Shown here: positions 1-64,000 of the stretch, in pieces
Layout of the letters: every line of letters begins with the position of its first letter
Numbering within the stretch: the stretch's first letter is position 1
DNA from: Limosilactobacillus avistercoris
Lineage (GTDB): Bacteria > Bacillota > Bacilli > Lactobacillales > Lactobacillaceae
Direction: 5' to 3'
Length of the DNA: 64,000 nucleotides
NCBI RefSeq assembly: GCF_014836425.1
Contig: NZ_JACSQW010000004.1
Span: 1 to 64,000 of the forward strand
Position numbers and translations under genes: made by a program
The notes under the pieces: model-generated
The model's database searches: none
Told to the model about the DNA's origin: nothing
What the model saw: only the letters and a program-made list of their open reading frames with translations

Positions 1-104
1 CTCGCAGATGATTCCTTTAGACCAATTTTACAATGTAGAGCAGAAATTTCCTGATCAACACTACTTGACGTAGAGCCTTTATTACACCCTTCTATATTAA
101 TGCT

Positions 105-590
105 TTATTTATTTTCATTAATTGACGCTGATGAAACACCATCAACGACTTGTCCTTCTACGATCCCGTGCTCGAAGACATGTTGCTCACAAAGCTGACA
201 GATATGTTCAACATTTTCTGTCACTTGTAATGCTCCTAAATAATGACCATTAGGCTTACGGATCGCATAATAGCGAATTAAAGTTCGTTGGCCATCCATT
301 ATCTGAGGTGACTCAACCATATCCTTTTCCTCTGTCTTCAACATTTTTAAGACCTGCTTAACCATTGGGATAACTCGTTGGGGATGACAACCAAGAACAT
401 TATGACTAAGGCGCTGATGAAGACGCTGATCATCACGCCAGCTATTTGGCGAATACCAAACATACTCATCGTCCGCATTAATATAATCTAATTCATATGG
501 CATTGTCCGAAATAAGGCATCAACCTCAGCTAAAGTTAATTTACCACTGAAAAAATTAATCGTGGCATCATCCATAAATGGTAAATTCAT
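105..590 (-). CDS. PAS-domain protein, DUF438-like C-terminal type
   Basis: A 161-residue soluble protein with no catalytic motif that I can see. The sequence (FFSGKLTLAEVDALFRTMP near the start, then YINADDEYVWYSP) resembles the PAS module found in DUF438/hemerythrin-type proteins of Gram-positive bacteria, which bind a small ligand or sense redox state. Its later part holds LGALQVTENV and two closely spaced cysteines (ICQLC, residues about 131-135). It is the last gene of a three-gene minus-strand operon and starts 4 bases after the stop of the lipase-like gene, with GGGAG ahead of the ATG. The ligand is unknown. PAS assignment is from sequence feel and is moderately sure. Confidence 0.6.
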   Translation of the reverse strand: MNLPFMDDATINFFSGKLTLAEVDALFRTMPYELDYINADDEYVWYSPNSWRDDQRLHQRLSHNVLGCHPQRVIPMVKQVLKMLKTEEKDMVESPQIMDGQRTLIRYYAIRKPNGHYLGALQVTENVEHICQLCEQHVFEHGIVEGQVVDGVSSASINENK

Positions 591-593
591 CTT

Positions 594-1406
594 TTAACGC
601 TCCCATTCATCATTATTTTGGTTTAATTTTTGAACTGCAGTAATCAGTCGTTGATCAATTTGTGCTCGCCCGTTTTGCCAAAAATCATTCTCTAGTAGTA
701 AATTTTGCTGTTTATCAAATTGATAGCCACCCCACATATGCTGGTTAATTGGGCTAGTCATCATCGAATCAATCACCCGGAGTAATCCAATCGTATGTTC
801 CATATCGATATACCCTAACGCAACCACATCAAGCGGATCAATATAGTTAAATATCTGACAGCGAAGAAGAGTCGTTGTTTGCCGTTGCTTGGCATCTAGT
901 AACCAGTAAAGATTAGGCCCTTCATAAAGATACGCTGCACCAATCCGCTCAGGGTAATGACAGTTAGCTAAAGCAAATTGGGCGTTAATTGATCCTAACG
1001 AGTGTCCATAAAGAGAAAAGGTCATTTGTGGGTAAACAGCTAGCAGATGATTAAATTCTTTACTTGCCGTCCACAACTCCTGAGGAACATCAGGAACCTG
1101 GTTAATAATTGCATTACCAATCGGGAGGTTAACCCGAAGCCATTCATTAGTCCACGTTGTTGGATCACCCTTCCGAACGCCAGATGATCCACGAAAGAGA
1201 ACTATTATTTGAGGATAAGCGACTGAACGAATTACTGTCGCTCGAAATCCATCGGCCGTCCAAATCACTTTTATCACTTCACCAATTAACTGGCCATCTG
1301 GCAACAAAACATCTTCTCCCAAGTGCCAGTCATGATATTCAAGCTGAGCTAACTGGACCCGCTGCCAATCAGTTAGTGACTGCTTCCTACTAACTAAATG
1401 CGTCAT
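594..1406 (-). CDS. Lipase-like alpha/beta hydrolase
   Basis: A 270-residue protein with the nucleophile elbow GHSLG at residues 134-138 (Ser136) following the strand MTFSLY, the layout of class 3 lipase-type alpha/beta hydrolases. The segment IIVLFRGSSG at about 67-76 matches the oxyanion-strand region of the same fold. There is no signal peptide, so it is probably cytoplasmic; the substrate is unknown. The ATG is preceded by AGGTGG, which overlaps the stop of a tiny upstream membrane-peptide gene, and the PAS gene follows directly, so the three are probably cotranscribed. Hydrolase fold is fairly secure, true lipase activity is not. Confidence 0.7.
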   Translation of the reverse strand: MTHLVSRKQSLTDWQRVQLAQLEYHDWHLGEDVLLPDGQLIGEVIKVIWTADGFRATVIRSVAYPQIIVLFRGSSGVRKGDPTTWTNEWLRVNLPIGNAIINQVPDVPQELWTASKEFNHLLAVYPQMTFSLYGHSLGSINAQFALANCHYPERIGAAYLYEGPNLYWLLDAKQRQTTTLLRCQIFNYIDPLDVVALGYIDMEHTIGLLRVIDSMMTSPINQHMWGGYQFDKQQNLLLENDFWQNGRAQIDQRLITAVQKLNQNNDEWER

Positions 1407-1414
1407 CTCGCCAC

Positions 1415-1513
1415 CTACTTACCTAACTGCGCACAAATTCCCTGGATGGTTACCACAGCGAGGGCAACAATAATTAACATAATTGCATCCTTTTTAGTCG
1501 GTTGTTTGTCCAT
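1415..1513 (-). CDS. Small single-span membrane protein (32 aa)
   Basis: A 32-codon gene with a good ribosome site (AGGTGAG, six bases before the ATG). The peptide begins MDKQPTKKDA, has one hydrophobic helix (IMLIIVALAVVTIQGI) and ends CAQLGK. Positive charges precede the helix. The lipase gene starts 8 bases downstream and its ribosome site overlaps this stop codon, so translation is probably coupled. The function is unknown; a membrane partner or regulator of the hydrolase is only a guess. Confidence 0.6.
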   Translation of the reverse strand: MDKQPTKKDAIMLIIVALAVVTIQGICAQLGK

Positions 1514-1642
1514 TTCAGCTCACCTAGATCTACCTTTTTCTTTTATCATACACCTAAATTACTTGATTCTCTTGAGAGACTTTATTTCTGCTTTCTGGTG
1601 TTATAAACTAACGAGGTATAAATATTCATGGGAGAGAGAAGA

Positions 1643-2899
1643 ATGAAGTCGATTTCAAAAAATGTTCCTTTAGTCATTGCTACGGTTGTACTTGGGGTGA
1701 TCGTGGGGACTAGTTCTTTACTATTAAGTATTCTTCTTGATTTATCAGAAAAATACTTTCTTAACTTTGAAGAGAGCAATCGGATCCCGGTTGATATTTT
1801 TGTTGGTCCAGGACACCGATTTATCTCCGTTTTTGTTGGTTCTGCGATTGCTGCAATCGTCTGGTACTATCTTCAAAAGAATTACCGCCCAGTCGGTATC
1901 AGTAAAGCAATTACTGGTAAAACAATGCCGTTAGTCAAAACACTAATTCATGTTGTTACACAGATCTTTTACGTGGGAACGGGAAATTCCATTGGTCGTG
2001 AATTAGCACCACGGGAAGCCGGTGCCGCAATTGCTCAGAAATGGGAACGACACTTTGCTAATAACCGTTACTTAAAGCTTGACCCAGAAGACCAAAAAAT
2101 GCTAATTGCGTGTGCTGCCGGTGCTGGTTTCTCGGGGGTATATATTGCGCCAATCACAGGTGCGGTTTTTGCTATTGAGTTACTTTACAAGAAAGTTAAC
2201 GCTCGAGTAGTCGCTGTTAGTTTAACAATGTCCGTAATCGCAACTTTAATTGGATCAATTGTTAAGGGATATAAGCCCTATTACTTGGTTGGCTCCAAAA
2301 ATTTTCCTTCACTACGGATCCTTCCAATCGTAATCATCCTGGCACCACTTCTTGGAATTATAGGTGCTTACTTCAAGCTGGGAGTTAAAAAGGCAAGTGC
2401 TCACCGGGCGGTTACCAAAAACGTCCTCTACCAGCTACCGTTAATGGGGATCATCACCGGGATTGTGGCTGCTTTCTACCCGCAAATAATGGGAAATGGT
2501 CGTGGGTTAGCTCAATTGGCGATGAGCACCACTACTATCAATAAAAACGTTATTTTAGCCCTTCTTTTCGGTTTCATTGCTAAAGCAGTGGTAACCCTCC
2601 TTAGCATCAAGAGCGGGGCTTATGGTGGGATCCTGACACCTTCAATTTCACTTGGTGCTGTTATCGGTGTTTTCTTGGGGATGCTCTATGTCCAAATTAT
2701 GCCAGGAGTAACAATTACCCAGTGTGCTGTACTTGGAGCGGCCTATTTTCTAACTGCTTCTCAACAAGCACCTCTCATGGCGATGTTCATGTTATTTGAA
2801 GTCTGTCATTTGAACTTTACAGCCTTTATCCCCCTTGCCCTAGGAGTTGCATTATCGATTGCTGTCTCGCGGTGGGTTAATGCAAGACTCGCAAAGTAG
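1643..2899 (+). CDS. ClC-family chloride channel / H+-Cl- exchanger
   Basis: A 418-residue polytopic membrane protein of the voltage-gated chloride channel family. The pore signature is recognisable as GTGNSIGRELAP around residues 113-124, matching the family GREGP loop with Glu120 in the gating position, and GNGRG later in the protein corresponds to another conserved loop. No C-terminal CBS or RCK domain follows, so it is the short form. An upstream in-frame ATG at 1628 exists, but the strong site GGGAGAG lies just before the ATG at 1643, so that start is preferred. Channel versus exchanger cannot be told from this sequence. Confidence 0.85.
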   Translation: MKSISKNVPLVIATVVLGVIVGTSSLLLSILLDLSEKYFLNFEESNRIPVDIFVGPGHRFISVFVGSAIAAIVWYYLQKNYRPVGISKAITGKTMPLVKTLIHVVTQIFYVGTGNSIGRELAPREAGAAIAQKWERHFANNRYLKLDPEDQKMLIACAAGAGFSGVYIAPITGAVFAIELLYKKVNARVVAVSLTMSVIATLIGSIVKGYKPYYLVGSKNFPSLRILPIVIILAPLLGIIGAYFKLGVKKASAHRAVTKNVLYQLPLMGIITGIVAAFYPQIMGNGRGLAQLAMSTTTINKNVILALLFGFIAKAVVTLLSIKSGAYGGILTPSISLGAVIGVFLGMLYVQIMPGVTITQCAVLGAAYFLTASQQAPLMAMFMLFEVCHLNFTAFIPLALGVALSIAVSRWVNARLAK

Positions 2900-2970
2900 T
2901 ATGATGTTTGCTTATTAACTATGAAACAGCTAAACTTAACCTTGCATCATGCTTAAAGGAGTTTAAAAAC

Positions 2971-3279
2971 ATGGCACATATTTACCTAATGACGTTGATC
3001 ATTATTTTTATGATTGAGAGTTTCTTTGAAGTTAAATGGTTTGCCCAAATTCGTGATATTTTTCAACGTTCAGGAAGGATTACCCCAACCAAACGGGTTC
3101 AACGAGTAGTTAAGATTGAAACCCAGTGGAGTTGGTTTTCATGGATTTTACTGATCCTCCTCTTCATTCTTCCTAAGGTATATACATTTCTTTTAATCTG
3201 CATTATTACTCTAATTGAAACCATTATTGTTTACGAACTGTACAACGCTCGGAATTACGCTCAACAAATTAATAAATAA
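2971..3279 (+). CDS. Small membrane protein, two or three spans
   Basis: A 102-residue hydrophobic protein. The frame is open further upstream (to 2908), but AAAGGAG at about 2955-2961 points to the ATG at 2971 (MAHIYLMTL). One span near residues 3-18, a basic loop with RSGRITPTKR, and a longer hydrophobic stretch from about 55 to 90 suggest two or three membrane helices. It follows the ClC gene by 71 bases and precedes a strong hairpin terminator. I recognise no family. Confidence 0.6.
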   Translation: MAHIYLMTLIIIFMIESFFEVKWFAQIRDIFQRSGRITPTKRVQRVVKIETQWSWFSWILLILLFILPKVYTFLLICIITLIETIIVYELYNARNYAQQINK

Positions 3280-3329
3280 AATTAAGGAGACTAGTGCGAA
3301 AATAATTTCGCACTAGTCTCCTTAATTTT
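3278..3329. terminator. Bidirectional rho-independent terminator
   Basis: A near-perfect inverted repeat (ATTAAGGAGACTAGTGCGAA paired with its complement across a short ATAA loop), with A-runs and T-runs on both sides. It separates the plus-strand membrane-protein gene from the convergent GNAT gene. Confidence 0.85.
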
Positions 3330-3867
3330 AGCTAGCTAACGCATGAGTGTTTGTTAATAACTCATACACGTAAGAAAGTTCTTCAGGACGGTATGCTCCT
3401 GGCATCGTTCCTACCTTTTGGAAGCCATTCTTTTCGGCAATGTGTTGCATTACCAAATTATTCTCGTTCGTACTAAGACGAATTGACTCCACATCAGGAC
3501 GATGCTTTTCTAGGTAATCAATCATACTAATAAATAGCTTTGATGCGTAACCTTTCCCCGCATGACTTGAGTGAATGGCTACCCGATGAATAGTAACATA
3601 GTTTGTCGTATTAATTAGCCATTCACCATTAATATGATCATAAACATGATCTGGTGAGTTGACGATTGCGACTGTCCCAACAGTCATCCCATCATCAGAT
3701 TTGACGAGATATGAGTAGCCATTATCAATATCTTCCTGAATGTGCTGAGCGTTTGGATAGTCACCCTGCCATTGATCAACCCCACGTTCAGCCAATTGAT
3801 TACGCCCATCACGAAGGATTTCCAAAATAGTGTCTAGGTCCTTTTGTGTTGCTTTCCGAATTTGCAT
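3328..3867 (-). CDS. GNAT family N-acetyltransferase
   Basis: A 179-residue protein of the GNAT fold. It opens MQIRKATQKDLDTILEI, typical of the first strand and helix, and has the acetyl-CoA loop region VAIHSSHAGKGYASKLF at about 93-109 followed by the motif B part (RLSTNENNLVMQHIAEKNGF). The acceptor substrate cannot be predicted. It is preceded by GGGGATGATAAA and ends against a shared terminator. Confidence 0.85.
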   Translation of the reverse strand: MQIRKATQKDLDTILEILRDGRNQLAERGVDQWQGDYPNAQHIQEDIDNGYSYLVKSDDGMTVGTVAIVNSPDHVYDHINGEWLINTTNYVTIHRVAIHSSHAGKGYASKLFISMIDYLEKHRPDVESIRLSTNENNLVMQHIAEKNGFQKVGTMPGAYRPEELSYVYELLTNTHALAS

Positions 3868-4097
3868 TTTATCATCCCCAATTAGAATTAAATCACTCTA
3901 ATCATAGCAGATTATTAATCAAAAATGGTCTTTTTTGCCAATTTATACCCCATTTGTAAACACCTGTGAAGAATTAATGATCACCCGTATAAGAAAGCCT
4001 TATGTCCATTAGTAATCTACTGTAAAGCCTTTTCATCCATGTTAAAGTTAAGACATTAAAACAGCAGCCTGCAGATATAGAAAGGAGTGATTCTTTA

Positions 4098-4643
4098 ATG
4101 GCTAATTGGAAAAAATGGTGGATCACATTAGCAATGCTAATTCAGGGATTAATCGGTGGAATTGTCATCCTTCTCTGGATCTTCCGTCACGAACCCTGGA
4201 CACTAGGAATCAGCCAATGGCTATTAACCCGCCCCGGGCAATACACAATTATTGGTTTAGCAAGCTATATCATTCTAATGGCGATAATTGTAATCGGAAG
4301 TTCTATTTTCCGACCAACAACGAGTAAACAATTAATAATTGCTCGTGATGGTGCTCGTCATATCTCAGTTGATAAAACGGCAGTGGAAAATAGTATTCGA
4401 CTTAACCTGTCAAGTTTTGGTCTCTACAACCCCACAACGACAGTTAAAATGCTCAAGAATCGTCAAGAAGCAGACGTTACCGTTACTGGAATGCTTTCTG
4501 GACAATCTGATCCAGAACTACTGAAGAATTCTTTAACTGATGCAATCGAAAACAATTTACAAACAAACTTTGCTATCGGACTTCGTAAATTACGAGTTCG
4601 GCTCGAACCTTATAGCCACAAGAAATCAGTCACAGTCGTCTAA
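4098..4643 (+). CDS. amaP: Alkaline shock response membrane anchor AmaP
   Basis: A 181-residue membrane protein with two N-terminal spans (about residues 8-27 and 50-68) and a cytoplasmic domain. In staphylococci AmaP anchors Asp23 to the membrane, and here the gene lies two places upstream of an Asp23-family gene with the typical DUF2273 gene between them. The start is set by GAAAGGAG. The function is carried over from the family and the conserved gene order. Confidence 0.8.
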   Translation: MANWKKWWITLAMLIQGLIGGIVILLWIFRHEPWTLGISQWLLTRPGQYTIIGLASYIILMAIIVIGSSIFRPTTSKQLIIARDGARHISVDKTAVENSIRLNLSSFGLYNPTTTVKMLKNRQEADVTVTGMLSGQSDPELLKNSLTDAIENNLQTNFAIGLRKLRVRLEPYSHKKSVTVV

Positions 4644-4658
4644 CAAGGAGGGATAACA

Positions 4659-4850
4659 ATGAAACTTGCTCTCATTGGTGCGATTACTGGATTAGTCCTC
4701 AGCATTAGTTGGACCGTTTGGGGATTCTGGATAGCGATTGGTATTCTTTTAACTACCGCTATCTTCGCCATAATCGGCCTTGTCTTAGACCTCATCGGAT
4801 TCTCTTTTAAGGGAATTGTTAATAAATTAAGTGCTAAAATTGCCGAATAA
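4659..4850 (+). CDS. DUF2273 small membrane protein
   Basis: A 63-residue, almost entirely hydrophobic protein with two spans, of the DUF2273 type that accompanies Asp23/AmaP operons. It sits 15 bases after amaP with AAGGAGGG as ribosome site. Its own role is unknown. Confidence 0.8.
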   Translation: MKLALIGAITGLVLSISWTVWGFWIAIGILLTTAIFAIIGLVLDLIGFSFKGIVNKLSAKIAE

Positions 4851-4870
4851 TTTCTAAGGAGGAATTAATC

Positions 4871-5278
4871 ATGACAACTACAAACACACACCCAACCACT
4901 AAAATTAACGTTGACCAACACCTAACTTTTGACGACAGTGTCATTGAGAAAATTGCCGGGATCACAGCTACTCGAGTTCCAGGAATCATTTCACTTGATG
5001 GCAACATGTTCTCTGAATTTGCGGATAAAGTTTCGTCCGGTAATAATATGACTAAGGGGATCAATGCTGACGTAGGTGAAAAACAAGTTGCAATTAAAAT
5101 GGATGCCACGATTGAATACGGTAAAAGCGCACCAGAAATTTTTGAAGCAGTCTGTAAAGAAATTGATAGTGCTCTAGATAAGATGACCGGATTGAAATTA
5201 GTTAAGTTTGAATTACACGTTAATGATGTGAAGACTCGTGAAGAATTGAAGAAGGATGACGATAAACAAGTAAACTAA
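4871..5278 (+). CDS. Asp23/Gls24 family envelope stress response protein
   Basis: A 135-residue soluble protein of the Asp23/Gls24 family. The hallmark start of the domain (DDSVIEKIAGITATRVPGI, about residues 18-36) is present, followed by the conserved VAIKMDATIEYG stretch. These abundant proteins attach to the inner face of the membrane through AmaP and respond to alkaline, cell-wall or bile stress. A lysine/aspartate-rich tail closes the protein. It is the last gene of the amaP operon and is followed by a terminator. Confidence 0.9.
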   Translation: MTTTNTHPTTKINVDQHLTFDDSVIEKIAGITATRVPGIISLDGNMFSEFADKVSSGNNMTKGINADVGEKQVAIKMDATIEYGKSAPEIFEAVCKEIDSALDKMTGLKLVKFELHVNDVKTREELKKDDDKQVN

Positions 5279-5293
5279 GGGTTTAACCTAGCT

Positions 5294-5336
5294 TAAAAGT
5301 TCCTAGTATTCGTAAATTGAGTACTGGGAACTTTTT
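5294..5336. terminator. Bidirectional terminator after the asp23 operon
   Basis: AAAAGTTCCTAGTA and GTACTGGGAACTTTTTT form a stem with one mismatch and T-run. It lies between the convergent asp23 and tpi-like genes and probably serves both. Confidence 0.75.
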
Positions 5337-5338
5337 TA

Positions 5339-6112
5339 TTATTCTTCCTTTAGTGTTAACTGAGCGTTGGAAATCATTTTTAAGAAATTATCTAGGTCCA
5401 AACTCGCCCGACCAATTAACGCACCATCAATATCGGGTTTATCAATAATGTCCTTAATATTATTAGGATTAACACTTCCCCCATAAAGGATTCGAATCTT
5501 ATCCGCAATTTCATAGCTATAATATTCAGCAATTGTCTGGCGAATTAGCCGACACCCCTCCTCGGCCAAGGTGGGATTGGCGTGTTGTCCTGCCCCAACT
5601 GCCCAACTTGGTTCGTAAGAGATCACAACCTGCTTGATCTGATCCAACGAAACACCATGTAAAACGGTCATCAGTTGGTGGAAAACATAGTGGATTTCAT
5701 CGTTAACCACCTGCTGAACCATTGTTTCATCTGTACAGATAATTGGAGTAACGCCACGTTGAAGGGCTGCTTGAACTTTTTGGTGTACACTAGTATTAGT
5801 TTCACCAAATAATCGTCGACGCTCAATATGACCTAACATAACATACGAAACTCCAGCATCCGCTAACCCACGAAGACTTACTTCACCTGTATATGGGCCA
5901 GAGTATTCCGCAGCAGCATTTTGGGCGATAATTCTCAAACCTGAATTTCCTGCTGCTTTGACCATACTTGGCAGAGCAAAAGCTTGTGCTGCAATGCCAA
6001 CCTCCATCTTATTAGGATCAGGAAGCTTTGATTTGATCTGGTTAACAAAATCAACTGACTCCTTGACGTTTTTGTGCATCTTCCAGTTTGCAACGATAAA
6101 TGGTTTACGCAT
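5339..6112 (-). CDS. Divergent triosephosphate isomerase paralogue
   Basis: A 257-residue TIM-barrel protein. The catalytic lysine (Lys11 in NWKMHK), histidine (His95) and glutamate (Glu167 in YEPSW) are all present, as is the phosphate-binding YGGSVN. However, usually invariant positions differ: Ser96 is Ile (GHIERR instead of GHSERR), the family CVGET is CTDET (Gly128 to Asp), and the flexible-loop hinge reads AVGAG rather than AIGTG. It stands alone, not next to gap and pgk, so it is probably a second copy rather than the main glycolytic enzyme. GAAAGGG favours the ATG at 6112 over upstream in-frame starts. Confidence 0.85.
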   Translation of the reverse strand: MRKPFIVANWKMHKNVKESVDFVNQIKSKLPDPNKMEVGIAAQAFALPSMVKAAGNSGLRIIAQNAAAEYSGPYTGEVSLRGLADAGVSYVMLGHIERRRLFGETNTSVHQKVQAALQRGVTPIICTDETMVQQVVNDEIHYVFHQLMTVLHGVSLDQIKQVVISYEPSWAVGAGQHANPTLAEEGCRLIRQTIAEYYSYEIADKIRILYGGSVNPNNIKDIIDKPDIDGALIGRASLDLDNFLKMISNAQLTLKEE

Positions 6113-6209
6113 AATTTTAACCCTTTCTAACATTTCTTCCGTTTGTCTAATTATCTTATATTTTACAATTATCTGCCAAACAAAGAAAGATAGGGGTTCA
6201 AACGCAAAT

Positions 6210-6251
6210 AGTTCTTAAAGAACACCATCATCGTGTGTCCTTTAAGAACTA
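6210..6251 (-). terminator. Hairpin downstream of the aminotransferase gene
   Basis: AGTTCTTAAAG and CTTTAAGAACT pair around a short loop. The T-run on the minus strand is weak, so termination may be partial. Confidence 0.5.
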
Positions 6252-6259
6252 TTTAATAA

Positions 6260-7447
6260 TTATGCTTCAAGAGCCTGTGAAAGTGCTTCGCCAAGCCGCT
6301 TTAATCCGACTTCAATCTGGTCTTCTTGCATGTTAGAGTAATTCAACCGGAATGTTCCTGGTTGCGGTTTTCCAGCAAAGAATGGATCACCCGGGACAAA
6401 AGCAACATTATGTTCAAGACATTGTTTAAATAATTTAACAGTGTCAGTGACTCCTGGAACCTCTACCCAGAGGAACATCCCTCCTTCTGGATCGGTGTAC
6501 TTAACATCCTTTGGGAAATATTTCTTAATTCCATCAATCATCAGTTGCTTGCGTTTCCCATAAAGATCACTAATTTCCTTAACATGCGCGTCAACATCAT
6601 TTTCCTTGAAGAACTCAGTTACTACATACTGGACGAGGTTATCCGTGTGAAGATCAGCAGATTGCTTTAACACGGTTAATTTTTCAATTACTTTTGGATC
6701 CGCTACTAACCAGCCAAGACGGAATCCCGGCGCGAGAATCTTTGAGAACGTACTCATGTAAAAGACTTTCCCCGAATGATCAAATGACTTAACAGAAGGT
6801 ACGTGTTCTCCCGCAAAGCGAATATCACCATATGGATTATCTTCAAGAACTGGAACATCGTATTCCGCTGCTAATTCCGCAAACTTCTTTCGTCGTTCCG
6901 CTGGCATTGTTCGTCCAGTTGGGTTTTGGAAGTTTGGTACTGTATAAACCAGCGCTGTTTCTGGATGAGCCTTAAGCGCTTCTTCCAGAGCATCCATCTT
7001 CATTCCGTCCTCATCCATCGGCACACTAACAAAATTAGCGCCATATGAACGAAAAACATCGAGAGCACAAAGGTAGGTTGGCTCTTCCACCAAAACCGTA
7101 TCTCCAGGATTGACAAATGCCTTCCCGACTAAGTCAATTGCTTGTTCAGAACCCGTTGTTACCATCACATTTTCTAGTTTAGCATCAACATTCTCCTTTT
7201 CCTTTACTCGCTTAAGAATCAATTCACGCAGTTCAGTTACCCCTTTAGCAGCACCATATTGAAGTGCTTGTTGACCATGTTCTGCATAAACCTTATCGGT
7301 GGCCTTCTTCATCCCTTCAACTGGGAATAATTCAGGAGCCGGTAATCCACCCGCAAATGAAATGATTTTCGGATCAGCCGCCGCCTTTAAGATTGCACCA
7401 ACAGCATCTGTCCCGTCAGCAGGAACTCTTTTTGAAAATTTAAACAT
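6260..7447 (-). CDS. PLP-dependent aminotransferase, class I/II (LysN/AraT-like)
   Basis: A 395-residue fold-type I aminotransferase. Visible landmarks are ISFAGGLPAPELFP near the N-terminus, YGAAKGVTELRELI, the cofactor-region stretch VYTVPNFQNPTGRTMP, and the Schiff-base lysine in STFSKILAPGFRLGW. This pattern is that of the PLP-dependent 2-aminoadipate/aromatic aminotransferase group related to the MocR catalytic domain. The amino donor cannot be fixed. An AGAGGAG site places the start at 7447. It is a monocistronic minus-strand gene facing away from the T-box leader. Confidence 0.85.
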   Translation of the reverse strand: MFKFSKRVPADGTDAVGAILKAAADPKIISFAGGLPAPELFPVEGMKKATDKVYAEHGQQALQYGAAKGVTELRELILKRVKEKENVDAKLENVMVTTGSEQAIDLVGKAFVNPGDTVLVEEPTYLCALDVFRSYGANFVSVPMDEDGMKMDALEEALKAHPETALVYTVPNFQNPTGRTMPAERRKKFAELAAEYDVPVLEDNPYGDIRFAGEHVPSVKSFDHSGKVFYMSTFSKILAPGFRLGWLVADPKVIEKLTVLKQSADLHTDNLVQYVVTEFFKENDVDAHVKEISDLYGKRKQLMIDGIKKYFPKDVKYTDPEGGMFLWVEVPGVTDTVKLFKQCLEHNVAFVPGDPFFAGKPQPGTFRLNYSNMQEDQIEVGLKRLGEALSQALEA

Positions 7448-7612
7448 CGTTACCACTCCTCTTTCTCATCATTTTGTAATTGTTGTGTAGTTTACAATAC
7501 AAAATTCGACTTGTGAACCCCCTAATTATACTTCATGCATTTCTGAATGATTTATAAATTTAATTTCTTCATATAAGGGATTATCAAAATAATAAAAAAT
7601 TAAAACTTATGG

Positions 7613-7641
7613 TTGACAGATTAAAATTTAATGAGTAGAAT
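7613..7641 (+). promoter_or_regulatory. Promoter of the T-box leader
   Basis: TTGACA at 7613-7618 and TAGAAT at 7636-7641 are separated by 17 bases, a near-consensus vegetative promoter just upstream of the leader. Confidence 0.75.
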
Positions 7642-7649
7642 ACGAAGCA

Positions 7650-7922
7650 TCAGATGTAAACACGTTAAAGATACCGAACAGGAAGTAACCTGATTAACTG
7701 GTTCAGAGACTTAGTGGCTGGTGTGAACTAAGCAACGTTAATCAATGTTAAATCCCCTGTGAATTGGCTCCTGAACTAAGTAAGGTTGCCTGGCTGCCGA
7801 CCATTATCCTGGCTCCAGATGAATTTGTCTGGTTCAAGATGTGGACTCTTTCCATAAATGAAGGTGGTACCGCGGCAACGTCGCCCTTCAAGCATATTCA
7901 AATATGCTTGAAGGGTTTTTGT
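7650..7922 (+). promoter_or_regulatory. T-box leader (tRNA-sensing riboswitch)
   Basis: The conserved T-box element GAAGGTGGTACCGCGG lies at about 7859-7875, and the stem I apical element AGAGACTTAGTGGCTGG at about 7705-7722. Stem I helices can be drawn (ACAGG with CCTGT; GATTAAC with GTTAATC). A strong terminator hairpin (CCCTTCAAGCATAT and its complement, then a T-run) ends at 7920. In the antiterminator bulge the base after TGG is T, predicting a tRNA with discriminator A, which argues against Trp, Gly, Asn, His, Cys and Ser. The specifier codon could not be fixed; TTA, GTT and ATC are all in the right region, so a branched-chain amino acid is possible. Confidence 0.9.
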
Positions 7923-7957
7923 TTACTTTGAAATTTATTTTAAGTGAGGTGAGGATC

Positions 7958-8032
7958 ATGAAAGATAGTGACATTAGTGACATTCGAGGAATAATTAAGA
8001 ATAATGATTCTCATCAGTGTTGGCATTTTTGA
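7958..8032 (+). CDS. Possible 24-aa leader peptide between T-box and hydratase
   Basis: A short frame with a strong ribosome site (GTGAGGTGAGG, 3-4 bases before the ATG) encodes MKDSDISDIRGIIKNNDSHQ followed by CWHF. It sits after the T-box terminator and 43 bases before the hydratase gene. The peptide has no run of one amino acid, so a classical attenuator is unlikely. It could be a small protein, a translational spacer, or a relic of a larger gene. Confidence 0.35.
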   Translation: MKDSDISDIRGIIKNNDSHQCWHF

Positions 8033-8075
8033 TGGTGATGATAATCATAAATAACTAAAATTGGAGGAATCAATT

Positions 8076-8867
8076 ATGACAACATTAAACGCTAACCAAA
8101 AAGAATTTTCAATGGCCCTTTACGATGCGACACTAACTGGCAAGCCATTAGAAGAAAAAGACTGGAAAGGTGTTGTAGAAGATGACGATACTGCATACGC
8201 TGTTCAAGACGAAGTAATGCGACTTAAGGGTGTCCCTGTTGGTGGATATAAAGTGTCGCTTACAAGCAAACAAACCCAAGATATGTTTGACGCAGATTCA
8301 CCCTTATATGGTCAACAGGTTAATCGTCGTTTTCTTCCTGCACCAGCGAACGTCAATTTAAATGACTTGATGGAACCATTAGTCGAAGTTGAATTAGCCT
8401 TTCGTGCAACTACAGACTTAACGAGTAATGATTCATTAGAAGATCTCTTAAACAAGACAACAGTCGCTGGTGCACTAGAAGTACCAGATTCTCGGTTTAA
8501 GGATTGGTTCCCGAGTCTTGGTAAATATAACGTCATGTCAGATTGTGCTGTTGGTGGATTAGTTGTTTATGGAAAAGAGGTTCCTTCAACAAAAGTTTTC
8601 AAGGATGTCGCTGATGTTGCAACAGTCCATGCTGAACTCTTCCTTGATGATCAGAAACTTGATGAGGGTGATTCGAAAGAAGTTCTTGGTAACCCGCTCA
8701 AATCCCTTCAATGGCTTGTCAAGAAGCTTGAAGAACAAGGCAAGCAATTCAAAGAAGGCCAACTGGTTTCTTCCGGAACGTTCGTTTTACCGCCACATCT
8801 CAAGGAAGGACATTGGGCCGTCAATTTCGATCACCAACTTGGTAGTGTTAATTTAAATGTCGACTAG
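8076..8867 (+). CDS. 2-keto-4-pentenoate hydratase / FAH-family protein
   Basis: A 263-residue protein of the fumarylacetoacetase-like fold, hydratase branch (2-oxopent-4-enoate hydratase and related decarboxylases). Typical segments are AYAVQDEVMRLKG, GGYKVSLTSK, the metal-site-like MEPLVEVELAF (about 105-115) and the C-terminal LVSSGTFVLPPHLKEGHWA. It is nearly full length for the family. GGAGG at 8063 sets the start at 8076. Being behind a T-box means expression rises when a particular tRNA is uncharged, so its real role is probably linked to amino acid metabolism rather than aromatic degradation; that is an inference. Confidence 0.8.
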   Translation: MTTLNANQKEFSMALYDATLTGKPLEEKDWKGVVEDDDTAYAVQDEVMRLKGVPVGGYKVSLTSKQTQDMFDADSPLYGQQVNRRFLPAPANVNLNDLMEPLVEVELAFRATTDLTSNDSLEDLLNKTTVAGALEVPDSRFKDWFPSLGKYNVMSDCAVGGLVVYGKEVPSTKVFKDVADVATVHAELFLDDQKLDEGDSKEVLGNPLKSLQWLVKKLEEQGKQFKEGQLVSSGTFVLPPHLKEGHWAVNFDHQLGSVNLNVD

Positions 8868-8922
8868 GGAATGATTAAATGAAATTAAGTGATAATCAAC
8901 AAAACTAATAAGCATCATAATC

Positions 8923-8950
8923 TTGTTAAATTTATCTATCCAGCTAGATA
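8923..8950 (+). promoter_or_regulatory. Candidate promoter for an intergenic RNA
   Basis: TTGTTA at 8923-8928 and TAGATA at 8945-8950 with a 16-base spacer, just before the structured element at 8957-9150. Weak by itself. Confidence 0.35.
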
Positions 8951-8956
8951 AAAAAG

Positions 8957-9150
8957 GAGCTCGTAATTAACCCATTTAAGAGCCTGGTGGGCTAACCTAG
9001 AATGACGAATGATGATGCAATCATCAGAGTCGTTCGTAGTTAGACTCGAAGGCTCGGGTTAATTACCGCGATTAGACTCGGTAAGTTCGTAAACTACTGG
9101 TAAACAATTAGAGGCAGGGAAAAACAAAATGTTTTTCCCTGCCTTTTTCT
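8957..9150 (+). ncRNA. Structured intergenic RNA of unknown class
   Basis: About 190 bases without a gene but with nested perfect helices: 8963-8973 with 9056-9066 (11 bp), 8980-8985 with 9050-9055 (6 bp), 8992-8996 with 9039-9043 (5 bp), 9010-9016 with 9020-9026 (7 bp), then a small AGTT/AACT hairpin near 9083-9094. The whole folds as a closed multi-helix domain and ends in a plus-strand terminator. It may be a stand-alone small RNA with its own promoter or the 3' region of the hydratase transcript. I cannot match it to a named family. Confidence 0.55.
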
Positions 9151-9156
9151 ATATTA
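9111..9156 (+). terminator. Rho-independent terminator
   Basis: AGGCAGGGAAAAAC and GTTTTTCCCTGCCT form a perfect 14-bp stem with a 5-base loop and a T-run on the plus strand only, so it ends plus-strand transcription of the hydratase and structured RNA region. Confidence 0.85.
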
Positions 9157-9684
9157 ATCCTTGTTATTCCAATGTTGTTGCTTAAATTGCTCTCTACCAC
9201 CAGCCTCTTGAAGAGCGTACCGTTCTGGATCCTTCTTGTAGAAGTCTTGATGGTAATCCTCTGCAGGATAAAAAGGCTTAGCATCTTCAATTTGAGTAAC
9301 AATTTTATCATTGCCAAATTGTCCACTAGCTTGAAGAGTAGCCTTCGATTTTTCAGCAATTTCACGTTGCTGGGGACTATTAACAAAAATTACTGGACGG
9401 TAGTTATCTCCCCGGTCCTGAAACTGTCCCATTGCATCTGTGGGATCAGTTTGGTGCCAATAAATTGTTACTAAGTCATCATATGAAATAACATCTGGAT
9501 CAAAGGTGATCTTTACTGCTTCCGTATGACCAGTCTTTCCTGAACAAACTTGTTCATAAGTTGGGTTAGGAACGTGTCCACCGGTATACCCTGAAACAAC
9601 CGATTTAATCCCCGGATACGTATCAAATGGCTCCACCATGCACCAGAAACACCCACCGGCAAAGATTGCTGTGTCTAAACTCAT
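9154..9684 (-). CDS. msrA: Peptide methionine-(S)-S-oxide reductase MsrA
   Basis: A 176-residue protein carrying the MsrA signature GGCFWC with the catalytic Cys12, followed by [19 protein letters not shown] and [11 protein letters not shown], all family hallmarks. It reduces the S epimer of methionine sulfoxide in proteins and free methionine in the cytoplasm with thioredoxin. Length is typical for a stand-alone MsrA without a fused MsrB. AGAGG precedes the ATG. Confidence 0.95.
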
Positions 9685-9867
9685 CTATATCAACCTCTTT
9701 CTCACTCTAGCAAGGGATCTAGAGTTTCCCTAATTGTTAGTAAAATCCGAGAAACTACCGACAAAATACTAGAAAATGACGAAACTTTGCCCCCTCAGTG
9801 CCACCTAAAAAATTGGGTAAACAGACAAAATTATATATTCTAGCTTTCACATTTTCTAACTATATTC

Positions 9868-10380
9868 TCATTTTTCGGTTGAAAGATCAAATCTTCTGCC
9901 CAGAATAACCAAATCGCGTTGAATGCCGTCTAATTCGGCCACCTGTGGTAATTTCCCCCACTCTTCAAATTCAAATTCCTTAAAGAGCTTTAAGCTAGGA
10001 ATATTATGACCAAAAATATAAGCAACAATCGCCGAAATTCCTAATTGAGGTAACTGACTAATTACAAATTCTATTGCTTGCCGTCCGATTCCTTGATGCC
10101 GGGCATCCTGGTCGATATAAATTGCAATTTCACTTGTATGCTCATAGGCTGGCCGTCCATAAAAGGGCTCCAGGCCAACCCAACCAATCATTTGTCCTTC
10201 ACTGTTTACAATTTTCCATAAGGGATGAGTCGGAGTAAAAGATGCAAACCATTCTTCACGTTGTTCGACGGTCACCGGATCTAAGTCTGCGGTCGCAAGG
10301 CGAGAAGGAATAATTTGATTATATATTTCCACAATTTGCGGTAAGTCTTCATGTGCCGCTTTTTTAAATTGAATACTCAT
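9868..10380 (-). CDS. GNAT acetyltransferase, phosphinothricin-type
   Basis: A 170-residue GNAT protein. The opening (MSIQFKKAAHEDLPQIVEIY) and WFASFTPTHPLWKI, GWVGLEPFYGRPAYEHTSEI are the pattern of the phosphinothricin/methionine sulfone acetyltransferase subgroup. The acetyl-CoA loop is DARHQGIGRQAIEFV at about 101-115. The natural substrate is unknown. AAAGGGG lies ahead of the ATG. Confidence 0.85.
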   Translation of the reverse strand: MSIQFKKAAHEDLPQIVEIYNQIIPSRLATADLDPVTVEQREEWFASFTPTHPLWKIVNSEGQMIGWVGLEPFYGRPAYEHTSEIAIYIDQDARHQGIGRQAIEFVISQLPQLGISAIVAYIFGHNIPSLKLFKEFEFEEWGKLPQVAELDGIQRDLVILGRRFDLSTEK

Positions 10381-10473
10381 TTAGCTAGCCCCTTTAATTA
10401 AATTTATATTTATTATAGAGGCCTTTAACTTTATTAAATACAGAATTTAAGGATTTAAAATTATGATCGTTAA

Positions 10474-10863
10474 TCAGCAATCATGGGTTAATTGAAAATC
10501 ATTAGTTTCTTGAACACCAGTAAAATCTAATACTTCAACATTCTCTGTTAAGGTTCCATGAGGACTAACTAACGGCATCGTAAAGTAGTGTTGGTTAAAC
10601 CGTAATTCCATCTTTTCATCCAATTGTGGCTTTGTATAACCCTTATAATAAATCGTTCCAATATTTGAAGGTATCTTGCTATTAAAATCAGGAAACTTTT
10701 GGTCACGATTAACAAATACTAGCTTATAACCGGCTTCTAAACCACAATCACCTACTGCGGAAAATGGACCAACACCATCATCAAAGTCTAAAATAATTTT
10801 TTTATCCGGTGAAAGGTACCGTGCTATTCGTTTTTTTGCCTCTTCCGTAACCGTTAATTTCAT
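10474..10863 (-). CDS. Iron-sulfur cluster biosynthesis (HesB-like) family protein
   Basis: A 129-residue protein that begins MKLTVTEEAKKRIARYL, the usual opening of the lactobacillus HesB-like group. The CXC cysteines of true A-type Fe-S carriers are not present, so a carrier function is doubtful. The frame is open to an upstream ATG at 10875, but the family start and spacing favour 10863. Confidence 0.65.
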   Translation of the reverse strand: MKLTVTEEAKKRIARYLSPDKKIILDFDDGVGPFSAVGDCGLEAGYKLVFVNRDQKFPDFNSKIPSNIGTIYYKGYTKPQLDEKMELRFNQHYFTMPLVSPHGTLTENVEVLDFTGVQETNDFQLTHDC

Positions 10864-10955
10864 TACTAACACCATCTTTCTCTCAAACTATAATGTTAGT
10901 TTAATTTCTTTACTAAGGAAGGGTCAATTAATCTGCTCAAAAGTAACCTAATACT

Positions 10956-10996
10956 AAAAAAGTTCCTGATAATCTATTCAGATCACCGGGAACCTT
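10956..10996 (-). terminator. Terminator after ppaC
   Basis: GGTTCCCGGTGAT and ATCAGGAACT pair, followed by a run of six T on the minus strand. Confidence 0.75.
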
Positions 10997-11016
10997 AATA
11001 TCAAATTTAATTAAAA

Positions 11017-11952
11017 TTAGCCTTCAAAAGCATCTGTCAATGGAGGAACAACTTGTTTCTTCCGGGAAACAACACCTGGAAGGTTCATCCGCTTGTTTTC
11101 AAGCTTCTTACCAAAGGCCTTTTCAACAGTATCAGTGTGATCACCAACTACAAAAAGATCAGTATCACTGTTCAAAATGTTGGTAACCATTAATACGAAG
11201 GTTTCATAACCATTTTGGTCCATCAAGTTATGCATTTCCTTTTCAAGATCAGCTTGACGGGAGAAGACATCATCTAAGTCAACAGTGTTTACTTGACCGA
11301 TCCGTAGCTTAGTACCACCAAGTTCAAAGGTCTTAGCATCACCATCAACAATTTCATTATCGGTCTTCTTAGCAATGTTAGTGCCGGCCTTTAACATGTC
11401 AATACCATACTTTTCGTAATCTTCAACACCAGCAACCTTTGCCAAGTACTTAACAGCTTCGCGATCATGATCAGTTGTGGTTGGTGACTTCAAAAGTAAA
11501 GTATCTGAAATAATTGCTGAAAGCATCATTCCGGCAAGGTCTGCTGGAATATTAATGTGCTTTTCTTGGAACAATTCAGTAATGATTGTACTTACACAAC
11601 CATATGGACGAGCAGTGATCCAAAGTGGTTGAGCAGTATTAAAGTTGGCGATCCGGTGGTGATCAACCAAGTGAGTAACAGTAACCTTATCAAGATCACT
11701 AACACTTTGTTGTGGCTCGTTGTGGTCAACAAGCATTACTGTATCAACTTCATTTGATACAGTTTCAACAACACGAGGTGCCTTCATACCGAAGTGATCT
11801 AAAGCATACTTTGTTTCATCATTGGGTTCACCAAGAGCAACAGCTTCAGTTTCGTAACCTAATTGGTTTTGGAAGTATGAAAAAGCCATTGCAGCTGTAA
11901 TTGCATCAGTATCTGGATTCTGGTGACCAAAAACTAATTCTTTGTTACTCAT
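11017..11952 (-). CDS. ppaC: Manganese-dependent inorganic pyrophosphatase (family II)
   Basis: A 311-residue DHH-superfamily enzyme. [13 protein letters not shown] at residues 9-21 supplies metal ligands, VDHNEP and the DHH motif in [10 protein letters not shown] (about 97-99) complete the dinuclear Mn site, and the C-terminal DHHA2 domain ends with the substrate-binding [10 protein letters not shown]. It hydrolyses pyrophosphate to two phosphates. Strong AGGAGG, own terminator. Confidence 0.95.
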
Positions 11953-12094
11953 TAAAAATTCCTCCTGTTTGCTTCAAGATTGCCCTAATAACGTAATAGG
12001 GCATGAAACAATCTACGTTTTCTATTCTATCATGAAAGTTCCAACTTGGTGGGATAATTATTAAATATCTCAGTAAAAAGTTGAGAAGCTAGAT

Positions 12095-14560
12095 TTACTG
12101 CTTTACCGGTTCCTCATTTAGGACATTAACTTGTTTAATCCGCAATCTTACGGGTGTCCCTTGGGTATCAGTATCAATCACAAATGTTCCGTTTGATTTA
12201 GCTGTACCGAGATGGTGAGCATCAACAGCAACATCCTGGAACGCTGGTCGGTCAGTAATAATTTCAAGGACATCATGATTATTTGGATTATAGGCAAGAA
12301 AATCAATAATCTTATGCGGATGAGTCTTAATGCGGTGAAGTACTAACTCTCCACGACGAGCACGAGCCCCTATTTCAATTTCTGAACTTGCCATTTCCTT
12401 AAAGGCACCGCGTTGGGTAACCATCGCTAAGTTCTGACCTTCAGAAGCGAGACTATAGTCTGTAGCGTAGTCGTCATCCTTCAAGTTAATTGCGCGGACA
12501 CCACCAGTTCTTAAACCAGTAACAGGGACATCGGCTACATCAAAACGAACCGCATATCCCTCATGACTGATTACAAGAAGAGAACGATTCTTATCTGTTG
12601 GTTCATAGTAATCCACACTTACTAGCCGAGCGTCAGCACTCTTTAACTTAATTCCCGTAGTTGTTCGGCTCTTGTAACGACTTCCAGGCTTATAATCAGT
12701 AAATGCCGTTTGCTTAATTTGACCATCGCTAGTTCCCATAATAATCGTTCCAGGCTGGTCAAGCTTATCAAAAACCATTGCTTTAATAATATGCTCATTT
12801 TCAGCTAAGCCAATTGTTTGGGAAATATGTTCACCAGTATCCTTCCAACGTGCGTCAGTAATTTCATGAACGGGCCGATAAATCACATTTCCTAAGTTAG
12901 TAAACATAAATAAATGCGATAAAGTATTTGTTTCTTGAATTAGGATTGGATAATCATCCTCACGAAGACCGTTCTCATCTACTGGAGATGCCTTGAAAGA
13001 ACGGACACTAGAACGTTTGATATAACCCGCATGGGAAACCAAAAGAATGACGTCTTCCTTTGCTACAGTGACCTTCGTATCAACTTTTAGCTTTTCCACA
13101 TGGCTTTCAATCTTGGTACGCCGTGGGTTACCAAATTCTTTTTTAATTGCCAGCATCTCTTTGCGAAGAACATTTGCCAGTTCTTGATCATTAGTTAAAA
13201 TTAACTGAAATTCATCAATTTGCTGGTTAAGTTTCTTTTGCTCAGCCTTTAATTCAGAAATATCAGTATTAGTTAACCGGTAAAGTTGTAAGGTAACGAT
13301 TGCTTCTGCCTGTTCTTCGGAAAAGTCATATTCAGAAATCAGGTTCTGTTTTGCATCCTTACGGTTTTTACTTCCCCGAATAGTTTTAATTACCTGATCC
13401 AAAATGGATAAGGCCTTAATTAGTCCTTCAACAATATGAAGTCGGTGCTGAGCTTTGTTCAAATTAAATTGAGTTCGCCGACGAATAACTTGTTTTTGGA
13501 AAGCTAGGTATGAAGTCAAGATCCGCTTCAAGCCAACCCTCATTGGTCGTTGGTCATCGATAGCCACCATGTTGAAGTTATAGTTGATTTGTAAATCAGT
13601 ATTCTTAAGTAAGTAATTAAGAATTCCTTGGGCATTGGCTCCACGCTTCAACTCAATTGCAATCCGTAATCCACTCCGGTCAGTTTCATCACGTGCTTCA
13701 GCGATCCCTTCAACTTTCTTTGCTAAGCGTAAGTCGTTAATTCTCTTAACTAACTGAGCCTTATTAACCTCATACGGAATCTCAGTTACGTTAATTTGTT
13801 GGCGGCCACCGCGCAGCGTTTCAATTTCTGTTTTTGCCCGAACAACTACTCGTCCCCGACCAGTTTGATAAGCTTTACGGATTCCGTCTATCCCCTGAAT
13901 AATCCCACCGGTTGGGAAATCAGGACCGGGAATAAATTCCATTAACTTTTCTAAACTGGCCTCCGGATTATTAATTAAGTAGATTAGCGCATCTAGAACC
14001 TCACTAAGGTTATGGGTTGGAATTTCAGTTGCGTAGCCCGCAGAGATACCTGTTGCCCCATTCACTAATAAGTTAGGGATCCGCGCTGGTAAAACGGTTG
14101 GCTCTTTTTCGGTATCATCAAAGTTCAGGGTCATTTCAACCGTATCCTTATCGATATCTTGAAGCATCAAGCCAGAAATCTTGCTCAACCGTGCTTCCGT
14201 GTACCGCATTGCAGCTGCCGGATCGCCATCCATTGAACCATTATTCCCGTGCATTTCAATTAAAGGTTCACGTAACTTCCAATCCTGACTTAAACGAACT
14301 AATGCTTCATAAATTGAACTATCACCGTGGGGGTGGAAATTCCCCATTACATTTCCGACCGACTTAGCTGACTTTCGGAATCCTTTATCATAGGTGTTCC
14401 CATCCTTATTCATTGCAAATAAGATTCGCCGTTGAACAGGCTTTAGCCCATCTCGAATGTCAGGTAGCGCCCGTTCTTGAATAATTGACTTAGAGTAACG
14501 TCCAAAACGATCCCCCATCAATTGTTCTAGGGTCATCTTTTCAATCTTACCGTTTCTCAC
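12095..14560 (-). CDS. parC: DNA topoisomerase IV subunit A
   Basis: An 821-residue GyrA/ParC-type subunit. The breakage-reunion domain holds GDRFGRYSKSIIQERALP, the quinolone-resistance region with HPHGDSSIYEALVRLSQDW, and AAMRYTEARLS with the active-site tyrosine. The C-terminal beta-pinwheel lacks the canonical GyrA box, supporting ParC over GyrA. The GTG at 14560, with AAAGGA eight bases ahead, is the likely start. It follows parE by 22 bases, forming a two-gene operon that decatenates daughter chromosomes. Confidence 0.95.
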   Translation of the reverse strand: MRNGKIEKMTLEQLMGDRFGRYSKSIIQERALPDIRDGLKPVQRRILFAMNKDGNTYDKGFRKSAKSVGNVMGNFHPHGDSSIYEALVRLSQDWKLREPLIEMHGNNGSMDGDPAAAMRYTEARLSKISGLMLQDIDKDTVEMTLNFDDTEKEPTVLPARIPNLLVNGATGISAGYATEIPTHNLSEVLDALIYLINNPEASLEKLMEFIPGPDFPTGGIIQGIDGIRKAYQTGRGRVVVRAKTEIETLRGGRQQINVTEIPYEVNKAQLVKRINDLRLAKKVEGIAEARDETDRSGLRIAIELKRGANAQGILNYLLKNTDLQINYNFNMVAIDDQRPMRVGLKRILTSYLAFQKQVIRRRTQFNLNKAQHRLHIVEGLIKALSILDQVIKTIRGSKNRKDAKQNLISEYDFSEEQAEAIVTLQLYRLTNTDISELKAEQKKLNQQIDEFQLILTNDQELANVLRKEMLAIKKEFGNPRRTKIESHVEKLKVDTKVTVAKEDVILLVSHAGYIKRSSVRSFKASPVDENGLREDDYPILIQETNTLSHLFMFTNLGNVIYRPVHEITDARWKDTGEHISQTIGLAENEHIIKAMVFDKLDQPGTIIMGTSDGQIKQTAFTDYKPGSRYKSRTTTGIKLKSADARLVSVDYYEPTDKNRSLLVISHEGYAVRFDVADVPVTGLRTGGVRAINLKDDDYATDYSLASEGQNLAMVTQRGAFKEMASSEIEIGARARRGELVLHRIKTHPHKIIDFLAYNPNNHDVLEIITDRPAFQDVAVDAHHLGTAKSNGTFVIDTDTQGTPVRLRIKQVNVLNEEPVKQ

Positions 14561-14582
14561 TACAATGTTCCTTTCTCGTTAC

Positions 14583-16613
14583 CTAAAAAAGTTCTTCTTG
14601 GCTAAAATTCTTGGCAGCTTTAGTGGGTTGTTTTTTATGGTTTAGTAAATGCCCTTTGTTTTCAACTAACTCATCGGATTCCTTATCATCACTCATTGTG
14701 AATTGAACGTTATTTTCAATCCATTCCCGTCGCGGTTCAACCTTATTTCCCATCAAAGTTGTAACGCGTCGTTCAGCTAATTCAGCATCTTCAATTCGAA
14801 CCTGAATCAATGTCCGTGATTCGGGATTCATTGTGGTTTCCCATAGTTGGTCAGCATTCATTTCACCAAGACCCTTAAATCGCTGTAATTGAGCACCTTT
14901 TCCTGCCTTTTTAGTCAGCTTAGTTAATTCATCATTAGTCCAGGCGTAAGTAATCTTTATTTTTGCTCCCCGCCCAGTTTGCAGACGATATAACGGAGGT
15001 AAGGCAATATAAATTTTTCCTGCCTCAATCATTGGTCGCATATATTTATAGAAGAAGGTTAACAACAAGATTTGAATATGGGCCCCATCATCATCGGCAT
15101 CCGTCATAATAATAATCTTATCGTAGTTAGAATCTTCAACGTTAAATTCAGAACCCGCACCGGCACCAACCGTATAGATAATAGTGTTCAACTCTTCATT
15201 CTTTAATACATCATCAAGCTTTGCCTTTTCAGTATTTAAGACTTTCCCCCGTAACGGCAAAATTGCTTGGTACTTCCGGTCACGTCCTTGCTTTGCAGAA
15301 CCACCAGCAGAGTCACCTTCGACTAAGAAGAGCTCGTTTTTCTTTGCATTCTTTGATTGAGCAGGAGTTAACTTTCCGGAAAGGTTTCGTTCTTTTCGAC
15401 TCTTTCGTTTACCACCACGAGCTTGGTTTCTGGCCTTTCGCGCTGCTTCACGAGCTTCACGTGCTTTGATTGATTTACGAATCAACATTTGAGCAAAGTC
15501 GCCATTTTCCATTAATGCATAGCCAAGTTGTTCACTAACGATAGAGTCAACAATTTTTCGTGCTTCAGGGGTTCCTAACTTATCCTTTGTCTGACCTTCA
15601 AATTGTAAAATCCGTTCAGGAATTCGAACGGAAACAACAGCGGTTAGTCCTTCACGAACATCGCTACCCTCAAGGTTTTTATCTTTTTCCTTTAATAAAC
15701 CAACTTTGTGGGCATATTCGTTAAATGTCTTCGTCCAAGCACTTCTAAATCCTGCTTCATGGGTCCCACCATCAGGAGTCCGAACATTATTGACAAACGA
15801 TAGTAGTGATTCAGAATAGCCATCATTATACTGGGCAGCTACTTCAACCTCAACACCATCTTGGCTACCATCAAAGTACAAAACTTTTCCCAGGGTATCT
15901 TTTCCCTCATTAAGGTAGGTAACAAATTCCTGAATACCATCCTTATATTGAAAGATATCTTGTTTTTCCTGATTTTTGCGTTTATCTGTTAAAACAATCT
16001 TAATTCCCTTTAAAAGAAAGGCAGATTCCCTTAAACGATTAGCTAAAGTATTGTAATCGTAGACAGTAGTTGTAAAAATCGCTGGATCAGGCTTAAAAGA
16101 AACCGTTGTTCCATTTCCGGCGCTCGTATGACCTAACTTTTTCAAGGTTCCAATTGGTTGTCCACCATCTTTAAACTTTTCTTGATAACGCTCATGATCT
16201 CGCACAATCGTTAAAGTTAAATTGGTAGACAAAGCGTTAACTACTGATGCCCCAACACCATGTAACCCTCCGGAAGTTTTATAACCATCTGATTGTCCAA
16301 ATTTTCCACCGGCATGGAGAACAGTCATAATCACTTCAGGGGTTGGTTTACCTGAAGCGTGCATCCCTACTGGCATTCCCCGACCATGATCTTGGACAGT
16401 AATAGAATTATCAGCTTCAATAGTGACATTTATTTCATCACCATATCCAGATAATGCCTCATCAACCGCATTATCAACAATTTCGTATACGAGGTGATGT
16501 AATCCTCGAGAATCCGTAGATCCAATATACATCCCCGGTCGTTTTCGAACGGCTTCAAGCCCTTTTAAGACCTGAATCGAGGATGCATCATACTTTACTT
16601 TCTTTGTGGCCAC
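14583..16613 (-). CDS. parE: DNA topoisomerase IV subunit B
   Basis: A 676-residue type IIA topoisomerase ATPase subunit with a GHKL ATP-binding domain (GLEAVRKRPGMYIG, EIVDNAVDEAL, GRGMPVG, GGLHGVGASVVNALS) and a Toprim domain (LVEGDSAGGSAKQGRDR, DADDDGAHI). Translation probably starts at the GTG at 16613, seven bases after GGGAGG. It leads the parE-parC operon; a promoter and possible LexA box lie just upstream. Confidence 0.95.
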   Translation of the reverse strand: MATKKVKYDASSIQVLKGLEAVRKRPGMYIGSTDSRGLHHLVYEIVDNAVDEALSGYGDEINVTIEADNSITVQDHGRGMPVGMHASGKPTPEVIMTVLHAGGKFGQSDGYKTSGGLHGVGASVVNALSTNLTLTIVRDHERYQEKFKDGGQPIGTLKKLGHTSAGNGTTVSFKPDPAIFTTTVYDYNTLANRLRESAFLLKGIKIVLTDKRKNQEKQDIFQYKDGIQEFVTYLNEGKDTLGKVLYFDGSQDGVEVEVAAQYNDGYSESLLSFVNNVRTPDGGTHEAGFRSAWTKTFNEYAHKVGLLKEKDKNLEGSDVREGLTAVVSVRIPERILQFEGQTKDKLGTPEARKIVDSIVSEQLGYALMENGDFAQMLIRKSIKAREAREAARKARNQARGGKRKSRKERNLSGKLTPAQSKNAKKNELFLVEGDSAGGSAKQGRDRKYQAILPLRGKVLNTEKAKLDDVLKNEELNTIIYTVGAGAGSEFNVEDSNYDKIIIMTDADDDGAHIQILLLTFFYKYMRPMIEAGKIYIALPPLYRLQTGRGAKIKITYAWTNDELTKLTKKAGKGAQLQRFKGLGEMNADQLWETTMNPESRTLIQVRIEDAELAERRVTTLMGNKVEPRREWIENNVQFTMSDDKESDELVENKGHLLNHKKQPTKAAKNFSQEELF

Positions 16614-16636
16614 AAAATGACCTCCCTTTTCATTTT

Positions 16637-16649
16637 GAACATTTGTTCG
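16637..16649. promoter_or_regulatory. Candidate LexA (SOS) box ahead of parE
   Basis: GAACATTTGTTCG, the GAAC-N4-GTTC palindrome of the Firmicute LexA operator, with one outer base off consensus. It lies between the -10 element and the parE start. Topoisomerase IV genes are SOS-regulated in Bacillus subtilis, which makes the site credible. Confidence 0.55.
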
Positions 16650-16657
16650 ACTAGTAT

Positions 16658-16686
16658 ATTATACCCTAGTTCAAACAAGATTGTAA
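16658..16686 (-). promoter_or_regulatory. parE-parC promoter
   Basis: On the minus strand TTACAA and TATAAT are separated by 17 bases. The -10 box is perfect and the -35 moderate. Confidence 0.6.
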
Positions 16687-16834
16687 TAGTTCAATTACAA
16701 TCGTTAACAATAACGATAATACTTCATTTGATCATTATTTTGCAAACCGCATTTTAAAAAGTAGTTGACTTAGTAGCTTCCAACAGCATTTCATGCTATC
16801 TTAAATGGGTAGCTATTTTTAAGGAGTAAGTTGA

Positions 16835-17461
16835 ATGACAATTAAAATAATTGGAATGGTAATTGTTGCCTACCTTCTTGGTTCTATTCCATCAGGGCTT
16901 TGGATTGGTCAAACTTTTTACCATAAAGATATTCGCAAACTTGGTAGTGGGAATATTGGAACCACTAACACTTTCCGTGAATTGGGGCCTAAAGCAGGAG
17001 TTGTTGTTCTCCTAATGGATGTTCTAAAAGGAACTTTAGCAGCAAGTCAACCATACTTGTTGGGAGTTTCTCACTCTGTAAACCCACTGCTTATTGGTAT
17101 CTTTGCCTCATTAGGGCATACTTTTTCGATTTTTGATCACTTTCATGGAGGAAAAGCAGTTGCAACTAGTGCTGGGATCCTATTAGCATATAATCCGCCA
17201 TTATTTGCACTTGCCTGCGCAATTTTCATTGGGACATTATTGTTAACTAGTATGGCTAGTTGTGCCAGTATCGTTGGAATTACTTCAATCTTTATCATCG
17301 CTCTTTGTGAACATGATCTGATTCTTAGCTACGTTGCAGGAATTTTAACCGCATTAGTTCTCTGGCGACACAAAAGTAATATTATGCGAATCCTTACTGG
17401 TAAAGAATCATTAGTGAGTTTTGGTCTCGTTTATTATTTAAAGAAGAAACACCAAAAATAG
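16835..17461 (+). CDS. plsY: Acyl-phosphate:glycerol-3-phosphate acyltransferase PlsY
   Basis: A 208-residue integral membrane acyltransferase. The three conserved loops are clear: LGSIPSG near residue 16, GSGNIGTTNTFRELG at about 38-52, and GHTFSIFDHFHGGKAVAT at about 99-116. It acylates glycerol-3-phosphate from acyl-phosphate as the first step of phospholipid synthesis. It is transcribed away from parE, as in many Firmicutes, with AAGGAG as ribosome site. Confidence 0.95.
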   Translation: MTIKIIGMVIVAYLLGSIPSGLWIGQTFYHKDIRKLGSGNIGTTNTFRELGPKAGVVVLLMDVLKGTLAASQPYLLGVSHSVNPLLIGIFASLGHTFSIFDHFHGGKAVATSAGILLAYNPPLFALACAIFIGTLLLTSMASCASIVGITSIFIIALCEHDLILSYVAGILTALVLWRHKSNIMRILTGKESLVSFGLVYYLKKKHQK

Positions 17462-17469
17462 GGGTTTTG

Positions 17470-17514
17470 AAAAAGGCTCTAGCGTTCAGATTTTCCGAAT
17501 ACTAGAGCCTTTTA
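17470..17514 (+). terminator. plsY terminator
   Basis: AAAAGGCTCTAG and CTAGAGCCTTTT form a perfect 12-bp stem; the T-run works on both strands, so it may also serve the facing epimerase gene. Confidence 0.8.
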
Positions 17515-17551
17515 AGATCTGCAAAGAAATTATTACCAATTACTTTTTGAT

Positions 17552-18430
17552 TTAAAATAGTTGGATACTAAAATTATATGTATCATTATCCTGCGGTGCC
17601 AATCGGTGCATCCCCTGTTTATAGAGTAATTTACCATCTGCATTAACATTATCCGCAATCCCCCACCATGGTTCAACACAAACCAGGTTAGCTTTAGCAG
17701 GATATGGCGACCATACTCCAACATGTTGGGTTCCTAAGGTATGAACATGAACCCCATGATGATTAACTGGATCGGTCAAAGTAGCAGTAAACTTTGCACC
17801 TCCAGTTTCAAAAATTATGGCATCATTCTTAAATAATTCATGGTTAATTGTTAATGGCTTTTGCATGTTAATCATAATTGGGTTTTGTGAATCATTGTAA
17901 GGACCATCTAGCACGACTCGCGAATATTCTTCAGCAGGAGAAACACTTAATTGGACCTGTTCAAAGGTACCATCGTTGCTCAACGGCATGTTAAAACCGG
18001 GGTGAGCACCGATTGCATAAATTAGTGAATGTTTACTATCAGGGTTAGTAACCGCATAACAAACATTTAATTGGTCTCCAGCTAATTCATATGTTATCCG
18101 CAATTGGAAGGCAAACGGAAAGACTTTTAATGTCTCTTCATCCTCTGTTTGTTCGAGAACAACTCGTGAACTAGTTTGATCAATTACCTTAAATTCACGA
18201 TCACGAGCAAAACCATGCTGGGTCTGATGATATGTTTTACCCGCATATTCGTATTGATCATCCTTTAAACGACCAACAAACGGAAAGAGGACTGGTGCTT
18301 GACGCTTCCATGAAGCAGGGTCACCTTGCCATAGATATTCAACCTGATTGTCATTCCGCCGAATACTATGTAATTGGGCCCCTAACTCAGCAATCTCAAC
18401 AGTTAATTTATCGTTTTCTAGCTTAATCAT
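17552..18430 (-). CDS. Aldose 1-epimerase family protein
   Basis: A 292-residue beta-sandwich protein of the galactose mutarotase superfamily, LacX/YeaD-like branch. Visible features are ELGAQLHSIRRND, YLWQGDPASWKRQAPVLFPF, the catalytic-type histidine in QHGFARD, IGAHPGFN, and VCVEPWWG near the C-terminus with a conserved glutamate. It interconverts sugar anomers, exact sugar unknown. AAGGAG ten bases upstream sets the ATG at 18430. Confidence 0.85.
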   Translation of the reverse strand: MIKLENDKLTVEIAELGAQLHSIRRNDNQVEYLWQGDPASWKRQAPVLFPFVGRLKDDQYEYAGKTYHQTQHGFARDREFKVIDQTSSRVVLEQTEDEETLKVFPFAFQLRITYELAGDQLNVCYAVTNPDSKHSLIYAIGAHPGFNMPLSNDGTFEQVQLSVSPAEEYSRVVLDGPYNDSQNPIMINMQKPLTINHELFKNDAIIFETGGAKFTATLTDPVNHHGVHVHTLGTQHVGVWSPYPAKANLVCVEPWWGIADNVNADGKLLYKQGMHRLAPQDNDTYNFSIQLF

Positions 18431-18448
18431 AGTACCATTTCTCCTTAG

Positions 18449-18493
18449 TAAAAAGCTCTCTAACCGCATCATAGCAAATTAGAGAGCTCTTTT
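18449..18493 (-). terminator. topA terminator
   Basis: A 13-bp inverted repeat (AGCTCTCTAA and complement) between topA and the epimerase gene, followed by a T-run on the minus strand. Confidence 0.75.
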
Positions 18494-18541
18494 AAATTAG
18501 TAAACTAGTAAAATTTAGTAAAATTAAATGAAACCGTTTTA

Positions 18542-20668
18542 CTATTTCTGTGGTGCTTCTTCATAATCACCGTTAGGACATACAACTTGGGTACCACCCT
18601 TGATCTTTTTCTCAACTAAGAAGTGACCATCTTTAGGACAATTACGACCAATTGGCTTATCCCAAGAAACAAAGTCACAGTCTGGATAACGAGAACATCC
18701 ATAGAAGGTTCGATTCTTCTTTGACTTTCGTTCAACAACAGTTCCTTGACCACACTTTGGACAAGTTATCCCAGTATCCTTAACAATTGCCTTGGTATTT
18801 CGACAATTTGGGAAACGGGAGCAAGCATAGAACTTACCATAGCGTCCCATTTTAATTACCATTGGGGCCCCACAAATATCACAATCTATTCCGGCAAGTT
18901 CATCTTTCATTTCAATTTTAGCAACCTTGCTTTCAGCGGTGCTAACTTCCTTTGAGAATGGTTGGTAGAAACTATCAACAACCCTTACCCAATTCTGCTT
19001 TCCTTCTTCAATTTGATCAAGCTTACCTTCAACATCAGCAGTAAATTCAGCATTCACGATATCTGGGAACTGCTTTTCAATGATAGTATTAACAATCTCA
19101 CCAAGTTCTGTTGGTTCAAAATGATGCGAAACCAAGCGAACATAATAACGCCGTTGAATAGTATCTAGTGTTGGTGCATAGGTTGAAGGACGACCAACAC
19201 CATTTTCTTCAAGGGTCTTAATCAAGGCTGCTTCAGTATACCGTGCAGGCGGTTGGGTAAAGTGTTGCGCAGGATTATCACTTACCATTAGAGCACTATC
19301 ACCCTCATTTAATTCAGGAAGCAAGTTATCTTGTTCCTTTCCTCGCTTATAAACCTTTGTAAAGCCAAGAAACTTAACCTTAGAACCCGATGCCCGAAAG
19401 TCGACGTCATTTTGTTGAAGGTTAACATTCATCGTATCAATAATTTCGGGCGTCATCTGACTGGCAACAAACCGTGACCAAATTAAGTTATAGAGCTTGT
19501 ATTGGTCATTAGTTAAGTACGGCTTCATTTTTGCTGGTGTCCGATAAACCGAAGTTGGCCGAATCGCTTCATGGGCATCCTGAGCCCCTTCTGGCATTTT
19601 CCCTTTAATCGGTTTTACGGCAGCATATTCACCACCATACTCTTCATGGATAAACTTAGAAGCTTCATGCTTAGCAACAGAGGCAATCCGGGTTGAATCA
19701 GTCCGCATATAGGTAATTAAACCAACTGCTGCTCCTTGTTTAATGTCAATTCCTTCATACAATATTTGAGCAGTCATCATTGTCTTTCGCGTGCGGAAAT
19801 TCAAGCGACGGTTTGCATCTTGTTGCATGGTCGACGTTGTAAATGGTGGTTGCGGTTGACGTTTCCGTTCCCGCTTCGTTACCTTGGTAATTTGGAAATC
19901 CTTATTCTTATCCAATTTACCTAAAACTCGTTGAGCATCATCATTGTTTTTCAGGCTAACCTTTTTCCCGTTCTCGCCATAGAATGATGCCTTAAATTTG
20001 TCCTTATTATGCTTAAATTCAGCATCAATTGTCCAATATTCTTCAGGCTTGAAATTCTTAATTTCATTTTCTCGTTGAATAATAAGGTTAAGAGCAACGG
20101 ACTGCACCCGTCCTGCACTCAAACCTTTCTTTACTTTTTTCCATAAGATCGGGCTGATTGAGTACCCTACTAACCGATCTAATACTCGCCGTGCTTGTTG
20201 AGCGTCAACTAAGTCCATATTGATGGTTCGTGGCTCATTAAAAGCCTCTTTAACCGCATCCTTGGTAATTTCGTTAAAGGTTACCCGGTTTTTTTCAGAA
20301 TCATCTAATTTTAAAATATTAGAAACGTGCCAGGCAATCGCTTCACCTTCACGATCAGGGTCAGATGCAAGGTAGACTGCTTTAGCATTTTTAGCATCTT
20401 TACGCAGTTCCTTAATTACATCCCCTTTTCCTCGAATCGAAATATAATCCGGTTGATAGTCATTTTCAATATCAACTCCCATTCGACTCTTTGGCAAATC
20501 TCGCACGTGACCTAAACTTGCAACAACCTTGTAAGATCGACCCAGGAATTTCCCAATTGTTTTTGCTTTCGATGGTGATTCAACGATCACTAATTTCTTT
20601 TTTGGCTTTGCGCGACGGGTTGTTTTTCGTTTACTCGTCGTTTTTTTCTTTGTAGTACTAGTTGCCAT
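18542..20668 (-). CDS. topA: DNA topoisomerase I
   Basis: A 708-residue type IA topoisomerase. A lysine/arginine-rich leader precedes the Toprim domain ([19 protein letters not shown], then the acidic [12 protein letters not shown]). The active-site tyrosine lies in YMRTDSTRI. At the C-terminus are three zinc-finger-like modules with paired cysteines (CDICGAP...CSRFPNC, CPKCGQG...CSRYPDC, and a last one with fewer cysteines). It relaxes negative supercoils. It normally follows dprA, and here does so with its own promoter after the truncated dprA. Confidence 0.95.
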
Positions 20669-20720
20669 TGCATTGGCTCCTTACTTTTATACTTTTAATT
20701 ATCTTTACCGATACTACTAT

Positions 20721-20749
20721 TATTAATGCATTTATATAGTATCTGTCAA
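20721..20749 (-). promoter_or_regulatory. topA promoter
   Basis: On the minus strand TTGACA and TTAATA are spaced by 17 bases, 52 bases upstream of topA. Confidence 0.5.
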
Positions 20750-20803
20750 ACTATATCCTAATTGAATGTTGATTTTAATTAAAAAGGAGCCAAATTGCAA
20801 GGA

Positions 20804-21055
20804 TTAATTAGTTAAAAGAAACTCCTCGAGAAGATCCTTTACTTCAGTAATTGGTTTCGCACCTTCTGCAATTAACTGATTACAGCCCAAAGAAAGTGGC
20901 GCATCGATTCGTCCAGGGATAGCACAAACGTTCCGGTTTTCTTCTAAACCGATCGAGGCCGTGATAAGACTCCCACTACGTTTTTTTGCTTCAACAACCA
21001 GGATGGTTTCGGCCAATCCGGCGATAATCCTGTTCCGCTCCGGGAAGTCTTCCAA
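20804..21055 (-). pseudogene. dprA: dprA 3' fragment, cut by prophage insertion
   Basis: The reading frame encodes the C-terminal 83 residues of the DNA processing protein DprA: FPERNRIIAGLAETILVVEA, KRSGSLITA, CAIPGRIDAP and GCNQLIAEGAK are classic. The Rossmann core before FPERN is missing; upstream the frame stops at TGA at about 21080 and phage DNA follows. DprA loads RecA on incoming single strands during natural transformation, so this allele should not be functional unless the prophage excises. The 5' part should be on the far side of the prophage, outside this window. The first usable codon is a TTG and probably not a real start. Confidence 0.85.
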
Positions 21056-21080
21056 TTGTTTAAATACAATTACTAATCAT
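21040..21080. other. Inferred prophage attachment junction
   Basis: DprA coding homology ends at about 21055, and non-coding phage-side DNA begins within a few tens of bases. The core cannot be delimited without the other end. Confidence 0.55.
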
Positions 21081-21258
21081 CATTGTTGAATACATATAAT
21101 AGGAAGAAATATTTTTAACGCTCTTAGATAATCATTTAAACTCATAGAGTATCAAACAAAATTCCCCTTTTATGTCCCCTTTACAAGAAATACCCGACAC
21201 CTCAAATGAAGCGCCGGGTTAATGGAATATTTGGATACGTTCAGTATATCATATTTTT

Positions 21259-21325
21259 ATCGGTACAATTCAGCGTGATTTTGTACTGATACGCAAAAAA
21301 GCCCGACCGGAAATCCGATCGGGTT
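21259..21325 (-). terminator. Terminator of the prophage late operon
   Basis: On the minus strand CCCGATCGG, ATTT, CCGGTCGGG is followed by TTTTTT (21294-21325). Immediately beyond is a second inverted repeat, ATCGGTACAA with TTGTACTGAT (21259-21268 and 21281-21290). Together they close the long late transcript before the attachment site. The remaining stretch from 21081 to 21258 contains an imperfect CCCG...CGGG hairpin near 21188-21217 and no gene that I can support. Confidence 0.8.
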
Positions 21326-21342
21326 TTGATTATTCTATTATG

Positions 21343-21921
21343 TTAGACAGCATTACCCCCCACTTTATCAGCGGGGTTTGGTGTCCATATACCGGGTAAA
21401 GTACCGACATAGAGGCGTTCTTCCTTCATCCTAAATGACTGACCATTGCCTACTCCATAATAATAACAATCTGCTTGAAAGCCAGGACAATTTTTTGGAA
21501 CTGGACATGTTATAGAGAAGCTATAATCTTTTTGTCCAGGATAAATTCTTCCAGAACGAACACCATTATTAATGCGGCGATTATCATTACCAATAGGAAC
21601 TAGTTCTGCTATAACCGTGTATTTAGTCATATTTTCCACAGTACCAGAATAAGTAAAATATTTAGCGTTATCCATAATATCCTGAGGAAAATAATGAAAT
21701 GGATTACCATTAGATGTTGTCATTTGAACCCAGTCATCATGATCAGTTGTGCTAGTATTCGCTTCTCTATATTGGTCACTCGTTCCTTTGAGCAGATTGC
21801 TTTGTCCCCATTTCAGACTATCCATCAGGTTAGTCATTTCAGAAATAGAGAGTTTATTAGTTACTCCTGTCTTTTGTCTGAAGGCATCAGCGTGCTTAGT
21901 TAAAACATCTGAAATACTCAT
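21343..21921 (-). CDS. Phage tail/host-recognition accessory protein
   Basis: A 192-residue protein. Its first 36 residues (MSISDVLTKHADAFRQKTGV, then TNKLSISEMTNLM) closely resemble the start of the neighbouring upstream protein, while the rest is different: a beta-rich domain with aromatic residues (QADCYYYGVGNGQSF) that could bind carbohydrate. It starts at the ATG overlapping the upstream stop (TGATG). It is the last gene of the late operon, after lysin, where tail-fibre accessory or receptor-binding proteins can occur. No family recognised with confidence. Confidence 0.55.
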   Translation of the reverse strand: MSISDVLTKHADAFRQKTGVTNKLSISEMTNLMDSLKWGQSNLLKGTSDQYREANTSTTDHDDWVQMTTSNGNPFHYFPQDIMDNAKYFTYSGTVENMTKYTVIAELVPIGNDNRRINNGVRSGRIYPGQKDYSFSITCPVPKNCPGFQADCYYYGVGNGQSFRMKEERLYVGTLPGIWTPNPADKVGGNAV

Positions 21922-22517
21922 CAAGCGACACCTCCAATCACAGGACTAAAGTGCCGTTCTAATGCGTATAGGAAGGCTTTAGTTACCCCCCCCACTTGGT
22001 TTAGAGGCGTTGCCAGGTCACCGACTTCGAGCTTGCAATCATAGAAAGTGACTGACCATAGTTGAGGATGTGGGAATAACGAACCGTATACATAAACCCT
22101 ATAAGTGTGGTTGTCATCAGGAACGCTAAATGTGTAGCTTTGTAATTCATCAGTAAGCGGAAATACTTTCCCTGCATCATTGATTTTTTGTTCAGGAATA
22201 ACCACATTACTTCTTCCGTCAAAAATTCTCACTCTAACAGTACCATCATTAGTATCGCTATCGGCTTTTGCTCTCCAACTAAAGGTATATTTACCTGGTT
22301 TCAAAACATAATCAAAAGTATATGCCATCCACATTGGCCATTGACTATTCTTACCATTTTCAGAAATAGCAGTTGTGGTATCAAGCAAATTAGGATTAAC
22401 GTGTAAATCAAAATGATTCATCAAACTAGTCAACTGGGCAATACTGATTTTTTCAGTAAGCCCGGTTATTTCACGCGCCTTGTCCATTAAAGCAGTCATC
22501 GTTTCACTTAAACTCAT
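21921..22517 (-). CDS. Phage tail-associated carbohydrate-binding-like protein
   Basis: A 198-residue protein that shares its N-terminal module (SLSETMTALMDKAREITGLT, EKISIAQLTSLM) with the following gene. The C-terminal domain has a jelly-roll pattern (DYVLKPGKYTFSWRAKADSD, VRVRIFDG, SYTFSVPDDNHTYRVYVYG, LEVGDLATPL) typical of CBM4/9/22-type carbohydrate-binding modules used by phages to bind the cell wall. RBS GTGGTG; overlaps both neighbours or nearly so. Confidence 0.6.
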   Translation of the reverse strand: MSLSETMTALMDKAREITGLTEKISIAQLTSLMNHFDLHVNPNLLDTTTAISENGKNSQWPMWMAYTFDYVLKPGKYTFSWRAKADSDTNDGTVRVRIFDGRSNVVIPEQKINDAGKVFPLTDELQSYTFSVPDDNHTYRVYVYGSLFPHPQLWSVTFYDCKLEVGDLATPLNQVGGVTKAFLYALERHFSPVIGGVA

Positions 22518-22521
22518 CTAA

Positions 22522-24099
22522 TCACCACTTTCCATTGAGAATCGCATCTTCAACGTCACTCTTTGCTTTTGCGTAAGCATCCGTTACCTTCGAATCAATA
22601 TACTGCTGATCTTCGGTCTGAATACTCTTCTTATCATCATCGGTCCAATAGTCTGTTCCTCGTTGAGGTTTGAAGCCGGAAGGCAAAGCTAGGTTAATTG
22701 CATAGCCGTTATCAGTTTTACTGATTGTAGCTTGTGGAGGTGAACCAGCCGGAAGGGTTGCCACATTGCCAATGCAAATGACTGGCATCGGGCCTGTTAC
22801 ACCAGTTTGACCTTGTGGAAGCCCAGCGTTCAGTGTGTAGTTACCGTCTTTACCATCTAATGTCAACGTAGGACTTTGATCGGGACTAAGCTTAGTTACT
22901 TGACCGATGTGGATCGTTGGCGCGGGGCCAATTGGACCTTGAATACCAGTCGAACCGGATAAGTCGCCTACGTAATTAAACTTAGTACCGTCCCAAACAT
23001 AAACTTTAGCGTTATCCTCATCCCCAACGCTCGAAGAGATCATCGTGAAGTCGCCATCTTCAAAGTCCTTACCATTGCTATCTTGCATTGCTTGGATTGA
23101 TGGGAAGGTTTTCTTCAATCGGAAGTTCTTTCCGGCTGGTCCTTGAAAACCACGGGGTCCATCATTACCAGTATCACCCTTAGCTCCTTTAAGAGCATTG
23201 ATAAAATCAGTCTCAGTTCCTTTATTGCCTAATCCTAACCAGACTTGATAGGCTGATTTACCATCGACACCGTTCTTACCGTCAGCTCCAGTTTTACCAG
23301 TCTCTCCAGTATCACCTTTATCTCCTTTGAGGAAATTAAAGAAGTCATCTTGGGTTCCTTTGTGCCCAGCATCTAACCAAACTTGATAAGCCGATTTGCC
23401 GTCTGTACCATCTTTTCCTGGGTTACCTTGGTCACCCTTATCACCTTTGAGTGCCTGGACAAAATCTTGTTCGGTTCCTTGATTGCCTAAGCCTAGCCAA
23501 ACTTCATAAGCAGATTTACCAGTTTCTCCTTTATCACCAGGATTACCTTTATCGCCTTGCTTACCAGCCGGAATGTAGAAATTGAACTGATTCTTATTAT
23601 CAACCAGTTTCTGTTCAACCCGTGCTTGGCTACCAGCAGGCAAGGTTGTAGTTGTTCCAACTGTGACATTTAAACCTGCTGCTGTCACCGCTGAATCAAC
23701 CACATCTTGGAAGTTAACCTGTTTGACCATCTCACCAAGTTGGTCAGTAATGTTAGCTTCAACGGTAAAGCTAATTGAAGATTGAGGTGTCGGCCAGATA
23801 GTCGTTTCATTATCTTGGTCAGTAAACGTTTCCCACGCTTCTAGACGATACTGTCCCGGATTAAGTTTGACTAAATCCTTACTGCGGACAATTAACTGAT
23901 CATCGGCCGGATAGGCAGGAAAGTCGCCAATATATCCCGGTTTATCATTATTTTGGATAGCAATTTTAGCCACCCATTTGTGGTCGGGATTAGGCGTAGC
24001 AAAGCTTCCGTCTTGGTCAACAAATTTAATCGCAATCAGTTTAGTAGTATCAAGATGCTTGAAGGTACTACCTTTGACTACATCTGTGTAGTTTGCCAT
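22522..24099 (-). CDS. Phage tail fibre / baseplate upper protein with collagen-like repeats
   Basis: A 525-residue structural protein. Residues 1-140 form a BppU-like N-terminal domain (LIAIKFVDQDGSF, LVKLNPGQYRLEAWETFTD). From about 180 to 330 are collagen-like GXY runs (QGDKGNPGDKGETGK) that alternate with three copies of a module starting SAYxVWLGxGxxGTExDF. Later modules read VTKLSPDQSPTLTLDGKDG and VATLPAGSPPQA, a common phage fibre repeat ending in GLPxG. The collagen stretches should make it a trimeric fibre. It lies directly after the lysin gene. Confidence 0.75.
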   Translation of the reverse strand: MANYTDVVKGSTFKHLDTTKLIAIKFVDQDGSFATPNPDHKWVAKIAIQNNDKPGYIGDFPAYPADDQLIVRSKDLVKLNPGQYRLEAWETFTDQDNETTIWPTPQSSISFTVEANITDQLGEMVKQVNFQDVVDSAVTAAGLNVTVGTTTTLPAGSQARVEQKLVDNKNQFNFYIPAGKQGDKGNPGDKGETGKSAYEVWLGLGNQGTEQDFVQALKGDKGDQGNPGKDGTDGKSAYQVWLDAGHKGTQDDFFNFLKGDKGDTGETGKTGADGKNGVDGKSAYQVWLGLGNKGTETDFINALKGAKGDTGNDGPRGFQGPAGKNFRLKKTFPSIQAMQDSNGKDFEDGDFTMISSSVGDEDNAKVYVWDGTKFNYVGDLSGSTGIQGPIGPAPTIHIGQVTKLSPDQSPTLTLDGKDGNYTLNAGLPQGQTGVTGPMPVICIGNVATLPAGSPPQATISKTDNGYAINLALPSGFKPQRGTDYWTDDDKKSIQTEDQQYIDSKVTDAYAKAKSDVEDAILNGKW

Positions 24100-24100
24100 G

Positions 24101-25234
24101 CTATCCCTCCTTTAGTTTTGAAATTTCATCCTTTACAGTGTTTTGAATATAAGGTTTCAAGTCGTTTTCAATTGCTTCGCGGTCTGCCAATGTCAGCTTA
24201 GCTTCAGTTTCGTCTTTGCTTGACTTTAAGTCGTCTGGCTGATTCTCAATTGGTGCTTGTAATGCCCCATCATCACCAAGTGCATATAACTTCCCGTCAA
24301 TTTCTTGACGACCACTCAACATCCAAGCATTAGTTGGGTCAAAGTAGTACTTCTTACCATCGATTTCTTGCCAGCCTGTCAGGCACCAAGCATTGTTTTT
24401 GTCCATGTAGTACCAACGGTTATTGATTTGGTTCCAGCCTGTCTTAGCAGCGCCAAACGTTCCATCATGGTTAACATCGAAGTAATACCAGTGGTTGTTA
24501 ATCTGTCGCCAACCAGTAACGGTATTCCCAGATTCATCTAGGTAATACCAACGATTATCAACCTTGCGCCAGTCATTCTTAACTGCGGAACCATTTTCAA
24601 AATATTGCCAATTATCACCGCTGCCTTGCCAGCCATTAGTGTTACCACTTGGGTTAGCAATTTTCATCCAGGCTTCCTTAGTGAGGTAGAAGATACTCCG
24701 GTCCATGTCGCCACCGGTAAACTGCCAACCAGTCAAGGCACCAAAAGCACCAGCGCTGACGCTCATGTTTGGCAGCGTCCAACTATTCCAAGTCATTGAT
24801 GCATATTTAGCTACCCAGACACCGCAGTATTGAGCACAGTTGGCAACCTGCCACAATGCTGATTCCTGCACATAAATTAAAGGCCATACTCCAGTAAGTC
24901 GATGTACTTCAGTTACGAAGCGCAATGACCATGAAGCATCGCCCCAAGATGAATTTTGGTATGATTCCCAGTCAAGAATAAGGATTCCTTGACCAACATA
25001 ATTCTTGATGTTGTTGATGAAGTATTGTGCTTCACTTTCGGGGTTGCCACCCCCTGCATAGTGGTACAATCCCCGAAGCTTACCAAGTTGACCAGCTAAT
25101 TCGTACTGATGATTGCAACGAGGGTTAACGTAGCTCGTCCCTTGCGTAGCCTTAACGATAACCCCTTGTGCATGAGAGTCACGGATAATGCTATCAGAGC
25201 TTCCCGAGTAAACATCTACTGTATATATAGCCAT
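24101..25234 (-). CDS. Endolysin: GH25 muramidase with cell-wall-binding repeats
   Basis: A 377-residue lysin. The N-terminal GH25 domain has Asp7 in VDVYSG and the catalytic DWE at residues 88-90 (ILILDWESY). From about residue 205 five aromatic repeats of about 20 residues follow (NRWYYLDESGNTVTGWRQI and relatives), the choline/glucan-binding type that attaches to the wall polymer. A charged C-terminal tail (about 335-377) is unusual. No signal peptide, so release depends on the holin encoded just upstream. Confidence 0.9.
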   Translation of the reverse strand: MAIYTVDVYSGSSDSIIRDSHAQGVIVKATQGTSYVNPRCNHQYELAGQLGKLRGLYHYAGGGNPESEAQYFINNIKNYVGQGILILDWESYQNSSWGDASWSLRFVTEVHRLTGVWPLIYVQESALWQVANCAQYCGVWVAKYASMTWNSWTLPNMSVSAGAFGALTGWQFTGGDMDRSIFYLTKEAWMKIANPSGNTNGWQGSGDNWQYFENGSAVKNDWRKVDNRWYYLDESGNTVTGWRQINNHWYYFDVNHDGTFGAAKTGWNQINNRWYYMDKNNAWCLTGWQEIDGKKYYFDPTNAWMLSGRQEIDGKLYALGDDGALQAPIENQPDDLKSSKDETEAKLTLADREAIENDLKPYIQNTVKDEISKLKEG

Positions 25235-25246
25235 TTGATAACCCCC

Positions 25247-25648
25247 TTATTGGTCAATGACATTGGCACGGTTAGGTGCGGTTTGAATTGCTTCCTTAAC
25301 CGGATCATTTGAATCGGTTAGGTCGGATTTCTCATAAGCCGCTTGTACTGCCGCATCAATTGCCTTAACGTCAACGTTCTTGAAGCCTTGATTATCTAAT
25401 GCCGTCTGCACTAGCCCCGCAGCCTTATTGAACTTGTCTTGACCTGTCATATCAGCAGATACGAGAGAGTTAACAGCTGTCATTGCTACCTGTTCGAGAA
25501 AACTCCATAGTTCCCGTGATTGAGCTGTCTTCGCATGGAGCGCCTTGTTATGGATAAAGGTTTCCCCGTATTTGAAGGCATAAAAAATAGCGGTTGAAAT
25601 AACCGCCGTAATTACATATTCAGGGATTGCATTAATAATTTCGTTCAT
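25247..25648 (-). CDS. Phage holin, LLH-like
   Basis: A 133-residue protein with a single N-terminal membrane span (EYVITAVISTAIFYAFKYG) and a long helical soluble part, the shape of the LLH-type holins from Lactobacillus phages. The ATG at 25648 has GAGGAGG in front and overlaps the end of the preceding gene by 17 bases; the open frame further upstream is a shadow of that gene. It should make the membrane lesion that frees the lysin. Confidence 0.75.
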   Translation of the reverse strand: MNEIINAIPEYVITAVISTAIFYAFKYGETFIHNKALHAKTAQSRELWSFLEQVAMTAVNSLVSADMTGQDKFNKAAGLVQTALDNQGFKNVDVKAIDAAVQAAYEKSDLTDSNDPVKEAIQTAPNRANVIDQ

Positions 25649-25949
25649 TTCGATTGACCTCCTCAAGATTGGTAATCCTTCGTTCGTGGTCTTGCAATTG
25701 TTCATCATGATGGATAAACTTCTTGTCGCCATCTTCAAGGCGATCATTAGCCTTAGCTTGCCATTTGTTGTATTCCTTCATGCTTGCCGTGAATTCCTTG
25801 AGCTGATTACGAATTGGCCCAAAGAGTTCAACGTCAGCCTTACTGATTACCCAACGAAGAATCACAACAACGGCTGTCAAAATAGCGATAATCGATGCCC
25901 ATTCATCCCAATTCAAGCTAAAAAGTGAATGTGGTGTAATCCAATTCAT
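25632..25949 (-). CDS. Phage membrane protein with coiled coil (holin-like)
   Basis: A 105-residue protein with one N-terminal span (IIAILTAVVVILRWVI) followed by a helical region ending in heptads (HHDEQLQDHERRITNLEEV). Two-gene holin or holin/antiholin pairs often look like this next to lysins. The specific role is unproven. Confidence 0.6.
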   Translation of the reverse strand: MNWITPHSLFSLNWDEWASIIAILTAVVVILRWVISKADVELFGPIRNQLKEFTASMKEYNKWQAKANDRLEDGDKKFIHHDEQLQDHERRITNLEEVNRNERNY

Positions 25950-25960
25950 TTCCTCACCTT

Positions 25961-27058
25961 CTATCCGTTAGCTTGTGAGGTGCTAGTTGAAGCACTCGCA
26001 GAAGCTGGTTGACTAGCACTGGTTGGGGTTGAAGCACTCGTGGAAACTTGGCTAGCACTAGTTGAGGCCGAATCGCTCGTAGAAGATGCTTGGCTAGCAC
26101 TAGTTGAAGCACTCGTAGAAGCTGGTTGACTAGAGCTGGTTGGGGTTGAATCCGATGCGCTAGAAAGACTAGCAATTAAGCTGTTGAGTTTGCTTAATGT
26201 TTGAGCGTTAGCATCTGCAACAGCTTGCAACTGATCGCTAGTAACTCGTGACTTAATCGCAGTATTAATCGTAGTTAATTGTTGATTAAGTGCATCGACT
26301 TTTACGAACTGACTCATATCAGGTACTTCTCCAGCTGGTCCTTGAGCTTTTACCATTGTGTCTAAGCTGCCCACGAACCAATCACCGGTAGCTTTATCAA
26401 TATGAGGAGTAACCCCGTCTTCACCTGGATCACCTTTTTCTCCCTTTACGCTATCTCCCTTATCACCTTTCGGCCCGCTTGGTAGTCCTAAGTCAATTCG
26501 ATAAGTGTTAGGATCATTAGGTAACGGTGTCAGTAAGAACGTCGGCTGGGCGTCCGGTGCTAACTTAGTAATATTTCCGGCAATTAATTTAGGTGTTACC
26601 CCATCCTTACCGGCTGCCCCTTGTTTGAAAGCATTAACCTTTTGTAGTAAGTCGGCATAAACCGCTTGAAGTGTCTTGTTGGAGATGTTACTGATATCAG
26701 TTACACCCATTGTATTTTGGTCGATAGTAAAGAAGCAGTAGGATTCTGAAGGATAAACTTGTGTTTTCTTTGTTACCCCGTTAGTAATCCAGAGCTCAAC
26801 TGCATAAGTATCTGGTTCCAACTGAGCTAAATCGGACGTATCCAGTTCTACATCTTGACTATTAGTAGCAACGTGTCCCGGAGCACTAGCAACATAGTCA
26901 CCACTTTTTAGACCGTTTGCTTGAGCAATCTTAAAAGTCAATACATTACCATCATAACTGGGGGTTTTATCGTCGGTTTTTGGTATAAAGGTCATCACCG
27001 CATCGGTATCACCGAACTTCCAATTTCCCCAATCATTATTTAAAACAAGTGTTCGCAT
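25961..27058 (-). CDS. BppU-type baseplate protein with serine-rich tail
   Basis: A 365-residue structural protein. A BppU-like N-terminal domain (FKIAQANGLKSGDYVASAPG, LAQLEPDTYAVELWIT) is followed by a short collagen-like stretch (GPKGDKGDSVKGEKGDPGED), a helical part, and from about residue 300 a low-complexity tail of Ser, Thr, Ala, Pro and Gln in units like SASTSASQ. Such tails may be flexible linkers or glycosylation sites. AAAGGAG fixes the ATG at 27058. A terminator lies upstream, so this gene probably starts a subtranscript or relies on read-through. Confidence 0.7.
   Translation of the reverse strand: MRTLVLNNDWGNWKFGDTDAVMTFIPKTDDKTPSYDGNVLTFKIAQANGLKSGDYVASAPGHVATNSQDVELDTSDLAQLEPDTYAVELWITNGVTKKTQVYPSESYCFFTIDQNTMGVTDISNISNKTLQAVYADLLQKVNAFKQGAAGKDGVTPKLIAGNITKLAPDAQPTFLLTPLPNDPNTYRIDLGLPSGPKGDKGDSVKGEKGDPGEDGVTPHIDKATGDWFVGSLDTMVKAQGPAGEVPDMSQFVKVDALNQQLTTINTAIKSRVTSDQLQAVADANAQTLSKLNSLIASLSSASDSTPTSSSQPASTSASTSASQASSTSDSASTSASQVSTSASTPTSASQPASASASTSTSQANG
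25975..26165. repeat. Degenerate direct repeats coding the Ser/Ala/Thr tail
   Basis: Recurring units such as TGGCTAGCACTAGTTGA and GAAGCACTCGTAGAAGC within the baseplate gene give the SxSASTSASQ pattern. Prone to slippage. Confidence 0.7.
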
Positions 27059-27087
27059 TTTTTCTCCTTTCTCAAAGCCGCCCATAA

Positions 27088-27134
27088 TAAAAAGCGTGCG
27101 ATTGCGTTAAATTTTTAACGCTTTCGTACGCTTT
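27088..27134 (-). terminator. Intra-operon terminator
   Basis: A long inverted repeat (AAAGCGTACG...GCGTTAAA and complement) with T-run on the minus strand, between the XkdX-like gene and the serine-tailed baseplate gene. Late transcription must pass it, perhaps by antitermination. Confidence 0.75.
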
Positions 27135-27172
27135 ATTTATGTATTGTGATTTTCTATGGCGACTATGTATTT

Positions 27173-27313
27173 TTACGCTACCGGTTGAAGGATTTGATTA
27201 GCTTGTTCTTGTGACAAGTCACCAACTTCTACAAACAATTTGATATCATCTGCAGTGAACAATTTTAATTCATAATATGACTTGTAGACATTAAACATTA
27301 CATCGTTAGCCAT
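27173..27313 (-). CDS. XkdX family protein (46 aa)
   Basis: A 46-residue protein: SYYELKLFTADDIKLFVEVG followed by DLSQEQANQIL matches the XkdX pattern found between tail-fibre and lysis genes of Bacillus and Lactobacillus phages. AGGAGG stands seven bases before the ATG. Function unknown. Confidence 0.75.
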   Translation of the reverse strand: MANDVMFNVYKSYYELKLFTADDIKLFVEVGDLSQEQANQILQPVA

Positions 27314-27324
27314 GTGATTACCTC

Positions 27325-27696
27325 CTACTTAGTTTCTGATTTTAATTCTGCAATACTTTTCATCATCGTAGCGTTAACTGTAGCTTGCAATTTAACTTGT
27401 CTTTGCAAATCAGCATTTGTTTTCATTAAACTAGCCATCATTTGCTGTTGTGGACTAGGTTGAATTGATTCTTTACCGCCATTAAGATAGTCAGTCTTTT
27501 GCCACTCTTCCTTGGTCATTCCAAACCAGCGGAGTTGTTCTTCATCAAACCGTGGAGTCCCATAAAGGCCGTCGGCAGGTTTGATATAAGTTTGACCAAC
27601 AAGTAATTGAGAGCCACGAGGAACGTTGATTACCCCAACTAACTTATTTTTATTAGTTGTATCGTATACCCATGCTTGAACTGTATCGTTGTTCAT
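27325..27696 (-). CDS. Phage tail-region protein, DUF-type
   Basis: A 123-residue protein with an N-terminal beta part (VQAWVYDTTNKNKLVGVINV, GLYGTPRFDEEQLRWFGMT) and a C-terminal helix with the phrase QQMMASLMKT and TMMKSIAELK. The helix resembles the end of the protein encoded at 30802-31215, suggesting a common module. Probably a minor tail component. Confidence 0.55.
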   Translation of the reverse strand: MNNDTVQAWVYDTTNKNKLVGVINVPRGSQLLVGQTYIKPADGLYGTPRFDEEQLRWFGMTKEEWQKTDYLNGGKESIQPSPQQQMMASLMKTNADLQRQVKLQATVNATMMKSIAELKSETK

Positions 27697-27708
27697 GATT
27701 TAACCCCC

Positions 27709-28806
27709 TTACTTCAATTGGTCAGGACTTGCAACAAACGAAAACTCATACGTAATATTAGCAGCATCATTGTAAGATTCTGAATTGTAGTCACTATTTG
27801 AGTTCCATAATCCAATTTGTTGAAAATGACTACCTTCATCAGGAGCACATTTCATAGCTCGACGGGCAGTGCTACCAGCAGGAATGAGCATAACGGTTGC
27901 TCCTGCTGGCAAGTTTGCAAAGTCCACCTTTGACGACAGCGGATTCGTCGCAAAATTAATATTTTTCCATGACTTTTCAGGGAAATGAGTCCACCCCATG
28001 ATAAAGCCGATAGCGATGTTTTGAATGTAAACCAGGCAACCGCCACACCATCCGGTACACCCATTGATCATAGTTCCATTAAAGTATTCGTATGTAACTT
28101 TGTTTTTTTCTATTTGCTCGGTGACATTTGCCTTCACTGCATTCATTTGACTAGTAATGCTAGAACTCAATGTGTTCATCTGACTAGTTAATTGTTGACG
28201 GAATGGGTTAACAATTCCGCTAATTAAATCAACCGTTTCTGGTTTGTTAAGGACAGCGTGTTGCTCAATCAAATCGGTGTAAGCCCCAACAGTGGTCTTC
28301 ATAGATTCAATTTGGTTCAACAACTGTTGAGCGTTCATTTCTCGCAAGGCCTGATTGATTTTAGTTCGGGTCTTTTCCAATTCAGGAATAAATGGCCGGA
28401 CGCTGATCCCCATTTCAACTTGGCTTGGCAGAACATTTAAGGTTAAGTTAACTGTTGAGATGTCAGAGCCATCTTCGCCTTGAATCTTGAAATAGGCTTC
28501 TTGCCACTTGCCCTCTTTTTGAAAAATCCCATCCGGAAAGTAAAAGGTAATTAGCCCTAATTGCCGGTCATCACCCGGTTGGTCATCATCAAAACCACCA
28601 GCTGCCGCAAACGGAGTGGCATTGCTGTCCTTACCATAAAAGGTCATCTTCTTGTTAGTCATGTCAATGGAATTACTGCCCGACTTAATATGAAGCTTGC
28701 AGTAAGCCTTAGCATCACCAACTCGTGCTTGGAAGTAATTAGTTAAGTCAACAAAAGTCGAGACTGGCTTTTCAATATCAACTTCTAAGTAATCTTTATA
28801 AGCCAT
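27709..28806 (-). CDS. BppU family phage baseplate upper protein
   Basis: A 365-residue protein. Residues 1-150 are a good BppU N-terminal domain (YLEVDIEKPVSTFVDLTNYF, ARVGDAKAYCKLHIKSG, GLITFYFPDGIFQKEGKWQE, VEMGISVRPFIPELE). A helical linker follows, then a unique C-terminal domain (VTYEYFNGTMINGCTGWCGG) that may recognise the host. The lactococcal TP901-1 homologue links receptor-binding protein to the baseplate core. Confidence 0.75.
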   Translation of the reverse strand: MAYKDYLEVDIEKPVSTFVDLTNYFQARVGDAKAYCKLHIKSGSNSIDMTNKKMTFYGKDSNATPFAAAGGFDDDQPGDDRQLGLITFYFPDGIFQKEGKWQEAYFKIQGEDGSDISTVNLTLNVLPSQVEMGISVRPFIPELEKTRTKINQALREMNAQQLLNQIESMKTTVGAYTDLIEQHAVLNKPETVDLISGIVNPFRQQLTSQMNTLSSSITSQMNAVKANVTEQIEKNKVTYEYFNGTMINGCTGWCGGCLVYIQNIAIGFIMGWTHFPEKSWKNINFATNPLSSKVDFANLPAGATVMLIPAGSTARRAMKCAPDEGSHFQQIGLWNSNSDYNSESYNDAANITYEFSFVASPDQLK

Positions 28807-28820
28807 TGTTTATCTCCTTT

Positions 28821-30665
28821 CTATGCGTGGAACTTAGTGAGAACCGCCAGTAAATCATTTAAAGTAGTCTGAACTTGGTCCCAGTTGTTGTTCAAAGTAG
28901 TTTGATAGCTGGTATCAATCATCAAATTCAATGGTCGAACCAGCTCAATATAATCAAAGTCTTGCCTCGTCCGAATATTAGCAAAGCCGTTAGAGCGAAA
29001 TACTCCAACGGCTTTATTAATTTCTAATTCTAGTTGGTCGAATACATGAACAATATATAGCCATGCGTTCCGGTCTAATCCAGAACTTCGTAATTGTAGA
29101 TGATCTGGTTTAGCACCTACATCGTCACCTAGCAACTTACCAAACCGGTTATAAATTGTGTTGATTGCAGAGAGACACTGTTCATAGTTGTGCTTGGTAT
29201 TAATGCCCAGGTCGAACGGCTTATCAATGTGGGTCAAGCTAACTTTAGTGACCGTTGCATCAGAACCCGATTCGACTTTTAAGAATGAACCATGTCGCAT
29301 ATTAATACTTGAGGTGACATTTTGAGGACCAGTCCACTTACTGAGGTCGTGAATATTAGCAGTTTGTACAACCATCTGACCGGAATCGGTAACACCGGGA
29401 ACTGAACCAGTAATGTGATCACAATAGAAGTAGATGGTATCACCATCAACTAAGGTTTCCCCAGCTTCATACCAGATTGTTTTACCATTCTCATCTGAAT
29501 GTTCGATGTTATTCTTAATCAGCGTGTACGGTCCCATATATGAATCGGCTTCATACAACCAGTAAGCATCAATTGACAGGTAATACTTACCATTCATCTT
29601 CCAGATGTGCGGGTCCATTCCATGATCTTCATTGACCATCTGCCACGAATTAGTAACTTCACCCGTTTCGGGGTCAAAGTCAGCCACGTAAACGTGTCGA
29701 GAATCGGATACCGCACCCCAGACCAGATGCCAATTATCACTGTAATCAGTGAAGAACTCTGGGGCCCAGATATCTGTATAACCGTCACGCTGTAAGAACG
29801 ATACGTCAAACGACTTAAACGTTTGAAAATCCTTAGTGCGGTACAACCCGGTCGTCCCCGTAATCCAGTAGTAATCATTGTACTTAGCGATATTACCATC
29901 ACGTAAATTGCCTAATTGTGGGAACTCAGCAATTAACGTCCAGTCAATTGCATCATTTGAACCACACAAAGCAGGTGTAGCTTTCCAAAGATTAGAACTA
30001 TTTTCTCCAGCTGGATCAAAGCCAAAATAGATGAACTTGTACTGTTCAATCTCGCTCAAAATATCAGTCTCAGTGTTTACTACTTGGCTTCTAATGCCAA
30101 TCCAGCTAGCTAATGCCTCACCCATAGATTTGTATGTTACATCAGTTGGATGAATCTTATCCGGTGCCAATTGTGAAGAGCTAGTAACAACTGGATTGTC
30201 TCGCCAGTCATAGACTTCAGCGTTGTTATTTCGAGCAATCTGAACTACTGCATCATTAATCATGTTCTGACTAACGCCTACAGCGTTCTTCCATGTCATG
30301 TCCCCACTGCCAACAGCATAATCACGAATTGGCGTTACCAAACGAATTTGAATATTGGGGTTATCAGACTTGATTTTATCCAATCCTTGCTGATAACCAT
30401 CTTTTAAAGTATTTAACGATTCGCCTTGAGCCCCAAAATCATTAGTCCCATACATGATGATTACCATGTCATAATCTTTGAAATTATAGTTGTTGACTAC
30501 AGAACTAAAACAATTATTACCAGAATTGACCAAAGTTCCACCAATTCCAGCGTTTGTTACTGTGTTGCCGGTTTTTGCTTCGATTGTGTTGGCTAACGTG
30601 TATGGTGTAACTTGAGAGCCATTCCATCCTTGAGTGATTGAATCACCCAACATAATAATCTTCAT
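28821..30665 (-). CDS. Tail-associated SGNH esterase fused to GH43-like glycosidase
   Basis: A 614-residue two-enzyme protein. Residues 1-190 are an SGNH/GDSL hydrolase: GDS with Ser9, Gly in GIGGTL, Asn75 in GTNDF, and Asp169-His172 in DKIHP. Residues about 205-475 read as a five-bladed propeller of the GH43 clan: RDGNI (Asp256), DIWAPEF, GMDPHIWKMNGKYYLS (Asp351) and a Glu in YEAGE (400 or 403) occupy the places of base, modulator and acid. The last 130 residues are helical. It lies among baseplate genes, so it probably attacks acylated glycans on the cell surface during adsorption; the substrate is unknown. Confidence 0.8.
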   Translation of the reverse strand: MKIIMLGDSITQGWNGSQVTPYTLANTIEAKTGNTVTNAGIGGTLVNSGNNCFSSVVNNYNFKDYDMVIIMYGTNDFGAQGESLNTLKDGYQQGLDKIKSDNPNIQIRLVTPIRDYAVGSGDMTWKNAVGVSQNMINDAVVQIARNNNAEVYDWRDNPVVTSSSQLAPDKIHPTDVTYKSMGEALASWIGIRSQVVNTETDILSEIEQYKFIYFGFDPAGENSSNLWKATPALCGSNDAIDWTLIAEFPQLGNLRDGNIAKYNDYYWITGTTGLYRTKDFQTFKSFDVSFLQRDGYTDIWAPEFFTDYSDNWHLVWGAVSDSRHVYVADFDPETGEVTNSWQMVNEDHGMDPHIWKMNGKYYLSIDAYWLYEADSYMGPYTLIKNNIEHSDENGKTIWYEAGETLVDGDTIYFYCDHITGSVPGVTDSGQMVVQTANIHDLSKWTGPQNVTSSINMRHGSFLKVESGSDATVTKVSLTHIDKPFDLGINTKHNYEQCLSAINTIYNRFGKLLGDDVGAKPDHLQLRSSGLDRNAWLYIVHVFDQLELEINKAVGVFRSNGFANIRTRQDFDYIELVRPLNLMIDTSYQTTLNNNWDQVQTTLNDLLAVLTKFHA

Positions 30666-30674
30666 GTTAATCGC

Positions 30675-30812
30675 CTACTTCTTCTTGCTGTTGTTTTGTA
30701 AATCAGCTAGTTTTTGCTTTAATTCATCGTTCTGTGCTTGTAATGTAGCAATTTCAATTTCAAGGTTAGCATTGCGAATTGCTAGCTTAGTTAATACACC
30801 CTTAGTTTCCAT
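30675..30812 (-). CDS. Small coiled-coil phage protein (45 aa)
   Basis: A 45-residue helical peptide with heptads (LTKLAIRNANLEIEIATLQ, then AQNDELKQKLADLQ) and a lysine tail. It overlaps the preceding gene's end by 11 bases and lies just before the esterase gene. Probably a structural partner or assembly factor of the tail. Confidence 0.5.
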   Translation of the reverse strand: METKGVLTKLAIRNANLEIEIATLQAQNDELKQKLADLQNNSKKK

Positions 30813-31215
30813 TATCTTTGTTCTCCTTCTTTAATTGCGCTACCTGCATCTGCAATGAAGCGATACTCTTCATCATCGAAGCTTGAATCGTCTGTTGCGG
30901 TGTGGGCGTTGTCTTCGTTTCAGTCTCAGCACCAATCACATTCACCTTAGATGGGTCACCGCCATTTTCCTTAGTGAGTTGCTTCTGTTCCTTAATTGCT
31001 TCAGCCATCATCTGCTGTTGAGCTGACTTGAGCAAGCTATCATCAACATCTGGAAAAATCGGTGTGCCATCATCGTTATAGCCAACCGGGTTATCTGTTC
31101 CCATTGTCATCACATTAGGCGTTGAACCATCACCATTAAGAACTACCCGCATCCGAGCAATCAATCGGTTGTCGTCATTTTTAACTTCATCGGTTAAAAC
31201 TACCGTCTTCTTCAT
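30802..31215 (-). CDS. Phage tail-region protein
   Basis: A 137-residue protein with a strand-rich N-terminus (LIARMRVVLNGDGSTP, VGYNDDGTPIFPDVDDSLL) and a C-terminal helix with QQQMMAEAIK and ASMMKSIASLQMQV, similar to the helix of the protein at 27325-27696. GGAGG lies ahead of the ATG, and the gene begins 2 bases after the fibre gene. Function unknown. Confidence 0.55.
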   Translation of the reverse strand: MKKTVVLTDEVKNDDNRLIARMRVVLNGDGSTPNVMTMGTDNPVGYNDDGTPIFPDVDDSLLKSAQQQMMAEAIKEQKQLTKENGGDPSKVNVIGAETETKTTPTPQQTIQASMMKSIASLQMQVAQLKKENKDNGN

Positions 31216-31217
31216 CT

Positions 31218-34200
31218 TTAGCCTCCATAACTGTTATAAGCACCAATTCCTGTGTTCCTATCTGGAGTATAGTAACGACCATCGGCATCAAATAACGTCA
31301 CCCTACCAGATTTAGGGAAACAAATTCCTCCCCAGTTTGCGCCATCTTGAACTAGAGCTGGATACTTTTCACCACCATCCCAGTTAGACCAACTAACCCA
31401 GACTGCTTGGATGCTGTGATCAGCACCGGGAGGTAAGATATGCAAATGCGTATTAACGTGCATTCCTGCTGGATAACCACTTCTTGAAGTTGCCGAATAA
31501 ATGACATCTAAATTGTGAAAAGTTGTTCCCTTCTCGTTTACTTTTTTGCCATTTCCCAAGGCAAGAAATGAAGCCGGTTGATTGCCCGTTGTATAGTCAT
31601 TATCATCAACTCCCGTCAAGAACGCTAAGCCATTCGCTCCATCAGTTATTTCGGTACCGACTGCATTAACCGGAGATACTTGTAGTTCAGTAAAATCACG
31701 ATCGCTTTCTTTACCGTTACGGTCATTCTTATAATGAACACGTTGAATCATTCGTAATCCATCAGCAGTAAGTCGCATCCGGTAACTAGCAGATCTTGTA
31801 TAAGTGTCTGGATGATCGGGATTATCCGGTTGATCAGGAATATTCCCATTGCCAGATGAACCGCCACTATCATCAGGTTGGTTAGCAATCGCTGCAAATG
31901 AATTCATCAAAGAAGCGGCTTGAACAGCATTATTATCTGTTTGGCTTGAGCTAGCTAAAGAATCATTTGAATTAGCTGATGAGTCCGGCTCTTTTCTATC
32001 AATACTCGAATATAACGAAGAAATTTCGATTCCCTCACGACCAAGTTCAATCTCGTTACCGAATTTATCAGTCAAAGGAATTGTAATATGACCCGTTGTC
32101 AATTTATCCAGGCTCAAGTTAGCAATTGCCGCATCAGGAATAAAAGCTTTTCCAGAGAAGACAACCGAATCTGCATCTAAGAAAAGTTTCTTAGATTGAA
32201 TCAAGGTCTGTCCGGCTTCCATATTAAGCTGACTGATTAGGTCACCTTTAGCTACTCGAGCATTGATATTGTCACTTAATTGACTAATCTTGCTTTCATA
32301 ATCTTTTGTATTAACCTTACTTTGAACTAAATTATTTAGTTGGGTAATTTGTGACTCATCAGCCTTTGTTTTGATGGTTGATTGTAGCCCCGAAATTGAA
32401 GCCGTGATGTTTTGAATATCTCCAGACAGGCTAGTGATTGATTCATTTATTTCTCCAGCTTTTTGTGTAATCGAGGATTCAACCAAAGATTTAGTAGCAA
32501 AGTCTCTGTTATTGATTGCTTTTTCAACATCCTCTGAGCTTACCTTTGAAGAAATCTGGTCAGCAAGTATTTTCTGTTGAGCCTGCTGTTGTTGCACCGT
32601 TTGATTAATCGTATTAACTGTCTGTGAATCGGCTTTTAGCTGAATCTCTTTTGTATTATTACTAATCTCAGTACTATGTTTATCAACTTGAGCTTGTAGG
32701 TTAGCAACATCATTGCTGGTTGCTTGCTTAGTCCACCCAGACCAAGAACCATTCCAATAACGTACCCAGGTATCAACAGCATTATCTCGCATTAAAGTTT
32801 GTTTAACCCGGTCACCAGTTCCCTCAACTGTGAAGTAAAACCATCCTGCATTCGGTGTATTCCTTGCTTGCATATCACGATAAACAATTCGTGTCGCAGT
32901 TTTGTAGTTATTTGCATCAAAAGGACCACTAACAGTTTTCCACTCAACTTGATTTTTAATACCGTTTAAATCAGTAGCTATCCCGTTAACCGTTGTCTGT
33001 TCTGCCTTAGAACGAACTTCTCCAGCAACAACAGACACCTGAGCATTGATATCCTCTAATCTCTTGTTAGTTGAATCAATTGTTGCTTGGTCAACCTTAC
33101 CAGATAGCTCTTTTTGAGTTGCTTCTACACTAGCCTGAACTGTCGTAACCGTATTAGCAACGCTGTTAATTTGCTTAGCATTATTATCAGCAGTCGCTTG
33201 TGCCTTACTAGCACTAGAATTTGCTTGATTAGCGGTTTCCTGTGCCTTATTAGCATTTGAACCAGCTTGGTCAGCCTTTGAAGTTGCAACACTTGCTTGA
33301 CTAGCTGCATTGTTAGCCGTCTTCTCAATCCCTGAAAGATTAATTGAGACGTTGTTAGCTGTTGCGTTTGCTTCCATTGCCTGTGAGTTGGCATTTGTAG
33401 CAAGCAATTTTGCATCACTAGCGGTAGTAGTAGCTGTCAGTACGTCCGACTTAGCATTGCTTGCGATAACACTAGCTTCGCTAGCCGTGACTTTTGCTTC
33501 AGTAGCGGTGCTATTAGCGTCTTGTGCTACTGCTTTAACACCGTTCGCTGTTACTACCGCTGTTGCTGCATTTGACTTAGCATCACTTGCGGTAACACTT
33601 ACTTCACTAGCTGTTTGCATTGCCGTAGTGATATTACCTTGAGCATCTTTCATATCAGACTCAAGCTTATCTGCACGAGCTTCTACGGTAGCAATTCGTT
33701 TGCTGTGATCAGTTAGTGAAGCTTGAATGCTAGTTGCCGTCTTAGTCAGATTAGATATATCGCCTTGCGCTGATTCAATCTGCTCTGATAGACCTTTAGC
33801 GGTTGTTTGAACCTGTGCAATGTTGCCTTGTGCATCTTTCAAGGTATCTGTCAGCTTATCGGCCTCTTGCTTTACTTGTGTAAAGTTATCCTTCAGACCG
33901 CTTATTGTCGTTGTTTGACTCTTGGCAGTCTGTTCAACCTTACTTAAACGACCAGAGGCATCTTCTAGCGAAGTTTCCACACCGTCAGCCGTCTTCTGGA
34001 GCTTACTAATATTTCCTTGGGCGTCGGTCATGTTATCGGTTAACGACTTAGCATCCGCCTGTAAAGTGTGAATATTCTTCTCGTGATCAGCAATCGTGGT
34101 CTTAACACCATTAACATCAGTTTGCAAGGTTGTAATATTACCTTGGACACTACTAATCTGTTCTGTTGTGCCTTTAGCAGTCTGCTGAAGCTTGTCAATA

Positions 34201-35831
34201 TTACCTTGAGCATCTTTCAGCGTTGTCACTAGGCCATCTGCTGTCTGCTTAACTTGCGATATATTACCTTGCACAGTGCTCAACGTTGTTGATTGCTCTT
34301 TGGCGGTCTGTTCAACTTTGCTGAGCCGTCCGCTTTGATCCGTGAACTTGTTAGTCAGCCCAGCGGCGGTCGTCTGAAGTTTACTGATGTTACCCTGTGC
34401 ATCTGCCATGATGTCAGTCAATGACTTAGCAGTTACCTGAAGGGTGTTGATATTTTTATCGTGGTCAGCAATTGTGGCCTTGATACCAGAGACATCGGTC
34501 TGGAGTGCTGTGATATCACCCTGGGCGGTAGTGATCTGTTCAGACAGGCCCTTAGCTGTAGTCTGGACTTTGGCAATGTTGCCCTGAGTATCCTTCAGGT
34601 TAGCAGTTAAGCTATCAGCTTCCTGCTTCACCTGCGACAGGTTACCCTGCACAGTACTTAACGTAGTTGACTGTGTCTTAGCGGTCTGCTCAACCTTGCT
34701 AAGACGCCCGTCAGCATCACTAAGCGTCGATGACAATTCTTTAGCAGTCGCTTGCAAACTAGCGATATTCTTACCGTGATCAGTCAGCGTAGCGCTTAAC
34801 GAGTCAGCTAACGCCTTAACCGCTGCCAAATTGTTATTAGCATCTTTTAAGTTAGCAGTTAGACCATTAACGCTATCTTGTACTTGACTGACGTTTCCTT
34901 TAATATCGGCAATTGTCAGTTTCGTGCTATTGTCGTCAGTTTGCAGTTTCTCAATGGTCTTGCCTTGCTCTATTGCCTGATTAGTATAGCTATTAAGTTT
35001 CTTTGCCATATCGGCATTAGCTTGTTGGGCCGCCGCCACATCCTTGCGGTCTTGTGCAATCTTGTTATTAATGTCAGTAACGCTTGAATTGAGGGCTTGG
35101 CGATTGTCTGCAATTAGCTTTTGTGCACTCGTTAGTTGATCACTGGTGGTTGCTAAGCCCTTGCGATTTTGAGCAATGTCGTTGTTAATCTTAGCTACAC
35201 TGTCGTTTATCAGCTTCTTATTTTGCTCAACAGCCGCTTGGGCCTTTAGTAGCCCACCGTGAGCGTCTGCTAAATCTTTTTTAGCAGCATCAATGTCACT
35301 TTGAAGTGCGTTAACACTATCTTGATTGGCGGACTTAGCACTAGCAACTTCGCTTTCAACTTTAGCTACGTCAGACCTGATATTAGCGGCATCACTAGAG
35401 GCATTGGCCCTTGCTTGCTGGATAGCAGCTGCCGCACTATTAACATCGTCCTGAGCCGCTGCAATAGCACTATTCATTGCTTTAATTGCATCGGAGTTAA
35501 CCTTGCTATTGGCCACCGCTGAATCCGCTCGTTTAACAGCTTCACTAGCATTTGAAACAGCACTAGGAATTTCAGCAGTAGCAGAATCAACCTCTTTTTT
35601 GACTTTATCCTTAGTACCGGCATCCCATATAGCATCAATGTCTGCCCCATCAAAAATGAATCCATCAAAAGAAGCAAAGACATGAAAGCTTAGACCGTTA
35701 TCACGTGAGTATCCCATGCCATATAGTTTAGGATTGTCAGTATCCCAACCTAATTTGCCAATGATCGGTTGAATATATTTATCGTTATCGCCTGGGCTTT
35801 GTACATTCTCATGTTGATTATTTGTCGCCAT
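31218..35831 (-). CDS. Long phage tail fibre with 21-residue coiled-coil repeats
   Basis: A 1537-residue fibre. After a short head domain (DNDKYIQPIIGKLGWDTDNP), it is mostly helical. From about residue 310 it consists of 21-residue units of the form DAQGNISKLQTTAKGLTxxLx, organised from 372 to 749 into three 126-residue blocks, followed by alanine-rich degenerate units to about 900. A pyocin-knob-like domain (VSGPFDANNYKTATRIVYRD, GWFYFTVEGTG, WVRYWNGSWSGWTKQAT) and a C-terminal beta domain follow. The ATG at 35831 (MATNNQHE) has GGAGGG before it; the longer open frame upstream is a shadow of the preceding gene. Trimeric coiled coil is likely. Confidence 0.8.
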   Translation of the reverse strand: MATNNQHENVQSPGDNDKYIQPIIGKLGWDTDNPKLYGMGYSRDNGLSFHVFASFDGFIFDGADIDAIWDAGTKDKVKKEVDSATAEIPSAVSNASEAVKRADSAVANSKVNSDAIKAMNSAIAAAQDDVNSAAAAIQQARANASSDAANIRSDVAKVESEVASAKSANQDSVNALQSDIDAAKKDLADAHGGLLKAQAAVEQNKKLINDSVAKINNDIAQNRKGLATTSDQLTSAQKLIADNRQALNSSVTDINNKIAQDRKDVAAAQQANADMAKKLNSYTNQAIEQGKTIEKLQTDDNSTKLTIADIKGNVSQVQDSVNGLTANLKDANNNLAAVKALADSLSATLTDHGKNIASLQATAKELSSTLSDADGRLSKVEQTAKTQSTTLSTVQGNLSQVKQEADSLTANLKDTQGNIAKVQTTAKGLSEQITTAQGDITALQTDVSGIKATIADHDKNINTLQVTAKSLTDIMADAQGNISKLQTTAAGLTNKFTDQSGRLSKVEQTAKEQSTTLSTVQGNISQVKQTADGLVTTLKDAQGNIDKLQQTAKGTTEQISSVQGNITTLQTDVNGVKTTIADHEKNIHTLQADAKSLTDNMTDAQGNISKLQKTADGVETSLEDASGRLSKVEQTAKSQTTTISGLKDNFTQVKQEADKLTDTLKDAQGNIAQVQTTAKGLSEQIESAQGDISNLTKTATSIQASLTDHSKRIATVEARADKLESDMKDAQGNITTAMQTASEVSVTASDAKSNAATAVVTANGVKAVAQDANSTATEAKVTASEASVIASNAKSDVLTATTTASDAKLLATNANSQAMEANATANNVSINLSGIEKTANNAASQASVATSKADQAGSNANKAQETANQANSSASKAQATADNNAKQINSVANTVTTVQASVEATQKELSGKVDQATIDSTNKRLEDINAQVSVVAGEVRSKAEQTTVNGIATDLNGIKNQVEWKTVSGPFDANNYKTATRIVYRDMQARNTPNAGWFYFTVEGTGDRVKQTLMRDNAVDTWVRYWNGSWSGWTKQATSNDVANLQAQVDKHSTEISNNTKEIQLKADSQTVNTINQTVQQQQAQQKILADQISSKVSSEDVEKAINNRDFATKSLVESSITQKAGEINESITSLSGDIQNITASISGLQSTIKTKADESQITQLNNLVQSKVNTKDYESKISQLSDNINARVAKGDLISQLNMEAGQTLIQSKKLFLDADSVVFSGKAFIPDAAIANLSLDKLTTGHITIPLTDKFGNEIELGREGIEISSLYSSIDRKEPDSSANSNDSLASSSQTDNNAVQAASLMNSFAAIANQPDDSGGSSGNGNIPDQPDNPDHPDTYTRSASYRMRLTADGLRMIQRVHYKNDRNGKESDRDFTELQVSPVNAVGTEITDGANGLAFLTGVDDNDYTTGNQPASFLALGNGKKVNEKGTTFHNLDVIYSATSRSGYPAGMHVNTHLHILPPGADHSIQAVWVSWSNWDGGEKYPALVQDGANWGGICFPKSGRVTLFDADGRYYTPDRNTGIGAYNSYGG
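33585..34718. repeat. Three 378-bp tandem repeats in the fibre gene
   Basis: Blocks begin at 34718, 34340 and 33962 on the minus strand, each 126 codons, each starting with D-x-x-GRLSKVEQTAK and composed of six 21-residue units. Confidence 0.85.
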
Positions 35832-38160
35832 TGCCTTTACCCTCCGATCTGCTGATTTTGACCATATCATCCACCTGGTTTTTAGAGAATAATAAGTTGT
35901 CAAAATGATTTTCATTACGGCCACCAATAGCACCATAATAATCAAGTTGATCAACGTTTTTGTTAATTTGATTAATGTCTTGATACATAGCAAAAATGGC
36001 ATCTTTCATAGTCAAACCATTGTTGTTCCAAGTTAGTTCAGAATCGGCATTGGGATTGAACGGGTTAAAATGATACCCCATTAGCGTGACCTCTGTGTTC
36101 ATGCTATTCTCTGGGACGACAAGTCTTCCTGTATTGCCTAAATGAATGTCCATGTTACCAACATCAACAACGTTATTGCTTAAGGTTGTTGGCGGATCAT
36201 GCTTGACAGTATTTTCTGTATAGTTCTTTAATGCATTCATATCATAGATAGAGTCCATAACGATTTGTGAGCCCCGATGCAGGCCATACTTCTTGATGCT
36301 ATCTTCATCACGATAGTGGAAGTAAAGGGCATAATAAGTTTCTGATACAGATTGGGAGTTATCACTACTGTTAGATGGAATATTAGCACCACCTGATTTA
36401 ATCATTGCTTGTGGGTCTAACCACGTTCCATCGTTACTAAAAGCATGGTGAAAAGCTTCAGGGAAGCTGTGTCGAGTAATACCAACATGTAAATGATTAG
36501 TAGTCCGACGACCAATTACTTGGCCCGTTTGAACATTGTCGCCAACGTTTACATAGATATCACTTGCAGAACCAAAGGCTTCCTGATATTCAACGTTCAA
36601 TCCAGTTGAATCAGTGATTACGCAATACCAGTTAATGCCACCACTACCCCAAGCACGGCTAATTGTACACTTACCGCCGTGAATGGCATGTACTTCTGAA
36701 CCCGGATGATCAATTGAACCAAAATCAAGGCCGTCGTGAAAACTATTAGTACGATAACCGCCATCATAGCCGAACTTTTGGGCTTGTGAGAATGTGCCTT
36801 CACCACAAGGGAAAGGCCATCCCCATCCACCTCCGCCTCCAGAAGAGACAGTATGGCCTCCCCATGCTTTAATTTGGTTGACACATCCTTGCAATGGTTT
36901 TCCATATCGTCCCATGTTTTCGTTGGCTAGTTCCATAACAGCTGCTGCGGTTCCTTGCAAATAAAGCCTACCAATAGTGCCTTTGCCAAACTCTTGGTTC
37001 CACTGCGCAGTTAATTGTGGACTAGCGTACGCTCCATATCCTGAAGCAGGTGTAAAACCGTCACTGAAAGCCCATTGTTTTATCCAATTGCATACACGCT
37101 GTGCATCGGCATACGGGTCGGACAAGTGGTTTCCAAAGTGATTTAACCAACTAAATGATGTCGGATTACCTTCTTGTAAGTCATATGCAAAAAACCACTC
37201 GGGACTAACGCCAGCACTCTTCACAGTATCGTATAGCTTATTAACATCTACTCCCCAAGCACGAACACGAACATCACGGTTAGCGAAGTCTTGACACATT
37301 TGGCCCTTATTAACACCAAAGCTAGCGTTAATCGGCGATTTAGCAAATCCAACAGCGCTATCAAGGTTACCACCGCCACCAGCACCACCATTAATGTCTT
37401 TTTCCATCTTCCCACCATAAACATCGCATTCGTTAACCATATCGTTACCATCCATTTGAATGTTGACATTGGTTGTGTTGTTCATGTAGTAAAAGACTTG
37501 ATCGGTTGGCCGTTTCAAAGATGGTAAGTCGTAAATTTCAAGAACAAAATTGTTAGGGATATAGTAAGCACCAAAAGTTACTAAATTTTGCCCTAGCCAC
37601 TCATACAGTGATCCCGTGCAGTCAACAGCCGCTTGCGGGAAATCACCATGTAACTCATATTTAATGCCTTGATCGTTACCGTTAAAGAATTGATCTAACC
37701 GGTTCTGAAGTGTATAAGTTTGCTGTTCATCGGTTTTCTTAATTACTTCAGCTGGTTGTTGCTGATCACTCTTATCGTCACTAGAATCAGACGAATCATT
37801 TCCGCTTACATCAGGATTGCCTTCAGTAGGCTGCTTTTTATCCAAGCGGACGTTTTTCATTAGGTCAATCAACATAGCATTTGCTGTTACGTGCATCGTT
37901 GGCAAGCCGTTATCATCAAGGCCTTCTTCTAACTGTTGAATTACATAATATTGATCTTTGTACCACAGATAGCGCTTCATTTTTAGCATGTTGAAAGCAT
38001 ACTTATACTGCTCGGTGTAAGTTGCAGTAAATGAGATTTCATATGCAGAGTTAATTTGAAAATTAACTTGAAATGAATTAAATAAATCATTCCAATCGAA
38101 AGGTTCGGCCATTGTATCAGTCTGATTATTCAGATTATTAGTAATTTCGAGCAACTTCAT
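35818..38160 (-). CDS. Tail-associated lysin (Tal) with M23 peptidase domain
   Basis: A 780-residue protein. The N-terminal third is the siphovirus tail-hub/Tal domain (FQINSAYEISFTATYTE; YYVIQQLEEGLDDNGLPTMH). A middle region (about 280-440) looks like a lysozyme-type or helical cell-wall domain. From about 465 an M23 endopeptidase carries the zinc ligands in SFHDGLDFG and NHLHVGI. It should cut peptidoglycan crosslinks at DNA injection. It starts at the ATG that overlaps the Dit stop codon (ATGA), which couples the two. Confidence 0.85.
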   Translation of the reverse strand: MKLLEITNNLNNQTDTMAEPFDWNDLFNSFQVNFQINSAYEISFTATYTEQYKYAFNMLKMKRYLWYKDQYYVIQQLEEGLDDNGLPTMHVTANAMLIDLMKNVRLDKKQPTEGNPDVSGNDSSDSSDDKSDQQQPAEVIKKTDEQQTYTLQNRLDQFFNGNDQGIKYELHGDFPQAAVDCTGSLYEWLGQNLVTFGAYYIPNNFVLEIYDLPSLKRPTDQVFYYMNNTTNVNIQMDGNDMVNECDVYGGKMEKDINGGAGGGGNLDSAVGFAKSPINASFGVNKGQMCQDFANRDVRVRAWGVDVNKLYDTVKSAGVSPEWFFAYDLQEGNPTSFSWLNHFGNHLSDPYADAQRVCNWIKQWAFSDGFTPASGYGAYASPQLTAQWNQEFGKGTIGRLYLQGTAAAVMELANENMGRYGKPLQGCVNQIKAWGGHTVSSGGGGGWGWPFPCGEGTFSQAQKFGYDGGYRTNSFHDGLDFGSIDHPGSEVHAIHGGKCTISRAWGSGGINWYCVITDSTGLNVEYQEAFGSASDIYVNVGDNVQTGQVIGRRTTNHLHVGITRHSFPEAFHHAFSNDGTWLDPQAMIKSGGANIPSNSSDNSQSVSETYYALYFHYRDEDSIKKYGLHRGSQIVMDSIYDMNALKNYTENTVKHDPPTTLSNNVVDVGNMDIHLGNTGRLVVPENSMNTEVTLMGYHFNPFNPNADSELTWNNNGLTMKDAIFAMYQDINQINKNVDQLDYYGAIGGRNENHFDNLLFSKNQVDDMVKISRSEGKGNGDK

Positions 38161-39119
38161 GATAGCCACCAGAAAGGAAAGTCAAAAGAAACTTTTCCTG
38201 AGAAGTTCTGGATTTCAATGATATTTGGCCCTTTGTCGAGAACTATAACGCCGCCATCGCAATTTAGATAATCAGATTTACCATTTAGTGTTGGCCTAAC
38301 ACCATTGATAACATACCTACCATTAAAATTAGACTTCTTGGTTTTGCTTCCATCTTTTGAATCAGTAACCATTCCAGTTCTACCAAACTCGGTATTAGTT
38401 GTATTGTTAACAATCTTCATATTGCCACTTGAACTCCCATCAAGAGTTATCTTCAGCTCATGCCCACGCCGTTGTGGGTCAATCATGACGTTTGATGGGT
38501 TATAAACCGTAAAATAGTTGCTGGTGAATGTGTAATGTAGTTTCTTATCAGGGAAATTATTACCAAATCCAAGGTAGTCTTCATAGTTGACCGATGTAGT
38601 AACACTTCGACTCAATCCAATAAGGTCAGTAAAGGTTACCGTAGCAGACCAGCTATTAGCGGTAAACGTAGGCGCTGATAGTTTGGCTTTAACATAGTAC
38701 ATTCTTTGAGGCCATTGAGAGAAACAAATCCAGTAAGCTTCACGGCTAACCAGAAATCTCTGTAATGCGTCATAAGCTAATAGAGAATCGCTTTCATCAA
38801 TATTATCCATTGCAACTACCTGCATTGTAATCTGTCGAGTATCGTACGAGCTTGAAAGTAATCGTTGTCCGTCCATTAGCCCAACCTTTTTCAGGTTGTC
38901 GGTTTGAACAGCCGGCTGAACGTCAGGAGAACGATAACAGTAAACTCCCTCAAGATCCGGAATATCAAAACAACTATCCCAAGTCTTACCATCAGCTGAA
39001 ATTGAATACTCAATCGGTTGGTAATAATAATACTTTCTTGCACCTACCCCATTCTCAGTAGGAAGCAAGAAAGGATACATACTTGGCACATCCTTTTTAG
39101 TTGAGAAAACTTGAACCAT
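38157..39119 (-). CDS. Distal tail protein (Dit family)
   Basis: A 320-residue phage tail component following the tape measure gene. Features are YEDYLGFG, LMDGQRLLSSSYDTRQITMQ, a ring-forming N-terminal domain and a galectin-like C-terminal domain (ELKITLDGSSSGNMKIVNNT). It forms the hexameric hub between tail tube and Tal. The order TMP-Dit-Tal is canonical. Confidence 0.8.
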   Translation of the reverse strand: MVQVFSTKKDVPSMYPFLLPTENGVGARKYYYYQPIEYSISADGKTWDSCFDIPDLEGVYCYRSPDVQPAVQTDNLKKVGLMDGQRLLSSSYDTRQITMQVVAMDNIDESDSLLAYDALQRFLVSREAYWICFSQWPQRMYYVKAKLSAPTFTANSWSATVTFTDLIGLSRSVTTSVNYEDYLGFGNNFPDKKLHYTFTSNYFTVYNPSNVMIDPQRRGHELKITLDGSSSGNMKIVNNTTNTEFGRTGMVTDSKDGSKTKKSNFNGRYVINGVRPTLNGKSDYLNCDGGVIVLDKGPNIIEIQNFSGKVSFDFPFWWLS

Positions 39120-42100
39120 CTATCTTCCTCCCTTCATCATTCCAATTCGTTTAGCGTTGTACTTATTAGTAGCTCTAGCAGCGTCATCAACAAAGGCAAC
39201 AGGTTGTAGGTTAATTCCATCAATCCGTTCGATTACCTGTTTTACTAATCCTACAAGCGGGTTAGTTGAATCACTGTTCTGTGATACCAGGTAATTTGCT
39301 GGTTGATATTGAGCAGTGGCAATTTTCGGCATTGTGAACCGGATATTAGGGTTGCGGTGTATAACGTCCCTAGCTGCTTCTTGAATCAATTTCATGGCGT
39401 TTGGCTTATTAGGGTTGATAACGTATTCATCACCATCTTCACCAACCAAGCCAAACTGAGCCTGCATGATGTGACCACCATTAGCCCAGCCATGACCATT
39501 ACCGATATTGCCCCAGCCACCTTCGCCACCGTGATTAAGTGCGTTGATAGCAGCTAAAATCTGGTCAAAACCTTTGTTAATGTCGTGGTACTTACCAACC
39601 GCCCACGTGTTAAACGTTGACAGAATGAATTGCAGTAACCCTTGTGACGGGTGCCCTGCCTTAGCGTTGCTATCCCAATTGTTAGTAATTACTTCACGAC
39701 CACCTGATTCAGTTTGAATCTGCCGTAACAGTTTAGAAATTTGCCAACCGGCGATGTGGAAATGAAGCAAGCGAGCAGCAGATTTAATTACGGGAGTCCA
39801 GTCACCATTGATTGGTTCCTTAATAATTCCTAGCAAGTCCTTTAAGACGTTAGCAATCCCCCGAGAGAAACCGATAGCAGTAGCTTTACCAAAGGTTGGC
39901 ACAATCGGAGTACTTGAACTCCAATTAGTAACCTTTAAGACTAAATCACGTGAAGCCTTTACCGGGTTATTGATAAATGCTTCAGCAATCTTATCCTGTT
40001 CATCCTCTGAAAGTGTTCCACTGTCATAATGTGGAATTGAATTAGCACGCAGAATTGGGTCAGAATGTTCAGCGTCAATAACTTGTGAACCTGGTTCTAG
40101 ATTAACTAGACGATTTAACCCAGCAAATACTTGCCAGCCACTTGATGGTTGCCAGACAAGTTCTTGCTTATGCGGACCAAGTCCATCATTGACCATTGCC
40201 AAGCCACCTGGGTGACCCGAGTAACCACTCATTGATGTCCCTCGTGCATAGTGAATTGAACTTAGCTTCTTATCACCGCCAAAGTCACCAATAACGTTAT
40301 TGATAGCTGAAATACCACTGTTCAACCGGCTAACAATTCCTGACATTGCCCTTTGAGCAATCCCAGGGAGTTTCTCAAAACCACTCCGCATTGAGCTAAC
40401 AACATCGCTTACCCAGCTTCGCCAACCGCTTAAGAACTTACTAGTAAAACTAGATTCTCGACTTTCAATTGAGGATAATCGACTTGAAACAGTGCTATTA
40501 ACCTTAGATAACCCCCGAGATGGGTAGGTATCAATATGTTCCCAAGCATTCTTCCAATCCCGATCAAAAAGACGACCGAAAGAGCGCAGTTCTTTTTCGA
40601 TCGTCTTTGTCATTGATGAGAACTTACCAACGAAACTATGCTTACCACTCATCGACTTATCAGCAACAGTCATTTGCTGAGCCAGTTCTTTACCAAACTG
40701 ATACTTTTTAACTGTCTTGTATAGGCTAACAACACTATTATCTAAGCGGTCAAGCGGGTTATTCTTACCCTTGAAGTCCTTGAGCGCCTTATCCATTGTC
40801 TTGAATGAATCGGCAGATGTTTTGACTGGTTTAGCTAACTCTTTCCAGTATTTTGCACTCCGATTGACGGAAGTGTTCATCTTATCAAGAGTTTTGGTAA
40901 GATTTGCTTTCTTGAGTTCGCTAGATAGCTTCTTAATATATTGAGCAATCTTATTATTTTTTAGATTTTTCTCAAGCTTAGGTAAATCTTTGTTGAGCTT
41001 AGCGAATGCATCGTTCTTTCCCATTTCCTTGTTAAAGGAATTGAGTGATTTGAATGCCGCACCAATCTTCTTAATTGGAGTTGCTAACTTATCCCATGCC
41101 TTAATCGACTTATTGAGTCGACTATTCATGCCGTTAAGCTGTTTAGTCGGGTCATTCTCTTTGATAGCTGCTTTTAGTTTCTTCAATGAACCAATGTAAT
41201 CAGTGATTGCTTTGTTCATTGCTTTAACGTTGGCAATATCAGTCTTTGAGTAGTGATTACCACCTAAAGACTCGACAACTTGTTGAGATGGTTGCTTTGA
41301 ACTGCTAGAAGAGTGTTTACTCGATGGAGTAGATTCACCGTTCCACCAATTCTTGAACTTATCCCATTCTTTACCAGCCCAGCTAATCATTCCAGACCAT
41401 GCTTTTTGGAATTTGCCAACAAGAGTTGAAAAACTGATCTTCCCTTGGATTAATTCTCCAAGTGTGTAGCCAAGTTTATAAGCGCCTTTCAAAATTCCAG
41501 CGATACCCTTTAATAGATATCCACCAAAAACCTGACCTGCCATTGAACCAACTGCTGCACCAGCGGGTCCACCAAGATAACCACCAATACCAGCGCCAAT
41601 TAATCCACCAGCGCCTCGGCCTATCTCTTTAAGACGATCTCCCTTGAATGAAGGCGTTAGTCCACGTGCTAAATCAATAGCACTTAATCCAATAGTTATA
41701 CCGGCTCCTAGTTTCCCAGCAATTCCTTTACCTAGCGATTGTAAGCCGGTAATACCTCCGGCAAAGCGTGCAAGCAATCCCTTGCTTACGGCTTCACCTG
41801 TTTGCTGACCGGCTCTACCACCAATGATTGGTAACGTTCTAACAAAGCGACCCCATGAAGCCTTAAAACCTCGTTCATCAAGATAAGGAGCTATTTGTAC
41901 ACCTTGCTTTTCAATGTTGCCATAACGAGCTAATCGAGTAGTAGCAGCTGCATCGACTACTTTTGCTTCTCGACCATTGGCAAGGTGCATTAAATCACCA
42001 AATAAGCCACCGGTAGGAGATTGAACTTTACTTAATGTAGCAATTGCCAGCATATTTTTGTAAAGCTCATTCATTGCCTTCGCAGCACCCATAATTTTAG

Positions 42101-43553
42101 TTGTCACAAAGTAGGTAGCCCATACACGACCGATAATCTGTAAAGCGGTTTGGTGCTTAGCAATCTCAGCGAAAGCGTCAGCAATTCCTTTCATCCCTGA
42201 GCTGTGAACGCCCGGAATTAGATGCAAGAAATCAGACAGCGCATAGATGAATCCGGTACCAACACTCTTGGCAATACTGCCTATTGAAGCAAATATCTTA
42301 ATGATACTTGCGCCGTTACGAGCTAACCACTCTGAGAACTGGGTTACAGCATTAGTAAGACCGTTGACCATGTTGTCGAGTGCCTTACTGATCGAACCAC
42401 CACCGAAAGCGTCAGCGAAAGATTTCATAATAGCAGCAACACCTACGTTAGCTGCATTACCAAGCTTGCTAAATTCTTTCTTAGTACGGTCATCAGCAAC
42501 CCATTCTGATACTTGTTTCATAATTGGGTTGATTGCCTTGTTGAGTGGGTCAACCATTGCACCAAGAAGTCCTTTACCCTCGGCTTTAATTTGTCGAAGC
42601 ATGCCGGGTAAGGTACCCATTAAGTTGTCGGAAGCTTTTTTGTATCTGTCGCCAAGTTCATTCATAACCGCTTCGGCATCTTTAGCTGAAATTTTACCAG
42701 CCGAAATTTGCTTTCGCAGTTCGTTCATCGTTAATGATGAACTATGCTGAACCTTTTGCTCGTATTTAAGCAAAGCTTCACCAAACATTGGGAAAGCATC
42801 GGTAATTTGGTTCAATTCACCCAAGTGTAGCGTTGAAGCTGACAGCATGTGGGTAAAGTCCATCCCCACTTGGGTTAGACGGTCACCAGACAAGCCAATA
42901 GCGTCACCCATCGTCAGGAATGACTTAGTTAGCTTTTCTGTTTCTGGTTGATTATCAAAAACGTGGTAGAACTGTTGGGCTAATTCATCAGTAACATCGA
43001 CTGACTGGCCTAAAGTATTAGAAAGATTGATGATTGACTTAGTCATCTTGTCGGCTTTACCGGCAGAACCGGTTAAAGTCGTCCAAGTAGCGTTCATCTT
43101 ATCAAGCTCAGCATTATATTCAAACCCAGCCTTAACAGCACCCAGAATTCCGGTCTTCATCGTTCCTAGTGCTGTGCTAATACCGTTGAATACGCCTTGC
43201 CCGATAGCAGTTCCGGCAATAATATCACGTAAACGGTGAGCACTCTCTCCCGTTTTACGCATATCAGCTTGGATTGAGTTAAAAGTAGTTGAAGCACGCT
43301 CTCGAAGCTGATTAAAAGAATTAAGAATCCCACCTGTACCACTAACACTCATTCGTGTTTCGTGACGAGTTGGGATTCTCTTTGTTTTTTCATCAATCTC
43401 ATTGAGTTTATTAGACGCTTGGTCTTGAACACCAACATGAATATCCTTGCCTTGATCATGCTTCAGCTTCATATATTCGTTTTGAATTGCCTGAAGCTGA
43501 GTAATCGCGTTACCAATGACGTTAATATCAATGTTGTTTCCGTATACGGCCAT
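39120..43553 (-). CDS. Tape measure protein with transglycosylase domain
   Basis: A 1477-residue protein whose length sets the tail length. It starts with helical heptads, has the conserved tape-measure core (GQSVDVTDELAQQFYHVF, GDAIGLSGDRLTQVGMDF, HLGELNQITDAFPMFGEAL), hydrophobic spans in the middle, and near residues 1310-1370 a lytic-transglycosylase-like domain with TESGGREV and SQGLLQF. The latter would let the tail tip open the wall. AAAGGAGG ahead of the ATG. Confidence 0.9.
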   Translation of the reverse strand: MAVYGNNIDINVIGNAITQLQAIQNEYMKLKHDQGKDIHVGVQDQASNKLNEIDEKTKRIPTRHETRMSVSGTGGILNSFNQLRERASTTFNSIQADMRKTGESAHRLRDIIAGTAIGQGVFNGISTALGTMKTGILGAVKAGFEYNAELDKMNATWTTLTGSAGKADKMTKSIINLSNTLGQSVDVTDELAQQFYHVFDNQPETEKLTKSFLTMGDAIGLSGDRLTQVGMDFTHMLSASTLHLGELNQITDAFPMFGEALLKYEQKVQHSSSLTMNELRKQISAGKISAKDAEAVMNELGDRYKKASDNLMGTLPGMLRQIKAEGKGLLGAMVDPLNKAINPIMKQVSEWVADDRTKKEFSKLGNAANVGVAAIMKSFADAFGGGSISKALDNMVNGLTNAVTQFSEWLARNGASIIKIFASIGSIAKSVGTGFIYALSDFLHLIPGVHSSGMKGIADAFAEIAKHQTALQIIGRVWATYFVTTKIMGAAKAMNELYKNMLAIATLSKVQSPTGGLFGDLMHLANGREAKVVDAAATTRLARYGNIEKQGVQIAPYLDERGFKASWGRFVRTLPIIGGRAGQQTGEAVSKGLLARFAGGITGLQSLGKGIAGKLGAGITIGLSAIDLARGLTPSFKGDRLKEIGRGAGGLIGAGIGGYLGGPAGAAVGSMAGQVFGGYLLKGIAGILKGAYKLGYTLGELIQGKISFSTLVGKFQKAWSGMISWAGKEWDKFKNWWNGESTPSSKHSSSSSKQPSQQVVESLGGNHYSKTDIANVKAMNKAITDYIGSLKKLKAAIKENDPTKQLNGMNSRLNKSIKAWDKLATPIKKIGAAFKSLNSFNKEMGKNDAFAKLNKDLPKLEKNLKNNKIAQYIKKLSSELKKANLTKTLDKMNTSVNRSAKYWKELAKPVKTSADSFKTMDKALKDFKGKNNPLDRLDNSVVSLYKTVKKYQFGKELAQQMTVADKSMSGKHSFVGKFSSMTKTIEKELRSFGRLFDRDWKNAWEHIDTYPSRGLSKVNSTVSSRLSSIESRESSFTSKFLSGWRSWVSDVVSSMRSGFEKLPGIAQRAMSGIVSRLNSGISAINNVIGDFGGDKKLSSIHYARGTSMSGYSGHPGGLAMVNDGLGPHKQELVWQPSSGWQVFAGLNRLVNLEPGSQVIDAEHSDPILRANSIPHYDSGTLSEDEQDKIAEAFINNPVKASRDLVLKVTNWSSSTPIVPTFGKATAIGFSRGIANVLKDLLGIIKEPINGDWTPVIKSAARLLHFHIAGWQISKLLRQIQTESGGREVITNNWDSNAKAGHPSQGLLQFILSTFNTWAVGKYHDINKGFDQILAAINALNHGGEGGWGNIGNGHGWANGGHIMQAQFGLVGEDGDEYVINPNKPNAMKLIQEAARDVIHRNPNIRFTMPKIATAQYQPANYLVSQNSDSTNPLVGLVKQVIERIDGINLQPVAFVDDAARATNKYNAKRIGMMKGGR

Positions 43554-43927
43554 TATTTACCTCCTTTCTGCTTTGATTTCCTCATTTTAAGAATCTTAGC
43601 CATGATGTCAGCTTGCTTAACTTCCTCATCATTAGCATCTAACTCGTTCTTATGTTCTTTATCAATACGGGATAATTCCTGTTCAATTGATTCCTGAATG
43701 GCAGAGCTGATTTGAGAAATACCGTTTTGGTCAAGGGTTACCCATTGAGCCATTAGCGGGGTTTGCTGAAGCATATTAGCTAGTTTCACTCGCTGATTTA
43801 GTTGCTGACGCTCATAGCCTTCTATCATTGCGTCAAGGAGGTAAGGATTTAGCTGTTCAAAATCACTAATTGAAGTGATTCCTGCTTGTTGCCGGGCAAT
43901 TACAAGGTATTCCCGGTATCCTTTAGC
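43553..43927 (-). CDS. Tail assembly chaperone extension (gpT-like), reached by -1 frameshift
   Basis: The frame encoding GYREYLVIARQQAGITSISD and on to KQKGGK has no good start codon or ribosome site of its own before it becomes unique, and it overlaps the end of the gpG-like gene in the -1 frame. This is the gpG/gpGT arrangement of siphoviruses. A possible slip site is GCTAAAG at 43921-43927, where the lysine codon AAG can slip to AAA; the heptamer is not ideal, so the exact site is uncertain. The frame is open farther back (to 44101) but that part is a shadow. The fused product is an assembly chaperone for the tape measure. Confidence 0.65.
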   Translation of the reverse strand, partial: AKGYREYLVIARQQAGITSISDFEQLNPYLLDAMIEGYERQQLNQRVKLANMLQQTPLMAQWVTLDQNGISQISSAIQESIEQELSRIDKEHKNELDANDEEVKQADIMAKILKMRKSKQKGGK

Positions 43928-44436
43928 ATTTTGTCGAATTCGTCGAGCAACGGCTTGGATTGGTCTTTGAGTAAGTTGTACCGTTGGACCAGATTGTCGT
44001 AACGCTCCTTTTCTTCCTTTGGAGCGTTCTTCGCTGGTTTCTTGAGTTCCTTGAAGAACTTGTCGTAGCCTTTGATTTGATGCTCGATGGAGTTGATCCA
44101 CTGCTTCATCGAACCCTTGAAAAAACCGTTAGCGGTTAATTCGGCCATCAAATCTTGAGCCAGCTTGTCAATGCCTTCGCTACCCATGAGGTCGGAGACA
44201 GCATCGAACACTTCAGAATACATGGGCTTGTCCTTGCCTAAATAAGCCAGTCCACCGTTCAAAATATTCACCAAGGTACGTGGGTTCTTTTGAACCAATC
44301 CGGTAAATAAAACATCAAAAATCTCACTATCTTCTTGCTTCTTACCGTCGCTATCAACGATCTTTTCTTCCCAAAGAGAGAGACTTGCAAAGTTGAACTT
44401 TACCTGTAATTCCTTATCGCCAAATTTTAATTCCAT
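43900..44436 (-). CDS. Tail assembly chaperone (gpG-like)
   Basis: A 178-residue protein between the major tail and tape measure genes. It begins MELKFGDKELQVKFNFASLS, typical for siphovirus tail chaperones, and ends in a charged lysine-rich helix (KKPAKNAPKEEKERYDNL). AGGAGG precedes the ATG. Position and the overlapping -1 frame identify it as the shorter chaperone form. Confidence 0.75.
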   Translation of the reverse strand: MELKFGDKELQVKFNFASLSLWEEKIVDSDGKKQEDSEIFDVLFTGLVQKNPRTLVNILNGGLAYLGKDKPMYSEVFDAVSDLMGSEGIDKLAQDLMAELTANGFFKGSMKQWINSIEHQIKGYDKFFKELKKPAKNAPKEEKERYDNLVQRYNLLKDQSKPLLDEFDKMLKDTGNTL

Positions 44437-44458
44437 TAGTCTTACCTCCTAGTTAAAA

Positions 44459-45046
44459 CTACTTGTCTTTACCTGTTGAAACGCTTCCTGGAACTTGAGT
44501 AGCAGTACCATCACCAACTTCAGTAGGATTAAGCATTCCGTACAATGCATTACCAAGATCAAAGGCATCATCTTCAAGTTGGTCTTCAGTAATCACGCCA
44601 TCTTGGGCGATTCCTTGCACTTCAAAAACAACAGAAGATTGGAATACAGAGTTAAGAGTTTCAGTGTTTGGCAAGGTTGAGATAATGCATTGTGCATATT
44701 CAACAGGTGCTTGACGGCTTGGCTTAGTACCACTTACTTGGTTGAAGTCAACCCGGTACAAGTGAATTGTGATTTGGTCCTTCCAAGCGTGCTTTAAGGC
44801 ATCCCATAAGCCGTCACCTGTTTGGAAGTAAGCCAACACAGTCCGTTGTTGGTTAGCAGAACCCGCCATCTTAACATCGAACATCTTAGTTTGGAGTGTT
44901 TGAAGTTGACGGGTGTTAGTACCAGAGGTTTGACCTTGTAATCCAATCATGCGAGCCTTGTTTGCCTTTGGTTCATCATCTAGCTTCATGAAATAGATGT
45001 ACTTATTAGCAGCATCCATTTTTACAGTCTTATTTTTAACTGTCAT
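44459..45046 (-). CDS. Major tail protein
   Basis: A 195-residue tail tube protein of the TP901-1/phi13 type, indicated by its place after the tail-completion genes and the pattern KYIYFMKLDDEPKANKARM, TLQTKMFDVKMAGSANQQ, VVFEVQGIAQDG. It polymerises into the tail tube. Well-formed AGGAGG site. Confidence 0.8.
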   Translation of the reverse strand: MTVKNKTVKMDAANKYIYFMKLDDEPKANKARMIGLQGQTSGTNTRQLQTLQTKMFDVKMAGSANQQRTVLAYFQTGDGLWDALKHAWKDQITIHLYRVDFNQVSGTKPSRQAPVEYAQCIISTLPNTETLNSVFQSSVVFEVQGIAQDGVITEDQLEDDAFDLGNALYGMLNPTEVGDGTATQVPGSVSTGKDK

Positions 45047-45058
45047 TATTTATTCCTC

Positions 45059-45448
45059 CTAATTTTCAGTAATAAAAAAGTCGGCTCGAACAACTCCGTG
45101 AATTAACTTCGTTGAAGTTGTCGTGTCGACTTGTGGTTGCGGTGATATCAAACTGTCTGTCTGATATTCACACGGATATTGAGTTAATTTGAGATGAGGT
45201 AACAGGATTTCTAGCTTGTCTAGCGTATCCATTAGCGAACCCACCTCATCAGCATTCCAATAAAGATCAATTTGTTGGGTATAGACACCAGTAGTCACTA
45301 ACTTGTAGCGAGATTGTTCAACTCGCCAAGGAATCTGCACAATAATCTGTGGATACTCTAGCTGAAAAGTATTCGGATTATTAGCTTCATCCCCAGTTAA
45401 AACAGTTGTCGCATAAGGACTTACTAGCTTAATGACACTCTGCAACAT
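45059..45448 (-). CDS. Tail completion protein (DUF806-like)
   Basis: A 129-residue protein in the head-tail joining cluster (LDKLEILLPHLKLTQYPCEY; VVRADFFITEN at the end). The frame continues upstream without a stop through IDNLLLPRTD before the first ATG at 45448, and the only good ribosome site (AAAGGAG, about 45490) lies ten bases before an AUC codon. The real start may be non-canonical or further up. Product name from position and moderate resemblance. Confidence 0.6.
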   Translation of the reverse strand: MLQSVIKLVSPYATTVLTGDEANNPNTFQLEYPQIIVQIPWRVEQSRYKLVTTGVYTQQIDLYWNADEVGSLMDTLDKLEILLPHLKLTQYPCEYQTDSLISPQPQVDTTTSTKLIHGVVRADFFITEN

Positions 45449-45477
45449 GTCCGTACGTGGTAATAGTAGATTGTCGA

Positions 45478-46008
45478 TTAGAAGCCAGCTCCTTTCATTA
45501 GTTCTGCTACTTCTTTGCTAATAACTGATTGCATTTCCTTATTAGATTGATACATAAATGGCTCAGGTGTTGGGTGCTTTCGCGTTCCATATTCAACGAA
45601 CCCACCATACTCAGTACCTTTCTTAGTTGTTGCTTCCGGATATACTTGCATACGACCGTCAGTAAGCTTGTGAGCCTTAATTGACCGCATTAAATTACCA
45701 GTAGGAACATAACCGCTTCGTCCATGCCCTACCATTCCTCGTTCAATTATTTGGGCTTTTCTTACGTTTTGACGACCGAGTTCAGTAAGCATTGATTCCG
45801 AACCAGAGTTAATCAATCCAATCTGACGAATAATCCGTTCAGCTTCTTCATTCATCCCTAGGGACTTTAATTCAGAAGCTACCTGTGTCATTGGCTTAGA
45901 GTAATTATCTGTTACACGATATTCAACTACCGGCCTGATGTTGTCATCGGTTAAACTGCCAGCATTGTTCATGTCGATCAATTTACCAACGATATCTTTC
46001 ATCGACAT
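45478..46008 (-). CDS. HK97 gp10-like head-tail joining protein
   Basis: A 176-residue protein with the gp10-type pattern GYVPTGNLMRSIKAH and YGGFVEYGTRKHPTPEPFMYQ followed by a C-terminal helix. These proteins link tail and head connector. Location fits. Confidence 0.75.
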   Translation of the reverse strand: MSMKDIVGKLIDMNNAGSLTDDNIRPVVEYRVTDNYSKPMTQVASELKSLGMNEEAERIIRQIGLINSGSESMLTELGRQNVRKAQIIERGMVGHGRSGYVPTGNLMRSIKAHKLTDGRMQVYPEATTKKGTEYGGFVEYGTRKHPTPEPFMYQSNKEMQSVISKEVAELMKGAGF

Positions 46009-46012
46009 CTAA

Positions 46013-46363
46013 TCACCCCACCTTTGATTTAGTGTTGAAAATAAAAAAAGCCACACTGTTGGTATGACTTCGTGGCATTCTCACATCATAAAGAATACCC
46101 TTTTCAGTTTTAGGATCATATTCATCAACGAATGCAATCTTATCTGGTAGCGGTGGACTACCATTAACAATCACAGTTTTGGCGTCTTGATATAAGCTAT
46201 CACCGCCAAACAGTAACGTCTGTTTTTGTAAACCCAAGTCATTTACTCGACAAAAGAGAGCTTTCTCCAAGACAACATAATGCGAGTGCTTATCGAACGG
46301 GTTCCCACCACTACCAGGAGTAGCTGATTTTTTCAATAAGTAAACATCTCTAACTCTAGTCAA
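46013..46363 (-). CDS. Phage head closure protein
   Basis: A 116-residue beta-rich protein in the stopper/head-closure position between connector and gp10-like genes (LLKKSATPGSGGNPFDKHSH; IAFVDEYDPKTEKGILYDVR). It overlaps the connector gene by 8 bases. Family from synteny. Confidence 0.65.
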   Translation of the reverse strand: MTRVRDVYLLKKSATPGSGGNPFDKHSHYVVLEKALFCRVNDLGLQKQTLLFGGDSLYQDAKTVIVNGSPPLPDKIAFVDEYDPKTEKGILYDVRMPRSHTNSVAFFIFNTKSKVG

Positions 46364-46715
46364 GACTCATCACCCAGCCTTTACGACCAGACTGTGCCTT
46401 GTTATCACGATAGGCGTTCAGCTGGCTAATGTAAGGTGCTAAGTCGTCCTCACTCCACTGGTCAGTTAGTCCTTCTTCACCCGCTTGGGTTTTACCTTCA
46501 TTACCACGCTTGGCAAACTTAGCGAGTGCCATCTCGGTAATAATTCCGGTAAGTGCATCTGGCAGGTTGTTGTAATCTTCACCGGTATAAAGAGCAACCG
46601 ACTTACAAGCCAACTTAATATATAACTCAATCATTGGTAGATGGTCTTGATCATCAATCCCTAGCGCTGTTGTAACGTCACCTAAGATTTCTGATTGAAT
46701 ACTAAGCGTTGCCAT
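46356..46715 (-). CDS. Phage head-tail connector (gp6-like adaptor)
   Basis: A 119-residue helical protein with the gp6-like pattern (ALGIDDQDHLPMIELYIKLA, ALYTGEDYNNLPDALTGIIT, MALAKFAKRGNEG). The start at 46715 is supported by GGTGGTG; the frame is open slightly upstream. Its first codons overlap the end of the capsid -1 extension. Confidence 0.75.
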   Translation of the reverse strand: MATLSIQSEILGDVTTALGIDDQDHLPMIELYIKLACKSVALYTGEDYNNLPDALTGIITEMALAKFAKRGNEGKTQAGEEGLTDQWSEDDLAPYISQLNAYRDNKAQSGRKGWVMSLD

Positions 46716-46865
46716 TGGTATCACCACCATTTGCTAGGTTGAGCAGGTCGGCTTTCTTCATAGTAGAAGTATAGTCAATTCCTTGGTTATCAAGATGTTG
46801 TTTAATCTCGGCTACTGTATTATCAGACGTAACGCCCGCTCCGCTATTGTCGAGCGGTGTTATTT
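46702..46865 (-). CDS. HeH-domain extension of the capsid protein (-1 frame)
   Basis: A 54-codon frame in -1 phase to the major capsid gene, open from the slippery site to TAG at 46702. It encodes ITPLDNSGAGVTSDN followed by an HeH/LEM-like helix-extended-loop-helix (TVAEIKQHLDNQGIDYTSTM, KKADLLNLA). It has no ATG ahead of the domain and no ribosome site, because it begins inside the capsid stop region. A GGGAAAA heptamer and hairpin suggest it is made as a fusion to the capsid protein. Confidence 0.7.
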
Positions 46866-46869
46866 TCCC
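46836..46869 (-). promoter_or_regulatory. -1 programmed frameshift signal of the capsid gene
   Basis: Slippery G GGA AAA at 46869-46863 in capsid frame, immediately before the TAA stop; a 5-base spacer; then CCGCTC (46857-46852) that pairs with GAGCGG (46841-46836). An alternative hairpin CCGCT/AGCGG is nested in the same place. Confidence 0.75.
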
Positions 46870-47903
46870 TTATCGCCTTGTCCCACTTGAGGTGTAGCTG
46901 GCTTGACAGTAGGAACAACTGGGGCGAATTCCTTATCTAACTTAGCCTTGTAAGCCACAACTTGAATGTGACGTGGGTCAACGATTGAAGCCCAAGTGTC
47001 GCCCTTGGCAAGTTCAGCCATAGTAACGGTTTGACCAGCAGGCGCGAAGGTCTTAGATACAGAAGTACCAAGTACGTGAGTAGTAACTACCCGACGGTTG
47101 ATAACGTTAGTCCGTCCACCTTCTTTACGTGCTTCACGTTCGATTTCAACAGCGTTTTGTGGGTTAGCAACTGAGTAGCCAACAGCACCGTTAGCAAAGA
47201 CGTATGAAGTTACAGAACCATCATCGTTAATCAGGTTAGGGTCATCGTCTTGTACAATTTGCATTCCGTTGTAAACAGAAATTGGAGTTACAGCGTTAGC
47301 AGGTTGCACTGTTTCAATCAATTGTTGAGCCTTCATTTCAGCGTAAGTTGAAGAGTGAACAACAATCTTGTTGAAGGTGTTGTCTTGAAGGTCACCGAGC
47401 TTAGCAATAGTAGCAAGGAAACCACGAGCGCTAAATACTCCAGAATCTTCATACTTCTTAGCAGTAGCAATATCAGAGTTAGCGAAGACACCCTTTAATG
47501 TAGCGAACAACAACTTTTGGTCTTGGTTGTTCCAGTAAGCACTAAACCGATTTGAAATGGTTGATTGTGCGGGTGCACCTGATACTTGTTGTGAAATATC
47601 GGTGTAGCCAAATGCTTGAGCTTGACGGAACTTGAAAGCCCGTTGTTCACCGGTAGTAAGACCGTTAACAGCGATGTCTTGGGTATCAGTCCAAGTTTGA
47701 GCGTCTGGTCCTTCCATGATGTCATTGATGTATGGCATGTGGATAAAGTCGCCGGGTGCTAGTAATTGACTGCCAAGTGATGGGTCATTGGTTAAAATTC
47801 CAGACTTAACCAAGCGGTTAGTCTTCATTGATTGATTTAGTACGTAGTTAGCGAACACTTCAGGAATGATTGCGTCCGCCAAATGAAAGCGTGTATCCGT
47901 CAT
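46860..47903 (-). CDS. Major capsid protein
   Basis: A 347-residue coat protein following the scaffold gene. ADAIIPEVFANYVLNQSMKT, HMPYINDIMEGPDAQTW, FGYTDISQQVSG and DNTFNKIVVHSSTYAEMKAQ are typical of the HK97-fold coat proteins of this siphovirus group. It ends GQGDKGK just after a slippery sequence, so a minor longer form is expected. AAAGGAAG ahead of the ATG. Confidence 0.85.
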   Translation of the reverse strand: MTDTRFHLADAIIPEVFANYVLNQSMKTNRLVKSGILTNDPSLGSQLLAPGDFIHMPYINDIMEGPDAQTWTDTQDIAVNGLTTGEQRAFKFRQAQAFGYTDISQQVSGAPAQSTISNRFSAYWNNQDQKLLFATLKGVFANSDIATAKKYEDSGVFSARGFLATIAKLGDLQDNTFNKIVVHSSTYAEMKAQQLIETVQPANAVTPISVYNGMQIVQDDDPNLINDDGSVTSYVFANGAVGYSVANPQNAVEIEREARKEGGRTNVINRRVVTTHVLGTSVSKTFAPAGQTVTMAELAKGDTWASIVDPRHIQVVAYKAKLDKEFAPVVPTVKPATPQVGQGDKGK

Positions 47904-47945
47904 TTAATATTCTTCCTTTCTAATTTTGACAAAAATAAAAACGAA

Positions 47946-48566
47946 CTAGCGACTTGCTAACTGGTTATAGAGAGCTGGATTTTCTTTGTAGAGTTTCGTC
48001 TGTTCGTCCAATGAAAGATCCAATAGTTTTTTGGTGCTATCAATGTTGGCTTGCGAGCCAATCTGTGGTTGCTTGGTACCAGCTAATCGACTATCAACCC
48101 CAGCTTGAACCGCCTTATTGTATTCATCAGCGAATGACTTCATATTATTTTCAGTCTCTTCGTTAGTCTTACCAATTAAACGCCCAACCATGCTAGATGG
48201 CACGTTGTACTTATCAGCAATTGAGTGTCCGAAAGAAACTCGGTCGCGTTGCTCAATTTGAGCGCTAAGTTGAGCGTTCTTTGCTTTGAGCTTCTTAATA
48301 TCATCGGCCGCTTTTTCTTCAGCACTCATCTTGGCCCGCCGTTCTCGTTCAGCTAACTGTTCGTTAACCTTATCTTCAACGGCTTGGCCCATTTTTTGCT
48401 CATAATCAGCCATCTTTTGCTTATTCTCGTTCTTGATTCCACTAACGATTCGATCGATATAAGCTTGTTGTTCATCTGTAAATTCCGGCTTAGATTCGTT
48501 TGTTTTTTCCTTGTCCTTTGGTTCCGGTTCAGTATTGACAACATTCTTTTTTACTTCTTCTGACAT
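47946..48566 (-). CDS. Phage scaffold protein (DUF4355-like)
   Basis: A 206-residue, highly charged, coiled-coil protein (QAYIDRIVSGIKNENKQKMA; AADDIKKLKAKNAQLSAQIE) directly upstream of the capsid gene, the usual scaffold position. GGGAGG supports the ATG at 48566, but the frame is open to a GTG at 48626 preceded by AGGAGG, which would add a 20-residue leader with two PTGVKR copies. Confidence 0.8.
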   Translation of the reverse strand: MSEEVKKNVVNTEPEPKDKEKTNESKPEFTDEQQAYIDRIVSGIKNENKQKMADYEQKMGQAVEDKVNEQLAERERRAKMSAEEKAADDIKKLKAKNAQLSAQIEQRDRVSFGHSIADKYNVPSSMVGRLIGKTNEETENNMKSFADEYNKAVQAGVDSRLAGTKQPQIGSQANIDSTKKLLDLSLDEQTKLYKENPALYNQLASR

Positions 48567-48664
48567 TTGAAAATCCTCCCGTTTTACGCCCGTCGGCTTA
48601 TTCCGTTTAACCCCCGTCGGGTTCACCGTCCGGCTTAACCTCCTGCCTGCACGTTTGAGGGCAT

Positions 48665-48699
48665 TAAAAAAGCAACCATTCTAATTTGAATGATTGCTA
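48665..48699 (-). terminator. Terminator between minor head and scaffold genes
   Basis: AGCAATCATTC, loop, GAATGGTTGCTTTTTT on the minus strand. It sits between packaging genes and scaffold/capsid genes and may modulate their ratio. Confidence 0.75.
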
Positions 48700-49683
48700 T
48701 AAACTTATTGATTCAATATCTTCTTTGGTTGATTCGACAATATCGCATTGGCAGTTAGGATGGAACGGTGCACAGTTAACACCCGGCTGCATATCGCTAA
48801 CCTTAAACGTCTTACCGTCCATTCGTTCGCAGAACTTGCATGTATGACTACCCAGCACCGAAACGTTGGTAAAATACTTAACTTTGCGACGCTTAAAATC
48901 ATCCTTCAATGCATTAGCAAACGTATACGCTGATTCAGTTCTCAGCAGTCTCTCAGCATTGTAAACAGCACCTCTACTTGTTGAATTATTGCCAGTGAAC
49001 ATATCAGCAAGTTCTCGGCTATATTCCTGTGGTTTGATGTGATTAACGTTAATATTATCAACTAAATCATTAACCTTATTCATCATTGCCACAGTATTAC
49101 GATTAATCGTTTCATCAGTATCAATACCAGAGCCAAACTTCTGAACCATCTTCGATACAGACTTTTGAGCAAGCACTCTGTGATACTTGCCTGGTATTCT
49201 TCGAGCTAGTTCATATTCATGTTCAGCAGTAGTCGGCGGTCGGCCATTAAGGCGATTGAAGTAACGATTAATCTTCTTTGTAGTCTTATGATAGCCAACC
49301 GACCTAACTTTTTGCGGTATTTCTTGCAATGTATCAGCAAGCTGTACCCGTCTTTGATGTGCAAGGGACAACAATGCAATACTAGCGCTTACCTTTACGG
49401 ATTCGTTAATCGTAGCTATTGAACGTCCAGCCATCGAAACAGCAATCAACGCTTGATCACCAGAATCAGCCTCACGATACATAGTCATTAATTCACTTAA
49501 TAACTGCTCTTTTAGCCACTTTGGTGCTGGCAGGTTCCAATTATCATCATCGGAGACAAACTGCGTAATTATGCCCTCTATTTGAATTTGAGTGGCATGA
49601 TACATTGATTGAAGCTCTTTGACCCGCTCGTCTGACTTGCCATAAATCTGCTGGGCTAATTCAGTGAGTTCTTTTTGGCTCAT
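48697..49683 (-). CDS. Phage minor head protein (SPP1 gp7 / Mu F-like)
   Basis: A 328-residue protein after the portal gene. The C-terminal part has the hallmark AERLLRTESAYTFANAL, then HTCKFCERMDGKTF and NCAPFHPNCQCDI, the cysteine/histidine pattern of the F-like minor head domain. A few copies sit inside the capsid near the portal and aid DNA entry. The start overlaps the portal stop codon. Confidence 0.85.
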   Translation of the reverse strand: MSQKELTELAQQIYGKSDERVKELQSMYHATQIQIEGIITQFVSDDDNWNLPAPKWLKEQLLSELMTMYREADSGDQALIAVSMAGRSIATINESVKVSASIALLSLAHQRRVQLADTLQEIPQKVRSVGYHKTTKKINRYFNRLNGRPPTTAEHEYELARRIPGKYHRVLAQKSVSKMVQKFGSGIDTDETINRNTVAMMNKVNDLVDNINVNHIKPQEYSRELADMFTGNNSTSRGAVYNAERLLRTESAYTFANALKDDFKRRKVKYFTNVSVLGSHTCKFCERMDGKTFKVSDMQPGVNCAPFHPNCQCDIVESTKEDIESISL

Positions 49684-51374
49684 TACTCATCATCTTCCTT
49701 GCCAGAATCCTGTTCATCTTGGTTCTGGTTTTGTTGATTGAACATGTTAGCGTCTAAGCGGTCAGGGTCGTTCTCGGCTTGTTCTTTCTTCCGTTGCATC
49801 TCTTCCTCTTGCTTAACGCCAGTAGCAGCGGTTAAATAACCGAACACAGTTTCTTGTGACGCACCAGCTTTAAGTAAGTTCATCGCATTGGTAATCGTTT
49901 CGGTATCGTTCTTAGGTAAGTTAGGTGGGAAGTTAAGAGTAACGTTGTTAACGAGTGTTTCATCAGGAATGACATTCTTAATTCCCCAGAAGTGAGCGAC
50001 TAAACGCAGACGACGCTTAACCCCACGACTGAACAGGTCGTTTTGTGTTTCTCGAATCTGGTCACTGCCGAACAGCTTATAAGCCATCGCAACGCCTGAA
50101 CTGTTACCACCGAAGTTCTCGTCACTAACATTCGGTGTGTTAGTGTCCGTATAGATATCACGAATAATCTCATCAAGGTGGCTCTTCCAGTTGTCAATTG
50201 GTAGCTCCTTAGTCAAATATTCAGCACTAGAAGGAACAACTGTTACTCCACCATTAGCATTGTTAATAATTGATGGCTTTAAGTACATGACTTTACTAAG
50301 AGTGTTCAGGTATGGGCTGTTAGGGTCAATCTCCCAAACCAAGTCGCCATTGTCGTCATATACTGGGTTGCCGTCCTTGCCCTTAACAATCTTCTTCATT
50401 GTCTGAGGTACATCAATATCGCCATTAACCACCAGCGTAGCGTTACTAAAGTCTTCTTCACTATTAGCCATTTCACTAATCGCCTTGTCGTAGCTGTCGA
50501 TTAAATCTAAATCAGGCTCCCAATCTCCAAGTCGTTCATCATTGTTAGCATACTCGGTAATTGGCACTCGCCCGAAGAAATGTTCCTCTGGTTCGCCTGC
50601 AAGGACTAAATCATCCCCGACGCTGTTAATTGGTTCATAGTGATAGACCTTGTTAGCAGTGTAAGCAGTCACGTAAAACCGTGGCTTGTCGTTGTAGTTG
50701 ACCATATAGTAGTAGACGCCAAAGAGCGAACTCTGATGAATATTTGTATCGTAAACCACAAAGGCGTTAGCTGGGTCAAGTACCGTTAGTTCAACGTTAA
50801 CTTTTTTGTCACCATTTCCAGCGGGCGATACCGTTGTGTATAGCAGTTCAAAAGCCCGTCCGGTAACAGACAGGCTCTTTTTAATAGTCTTCTCAATGTA
50901 ATCCTCATCAATAGCTTTATTGAATTCATCAATCCGTTGCATAAGGTTATCAGCTTCAGCGTTATCAACACCTGGCTTATCTGTCGGTGAGTTGTACTGG
51001 TACTGAATACCTTTACCTAACGAATAACCAACCCGCATTGTTGTAATGTAGTGGGGATGACCACTTGCAATCCGATTGTCAGCTCGATTCTTGCTCTTGT
51101 CACTCTTCCAGTAGTGAATATCACTGTCGCCCTCGTAATAGCGTTGAAGCGTGGCAATTCTCGTTAACTGATGATTGTAATGATGTTCAAGAAACATATG
51201 AACATAATCGCTAATGTTGTCTTCGTTATATTGTGAGGTGGGAATCCGGTAAACCTTGTTTGATTCACGGTCGAATCTCGTCCCACCTTTCAGCATACGA
51301 ATTGAATCCTTTTGTAATCCAAACGGTACACTAGCATAGTAAGCTTGTGAATCATCACTTGTGTTAATCGCCAT
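49683..51374 (-). CDS. Portal protein (SPP1 gp6 type)
   Basis: A 563-residue portal subunit: YNHQLTRIATLQRYYEGDSD, HYITTMRVGYSLGKGIQY, FGRVPITEYANNDERLGDWE and DLIDSYDKAISEMANSEEDF are the family pattern. Twelve copies form the DNA channel at one capsid vertex. The acidic, Gln-rich tail is common. It starts 14 bases after the terminase gene with AAAGGAGG. Confidence 0.9.
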   Translation of the reverse strand: MAINTSDDSQAYYASVPFGLQKDSIRMLKGGTRFDRESNKVYRIPTSQYNEDNISDYVHMFLEHHYNHQLTRIATLQRYYEGDSDIHYWKSDKSKNRADNRIASGHPHYITTMRVGYSLGKGIQYQYNSPTDKPGVDNAEADNLMQRIDEFNKAIDEDYIEKTIKKSLSVTGRAFELLYTTVSPAGNGDKKVNVELTVLDPANAFVVYDTNIHQSSLFGVYYYMVNYNDKPRFYVTAYTANKVYHYEPINSVGDDLVLAGEPEEHFFGRVPITEYANNDERLGDWEPDLDLIDSYDKAISEMANSEEDFSNATLVVNGDIDVPQTMKKIVKGKDGNPVYDDNGDLVWEIDPNSPYLNTLSKVMYLKPSIINNANGGVTVVPSSAEYLTKELPIDNWKSHLDEIIRDIYTDTNTPNVSDENFGGNSSGVAMAYKLFGSDQIRETQNDLFSRGVKRRLRLVAHFWGIKNVIPDETLVNNVTLNFPPNLPKNDTETITNAMNLLKAGASQETVFGYLTAATGVKQEEEMQRKKEQAENDPDRLDANMFNQQNQNQDEQDSGKEDDE

Positions 51375-51387
51375 TTTATCCTCCTTT

Positions 51388-52659
51388 CTAAACCAGCCCT
51401 AAATCGTTCAAGTAGCCAGTAGAACGTTGACGGTTCTTGTTTTGTTTCTGTGCTTGTTCCTCTTTCCAGAGTGGAGTAGCGATACAGTACCGAACCGCAT
51501 CTTGAGCGTGGTCATTCTCTTTAACCGGCGCACCTGTTTTTTCATCCCAGATGTATTGGTAAATCTCGTTAATAAAGTTAGGTGCTGCATCCTTAACCAC
51601 ATAGAACTTGTGTTGCTTAATAATACTGGCTACTCGCTCAATACCATCAAGCACATTCTTATAGCCATACTCGGTTTTAATGTGGTGCTGCCTGAAGTTG
51701 TTAATGTGTTCTGTTCTGGCTGTATCAGCAAAGAATATTAGACCCATGCCGTACTTCTTTTTGAATTGCTGAGCAACTCTAATCCAGTGTGGATCAACTT
51801 GTTCAAACTGACCATAAGCTTCATCAACAAGGTAATAGTTGCCCTTATCATCATGACCAATAACTTCAATCGCTGTTGGGTGGTCAAATCCCCAGTCAAC
51901 ACCTGCCGTATAGGTTAGATTGTCTGGTAAATCTTCACGTTCAATGGTCATAGTACGTTCATCAAAATCCTTGTAGACAGCACCTTCACCAGTGACCCAT
52001 AGACCTTTAATTGCTCGATCATAGTACATCCCTGATGGAGTTGAAGCTTTAATCCGTTCAACATAATCTGGCGCCAAGTGGGTGTTGTCGTCAATCGTAA
52101 AGTGATAGACAAGTTTCTTCATCTTCTTGTCTTCCTTGTCGATATAATCCACTTTCAACCAGTGTTGCGGGTTATCTGGGTTGGTATCCACAATGATATG
52201 TGATCCTGGCATAGAACAACGCTGAAGTATTTCTTGAAATACAGGTTCTACACCAAGCGTCGCTTCGTTAACATAGCCTCCATACGCAGTAAAACCACGA
52301 GCGCCTTTCAATCCCGCCATCGTAGCAGTCGAAACAGGCGTTATGTCAACACCAAACAGATGGTAGTGCCCATGTCGGTCAAGCTTAAACTCAACACCAA
52401 ACTGGTTCATGCACGAGATAATCACGTTCTTGTTAATACTGTCTGAACTAGCACCAGCAAGAATATACTGAGGGTGTTTATCGCCATGTTCTTTGGCAAG
52501 TCTAGCTGTCCTCCTTAACTCATAGATAAACAGCAGATTATCAATAAAAGTCTTACCTGAACGAACAGCACCAGTTAGAATCATCATCCCAAAATCATCA
52601 TTCAGATAAGAATGAAGCACTTCTAGTTGTTTTGGTGCTAAGTAATCACCTAGGCTCAT
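51388..52659 (-). CDS. Terminase large subunit (PBSX type)
   Basis: A 423-residue packaging motor. The ATPase has Walker A GAVRSGKT at about 30-37 and a Walker B region; the nuclease half has AGVDWGFDHPTAIEVIG and the acidic NDHAQDAVRYC near the end. It cuts concatemers and drives DNA into proheads. It overlaps the small subunit gene by 14 bases. Confidence 0.95.
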   Translation of the reverse strand: MSLGDYLAPKQLEVLHSYLNDDFGMMILTGAVRSGKTFIDNLLFIYELRRTARLAKEHGDKHPQYILAGASSDSINKNVIISCMNQFGVEFKLDRHGHYHLFGVDITPVSTATMAGLKGARGFTAYGGYVNEATLGVEPVFQEILQRCSMPGSHIIVDTNPDNPQHWLKVDYIDKEDKKMKKLVYHFTIDDNTHLAPDYVERIKASTPSGMYYDRAIKGLWVTGEGAVYKDFDERTMTIEREDLPDNLTYTAGVDWGFDHPTAIEVIGHDDKGNYYLVDEAYGQFEQVDPHWIRVAQQFKKKYGMGLIFFADTARTEHINNFRQHHIKTEYGYKNVLDGIERVASIIKQHKFYVVKDAAPNFINEIYQYIWDEKTGAPVKENDHAQDAVRYCIATPLWKEEQAQKQNKNRQRSTGYLNDLGLV

Positions 52660-53164
52660 TGCTCTTATCCTCCTTTGTAATGGTGTCTAACATCTTATCA
52701 AGCAACAATTCCATATCTTGACCGTTATCTTCAAGCGCCTTAGCACGAGCTTCAGCTACTCTAGCATCAGCCGTAATCTTTTTAAGCTGAGCTTGTACCA
52801 CTGGGTCACTAAGTGGATAACGCTTCATCAGTTCTTTAGCAGCCGTTAGTCGGTCTTTAAAGCTCGGTTTCTTCTCAACGGTGACTACATTATCGCCTGT
52901 TGGTAAGGCAACTTCTTCTGTCTCTTCCTCACGTAACACTCGAGTATAAAATTGAAGCACTTCTTTAGCGTCTGCAATCTTATGTGACTCGATCTCAGCC
53001 ATTTTAGCGTCAATATAGGATTTAATGTCAGGTTTTGTCAGGTTCTCTTGACCAATTGAACGAACTGTTTTAGGTGAATATCCGGCTTTAATCGCAGACT
53101 GTGTGGCGTTGCCACTCTTAATATATTCATCCGCAAATAGTCGTTGTTTTGCTGTTAATTTCAT
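52646..53164 (-). CDS. Terminase small subunit
   Basis: A 172-residue protein opening with LTAKQRLFADEYIKSGNATQ followed by SAIKAGYSPKTVRSIG, the helix-turn-helix of the small terminase family, then a helical oligomerisation region with many charged residues. It recognises the packaging site and recruits the large subunit. It begins the late structural cluster, back to back with hicA. Confidence 0.9.
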   Translation of the reverse strand: MKLTAKQRLFADEYIKSGNATQSAIKAGYSPKTVRSIGQENLTKPDIKSYIDAKMAEIESHKIADAKEVLQFYTRVLREEETEEVALPTGDNVVTVEKKPSFKDRLTAAKELMKRYPLSDPVVQAQLKKITADARVAEARAKALEDNGQDMELLLDKMLDTITKEDKSNEPR

Positions 53165-53218
53165 GGCATATCACCACACCACCTTTTTAAAAATACGTGC
53201 TAAATATGTATAATTCTA

Positions 53219-53247
53219 TTGACACACGTATTAAATACGTGTATTAT
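53219..53247 (+). promoter_or_regulatory. hicAB promoter
   Basis: TTGACA at 53219 and TATTAT at 53242 with a 17-base spacer. The spacer contains a 19-bp palindrome, so repressor binding would block RNA polymerase. Confidence 0.7.
53224..53242. promoter_or_regulatory. Palindromic operator, probably for HicB
   Basis: ACACGTATT-A-AATACGTGT, a perfect palindrome around one central base, within the promoter spacer. A related half site (TACGTG) lies about 30 bases upstream. Confidence 0.65.
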
Positions 53248-53274
53248 AATAAGTGTTGAAGGGAAGTGAAACTT

Positions 53275-53451
53275 TTGGTACAACGTCGCAAGGTTGAAAA
53301 GAAATTCAAAGATAATGGCTGGTACTTCGTAAGACATGGCGGTAACCATGATATTTGGTCAAACGGTAAAATTAAAACTCAACTGCCACGTCATCCAAAG
53401 TTTAGTGACAAGCTATACAATGCTTTGATAAGAAAGTTCAACCTAAAGTAG
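53275..53451 (+). CDS. hicA: HicA-type mRNA interferase toxin
   Basis: A 58-residue protein of the HicA double-stranded-RNA-binding-like fold: VEKKFKDNGWYFVRHGGNHD carries the catalytic histidine of the GGNHD/GGSHH motif, and IKTQLPRHPKFSDKLYNALI is the second half. The TTG at 53275 is eight bases after AAGGGAAG and gives a normal length; a GTG nine bases earlier sits on that site. It lies on the plus strand within a minus-strand phage region, so it is transcribed independently of the lytic genes. Confidence 0.8.
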   Translation: MVQRRKVEKKFKDNGWYFVRHGGNHDIWSNGKIKTQLPRHPKFSDKLYNALIRKFNLK

Positions 53452-53452
53452 C

Positions 53453-53484
53453 AAAGCAAGGCTCTTAATTGAGCCGAGCTTTTG
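53453..53484 (+). terminator. Hairpin between hicA and hicB
   Basis: AAAGC-AA-GGCTC, loop, GAGCC-GA-GCTTT followed by TTTTG. Could be an attenuator or a processing site that sets the toxin/antitoxin ratio. Confidence 0.45.
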
Positions 53485-53509
53485 TGTACCAAAATTAAGG
53501 AGGCTCACT

Positions 53510-53896
53510 ATGGACGACATTAAAGTATTTCCAATCATCATTACTAAAGACGAAGATAATAACGATTACCCTTACTTTGTCGAAATTCCAGATATCGATG
53601 GAATGACTGAAGGAAAGTCAATTGCAGATGCAATGGAAATGGCAAAAGATTACATCGGTACTTATTCCCTTGAAGATAAGTTACCTGAATCAAACACCAA
53701 ATTGCCTCAAGCTAAAGATGGTGCAACTGTTACTCTCGTTACCGTTAATGTTTCAGAATACAAGCGCAAGCATGATAACAAAGTAATTAAGAAGACCATT
53801 ACCATCCCTAATTACTTAAATGAATTAGGTAAAGAAAATGGTATTAACTTTAGTGAAGTAATGACAACTGCACTAAAAGAAAAACTTAGTGTTTAA
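53510..53896 (+). CDS. hicB: HicB-type antitoxin
   Basis: A 128-residue antitoxin with an N-terminal partial RNase H-like domain (YFVEIPDIDGMTEGKSIADA) and a C-terminal ribbon-helix-helix-like DNA-binding part (KKTITIPNYLNELGKENGIN, then FSEVMTTALKEKL). It neutralises HicA and probably represses the operon through the palindrome in the promoter. It starts 58 bases after hicA. Confidence 0.8.
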   Translation: MDDIKVFPIIITKDEDNNDYPYFVEIPDIDGMTEGKSIADAMEMAKDYIGTYSLEDKLPESNTKLPQAKDGATVTLVTVNVSEYKRKHDNKVIKKTITIPNYLNELGKENGINFSEVMTTALKEKLSV

Positions 53897-54032
53897 TATT
53901 TTTATGTACTTTAAAAGCTGGCAAGCGTTTACCTGTCAGCTTTTTCTTTTGCTTCATATGTCTATCGGCTCGGCACAGCATCATATATTCTTGTTTAGAT
54001 GCTACCAAGCCGAATCGTTTAGTCTGATACAT
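53886..54032 (-). CDS. Small basic phage protein (48 aa)
   Basis: A 48-residue basic protein beginning MYQTKRFGLVASKQEYMMLC and continuing RADRHMKQKKKLTGKR. Its ATG overlaps the stop of the upstream gene (TAATG) and its end overlaps the end of hicB on the other strand by 11 bases. The basic composition suggests nucleic-acid binding. No family recognised. Confidence 0.45.
   Translation of the reverse strand: MYQTKRFGLVASKQEYMMLCRADRHMKQKKKLTGKRLPAFKVHKNIKH
53914..53947 (+). terminator. hicAB terminator
   Basis: AAAGCTGGCA and TGTCAGCTTTTTC form a stem with T-run on the plus strand; it lies inside the small minus-strand gene. Confidence 0.65.
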
Positions 54033-54229
54033 TAAGCACAGTACCTCGCAAAATCAATCTGTTTTGTTTTCAAGGCTTCTCGTGCCATTAATTGTGCTTC
54101 TGGATTGCCAGCAACCACTTCTTTAAGTATATCCTTGTAAAGGTCATCCTCCATCTCGTGAGCCATTTCAAAATCACCTTTGCAGTCATTAATATTTCTT
54201 ACCATATCTTTCACTTCAGTAAGTTTCAT
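54032..54229 (-). CDS. Phage protein of unknown function
   Basis: A 65-residue acidic helical protein (MKLTEVKDMVRNINDCKGDF; MAREALKTKQIDFARYCA at the end). Translationally coupled to the next small gene. No recognisable domain. Confidence 0.5.
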   Translation of the reverse strand: MKLTEVKDMVRNINDCKGDFEMAHEMEDDLYKDILKEVVAGNPEAQLMAREALKTKQIDFARYCA

Positions 54230-54243
54230 ATGTATTCCTCCAA

Positions 54244-54272
54244 ATAAAAAAGCCAGCCTTAAGCTGACTTTA
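54244..54272 (-). terminator. Terminator after the 30-aa membrane peptide gene
   Basis: AAAGTCAGC, TTAAG, GCTGGCTTTTTT on the minus strand. Confidence 0.7.
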
Positions 54273-54362
54273 ATTAATTATGTATGTATCAATAAATGAT
54301 AATAAAAGACATACGCTAAAAATAATTATCGCAACAATAACAGTTTCTCTAAAACTTGGCAT
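54270..54362 (-). CDS. Single-span membrane peptide (30 aa)
   Basis: MPSFRETVIVAIIIFSVCLL followed by LSFIDTYIIN: one hydrophobic helix. The ATG is 2 bases after the stop of the gene for another membrane-anchored protein, so the two are probably made together. A small-membrane-protein partner is plausible, as in some phage exclusion or toxin loci, but unproven. Confidence 0.45.
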   Translation of the reverse strand: MPSFRETVIVAIIIFSVCLLLSFIDTYIIN

Positions 54363-54364
54363 GA

Positions 54365-54982
54365 TTAATCCATCTCCCGAAAAAGGTTCATGATAATCTT
54401 CATTATAAATTGCTGTATTCCTATTAAATCTTTCTCAAATTGAATCAATACTTGTTGATTGTAATTAGCATCAAATTTTTCAGAGGAGATAGGTTGATTT
54501 ATTCCTGTTATTAAAAAGTGCAGAGTTCTTTCAACTTCTGTTCCATTTTCTTGAAGAGAATTCATTATTGATTGATATTCTTTCAAATCGCTTTTAGTAG
54601 CTTTTACTAAAGACATTAATGTGCCAGCATTAAACATAACAGTGTGCAGCTGTTCAAGTGCACTGTTAGCAGAAGTAATAACCATAATATTTTCTTCATT
54701 TAATGAAGGAGTTCTGAATCTATAAACGCTTTCTATAACAATGTTAATGTCACTTATTAGTTCTTCATATAATCTATCTTTTTTCTCTAACTCAGATAAA
54801 CAGAATTGCAATTTATACGATTTATTTTGAGCTTCTATGTTATTTTCCTTTGTTTTCTCAAGTTGTTCTAAAATTTTTTCTCGTTCGCTGTTAGCATTTT
54901 TCTTGGCTGTCAGCACAGCCAATCCCCATGCTATAAAAGCAGGTCCAAAAGCTTTAAGACCTTCCCAAAGCATTTCTTTCAT
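54365..54982 (-). CDS. Membrane-anchored coiled-coil protein of unknown function
   Basis: A 205-residue protein with one N-terminal span (FGPAFIAWGLAVLTA) followed by a long heptad region (EREKILEQLEKTKENNIEAQ) and a helical domain (ANSALEQLHTVMFNAGTLMS). It starts behind AGGTG, eight bases before the ATG. The upstream AGGTGAAAAT has a perfect complementary copy on the other side of a terminator hairpin, which could hide its ribosome site. It sits in the accessory block between terminase and the large structured RNA, a place where lysogenic-conversion genes are common. Function unknown. Confidence 0.55.
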   Translation of the reverse strand: MKEMLWEGLKAFGPAFIAWGLAVLTAKKNANSEREKILEQLEKTKENNIEAQNKSYKLQFCLSELEKKDRLYEELISDINIVIESVYRFRTPSLNEENIMVITSANSALEQLHTVMFNAGTLMSLVKATKSDLKEYQSIMNSLQENGTEVERTLHFLITGINQPISSEKFDANYNQQVLIQFEKDLIGIQQFIMKIIMNLFREMD

Positions 54983-55007
54983 TTCATTTTCACCTCATAC
55001 ATATATT

Positions 55008-55036
55008 ACAAAAGCCCAGTCAAACTGACTAGGCTA
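55008..55036 (-). terminator. Terminator at the end of the large structured RNA
   Basis: AGCCTAGTCA, GTT, TGACTGGGCTTTT on the minus strand. Flanked by ATTTTCACCT and AGGTGAAAAT, an outer 10-bp inverted repeat that includes the ribosome site of the following gene. Confidence 0.75.
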
Positions 55037-55226
55037 AGGTGAAAATAAAATGTGTACCCAGTTTTCCACGCTGAGTACGACTTCAACAAGCGGTGTTGCT
55101 ATTAACAAACAATATATAGATTTTTAATATATTTTTGTTGGGTGCTTGCTGAAGCATGTAAGCAATCGAGTTGACGTGTCTAAAAATACAGTAGATATTT
55201 TTGATGATTGCTCACAAAGCTAGAGA

Positions 55227-55243
55227 GCGGAGTCGAACCGCTG
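55227..55243 (-). ncRNA. tRNA T-arm-like hairpin inside the large RNA
   Basis: AGCGG-TTCGACT-CCGCT has the stem length and loop of a T arm, and AGTTGGAC upstream resembles a D loop, but no matching acceptor or anticodon stem can be drawn. A tRNA mimic or remnant, not a working tRNA gene. Confidence 0.5.
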
Positions 55244-55918
55244 CTGTGCGTGAATAGTCTAGCGTGCAGCTGAGGTCCAACTGCCCTATTCATGCCCTAC
55301 CGAGGACCATAGCTGAAGCACTGTTAATATCAAAAGAGGAGGCTTAACATCTCCTTTAATTGATTGTGCTTCAATATGGAAGGCATAAGACAAGTGAGGT
55401 GCTAGTTTCACCTCCAGATATATATTGCCTTCCAAAGTAAACACTGGGAACTGCCCCCACAAGCGTTGTCGCTTGGTGTCTACTTTCACGTATTCACATA
55501 ATCAGAACTAATTAACTACCGCACCCGGTCGTAGTTTTCCGCCTACTCCTGTAACAGATGTTAGTGTTCTGAACAATTGCAATCTTTTAGCCGTTGAGTT
55601 GAATTGCAGTACTCTTTTGCTGATAACAGCACGGCTGCCGTGAGACTAGCAGAGACGACATAATATAAATCTTATGGAGAATTTATGAATAACCGTACAT
55701 TACATGTAAAAATTGGATTAATTGGAAGCTAGTCTCAACGTGGATGATGGAGCTTGCATCCATCTCCGGCTTGGCTACCGTTCCACACACCTACGCTTTA
55801 CAGAGAGATTCTGAGATAAACATAAGTAACATACGTCTATCTAAGCAGTTTAAGGACGTGAATGCTGAAGTCATTCGTGCTCAGGTCACATCTAATTCTT
55901 TCGACAATACCATTATGG

Positions 55919-55947
55919 CTTATAAAGTAGCCTCGTGATGACCCCAA
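55919..55947 (-). promoter_or_regulatory. Candidate promoter of the large RNA
   Basis: On the minus strand TATAAG (-10, 55924-55919) lies 17 bases after TTGGGG (55947-55942), a poor -35 that overlaps the last of five 11-bp repeats. A weak -35 with adjacent repeats is the layout of an activator-dependent promoter. Confidence 0.55.
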
Positions 55948-56435
55948 TTTGACCCCTCTTTTGCCCCGTTTTGGCCCATTTTTGTCCCAAATTTAGCATG
56001 GAGGTCTGGAATTATCTTTTCTTCAACAGAATAATAGTCACAAGCCGGTTCAATACAATCCGCAAATTCTAAGGCTGCCTGCTTAACTAATTTGTTATAG
56101 GTACCATTGCCTTTATAGCCAATTTGATTTTTGATTTTCCAGTTAGGCAACTCGTCAATGTATTTAAGTTGAATTATCTTTTGACTAGTTAGGCTACACC
56201 CTTTTATTGCATAACGCACAGCATACAAGGCGCTAGCATAACGGGAATGATTAATCATTCTTCTCTCAGAACCATTACCAGCAGAGGGTGCTTTAGGCAT
56301 ACCGTCAATAGATGGCGAACTATAATCTCCCCATGCTCCAGCTTTTCGCTTAATTTCTGGTAACCGTTCATAGAAGAACCATCTTACAGCATGATAGGTC
56401 TCATCTACGTCTAACTCATCGAACAACGCCACCAT
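55920..56435 (-). CDS. ArpU-like phage late transcription regulator
   Basis: A 171-residue protein of the ArpU/RinA-like group of late activators: ETYHAVRWFFYERLPEIKRK, MINHSRYASALYAVRYAIKG and a C-terminal helix-turn-helix-like region (QKIIQLKYIDELPNWKIKNQ, IGYKGNGTYNKLVKQAALEF). These switch on the packaging-to-lysis transcript. GGGAG seven bases before the ATG sets the start at 56435. Its last codons contain five GGGNCAAAA repeats at 11-bp intervals, a DNA-level signal inside the coding sequence. Confidence 0.7.
   Translation of the reverse strand: MVALFDELDVDETYHAVRWFFYERLPEIKRKAGAWGDYSSPSIDGMPKAPSAGNGSERRMINHSRYASALYAVRYAIKGCSLTSQKIIQLKYIDELPNWKIKNQIGYKGNGTYNKLVKQAALEFADCIEPACDYYSVEEKIIPDLHAKFGTKMGQNGAKEGSNWGHHEATL
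55942..55988 (-). repeat. Five GGGNCAAAA direct repeats, 11-bp period
   Basis: On the plus strand CCC begins at 55942, 55953, 55964, 55975 and 55986, each preceded by a T-rich TTTTG-like block. The period is one helical turn and not a multiple of 3, so it is not imposed by the protein. Probably binding sites for an activator of the adjacent promoter. Confidence 0.7.
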
Positions 56436-56452
56436 TAGCACTCTCCCTTATG

Positions 56453-56515
56453 GTATAATTGATTTGCTTTTATTTTTATACCAAACCGGGCGTTCCTATT
56501 AGGGGCGTCTTTTTT
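56453..56515. promoter_or_regulatory. Inverted repeats in the leader of the late regulator
   Basis: TGGTATAA (56453-56460) pairs with TTATACCA (56478-56485). Next to it a hairpin CGTTCC/GGGGCG with a run of eight T reads as a plus-strand terminator (56490-56515). May control or insulate the late regulator gene. Confidence 0.4.
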
Positions 56516-56710
56516 TTATTCCGGACTGAATTCTAATGAGTCTGCACTAACCTTTACCGTTTCATATTGCTCAGCACGTGGACCAATCGGTTCAATCACA
56601 AAGACGTGATAGTGACTCCTGATTTGATTATCTTTAATCCGATATTTTCGACCCATGCAGTAAACAGGTGTTTGTTCCTTAAGTGCTTTAACTGCTTGTG
56701 AGTACAACAT
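56516..56710 (-). CDS. Small phage protein, SH3-like barrel pattern
   Basis: A 64-residue protein with the pattern PVYCMGRKYRI, YHVFVIEPIG and ETVKVSADSLEF, which resembles three still smaller proteins encoded at 58.4-58.8 kb (hydrophobic-x-Y/C-x-G-x-x-Y start and a VKxxxL end). Such small barrels often act as modulators. No family name known to me. GGAGGTG ahead of the ATG. Confidence 0.5.
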   Translation of the reverse strand: MLYSQAVKALKEQTPVYCMGRKYRIKDNQIRSHYHVFVIEPIGPRAEQYETVKVSADSLEFSPE

Positions 56711-56712
56711 GA

Positions 56713-57150
56713 TTACACCTCCCCAATCTTTAATCGTGATTCAATTTCATAAATTGCTCCGTCGAGGTCATAGCCTTGGTTGATATGTGGATCGACGTAC
56801 GGCTTAACGTGATTGTAAAACCAGGCGGTGCCGTGATGGAACAAGTCGCAAATAAACTCAATTTTGAAGCCCATTTCTCTTAGTGCTATTCCTTGTGAAG
56901 CTTCATTCTGATTTGGTACCTGTTTGAGTAACTTGCGTAGCCGTTCGGCCTTTTCTTCAATTTCCATCGTCTTCTTCTGGTGGCCACCACGCATTGCAAT
57001 TAGTGCCTGATAGTCTGGATCATTCTCGTAATCGGGGATGTATTGTCTAATCAGCTTTTCTGTATGACCGCCTAGAAACAACTTATCTCCTGGCCCACCT
57101 GCTATGCTGACCTTGTCCTCCAAGTTAGCCATCGTTTTGCTAATTTTCAT
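56713..57150 (-). CDS. Conserved phage protein of unknown function
   Basis: A 145-residue mixed-charge protein (LFLGGHTEKLIRQYIPDYEN; GYDLDGAIYEIESRLKIGEV at the end). It overlaps the RusA gene by 11 bases and precedes the late regulator, in the late-early junction. An internal start at 57132 is possible. Confidence 0.5.
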   Translation of the reverse strand: MKISKTMANLEDKVSIAGGPGDKLFLGGHTEKLIRQYIPDYENDPDYQALIAMRGGHQKKTMEIEEKAERLRKLLKQVPNQNEASQGIALREMGFKIEFICDLFHHGTAWFYNHVKPYVDPHINQGYDLDGAIYEIESRLKIGEV

Positions 57151-57556
57151 CCAGCTTTGTCACCTCAATTTCTACTCGTGGCTTATCTGAATAATACTTG
57201 TGTGCTACTAGATCGACTATCTGATTATCGTCTTCCCACAGAAGCCCATTTAAGCCATCCAAAGTTGATTTAATGTAATTATCCGTGTCAGGTTTTACAA
57301 CGGGTCTGTGGCTACCAGAGAGACGTAATTTACGTTCTTTTTTTGAAATGCTCGACTGTACATGACGGAAGAATCTTAATTCAACTTTCAACGGCCCGGT
57401 TATTGGCTCTTTTTTATACTGCAGTTGGCACATCATTGCTAACTGCTTTTTGTATACTGATACCTTCTTAGGGTCATAAAGTCTAATTCCTCGGCCCATC
57501 TTAGTTGCACGTGGTCGTGCTTGTTCAACCGGTTCAATTTCAAACACTAACTTCAC
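57140..57556 (-). CDS. rusA: RusA-like Holliday junction resolvase
   Basis: A 138-residue endonuclease with the RusA motif KPDTDNYIKSTLDGLNGLLW holding the aspartates that bind Mg2+, and EPVEQARPRATKMGRGIRLY at the N-terminus. It cleaves four-way junctions during phage recombination and frees branches before packaging. It starts with GTG, overlapping the stop of the small upstream gene (GTGA). Confidence 0.85.
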   Translation of the reverse strand: MKLVFEIEPVEQARPRATKMGRGIRLYDPKKVSVYKKQLAMMCQLQYKKEPITGPLKVELRFFRHVQSSISKKERKLRLSGSHRPVVKPDTDNYIKSTLDGLNGLLWEDDNQIVDLVAHKYYSDKPRVEIEVTKLDEN

Positions 57557-57666
57557 TTGCGCTTAATCCTTTCATGCGTATCATCGACTTTAATCGTGGT
57601 TACTACTCCCAGCACGAAGCCAACTGCTCCTGTTACTGTGATTGCTAGTAAATCGTAAATAGTCAT
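57553..57666 (-). CDS. Single-span membrane peptide (37 aa)
   Basis: MTIYDLLAITVTGAVGFVLG followed by VVTTIKVDDTHERIKRK: one membrane helix with a charged C-terminus. Overlaps both neighbours by a few bases (ATGA and GTGA), so it is firmly placed in the operon. Function unknown. Confidence 0.6.
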   Translation of the reverse strand: MTIYDLLAITVTGAVGFVLGVVTTIKVDDTHERIKRK

Positions 57667-57902
57667 TTTCTACCTCTCAAATACTTAACCTCTAAACTGT
57701 AAGCTTCTGGATGCTGATAACCAACCCAGTTCATAAATCCCCACCAGTACAACCGCTTAGGAGGCCAGCCAATCAGCCGAGATACTGCTCTCCATCGTTT
57801 CCTGTCAGAATAATATCCGACTTTAAAGCTAGCCTTACGCTCTGCCATGTACATCTTCCCTGCATTGACAGTGTCAGGGTGCCGTTTTCGTTGTCTACTC
57901 AT
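57663..57902 (-). CDS. Small basic phage protein (79 aa)
   Basis: A 79-residue protein rich in Arg, Trp and Tyr (SRQRKRHPDTVNAGKMYMAE; RLIGWPPKRLYWWGFMNW). GGAGGG supports the ATG at 57902 rather than 57908. Probably binds nucleic acid; function unknown. Confidence 0.5.
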   Translation of the reverse strand: MSRQRKRHPDTVNAGKMYMAERKASFKVGYYSDRKRWRAVSRLIGWPPKRLYWWGFMNWVGYQHPEAYSLEVKYLRGRK

Positions 57903-57929
57903 TTGCATCCCTCCAAACCTTACATGGCA

Positions 57930-58208
57930 TCATTCTTCCTCCTCCAATACTTGATTAATCTTCAGTTCTACACCCTTAAGCTTGCCGTCAATGAATGCTG
58001 CTAGTTCTTCAAGGGTTTTAATATCAGATTCATTAGCTGACTTTTTGATATAAGTCTTAACTGCCTGACCGAATGTTTGAAAATAAAGCGTATCTCCGTT
58101 AATAATCTTGCCCTTTCGTCGCTCCGGGTTAGCCTTATGTCTTATAAGCTGTATTTGACCATGTCTACCACCGACAATTGTGTAATGGTCATCTAACTTA
58201 ATCTCCAT
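57930..58208 (-). CDS. Phage protein of unknown function (92 aa)
   Basis: A 92-residue protein opening MEIKLDDHYTIVGGRHGQIQ; the rest is helical (LEELAAFIDGKLKGVELKIN) with a glutamate tail. The frame is open far upstream, but that part is a shadow of the membrane-peptide gene at 58211-58360; GAGAGGG supports 58208. Confidence 0.5.
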   Translation of the reverse strand: MEIKLDDHYTIVGGRHGQIQLIRHKANPERRKGKIINGDTLYFQTFGQAVKTYIKKSANESDIKTLEELAAFIDGKLKGVELKINQVLEEEE

Positions 58209-58210
58209 TC

Positions 58211-58360
58211 TTACCATCCCTCTCGCATCTTCCCGGCAATGAAAGCCAAGATAATTACTAGTACAACTGGTAACAGTACCCAGCCACCAGCAAATTTCAT
58301 TGTTGTTACTGCAATCAGCGCAATTGCAAACCACAGAAACGCATATAACGTACTATCCAT
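58211..58360 (-). CDS. Two-span membrane peptide (49 aa)
   Basis: MDSTLYAFLWFAIALIAVTT, then FAGGWVLLPVVLVIILAFIA, then a short basic end. AGGAG lies nine bases before the ATG. Its stop is 2 bases before the start of the following gene. Function unknown. Confidence 0.55.
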   Translation of the reverse strand: MDSTLYAFLWFAIALIAVTTMKFAGGWVLLPVVLVIILAFIAGKMREGW

Positions 58361-58371
58361 CTCTTCAACTC

Positions 58372-58533
58372 CTAATCGTAAGGCTCGCACTCACTAGCTT
58401 TAATGCCACTCAAGCGTACAACATCATGGTCACGTTTTATCGTGTAGGCATTCTTCGAATGACTAACATCGATTACGTGATAACGCTCGCCTTGATAATT
58501 TACCCGGCCACCAAAAAGGTAGCGCTCCATCAT
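58372..58533 (-). CDS. Tiny SH3-like phage protein (53 aa)
   Basis: Sequence MMERYLFGGRVNYQGERYHV then IDVSHSKNAYTIKRDHDVVR. The VNYQGERYHV strand matches its two upstream neighbours. Start is uncertain: ATG at 58533 (weak ribosome site) or a TTG at 58548 that overlaps the previous stop. Confidence 0.5.
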   Translation of the reverse strand: MMERYLFGGRVNYQGERYHVIDVSHSKNAYTIKRDHDVVRLSGIKASECEPYD

Positions 58534-58544
58534 CTCTTTATCAG

Positions 58545-58715
58545 TCAACTCAATTTCTCAGCTTTCACTTCAAATGGAATAGCGAACATTTTTCCAACTT
58601 CAGCTATTTTTGCGGTTTGTTTGTTATCGTTGAGACCGATAATCTCACACAATTTGCCCTTGTAATGCACGTTAGCTTCTGCATCATACAGAGCTTTCAG
58701 TCGTTCATATGTCAT
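58545..58715 (-). CDS. Tiny SH3-like phage protein (56 aa)
   Basis: MTYERLKALYDAEANVHYKG, KLCEIIGLNDNKQTAKIAEV and a VKAEKLS end. Starts at an ATG overlapping the previous stop (ATGA). Similar pattern to both neighbours. Confidence 0.55.
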   Translation of the reverse strand: MTYERLKALYDAEANVHYKGKLCEIIGLNDNKQTAKIAEVGKMFAIPFEVKAEKLS

Positions 58716-58837
58716 ACCAGCTTTACCTCATTTCGCTTTACGTTAAAGTTATAGTCAAGGTCAACCGTGCCATCGTTATATGTACTGGTTACCGTGTAAA
58801 CATTACCTTGATACTTCACTTTTTCTCCCCACAGCAT
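58712..58837 (-). CDS. Tiny SH3-like phage protein (41 aa)
   Basis: MLWGEKVKYQGNVYTVTSTY then NDGTVDLDYNFNVKRNEVKL. It follows the helicase loader gene directly (stop then ATG), with AAGGA as ribosome site, and is coupled to the next small gene. Confidence 0.55.
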   Translation of the reverse strand: MLWGEKVKYQGNVYTVTSTYNDGTVDLDYNFNVKRNEVKLV

Positions 58838-59677
58838 TTAGATTCCTTCTTTCACTCGCATATCTTCCATGTCGTTAAATGCCAAGCGGTGATTAGGGTC
58901 TTGAGTAACTAGTCTGCTAATTGTCCGCTCACCATAAATCTTTTTAAGCTCTTTTGTAAGATTATTGGTTGTAATAATCGTTTGATGAACTGGTTTAACT
59001 AACTTCTTATGATTTTCACGAGCTTTTTTCCGCTCGTCTTTCGTACCCTCATAACGACAATTGGCAACTTCAAACATCAAAGTTTGCATGTCTTTACGAG
59101 CACCTGTGTAGCCATTAGTCATGACTTTATCAACGCTACCGCCATCAGCTCCTAAATCATCGAGAATCAGTACATCGCAACTGCACATCGTTTTTCTAAG
59201 GCTTTGTAGTCGTTCCTTGCGGTCCTGATAATCGTACTGTTCTGATAGCAATTCACTAAGAGCAATCACTGATACAAACAGCACTGTCTTACCTGAATCT
59301 TTTAAGGCATTTGCCATCGCTAGTGCTAGTGAAGTCTTACCAACCCCAGCAAGTCCGCTCATAGCAACATTCAAGTGTCCGTTAACCATCTCTTTAGCTA
59401 ACTTGAAAGCCTTGTTGCCCAGGCTTCTAGCTTTAGCTTTATTTTGGCGATCATCAGGCTTCCAGTCAGCGAAGGTAAACTCAATTTCTCCTGATCCCCA
59501 CAATGACTTATCCCAAACCAGCTTTTGCCGATTACGGATAGCTTGCTGATTGTACTTACGTTCCATTTGCTTGTTGCGCTCTTCAAAACGTTTTTTGGCT
59601 ATGGAACCATGAATATCAACGCCATGTTCAGTAAAGATGGCAGGATCTAGGTTGAGGTCTAATTTCATAAATGACAT
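58838..59677 (-). CDS. Phage DnaC-like helicase loader ATPase
   Basis: A 279-residue AAA+ ATPase of the DnaC/IstB type: Walker A GLAGVGKT at 108-115, Walker B LILDDLGA with Asp173-Asp174, and sensor region TIITTNNLTKELK. It should load the host or phage replicative helicase at the phage origin found in the preceding gene. AGGAGGTG seven bases before the ATG. Confidence 0.85.
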   Translation of the reverse strand: MSFMKLDLNLDPAIFTEHGVDIHGSIAKKRFEERNKQMERKYNQQAIRNRQKLVWDKSLWGSGEIEFTFADWKPDDRQNKAKARSLGNKAFKLAKEMVNGHLNVAMSGLAGVGKTSLALAMANALKDSGKTVLFVSVIALSELLSEQYDYQDRKERLQSLRKTMCSCDVLILDDLGADGGSVDKVMTNGYTGARKDMQTLMFEVANCRYEGTKDERKKARENHKKLVKPVHQTIITTNNLTKELKKIYGERTISRLVTQDPNHRLAFNDMEDMRVKEGI

Positions 59678-59688
59678 GACTACACCTC

Positions 59689-60459
59689 CTACGTGAAGAT
59701 TCGCTTAGCTGGTTGACGGTTAATCCATTGTTCTCTAGCTTTAGGGGCCATCGTGTCATACTGCTTTCGCAATTTAGCAGTGCTGAGAATGTTATTTCTC
59801 CAAAAGTTATCGGACTGGCACCAGTCAATCATGTTCTTAATTTGCTTCGGTGAACGATTATCTCGCTCAATCATTAGGCGGATACTATCAGCCCACTTCT
59901 GCTTCTGACTACTAGTTAGGCCTTTGTGGTCAGGGTTGTTCTCTTTGATTTTGACAAACAGGTGCATCGCTAACTGCATCTCAACAGAATCATCAGCAAA
60001 TTTTTGTTGTGTCTTGTGACGGGTCGCTGGCGACTTGTCACTATTATTAGTTTTGTTTTGTTTAGTTTTGTTTTGTTTATATAATGCGCTACTGTTTTGT
60101 ACACTACCTTGTAAACCATCATGTAAACTAGGTTGTAAACTATCTTGTATACTACCTTGTAAACTGGGTTGTACACTTCCTTGCATTAATGGCTTCATGT
60201 GGTAAGAAGTAGCGCTTCTTCCATTAGTTTTGAAGTCAATATACCCTAGCTGTTTAAGTTCGTTCCGTGCTTTAATTACACCCTGACGAGATAAACCGCT
60301 TCTAAATTCGAGCGTGGAACTTGCAACCGTAAACCATGATTGCCAGCCGGTTATGTTGTTGAGGTACATTAGTACATACCAAACTCTAGCCTGTCCTGGA
60401 GATAATCGGTTTAGTTCTTGCAATTTCTCAAAGTTCAGAATTTCTTGCAGGTAATTCAT
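59689..60459 (-). CDS. Phage replication initiator (DnaD/winged-helix type)
   Basis: A 256-residue protein. Residues 1-95 form a winged helix (LSPGQARVWYVLMYLNNITG, SGLSRQGVIKARNELKQLGY). A middle low-complexity part (about 95-140) is built from four-residue units (LQGS, VQPS, IQDS) followed by an Asn/Lys/Thr stretch. A C-terminal DnaD-like helical domain follows. The central repeats are iterons at the DNA level, so initiator and origin coincide as in lambda O. Helicase loader gene follows 12 bases later. Confidence 0.8.
   Translation of the reverse strand: MNYLQEILNFEKLQELNRLSPGQARVWYVLMYLNNITGWQSWFTVASSTLEFRSGLSRQGVIKARNELKQLGYIDFKTNGRSATSYHMKPLMQGSVQPSLQGSIQDSLQPSLHDGLQGSVQNSSALYKQNKTKQNKTNNSDKSPATRHKTQQKFADDSVEMQLAMHLFVKIKENNPDHKGLTSSQKQKWADSIRLMIERDNRSPKQIKNMIDWCQSDNFWRNNILSTAKLRKQYDTMAPKAREQWINRQPAKRIFT
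60044..60180. other. Candidate phage replication origin (iterons plus AT-rich tract)
   Basis: Seven 12-bp units from 60097 to 60180, consensus TTGTAAAC-TANC, in perfect register, next to an AT-rich tract (60044-60082) made of TTTTG repeats. Located inside the initiator gene. Confidence 0.7.
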
Positions 60460-60470
60460 GACTTCACCTC

Positions 60471-61169
60471 CTACTTTTGATAATTTCCTTTAACACCAAT
60501 CTTTTCTAAATCATCGACATTTAATTTGATTCCCGGTGCTGTTAAGTGATACTTACTACAAAACTCAATTGGGCCAATCTTATGAAACTCTGTATGGTGT
60601 GCTCTACACAATGCCATCAGTCTAAATTTCGTATGGTCTAGCTTGGTTCTATCTCTTCCCATACCGACCTCATCAATGTGGTGTATATCGGCTGGCTGAC
60701 CGCAGATTAAGCATTGCCTGTGGACTAAACATTCATACTGGAAATGTTCTTCGTTTCTTGGTAGTAACTCATATCCACGTTTGATTGGTACTTGGTTATC
60801 AAAAACAAAATCAATGACTAAATCAATTAGCTTTTTGGCATCACTAACTGTGTTCTCGGTAGTATCTTTTAGACTAATTTCTTGACCCCAATTCTTTTCC
60901 CAATAAAGGCTTCTGAAATAGTCATCAACAATTTCTTTATCTTCGCCTGACCAATTAACAATGTCACCTAGCAAGGCAAAATAGAAATTACGTTGTAACG
61001 CACTTACTTTTCGTTTATCTATGAATTTGACTTCAACCGGTATTCCTTGAACGTTCCCATCATTAATGTTGGCTAGGTGTTCAAGGTTTGGTTGCTCTAT
61101 GTAATCAAGCAAGCCATAGCCTTTTGACCCATCTCTCTTTCTTCTGAAGTATGCATTAGCTAAAACCAC
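60471..61169 (-). CDS. Phage HNH nuclease (DUF968/NinG-like)
   Basis: A 232-residue protein: a long N-terminal part with VSALQRNFYFALLGDIVNW, as in putative HNHc phage nucleases, and a C-terminal HNH finger with CLICGQP, DIHHID and ALCRAHHTEFH. It probably works in recombination or packaging-linked processing. GTG start, nine bases after AAGGA. Confidence 0.8.
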   Translation of the reverse strand: MVLANAYFRRKRDGSKGYGLLDYIEQPNLEHLANINDGNVQGIPVEVKFIDKRKVSALQRNFYFALLGDIVNWSGEDKEIVDDYFRSLYWEKNWGQEISLKDTTENTVSDAKKLIDLVIDFVFDNQVPIKRGYELLPRNEEHFQYECLVHRQCLICGQPADIHHIDEVGMGRDRTKLDHTKFRLMALCRAHHTEFHKIGPIEFCSKYHLTAPGIKLNVDDLEKIGVKGNYQK

Positions 61170-61181
61170 TTAAATCAGTCC

Positions 61182-61751
61182 TTAGAATGGCAAGTTACTA
61201 TCGTCTAGGTTGATTGGTGCACCATTGTTTTGATTAGATGCTTGGCCTTGTGCATTGTTATTGAATTGGTTATTACTGAACCCAGCATTTTGACTTACGC
61301 TATTTTGTGGGCGCTTTTGTCCGTTTGATTGGCTACCTTCTTTCAATAACTTGTGGTAGCTCCGAACAGTTAAATAAACATTTCCCTTTGGTGTTGGATC
61401 TCCCCATTCAACTTCAACGGCAAGTGTCTTTCCAATCATTCCTGTTACAAAATCATTCAAAGTATTTAATGGTGTACCATCTGGAACTCCTGCAGCTACC
61501 ATAATGGTGTTAAAACGCTTGATTGATTGATCTACCTTTTCAGTTGTTCCTTCTTGCCATACAACGTTATCGAAGCGAATTTCTCCACCTGCATATTTGC
61601 CATCTAATACTTCATAATTGAGCACTACCATTGGATTACCTGCATTTGAATTCTTCAATTCTGATGATGGTAAAACCTTAACGTTGTAAATACCTGCTTC
61701 TTCAACGCTTTTTCCGAATACATTGTTTGAATCTACCTTAAATAAAGTCAT
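61182..61751 (-). CDS. DUF669 protein, probable ssDNA-binding protein
   Basis: A 189-residue protein with an OB-like N-terminal domain (GIYNVKVLPSSELKNSNAGN, PMVVLNYEVLDGKYAGGEI) and a Gln/Asn-rich linker leading to an acidic tip DDSNLPF, the analogue of the SSB tail that recruits partners. DUF669 genes go with Sak4-like ATPases in siphoviruses, as here. Confidence 0.8.
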   Translation of the reverse strand: MTLFKVDSNNVFGKSVEEAGIYNVKVLPSSELKNSNAGNPMVVLNYEVLDGKYAGGEIRFDNVVWQEGTTEKVDQSIKRFNTIMVAAGVPDGTPLNTLNDFVTGMIGKTLAVEVEWGDPTPKGNVYLTVRSYHKLLKEGSQSNGQKRPQNSVSQNAGFSNNQFNNNAQGQASNQNNGAPINLDDSNLPF

Positions 61752-61753
61752 AA

Positions 61754-62449
61754 TTAAGCAACTCCCTTTTCTTGTTTATTTTCTTGCGTTTCTTGTTCTT
61801 CTTTTGGTTCAATTAGTTCTTCGGCATGGAAATTCTTGCGCCCGTCAATCCGATTTTTACCGTGATTACCGCTTTCTGGGTCACAATCAATCCATCGTTG
61901 GTCATCTTTTACATATAACCGCCCAACAAAATCAAACACACTAGTGAATGCATTGAACGTCTTTTCGTTCATATCAGCTCCATAGCGACCTGCACCAGTT
62001 AAACCACCGGTACCATTATCAACTTGGTGGGCTGTTGCATAGATAGTTATGTCACTCTCACGTAGCATGGTAGCCAACTGCCTGAACCACAATTGCAACT
62101 TTTGGTAATTCTGCCGATTATCTTTGGCGGCATTATCAATATTTTCCAAAACTAAATTTTGCAACGATGTAACGTTATCTAATGCGATGGCATCATATCT
62201 ACCACTTCTTATTGCTTTTTGTAGGAAACCAACTACCAGTTGTTGAATATTTGGGAAGTCCTGTTCTTCAACTACCATGAAATCAGTATCCTTTTGATTT
62301 CTTAATGGATTGGTAGACTTATCAAAACTGAATAAAAGCTTTTTACCTTTGAACTGTTTGAAAAGGCTGGTCTTACCTGTTCCCCCGTCTCCGTATACGA
62401 AGTACATATTGGGAACTTCTGGGATTTCTCCTGCTTTGTAAAACTTCAT
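61754..62449 (-). CDS. Sak4-like AAA recombinase ATPase
   Basis: A 231-residue RecA-like ATPase: Walker A GDGGTGKTS at 20-28, Walker B region YDAIALDNVTSL, and TIYATAHQVDNGTGG. This is the phage Sak4 single-strand annealing-type ATPase. With the neighbouring SSB-like and Gam-like proteins it makes a recombination cassette. Glutamate-rich C-terminus. Confidence 0.8.
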   Translation of the reverse strand: MKFYKAGEIPEVPNMYFVYGDGGTGKTSLFKQFKGKKLLFSFDKSTNPLRNQKDTDFMVVEEQDFPNIQQLVVGFLQKAIRSGRYDAIALDNVTSLQNLVLENIDNAAKDNRQNYQKLQLWFRQLATMLRESDITIYATAHQVDNGTGGLTGAGRYGADMNEKTFNAFTSVFDFVGRLYVKDDQRWIDCDPESGNHGKNRIDGRKNFHAEELIEPKEEQETQENKQEKGVA

Positions 62450-62451
62450 GG

Positions 62452-62964
62452 CTAATCCTCTTTTCTATCTAATCGAATTACTGCTTGCTTCTTACCACCT
62501 TTAACACCGGATAAACCATCAACGATTTCTCCAGTTTCATTGAGGATAACTTTTCCATCATCAGTAATGGTGGTAGCTTCTTTAATCTTGGCTTTATCTA
62601 GCTCTTTTGAAGTAACGGTCTTTAGCAAACTATCAGGTAATACTTTCATTGCTTTGCGTTGGTTAACTTTACCTCCCCACTTCCATGAATCTTTTGTAGT
62701 CCGTGCCTGAACATTACCCATTGAAGTTGTTACTGATGTTTGACCGTGTTCATAATCAATGAAGCCTAGCAATTCTGTAAGCAATAGGTCGTTATCTTCA
62801 TTTATCTTCTTACGCTTGTAAGCATAGAAATTACGCACTTCTTCGAGTTCTGATTTTTCTGATTTATCAAGCTCATCAAGTGCTTTTTTGTTAGCTCGGT
62901 ATTCTCTAAGGCGTTGGTTGATTGCTGAAGCTTCATCTCCAGCAAAAGTAGTTTCATCAATCAT
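62452..62964 (-). CDS. Gam-like host-nuclease inhibitor
   Basis: A 170-residue protein with a coiled-coil N-terminal half (NQRLREYRANKKALDELDKS) and RTTKDSWKWGGKVNQRKAMK and VTSKELDKAKIKEATTITDD in the second half, similar to Mu Gam/Gp157-type proteins that bind DNA ends and block exonucleases. Assignment moderately sure. Confidence 0.65.
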   Translation of the reverse strand: MIDETTFAGDEASAINQRLREYRANKKALDELDKSEKSELEEVRNFYAYKRKKINEDNDLLLTELLGFIDYEHGQTSVTTSMGNVQARTTKDSWKWGGKVNQRKAMKVLPDSLLKTVTSKELDKAKIKEATTITDDGKVILNETGEIVDGLSGVKGGKKQAVIRLDRKED

Positions 62965-62966
62965 TG

Positions 62967-63122
62967 CTAATCCTCTTCTTCATCAGCTTTGTACATAGCA
63001 TCATAGTCAGACTTACTGTAGTAGTTCCCGTCTTCTTCAACGTAATCATCGTAGAGATAAGGGTTACTGCTATCTTCGGGATCGTGCCATTTCTTTTCTG
63101 CTTTATCTAAATCGTTATTCAT
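62967..63122 (-). CDS. Small acidic phage protein (51 aa)
   Basis: A very acidic 51-residue protein (YVEEDGNYYSKSDYDAMYKA), which may mimic DNA or inhibit a host protein. AAAGGGGAG supports the ATG at 63122; the longer frame overlaps the previous gene. Confidence 0.55.
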   Translation of the reverse strand: MNNDLDKAEKKWHDPEDSSNPYLYDDYVEEDGNYYSKSDYDAMYKADEEED

Positions 63123-63342
63123 GGTCGAGCTCCCCTTTCTTATCTGCTTGATTGTAAAGATACTTTTCAAGTTCTTTGACATCATCAAGAAATCCACTGT
63201 CAATCGAAACAATGATTTGAGTCATTAATTCTGCTAATTTAATCTCGCTTACATGACCATTCAGCGCACTATCAATGTAGCTACTGTAATAAGTCATGAA
63301 TCCTTGAATTCTTGTTAAATGGTTGTTTGTATATTCATCCAT
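63115..63342 (-). CDS. Phage protein of unknown function (75 aa)
   Basis: A 75-residue helical protein (LTRIQGFMTYYSSYIDSALN; DDVKELEKYLYNQADKKGEL). Overlaps the following acidic gene by 8 bases. No domain recognised. Confidence 0.5.
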   Translation of the reverse strand: MDEYTNNHLTRIQGFMTYYSSYIDSALNGHVSEIKLAELMTQIIVSIDSGFLDDVKELEKYLYNQADKKGELDHE

Positions 63343-63381
63343 GCGTTATAATTAACCTCGTTAAATATATATTTATGTGAT

Positions 63382-63570
63382 TTACTTTTGAGCATTCGTT
63401 TTTGCGGAACGAGTGCTCTTTTTTTGATCCAAGTGGTTTAGCAAAAGCATCAATCCATAAAACAAAAGAATGAATGTTGCGCCATCATAAGCGCCTATAC
63501 TTCCGCAATAAACTGACCAGCTTCCCATTACGAAAGCAATCAACCGCGAGTGTAGAACTTCGTTAATCAT
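63382..63570 (-). CDS. Small membrane protein, two spans (62 aa)
   Basis: Hydrophobic stretches LIAFVMGSWSVYCGSIGAY and FILLFYGLMLLLNHL with a basic tail. GAGGTG before the ATG. Early-region position; function unknown. Confidence 0.55.
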   Translation of the reverse strand: MINEVLHSRLIAFVMGSWSVYCGSIGAYDGATFILLFYGLMLLLNHLDQKKSTRSAKTNAQK

Positions 63571-63576
63571 GACTTC

Positions 63577-63870
63577 TCACCTCATTCCCAAAAGTTCTTT
63601 TTTTCTGAATGAAGATGGTCCTTCTTCATTGCGGGATTCATAAAATTCATCAACTGCTTTTATGCTCCGTGGATTGATTAAGAACAGAAAATACTTAGCA
63701 ACGTCGTTGGTAACTTCACCATCGTCTAAGTGGTTATTGCTAAAAATAGCAATTGCGTTTTCCTCAAGCTCATCTTTTTCTTGGTTTGAAAAATCTTTGA
63801 ATTGAACTTGTCCTTTGCAAAGCTCAATAAATTTATTAAGTTTTGCCTTGTATGATTCAATACTCATCAT
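63577..63870 (-). CDS. Phage protein of unknown function (97 aa)
   Basis: A helical, acidic protein (YKAKLNKFIELCKGQVQFKD; FFNQ-like region replaced by DFSNQEKDELEENAI). GGAG six bases ahead supports the ATG at 63870 over the upstream ATG at 63888, and it overlaps the end of the small membrane-peptide gene by 14 bases. No family recognised. Confidence 0.5.
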   Translation of the reverse strand: MMSIESYKAKLNKFIELCKGQVQFKDFSNQEKDELEENAIAIFSNNHLDDGEVTNDVAKYFLFLINPRSIKAVDEFYESRNEEGPSSFRKKELLGMR

Positions 63871-63976
63871 CTGAAACTCCTTTTCCATGCTTCCCTTGAT
63901 ACTTCATCTGAAACGAATTACCCAGCACAATCAGCATCGCAATTGCTACTGCTGTGAAAAATACTATCTGCGCCAT
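63857..63976 (-). CDS. Single-span membrane peptide (39 aa)
   Basis: MAQIVFFTAVAIAMLIVLGN followed by SFQMKYQGKHGKGVSDDEY. AGGAGG stands seven bases before the ATG. Function unknown; one of several tiny membrane proteins of this prophage. Confidence 0.55.
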   Translation of the reverse strand: MAQIVFFTAVAIAMLIVLGNSFQMKYQGKHGKGVSDDEY

Positions 63977-64000
63977 GATTACCTCCTTCGTGGATCAACT

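Follow-up and report, generated by a model that had tools for sequence, protein, structure and literature searches.

A probable large non-coding RNA with a tRNA-like module at the head of a late operon in a Limosilactobacillus avistercoris prophage

Within the 64,000 nt of Limosilactobacillus avistercoris DNA analysed here (the window), the minus-strand region from about 55905 to 55007 is very probably a structured RNA gene. The preferred reading, to which a probability of roughly 0.6 is given, is that it encodes one large non-coding RNA that is the first product of a phage late operon, GOLLD-like in kind and belonging to a separate family. This explanation is the best supported on the strength of a match to the Lacto-phage-1 RNA motif, a long-range helix (P1), tRNA-like modules, a consensus structure of the window and its relatives, DNA repeats ahead of the RNA and the family of the activator encoded upstream. 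A preliminary description had proposed a giant structured prophage RNA of about 900 nt on the minus strand, and this proposal stands, the extent and strand fitting the conserved ends in relatives. The tRNA-related part and the visible transcription unit that it described were also right in kind.

The RNA and its neighbours, in minus-strand order, are as follows.
57140-57556, minus strand: RusA-like resolvase gene, the first in this order, followed by two small ORFs
55920-56441, minus strand: phage transcriptional activator gene (PHROG 248, E 9.1e-28), directly 5' of the RNA
55007-55905, minus strand: the large non-coding RNA as a whole, about 0.9 kb with predicted ends (fold z-score, alignment, homologous DNA)
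54365-54982, minus strand: gene for a 205-aa protein without family, 3' of the RNA
54032-54229, minus strand: gene for a small phage protein
53266-53896, plus strand: HicA/HicB-like toxin-antitoxin pair, in inverted orientation, in the part of the late region that separates the RNA from the terminase genes
52646-53164, minus strand: terminase small subunit gene
51388-52659, minus strand: terminase large subunit gene

The RNA is thus surrounded by phage late genes, and the ORFs on its 3' side differ between relatives. Several further observations concern neighbouring genes or other parts of the sequences. By eye, a HicB-like ORF of a similar kind lies near the RNA in loci L045 and L054, and in L127 the protein encoded directly 3' of the RNA (6413-7375, minus strand) resembles the Abi_2 (AbiD/AbiF) abortive infection proteins. 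In L. brevis phage LBR48 (L113), two Rfam tRNA matches fall in a gap at 20008-20223, directly 3' of a transcription regulator gene (19459-19926), i.e. in the same place as the window RNA. Elsewhere in the window, a T-box leader was detected at 7665-7891 on the plus strand (93.9 bits, cut-off 93).

Folding of 55008-55920 on the minus strand gives -278.6 kcal/mol against -231.2 kcal/mol for shuffled sequences (z -5.95; 0 of 20 shuffles equal). The signal of the plus strand is weaker (z -3.28), with 0 of 20 shuffles as good there also. The absence of a credible gene noted earlier was upheld, as the ORFs at 55286-55489 (minus strand) and 55744-55938 (plus strand) have no Pfam match up to E 0.01, and a protein gene was rejected. 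A prophage attachment site was likewise rejected, by the argument that a tRNA remnant of that origin would be expected beside an integrase gene. From promoter-like element to terminator the RNA spans about 890 nt in the window, and from 730 to 1180 nt across those loci with both ends located (18 of 38). The window and four relatives could be aligned over the full length (alignment A4; 1060 columns, mean identity 73%). The consensus of these five sequences has 176 pairs, 25 of them with two-sided changes, and its covariation term as a whole is slightly unfavourable at +1.29 kcal/mol.

Relatives were gathered from several samples. Of 95 genomes searched, 15 have homologous DNA; all 15 belong to one genus, and both the own genome and genome G410 are among them. 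Of 50 genomes in the genus, 16 contain Lacto-phage-1 at a limit of E 0.001, and 13 of these exceed the cut-off (G410 counted); an even sample of the order gave 1 of 395, this being the own genome, under strict filters that lose weak matches. Further loci came from scans of virus contigs and genomes, and a DNA similarity search of a phage collection gave no match. Among 14 named records matched by the core pattern, ten are Limosilactobacillus, one is 'Lactobacillus sp.' and three are chance matches. The pattern matches in Acidobacteria, Lampropedia and Armatimonadota were discarded as chance (L085 and L095 have no core profile match, L092 one of only 12.8 bits), and L126, L128, L130 and L132 were dropped for having, by eye, no T-arm behind the pattern. 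The 49 core profile matches, less 11 identical cores, left 38 distinct loci including the window. Two of these, L047 and L048 from G410, were left out because the gene order of that genome is reversed with strands kept and the RNA on the opposite strand, so that it looks like a processed file; the reversal was checked for L047 and judged from gene order for L048. With the addition of L114 and L115 the number is again 38 including the window. Among the 38, L058 has only a weak core match (20.3 bits). L054, L055 and L059 share only short stretches with the window RNA and have no core. Alignment A2 of the core comprises 33 of the 38 loci, omitting L058, L062, L068, L075 and L114 as short or weak.

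The best-conserved part of the RNA lies toward its 5' end and includes the following features.
55453-55792, minus strand: conserved 5' core domain (49 profile matches, 38 distinct including the window; A2, 33 loci)
55579-55659, minus strand: Lacto-phage-1 RNA motif (RF03004; cmscan 94.4 bits, gathering score 50)
55728-55736, minus strand: 5' strand of the long-range helix P1, GAGACTAGC (pair counts on A2)
55642-55650, minus strand: 3' strand of P1, GCTAGTCTC, in the Lacto-phage-1 loop (pair counts on A2)

Lacto-phage-1 was the sole match above threshold at the stretch among 4227 Rfam families, and its 81-nt model was matched end to end (positions 1-81). In A2, GAGACTA.. pairs with ..TAGTCTC in a loop that the Rfam model shows as unpaired, and P1 thereby forms a pseudoknot with the stem 55656-55659 / 55637-55640. 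Over the 33 rows, 98.5% of 329 cells of P1 are paired, compared with 26-55% for slid versions, and at pair 8 there are 22 rows with U-A and 11 with G-C. The cells paired and the covariation score were reached by 0 of 500 shuffles; two-sided changes occur at only two pairs, a count reached by 84 of 500 shuffles. The stem enclosing the P1 loop is present in 28 of the 33 rows with changing letters, e.g. GCTAC/GTAGC, TGCCT/AGGCA, GCGCC/GGCGT, TACCG/CGGTA, GCCG/CGGC and GTGCC/GGCAC, with TGTCG/CGGCA in the window. The exceptions are L042, L044, L067 and L091, where the script chose another pairing, and L052, where none is in place. By eye, the core domain also has a three-hairpin head (GTGGA/TCCAC, CGG/CCG, ATGG/CCAT), the outer stem of which changes to GCGGA/TCCGC in L056.

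Together, the P1 pairing and the enclosing stem point to a conserved core that is a pseudoknot and to Lacto-phage-1 as a fragment of a larger fold, which indicates, at the level of sequence comparison, that this small motif is part of an RNA about ten times larger. No paper naming Lacto-phage-1 or RF03004 was found in a search that covered mostly papers outside subscription and is silent on print at large. The conserved pseudoknot is a different one from the GGTCC/GGACC pairing suggested in the preliminary description. The letters of that pairing are present, but among the five sequences of A4 only the window has GGACC at the position, and the GGTCC letters coincide in part with the acceptor strand and D-arm of a tRNA-like module; the pairing was rejected.

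The 3' half of the RNA holds the tRNA-like module, with these parts.
55218-55313, minus strand: tRNA-like module (parse, comparison of 25 distinct modules of the type, A4 consensus)
55307-55313 with 55219-55225, minus strand: acceptor, GCTATGG with CTCTAGC, 6 of 7 pairs
55295-55306, minus strand: mini D-arm, TCCT-CGGT-AGGG
55242-55226, minus strand: T-arm hairpin, AGCGG-TTCGACT-CCGCT, T-stem 5/5

The T-arm hairpin had been pointed out beforehand and is exact. As in tRNA, its TTCRA loop is closed by G-C and the module has a pairing acceptor. A long variable arm lies between the mini D-arm and the T-arm. In place of a standard anticodon arm (5 bp, 7-nt loop) there is a 52-nt stretch with other hairpins, and TTTGT follows the acceptor instead of CCA. 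ARAGORN gave 0 tRNA genes in the window, and the Rfam tRNA model RF00005 had no match in 54980-56000 up to E 5.

Relatives were compared by a strict test that combines a T-arm (loop TTCRANN, stem at least 4/5) with a 7-bp acceptor, the T-loop letters being set by the search. It was passed by 29 of the 38 loci, with 47 cases in all, against a mean of 0.69 loci and a maximum of 3 in 100 dinucleotide-shuffle sets and 0 of 38 on the opposite strand. One case, in L051, looks spurious, being AT-rich and inside an ORF. Nine loci failed: L067, L071, L081 and L091 hold a weaker module, and L044, L061, L062, L063 and L072 have no module, strict or weaker. A search with a module D-arm pattern gave 0 matches in 301 family genomes and is uninformative, since the pattern misfits the module of the window itself.

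By eye, the modules form a series from seemingly complete tRNAs through tRNA-shaped elements to minimal mimics. Rfam tRNA matches fall inside the RNA of L045, L052, L056, L058, L078, L114 and L115. Seemingly complete tRNAs (by eye) are an Asn tRNA in L054, which has a module and a 3' end in common with the window RNA and lacks the core, and a Gln-like tRNA in L115. The elements of L052 and L056 are tRNA-shaped without the usual U33 before the anticodon, and the other modules are minimal mimics without a normal D-arm or anticodon arm. There are up to three, perhaps four, modules per RNA, and both arm and number vary.

Modules of the window type run in the order acceptor, mini D-arm (mostly with a YGG(Y) loop), variable arm and T-arm, with no CCA. 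The 25 distinct modules of this type remained after eight chance parses had been taken out by eye. Acceptor pairs 1-4 and 7 are paired in 24-25 of the 25, with letters often differing, and the non-pairs are concentrated elsewhere: pair 6 is C-C in 11, pair 5 is T-C in 7 and the first T-stem pair lacks a standard pair in 12. The D-stem was required to be fully paired in this set, so its 100% pairing is by construction and only changes of pair type are informative. The 4-base D-loop on a 5-6 bp stem resembles that of tRNA-Sec, and weak tRNA-Sec matches (E 1.2-1.5) were found in L127, L129, L131 and L133 and none in the window. These same four loci have a module of the window type, with a weak core in L127 and, in the other three, no core match and tRNA matches nearby. 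A second kind of non-coding stretch, about 1.2 kb long and with tRNA matches and the same module, is present at 1870-3058 of L129 and also in L131 and L133. It lies upstream of a RinA/Alt-like regulator (PHROG 36 and 2198 in L129), with a near-identical ORF in L133.

Energetically, the tRNA-like fold of the window module lies at -24.4 kcal/mol, 6.7 kcal/mol above the minimum of -31.1 kcal/mol, and free folding shows all three arms in only 6 of the 25 modules. The energy model is blind to tertiary contacts. The A4 consensus of five sequences draws acceptor, D-arm and T-arm without constraint.

The elements that would control transcription lie at the two ends of the RNA.
55940-55989, minus strand: direct repeats with a unit of about 11 bp (five counted by eye; GGGRC/GGGGTCA type), within the 3' end of the activator gene
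55902-55917, minus strand: conserved promoter-like element, CATAATGGTATTGTCG (regular expression), with a -10-like hexamer at 55912-55917
55035-55013, minus strand: terminator, AGCCTAGTCAGTTTGACTGGGCT followed by TTTTG, with 10 pairs and a T-run

A PHROG 248 gene lies 5' of the RNA in all nine relatives tested, including L058 and L127 with their weak cores. The window repeats occupy the last codons of the activator gene, directly 5' of the promoter-like element, and are reported by TRF with period 11 and 3.7 copies at 55948-55988. Over 22 distinct loci including the window, the mean self-match at 11 bp is 0.520, where letter shuffles average 0.280 and never exceed 0.317, and a second peak lies at 22 bp. 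The period is constant and the repeated letters vary by phage, e.g. GGGGTCA, TGGCGGT, ACGGGA, AGGAAC, TTGCCGGT and CTGCAG. By this analysis, the repeats are probably the operator of the activator. In the available text of PMC13123087, the gene of Ltr in phage phi13 itself carries four repeats at its 3' end, and Alt of TP901-1 binds four repeats at -76 to -32. The Alt/Ltr-type layout, in which the activator gene ends in repeats that are followed by promoter and late genes, is found in the window.

Transcription would start near 55905. The promoter claimed in the preliminary description is sustained as regards a conserved element at the 5' end, matched by regular expression in 22 of 38 loci including the window; the other 16 were set aside, some being cut short and some having a variant visible by eye. 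The consensus scan does not bear it out, finding none there on the minus strand: it returned 6 sites against a shuffle mean of 2.4, with no consensus -35 at the 5' end. The terminator described previously was recovered. The scan gave 4 terminator-like sites against 0.5 in shuffles, and a similar terminator is present at the 3' end of the four A4 relatives.

It is plausible that the stretch works like GOLLD. That it is GOLLD, as the preliminary description had it, is not supported, in searches without a positive control. The covariance model RF02032 (416 positions, cut-off 150 bits) has no match at the locus (54980-56000, E up to 5). At E up to 10 it had no match on the RNA locus in a search of the whole own genome, in five related core-bearing loci, or in four module-bearing loci, one of them with a weak core. 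Matches over the cut-off were absent from 151 family genomes, 178 order genomes and 10 genomes or phage records, and the phage records LBR48, Lb338-1, LP65, phiEF24C and Jay2Jay had none; as the model exceeded its cut-off nowhere searched, these searches contain no positive control for it. Weak matches in four genomes (E 0.28-7.2) lie elsewhere, none on RNA loci, and at the same lax limit the model also matches in 5 of 14 control genomes. The pattern of conservation differs as well. GOLLD has a universally conserved 3' region and a variable 5' region in the available text of PMC12286853, and here the matches to a whole-RNA query favour the 5' core: outside the own locus, 14 of 24 matched stretches lie mainly in the core and 4 are confined to the last 55 nt. 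Most later relatives were fetched via the core, which makes their having it in common partly a matter of construction; the module is present in L127 and L129 despite a weak or absent core. Two features are in common with GOLLD. At about 890 nt, a predicted length, the RNA falls in the size class and setting of GOLLD (large, many over 800 nt, in Lactobacillales prophages), and a tRNA lies within or beside the RNA in relatives, the window itself having just a tRNA-like module.

A very divergent GOLLD, past recognition by the Rfam model, would account for the shared size class, host order and prophage setting, and for the tRNA or pseudo-tRNA that can also sit in GOLLD (PMC12286853, PMC6582537, in the text available). 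It is nevertheless improbable given the silence of RF02032 at the locus (E 5) and in the own genome and nine other loci (E 10), from a model without positive control, and given a best-conserved domain that is 5' here and 3' in GOLLD. The position between activator and late genes, with a terminator at the end, would also suit a long cis-acting late-operon leader, the structure of which controls read-through of the terminator by RNA-based or Q-type antitermination without any job in trans. Such a leader is rather unlikely: hundreds of bases separate the terminator from both the core and the tRNA-like module, different ORFs stand behind the RNA in different relatives, and it can be argued that attenuation needs neither such size nor tRNA mimicry.

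The modules might instead be decoys that soak up host defence proteins which cut or sense tRNA, the rest of the RNA being a scaffold. An arms race would predict the varying arm and number of modules, up to three or perhaps four per RNA, and modules mostly without a standard anticodon arm that keep the elbow fit the same idea. The decoy idea is unlikely, however: the arm resembling an anticodon arm, where such nucleases cut, is the least conserved part. The start of the terminase small subunit gene about 1.8 kb downstream would be in keeping with a DNA element with inverted repeats, i.e. a cos or pac packaging start. This was rejected as highly improbable because the tRNA mimicry is strand-specific (0 of 38 on the opposite strand), the long-range pairing shows compensatory changes, and a promoter-like element and a terminator are present.

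The large late-operon RNA remains the preferred reading. Conservation, pseudoknot pairing, tRNA-like modules, repeats, terminator and gene order are shown by the sequences, and the following course of events is proposed beyond them. At lytic onset, the activator encoded upstream would bind the 11-bp repeats that lie within the 3' end of its gene, switching on the promoter at about 55905. Transcription would then cross the RNA and mostly end at the terminator 55035-55013, with read-through leading into the late genes from terminase onward. In the fold of the RNA, the Lacto-phage-1 pseudoknot would form the basis of a 5' domain, and the 3' half would hold one or more tRNA-like modules. Like GOLLD and ROOL, the other giant phage RNAs, the RNA may act as a structural RNA that is abundant late, possibly as an oligomer or cage. 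For GOLLD, 14-mer cages and ribosome binding in pull-downs are reported in the available text of PMC12286853. The modules may have evolved from phage tRNA genes, keeping the tRNA elbow (T-arm and GG-bearing D-loop) and acceptor and losing decoding. That the elbow is retained while decoding is lost suggests a link with the ribosome or with host proteins that handle tRNA. The likeliest role of the modules would be to present the RNA to the ribosome or to host tRNA enzymes (RNase P, RNase Z) for cleavage or retention there.

A bolder version, which is tentative and held at less than even odds, is that the RNA belongs to a class of its own among giant phage RNAs, sharing no descent with GOLLD or ROOL, in which captured tRNA genes became a row of up to three or four mimics on a folded scaffold made as the first late-operon product. 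Displayed perhaps on an RNA-only multimer, the mimics would bind large amounts of a host machine that handles tRNA, be it processing enzymes, the ribosome or tRNA nucleases. To our knowledge, the giant phage RNAs GOLLD and ROOL have elaborate folds and no known function, and their recurrent link with tRNA is unexplained. In the RNA described here that link appears to be built in and readable stepwise, from seemingly intact tRNA genes to minimal mimics. The RNA is found in a genus of culturable lactobacilli, its promoter logic predicts the time of its appearance, and a small Rfam family is indicated to be a fragment of something about ten times larger.

Among known systems, the RNA compares with Lacto-phage-1, all 81 model positions of which match the core at 94.4 bits. 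The Rfam model is small, whereas here it covers just a portion of an RNA that measures about 0.9 kb in the window and 0.7-1.2 kb in relatives, and the loop that it gives as unpaired is one strand of a long-range helix. The transcription unit resembles the late promoters of TP901-1 (Alt) and S. aureus phi13 (Ltr) in having an activator gene, repeats before the promoter and late genes behind it; the position of the repeats at the 3' end of the activator gene is common to the window and phi13, and the difference from both phages is that a giant RNA with its own terminator comes first here. The modules share with tRNA, tRNA-Sec and tmRNA a canonical T-arm, an acceptor and the GG of the D-loop, but differ from tRNA in the missing CCA, mismatched acceptor, non-standard anticodon arm and scores below the family cut-offs. 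ROOL is similarly a large structured phage RNA associated with tRNAs, but no ROOL family was among the Rfam matches of the window stretch (E 5) or nine other loci (E 10), the presence of the model in the library being unchecked. GOLLD is likewise giant, found in Lactobacillales prophages, able to hold a tRNA or pseudo-tRNA and, as would probably be the case here, late; it differs in the lack of a sequence-structure match and in having its best-conserved domain at the 3' rather than the 5' side, and relatives of the window RNA bear up to three or four degenerate tRNA-like modules.
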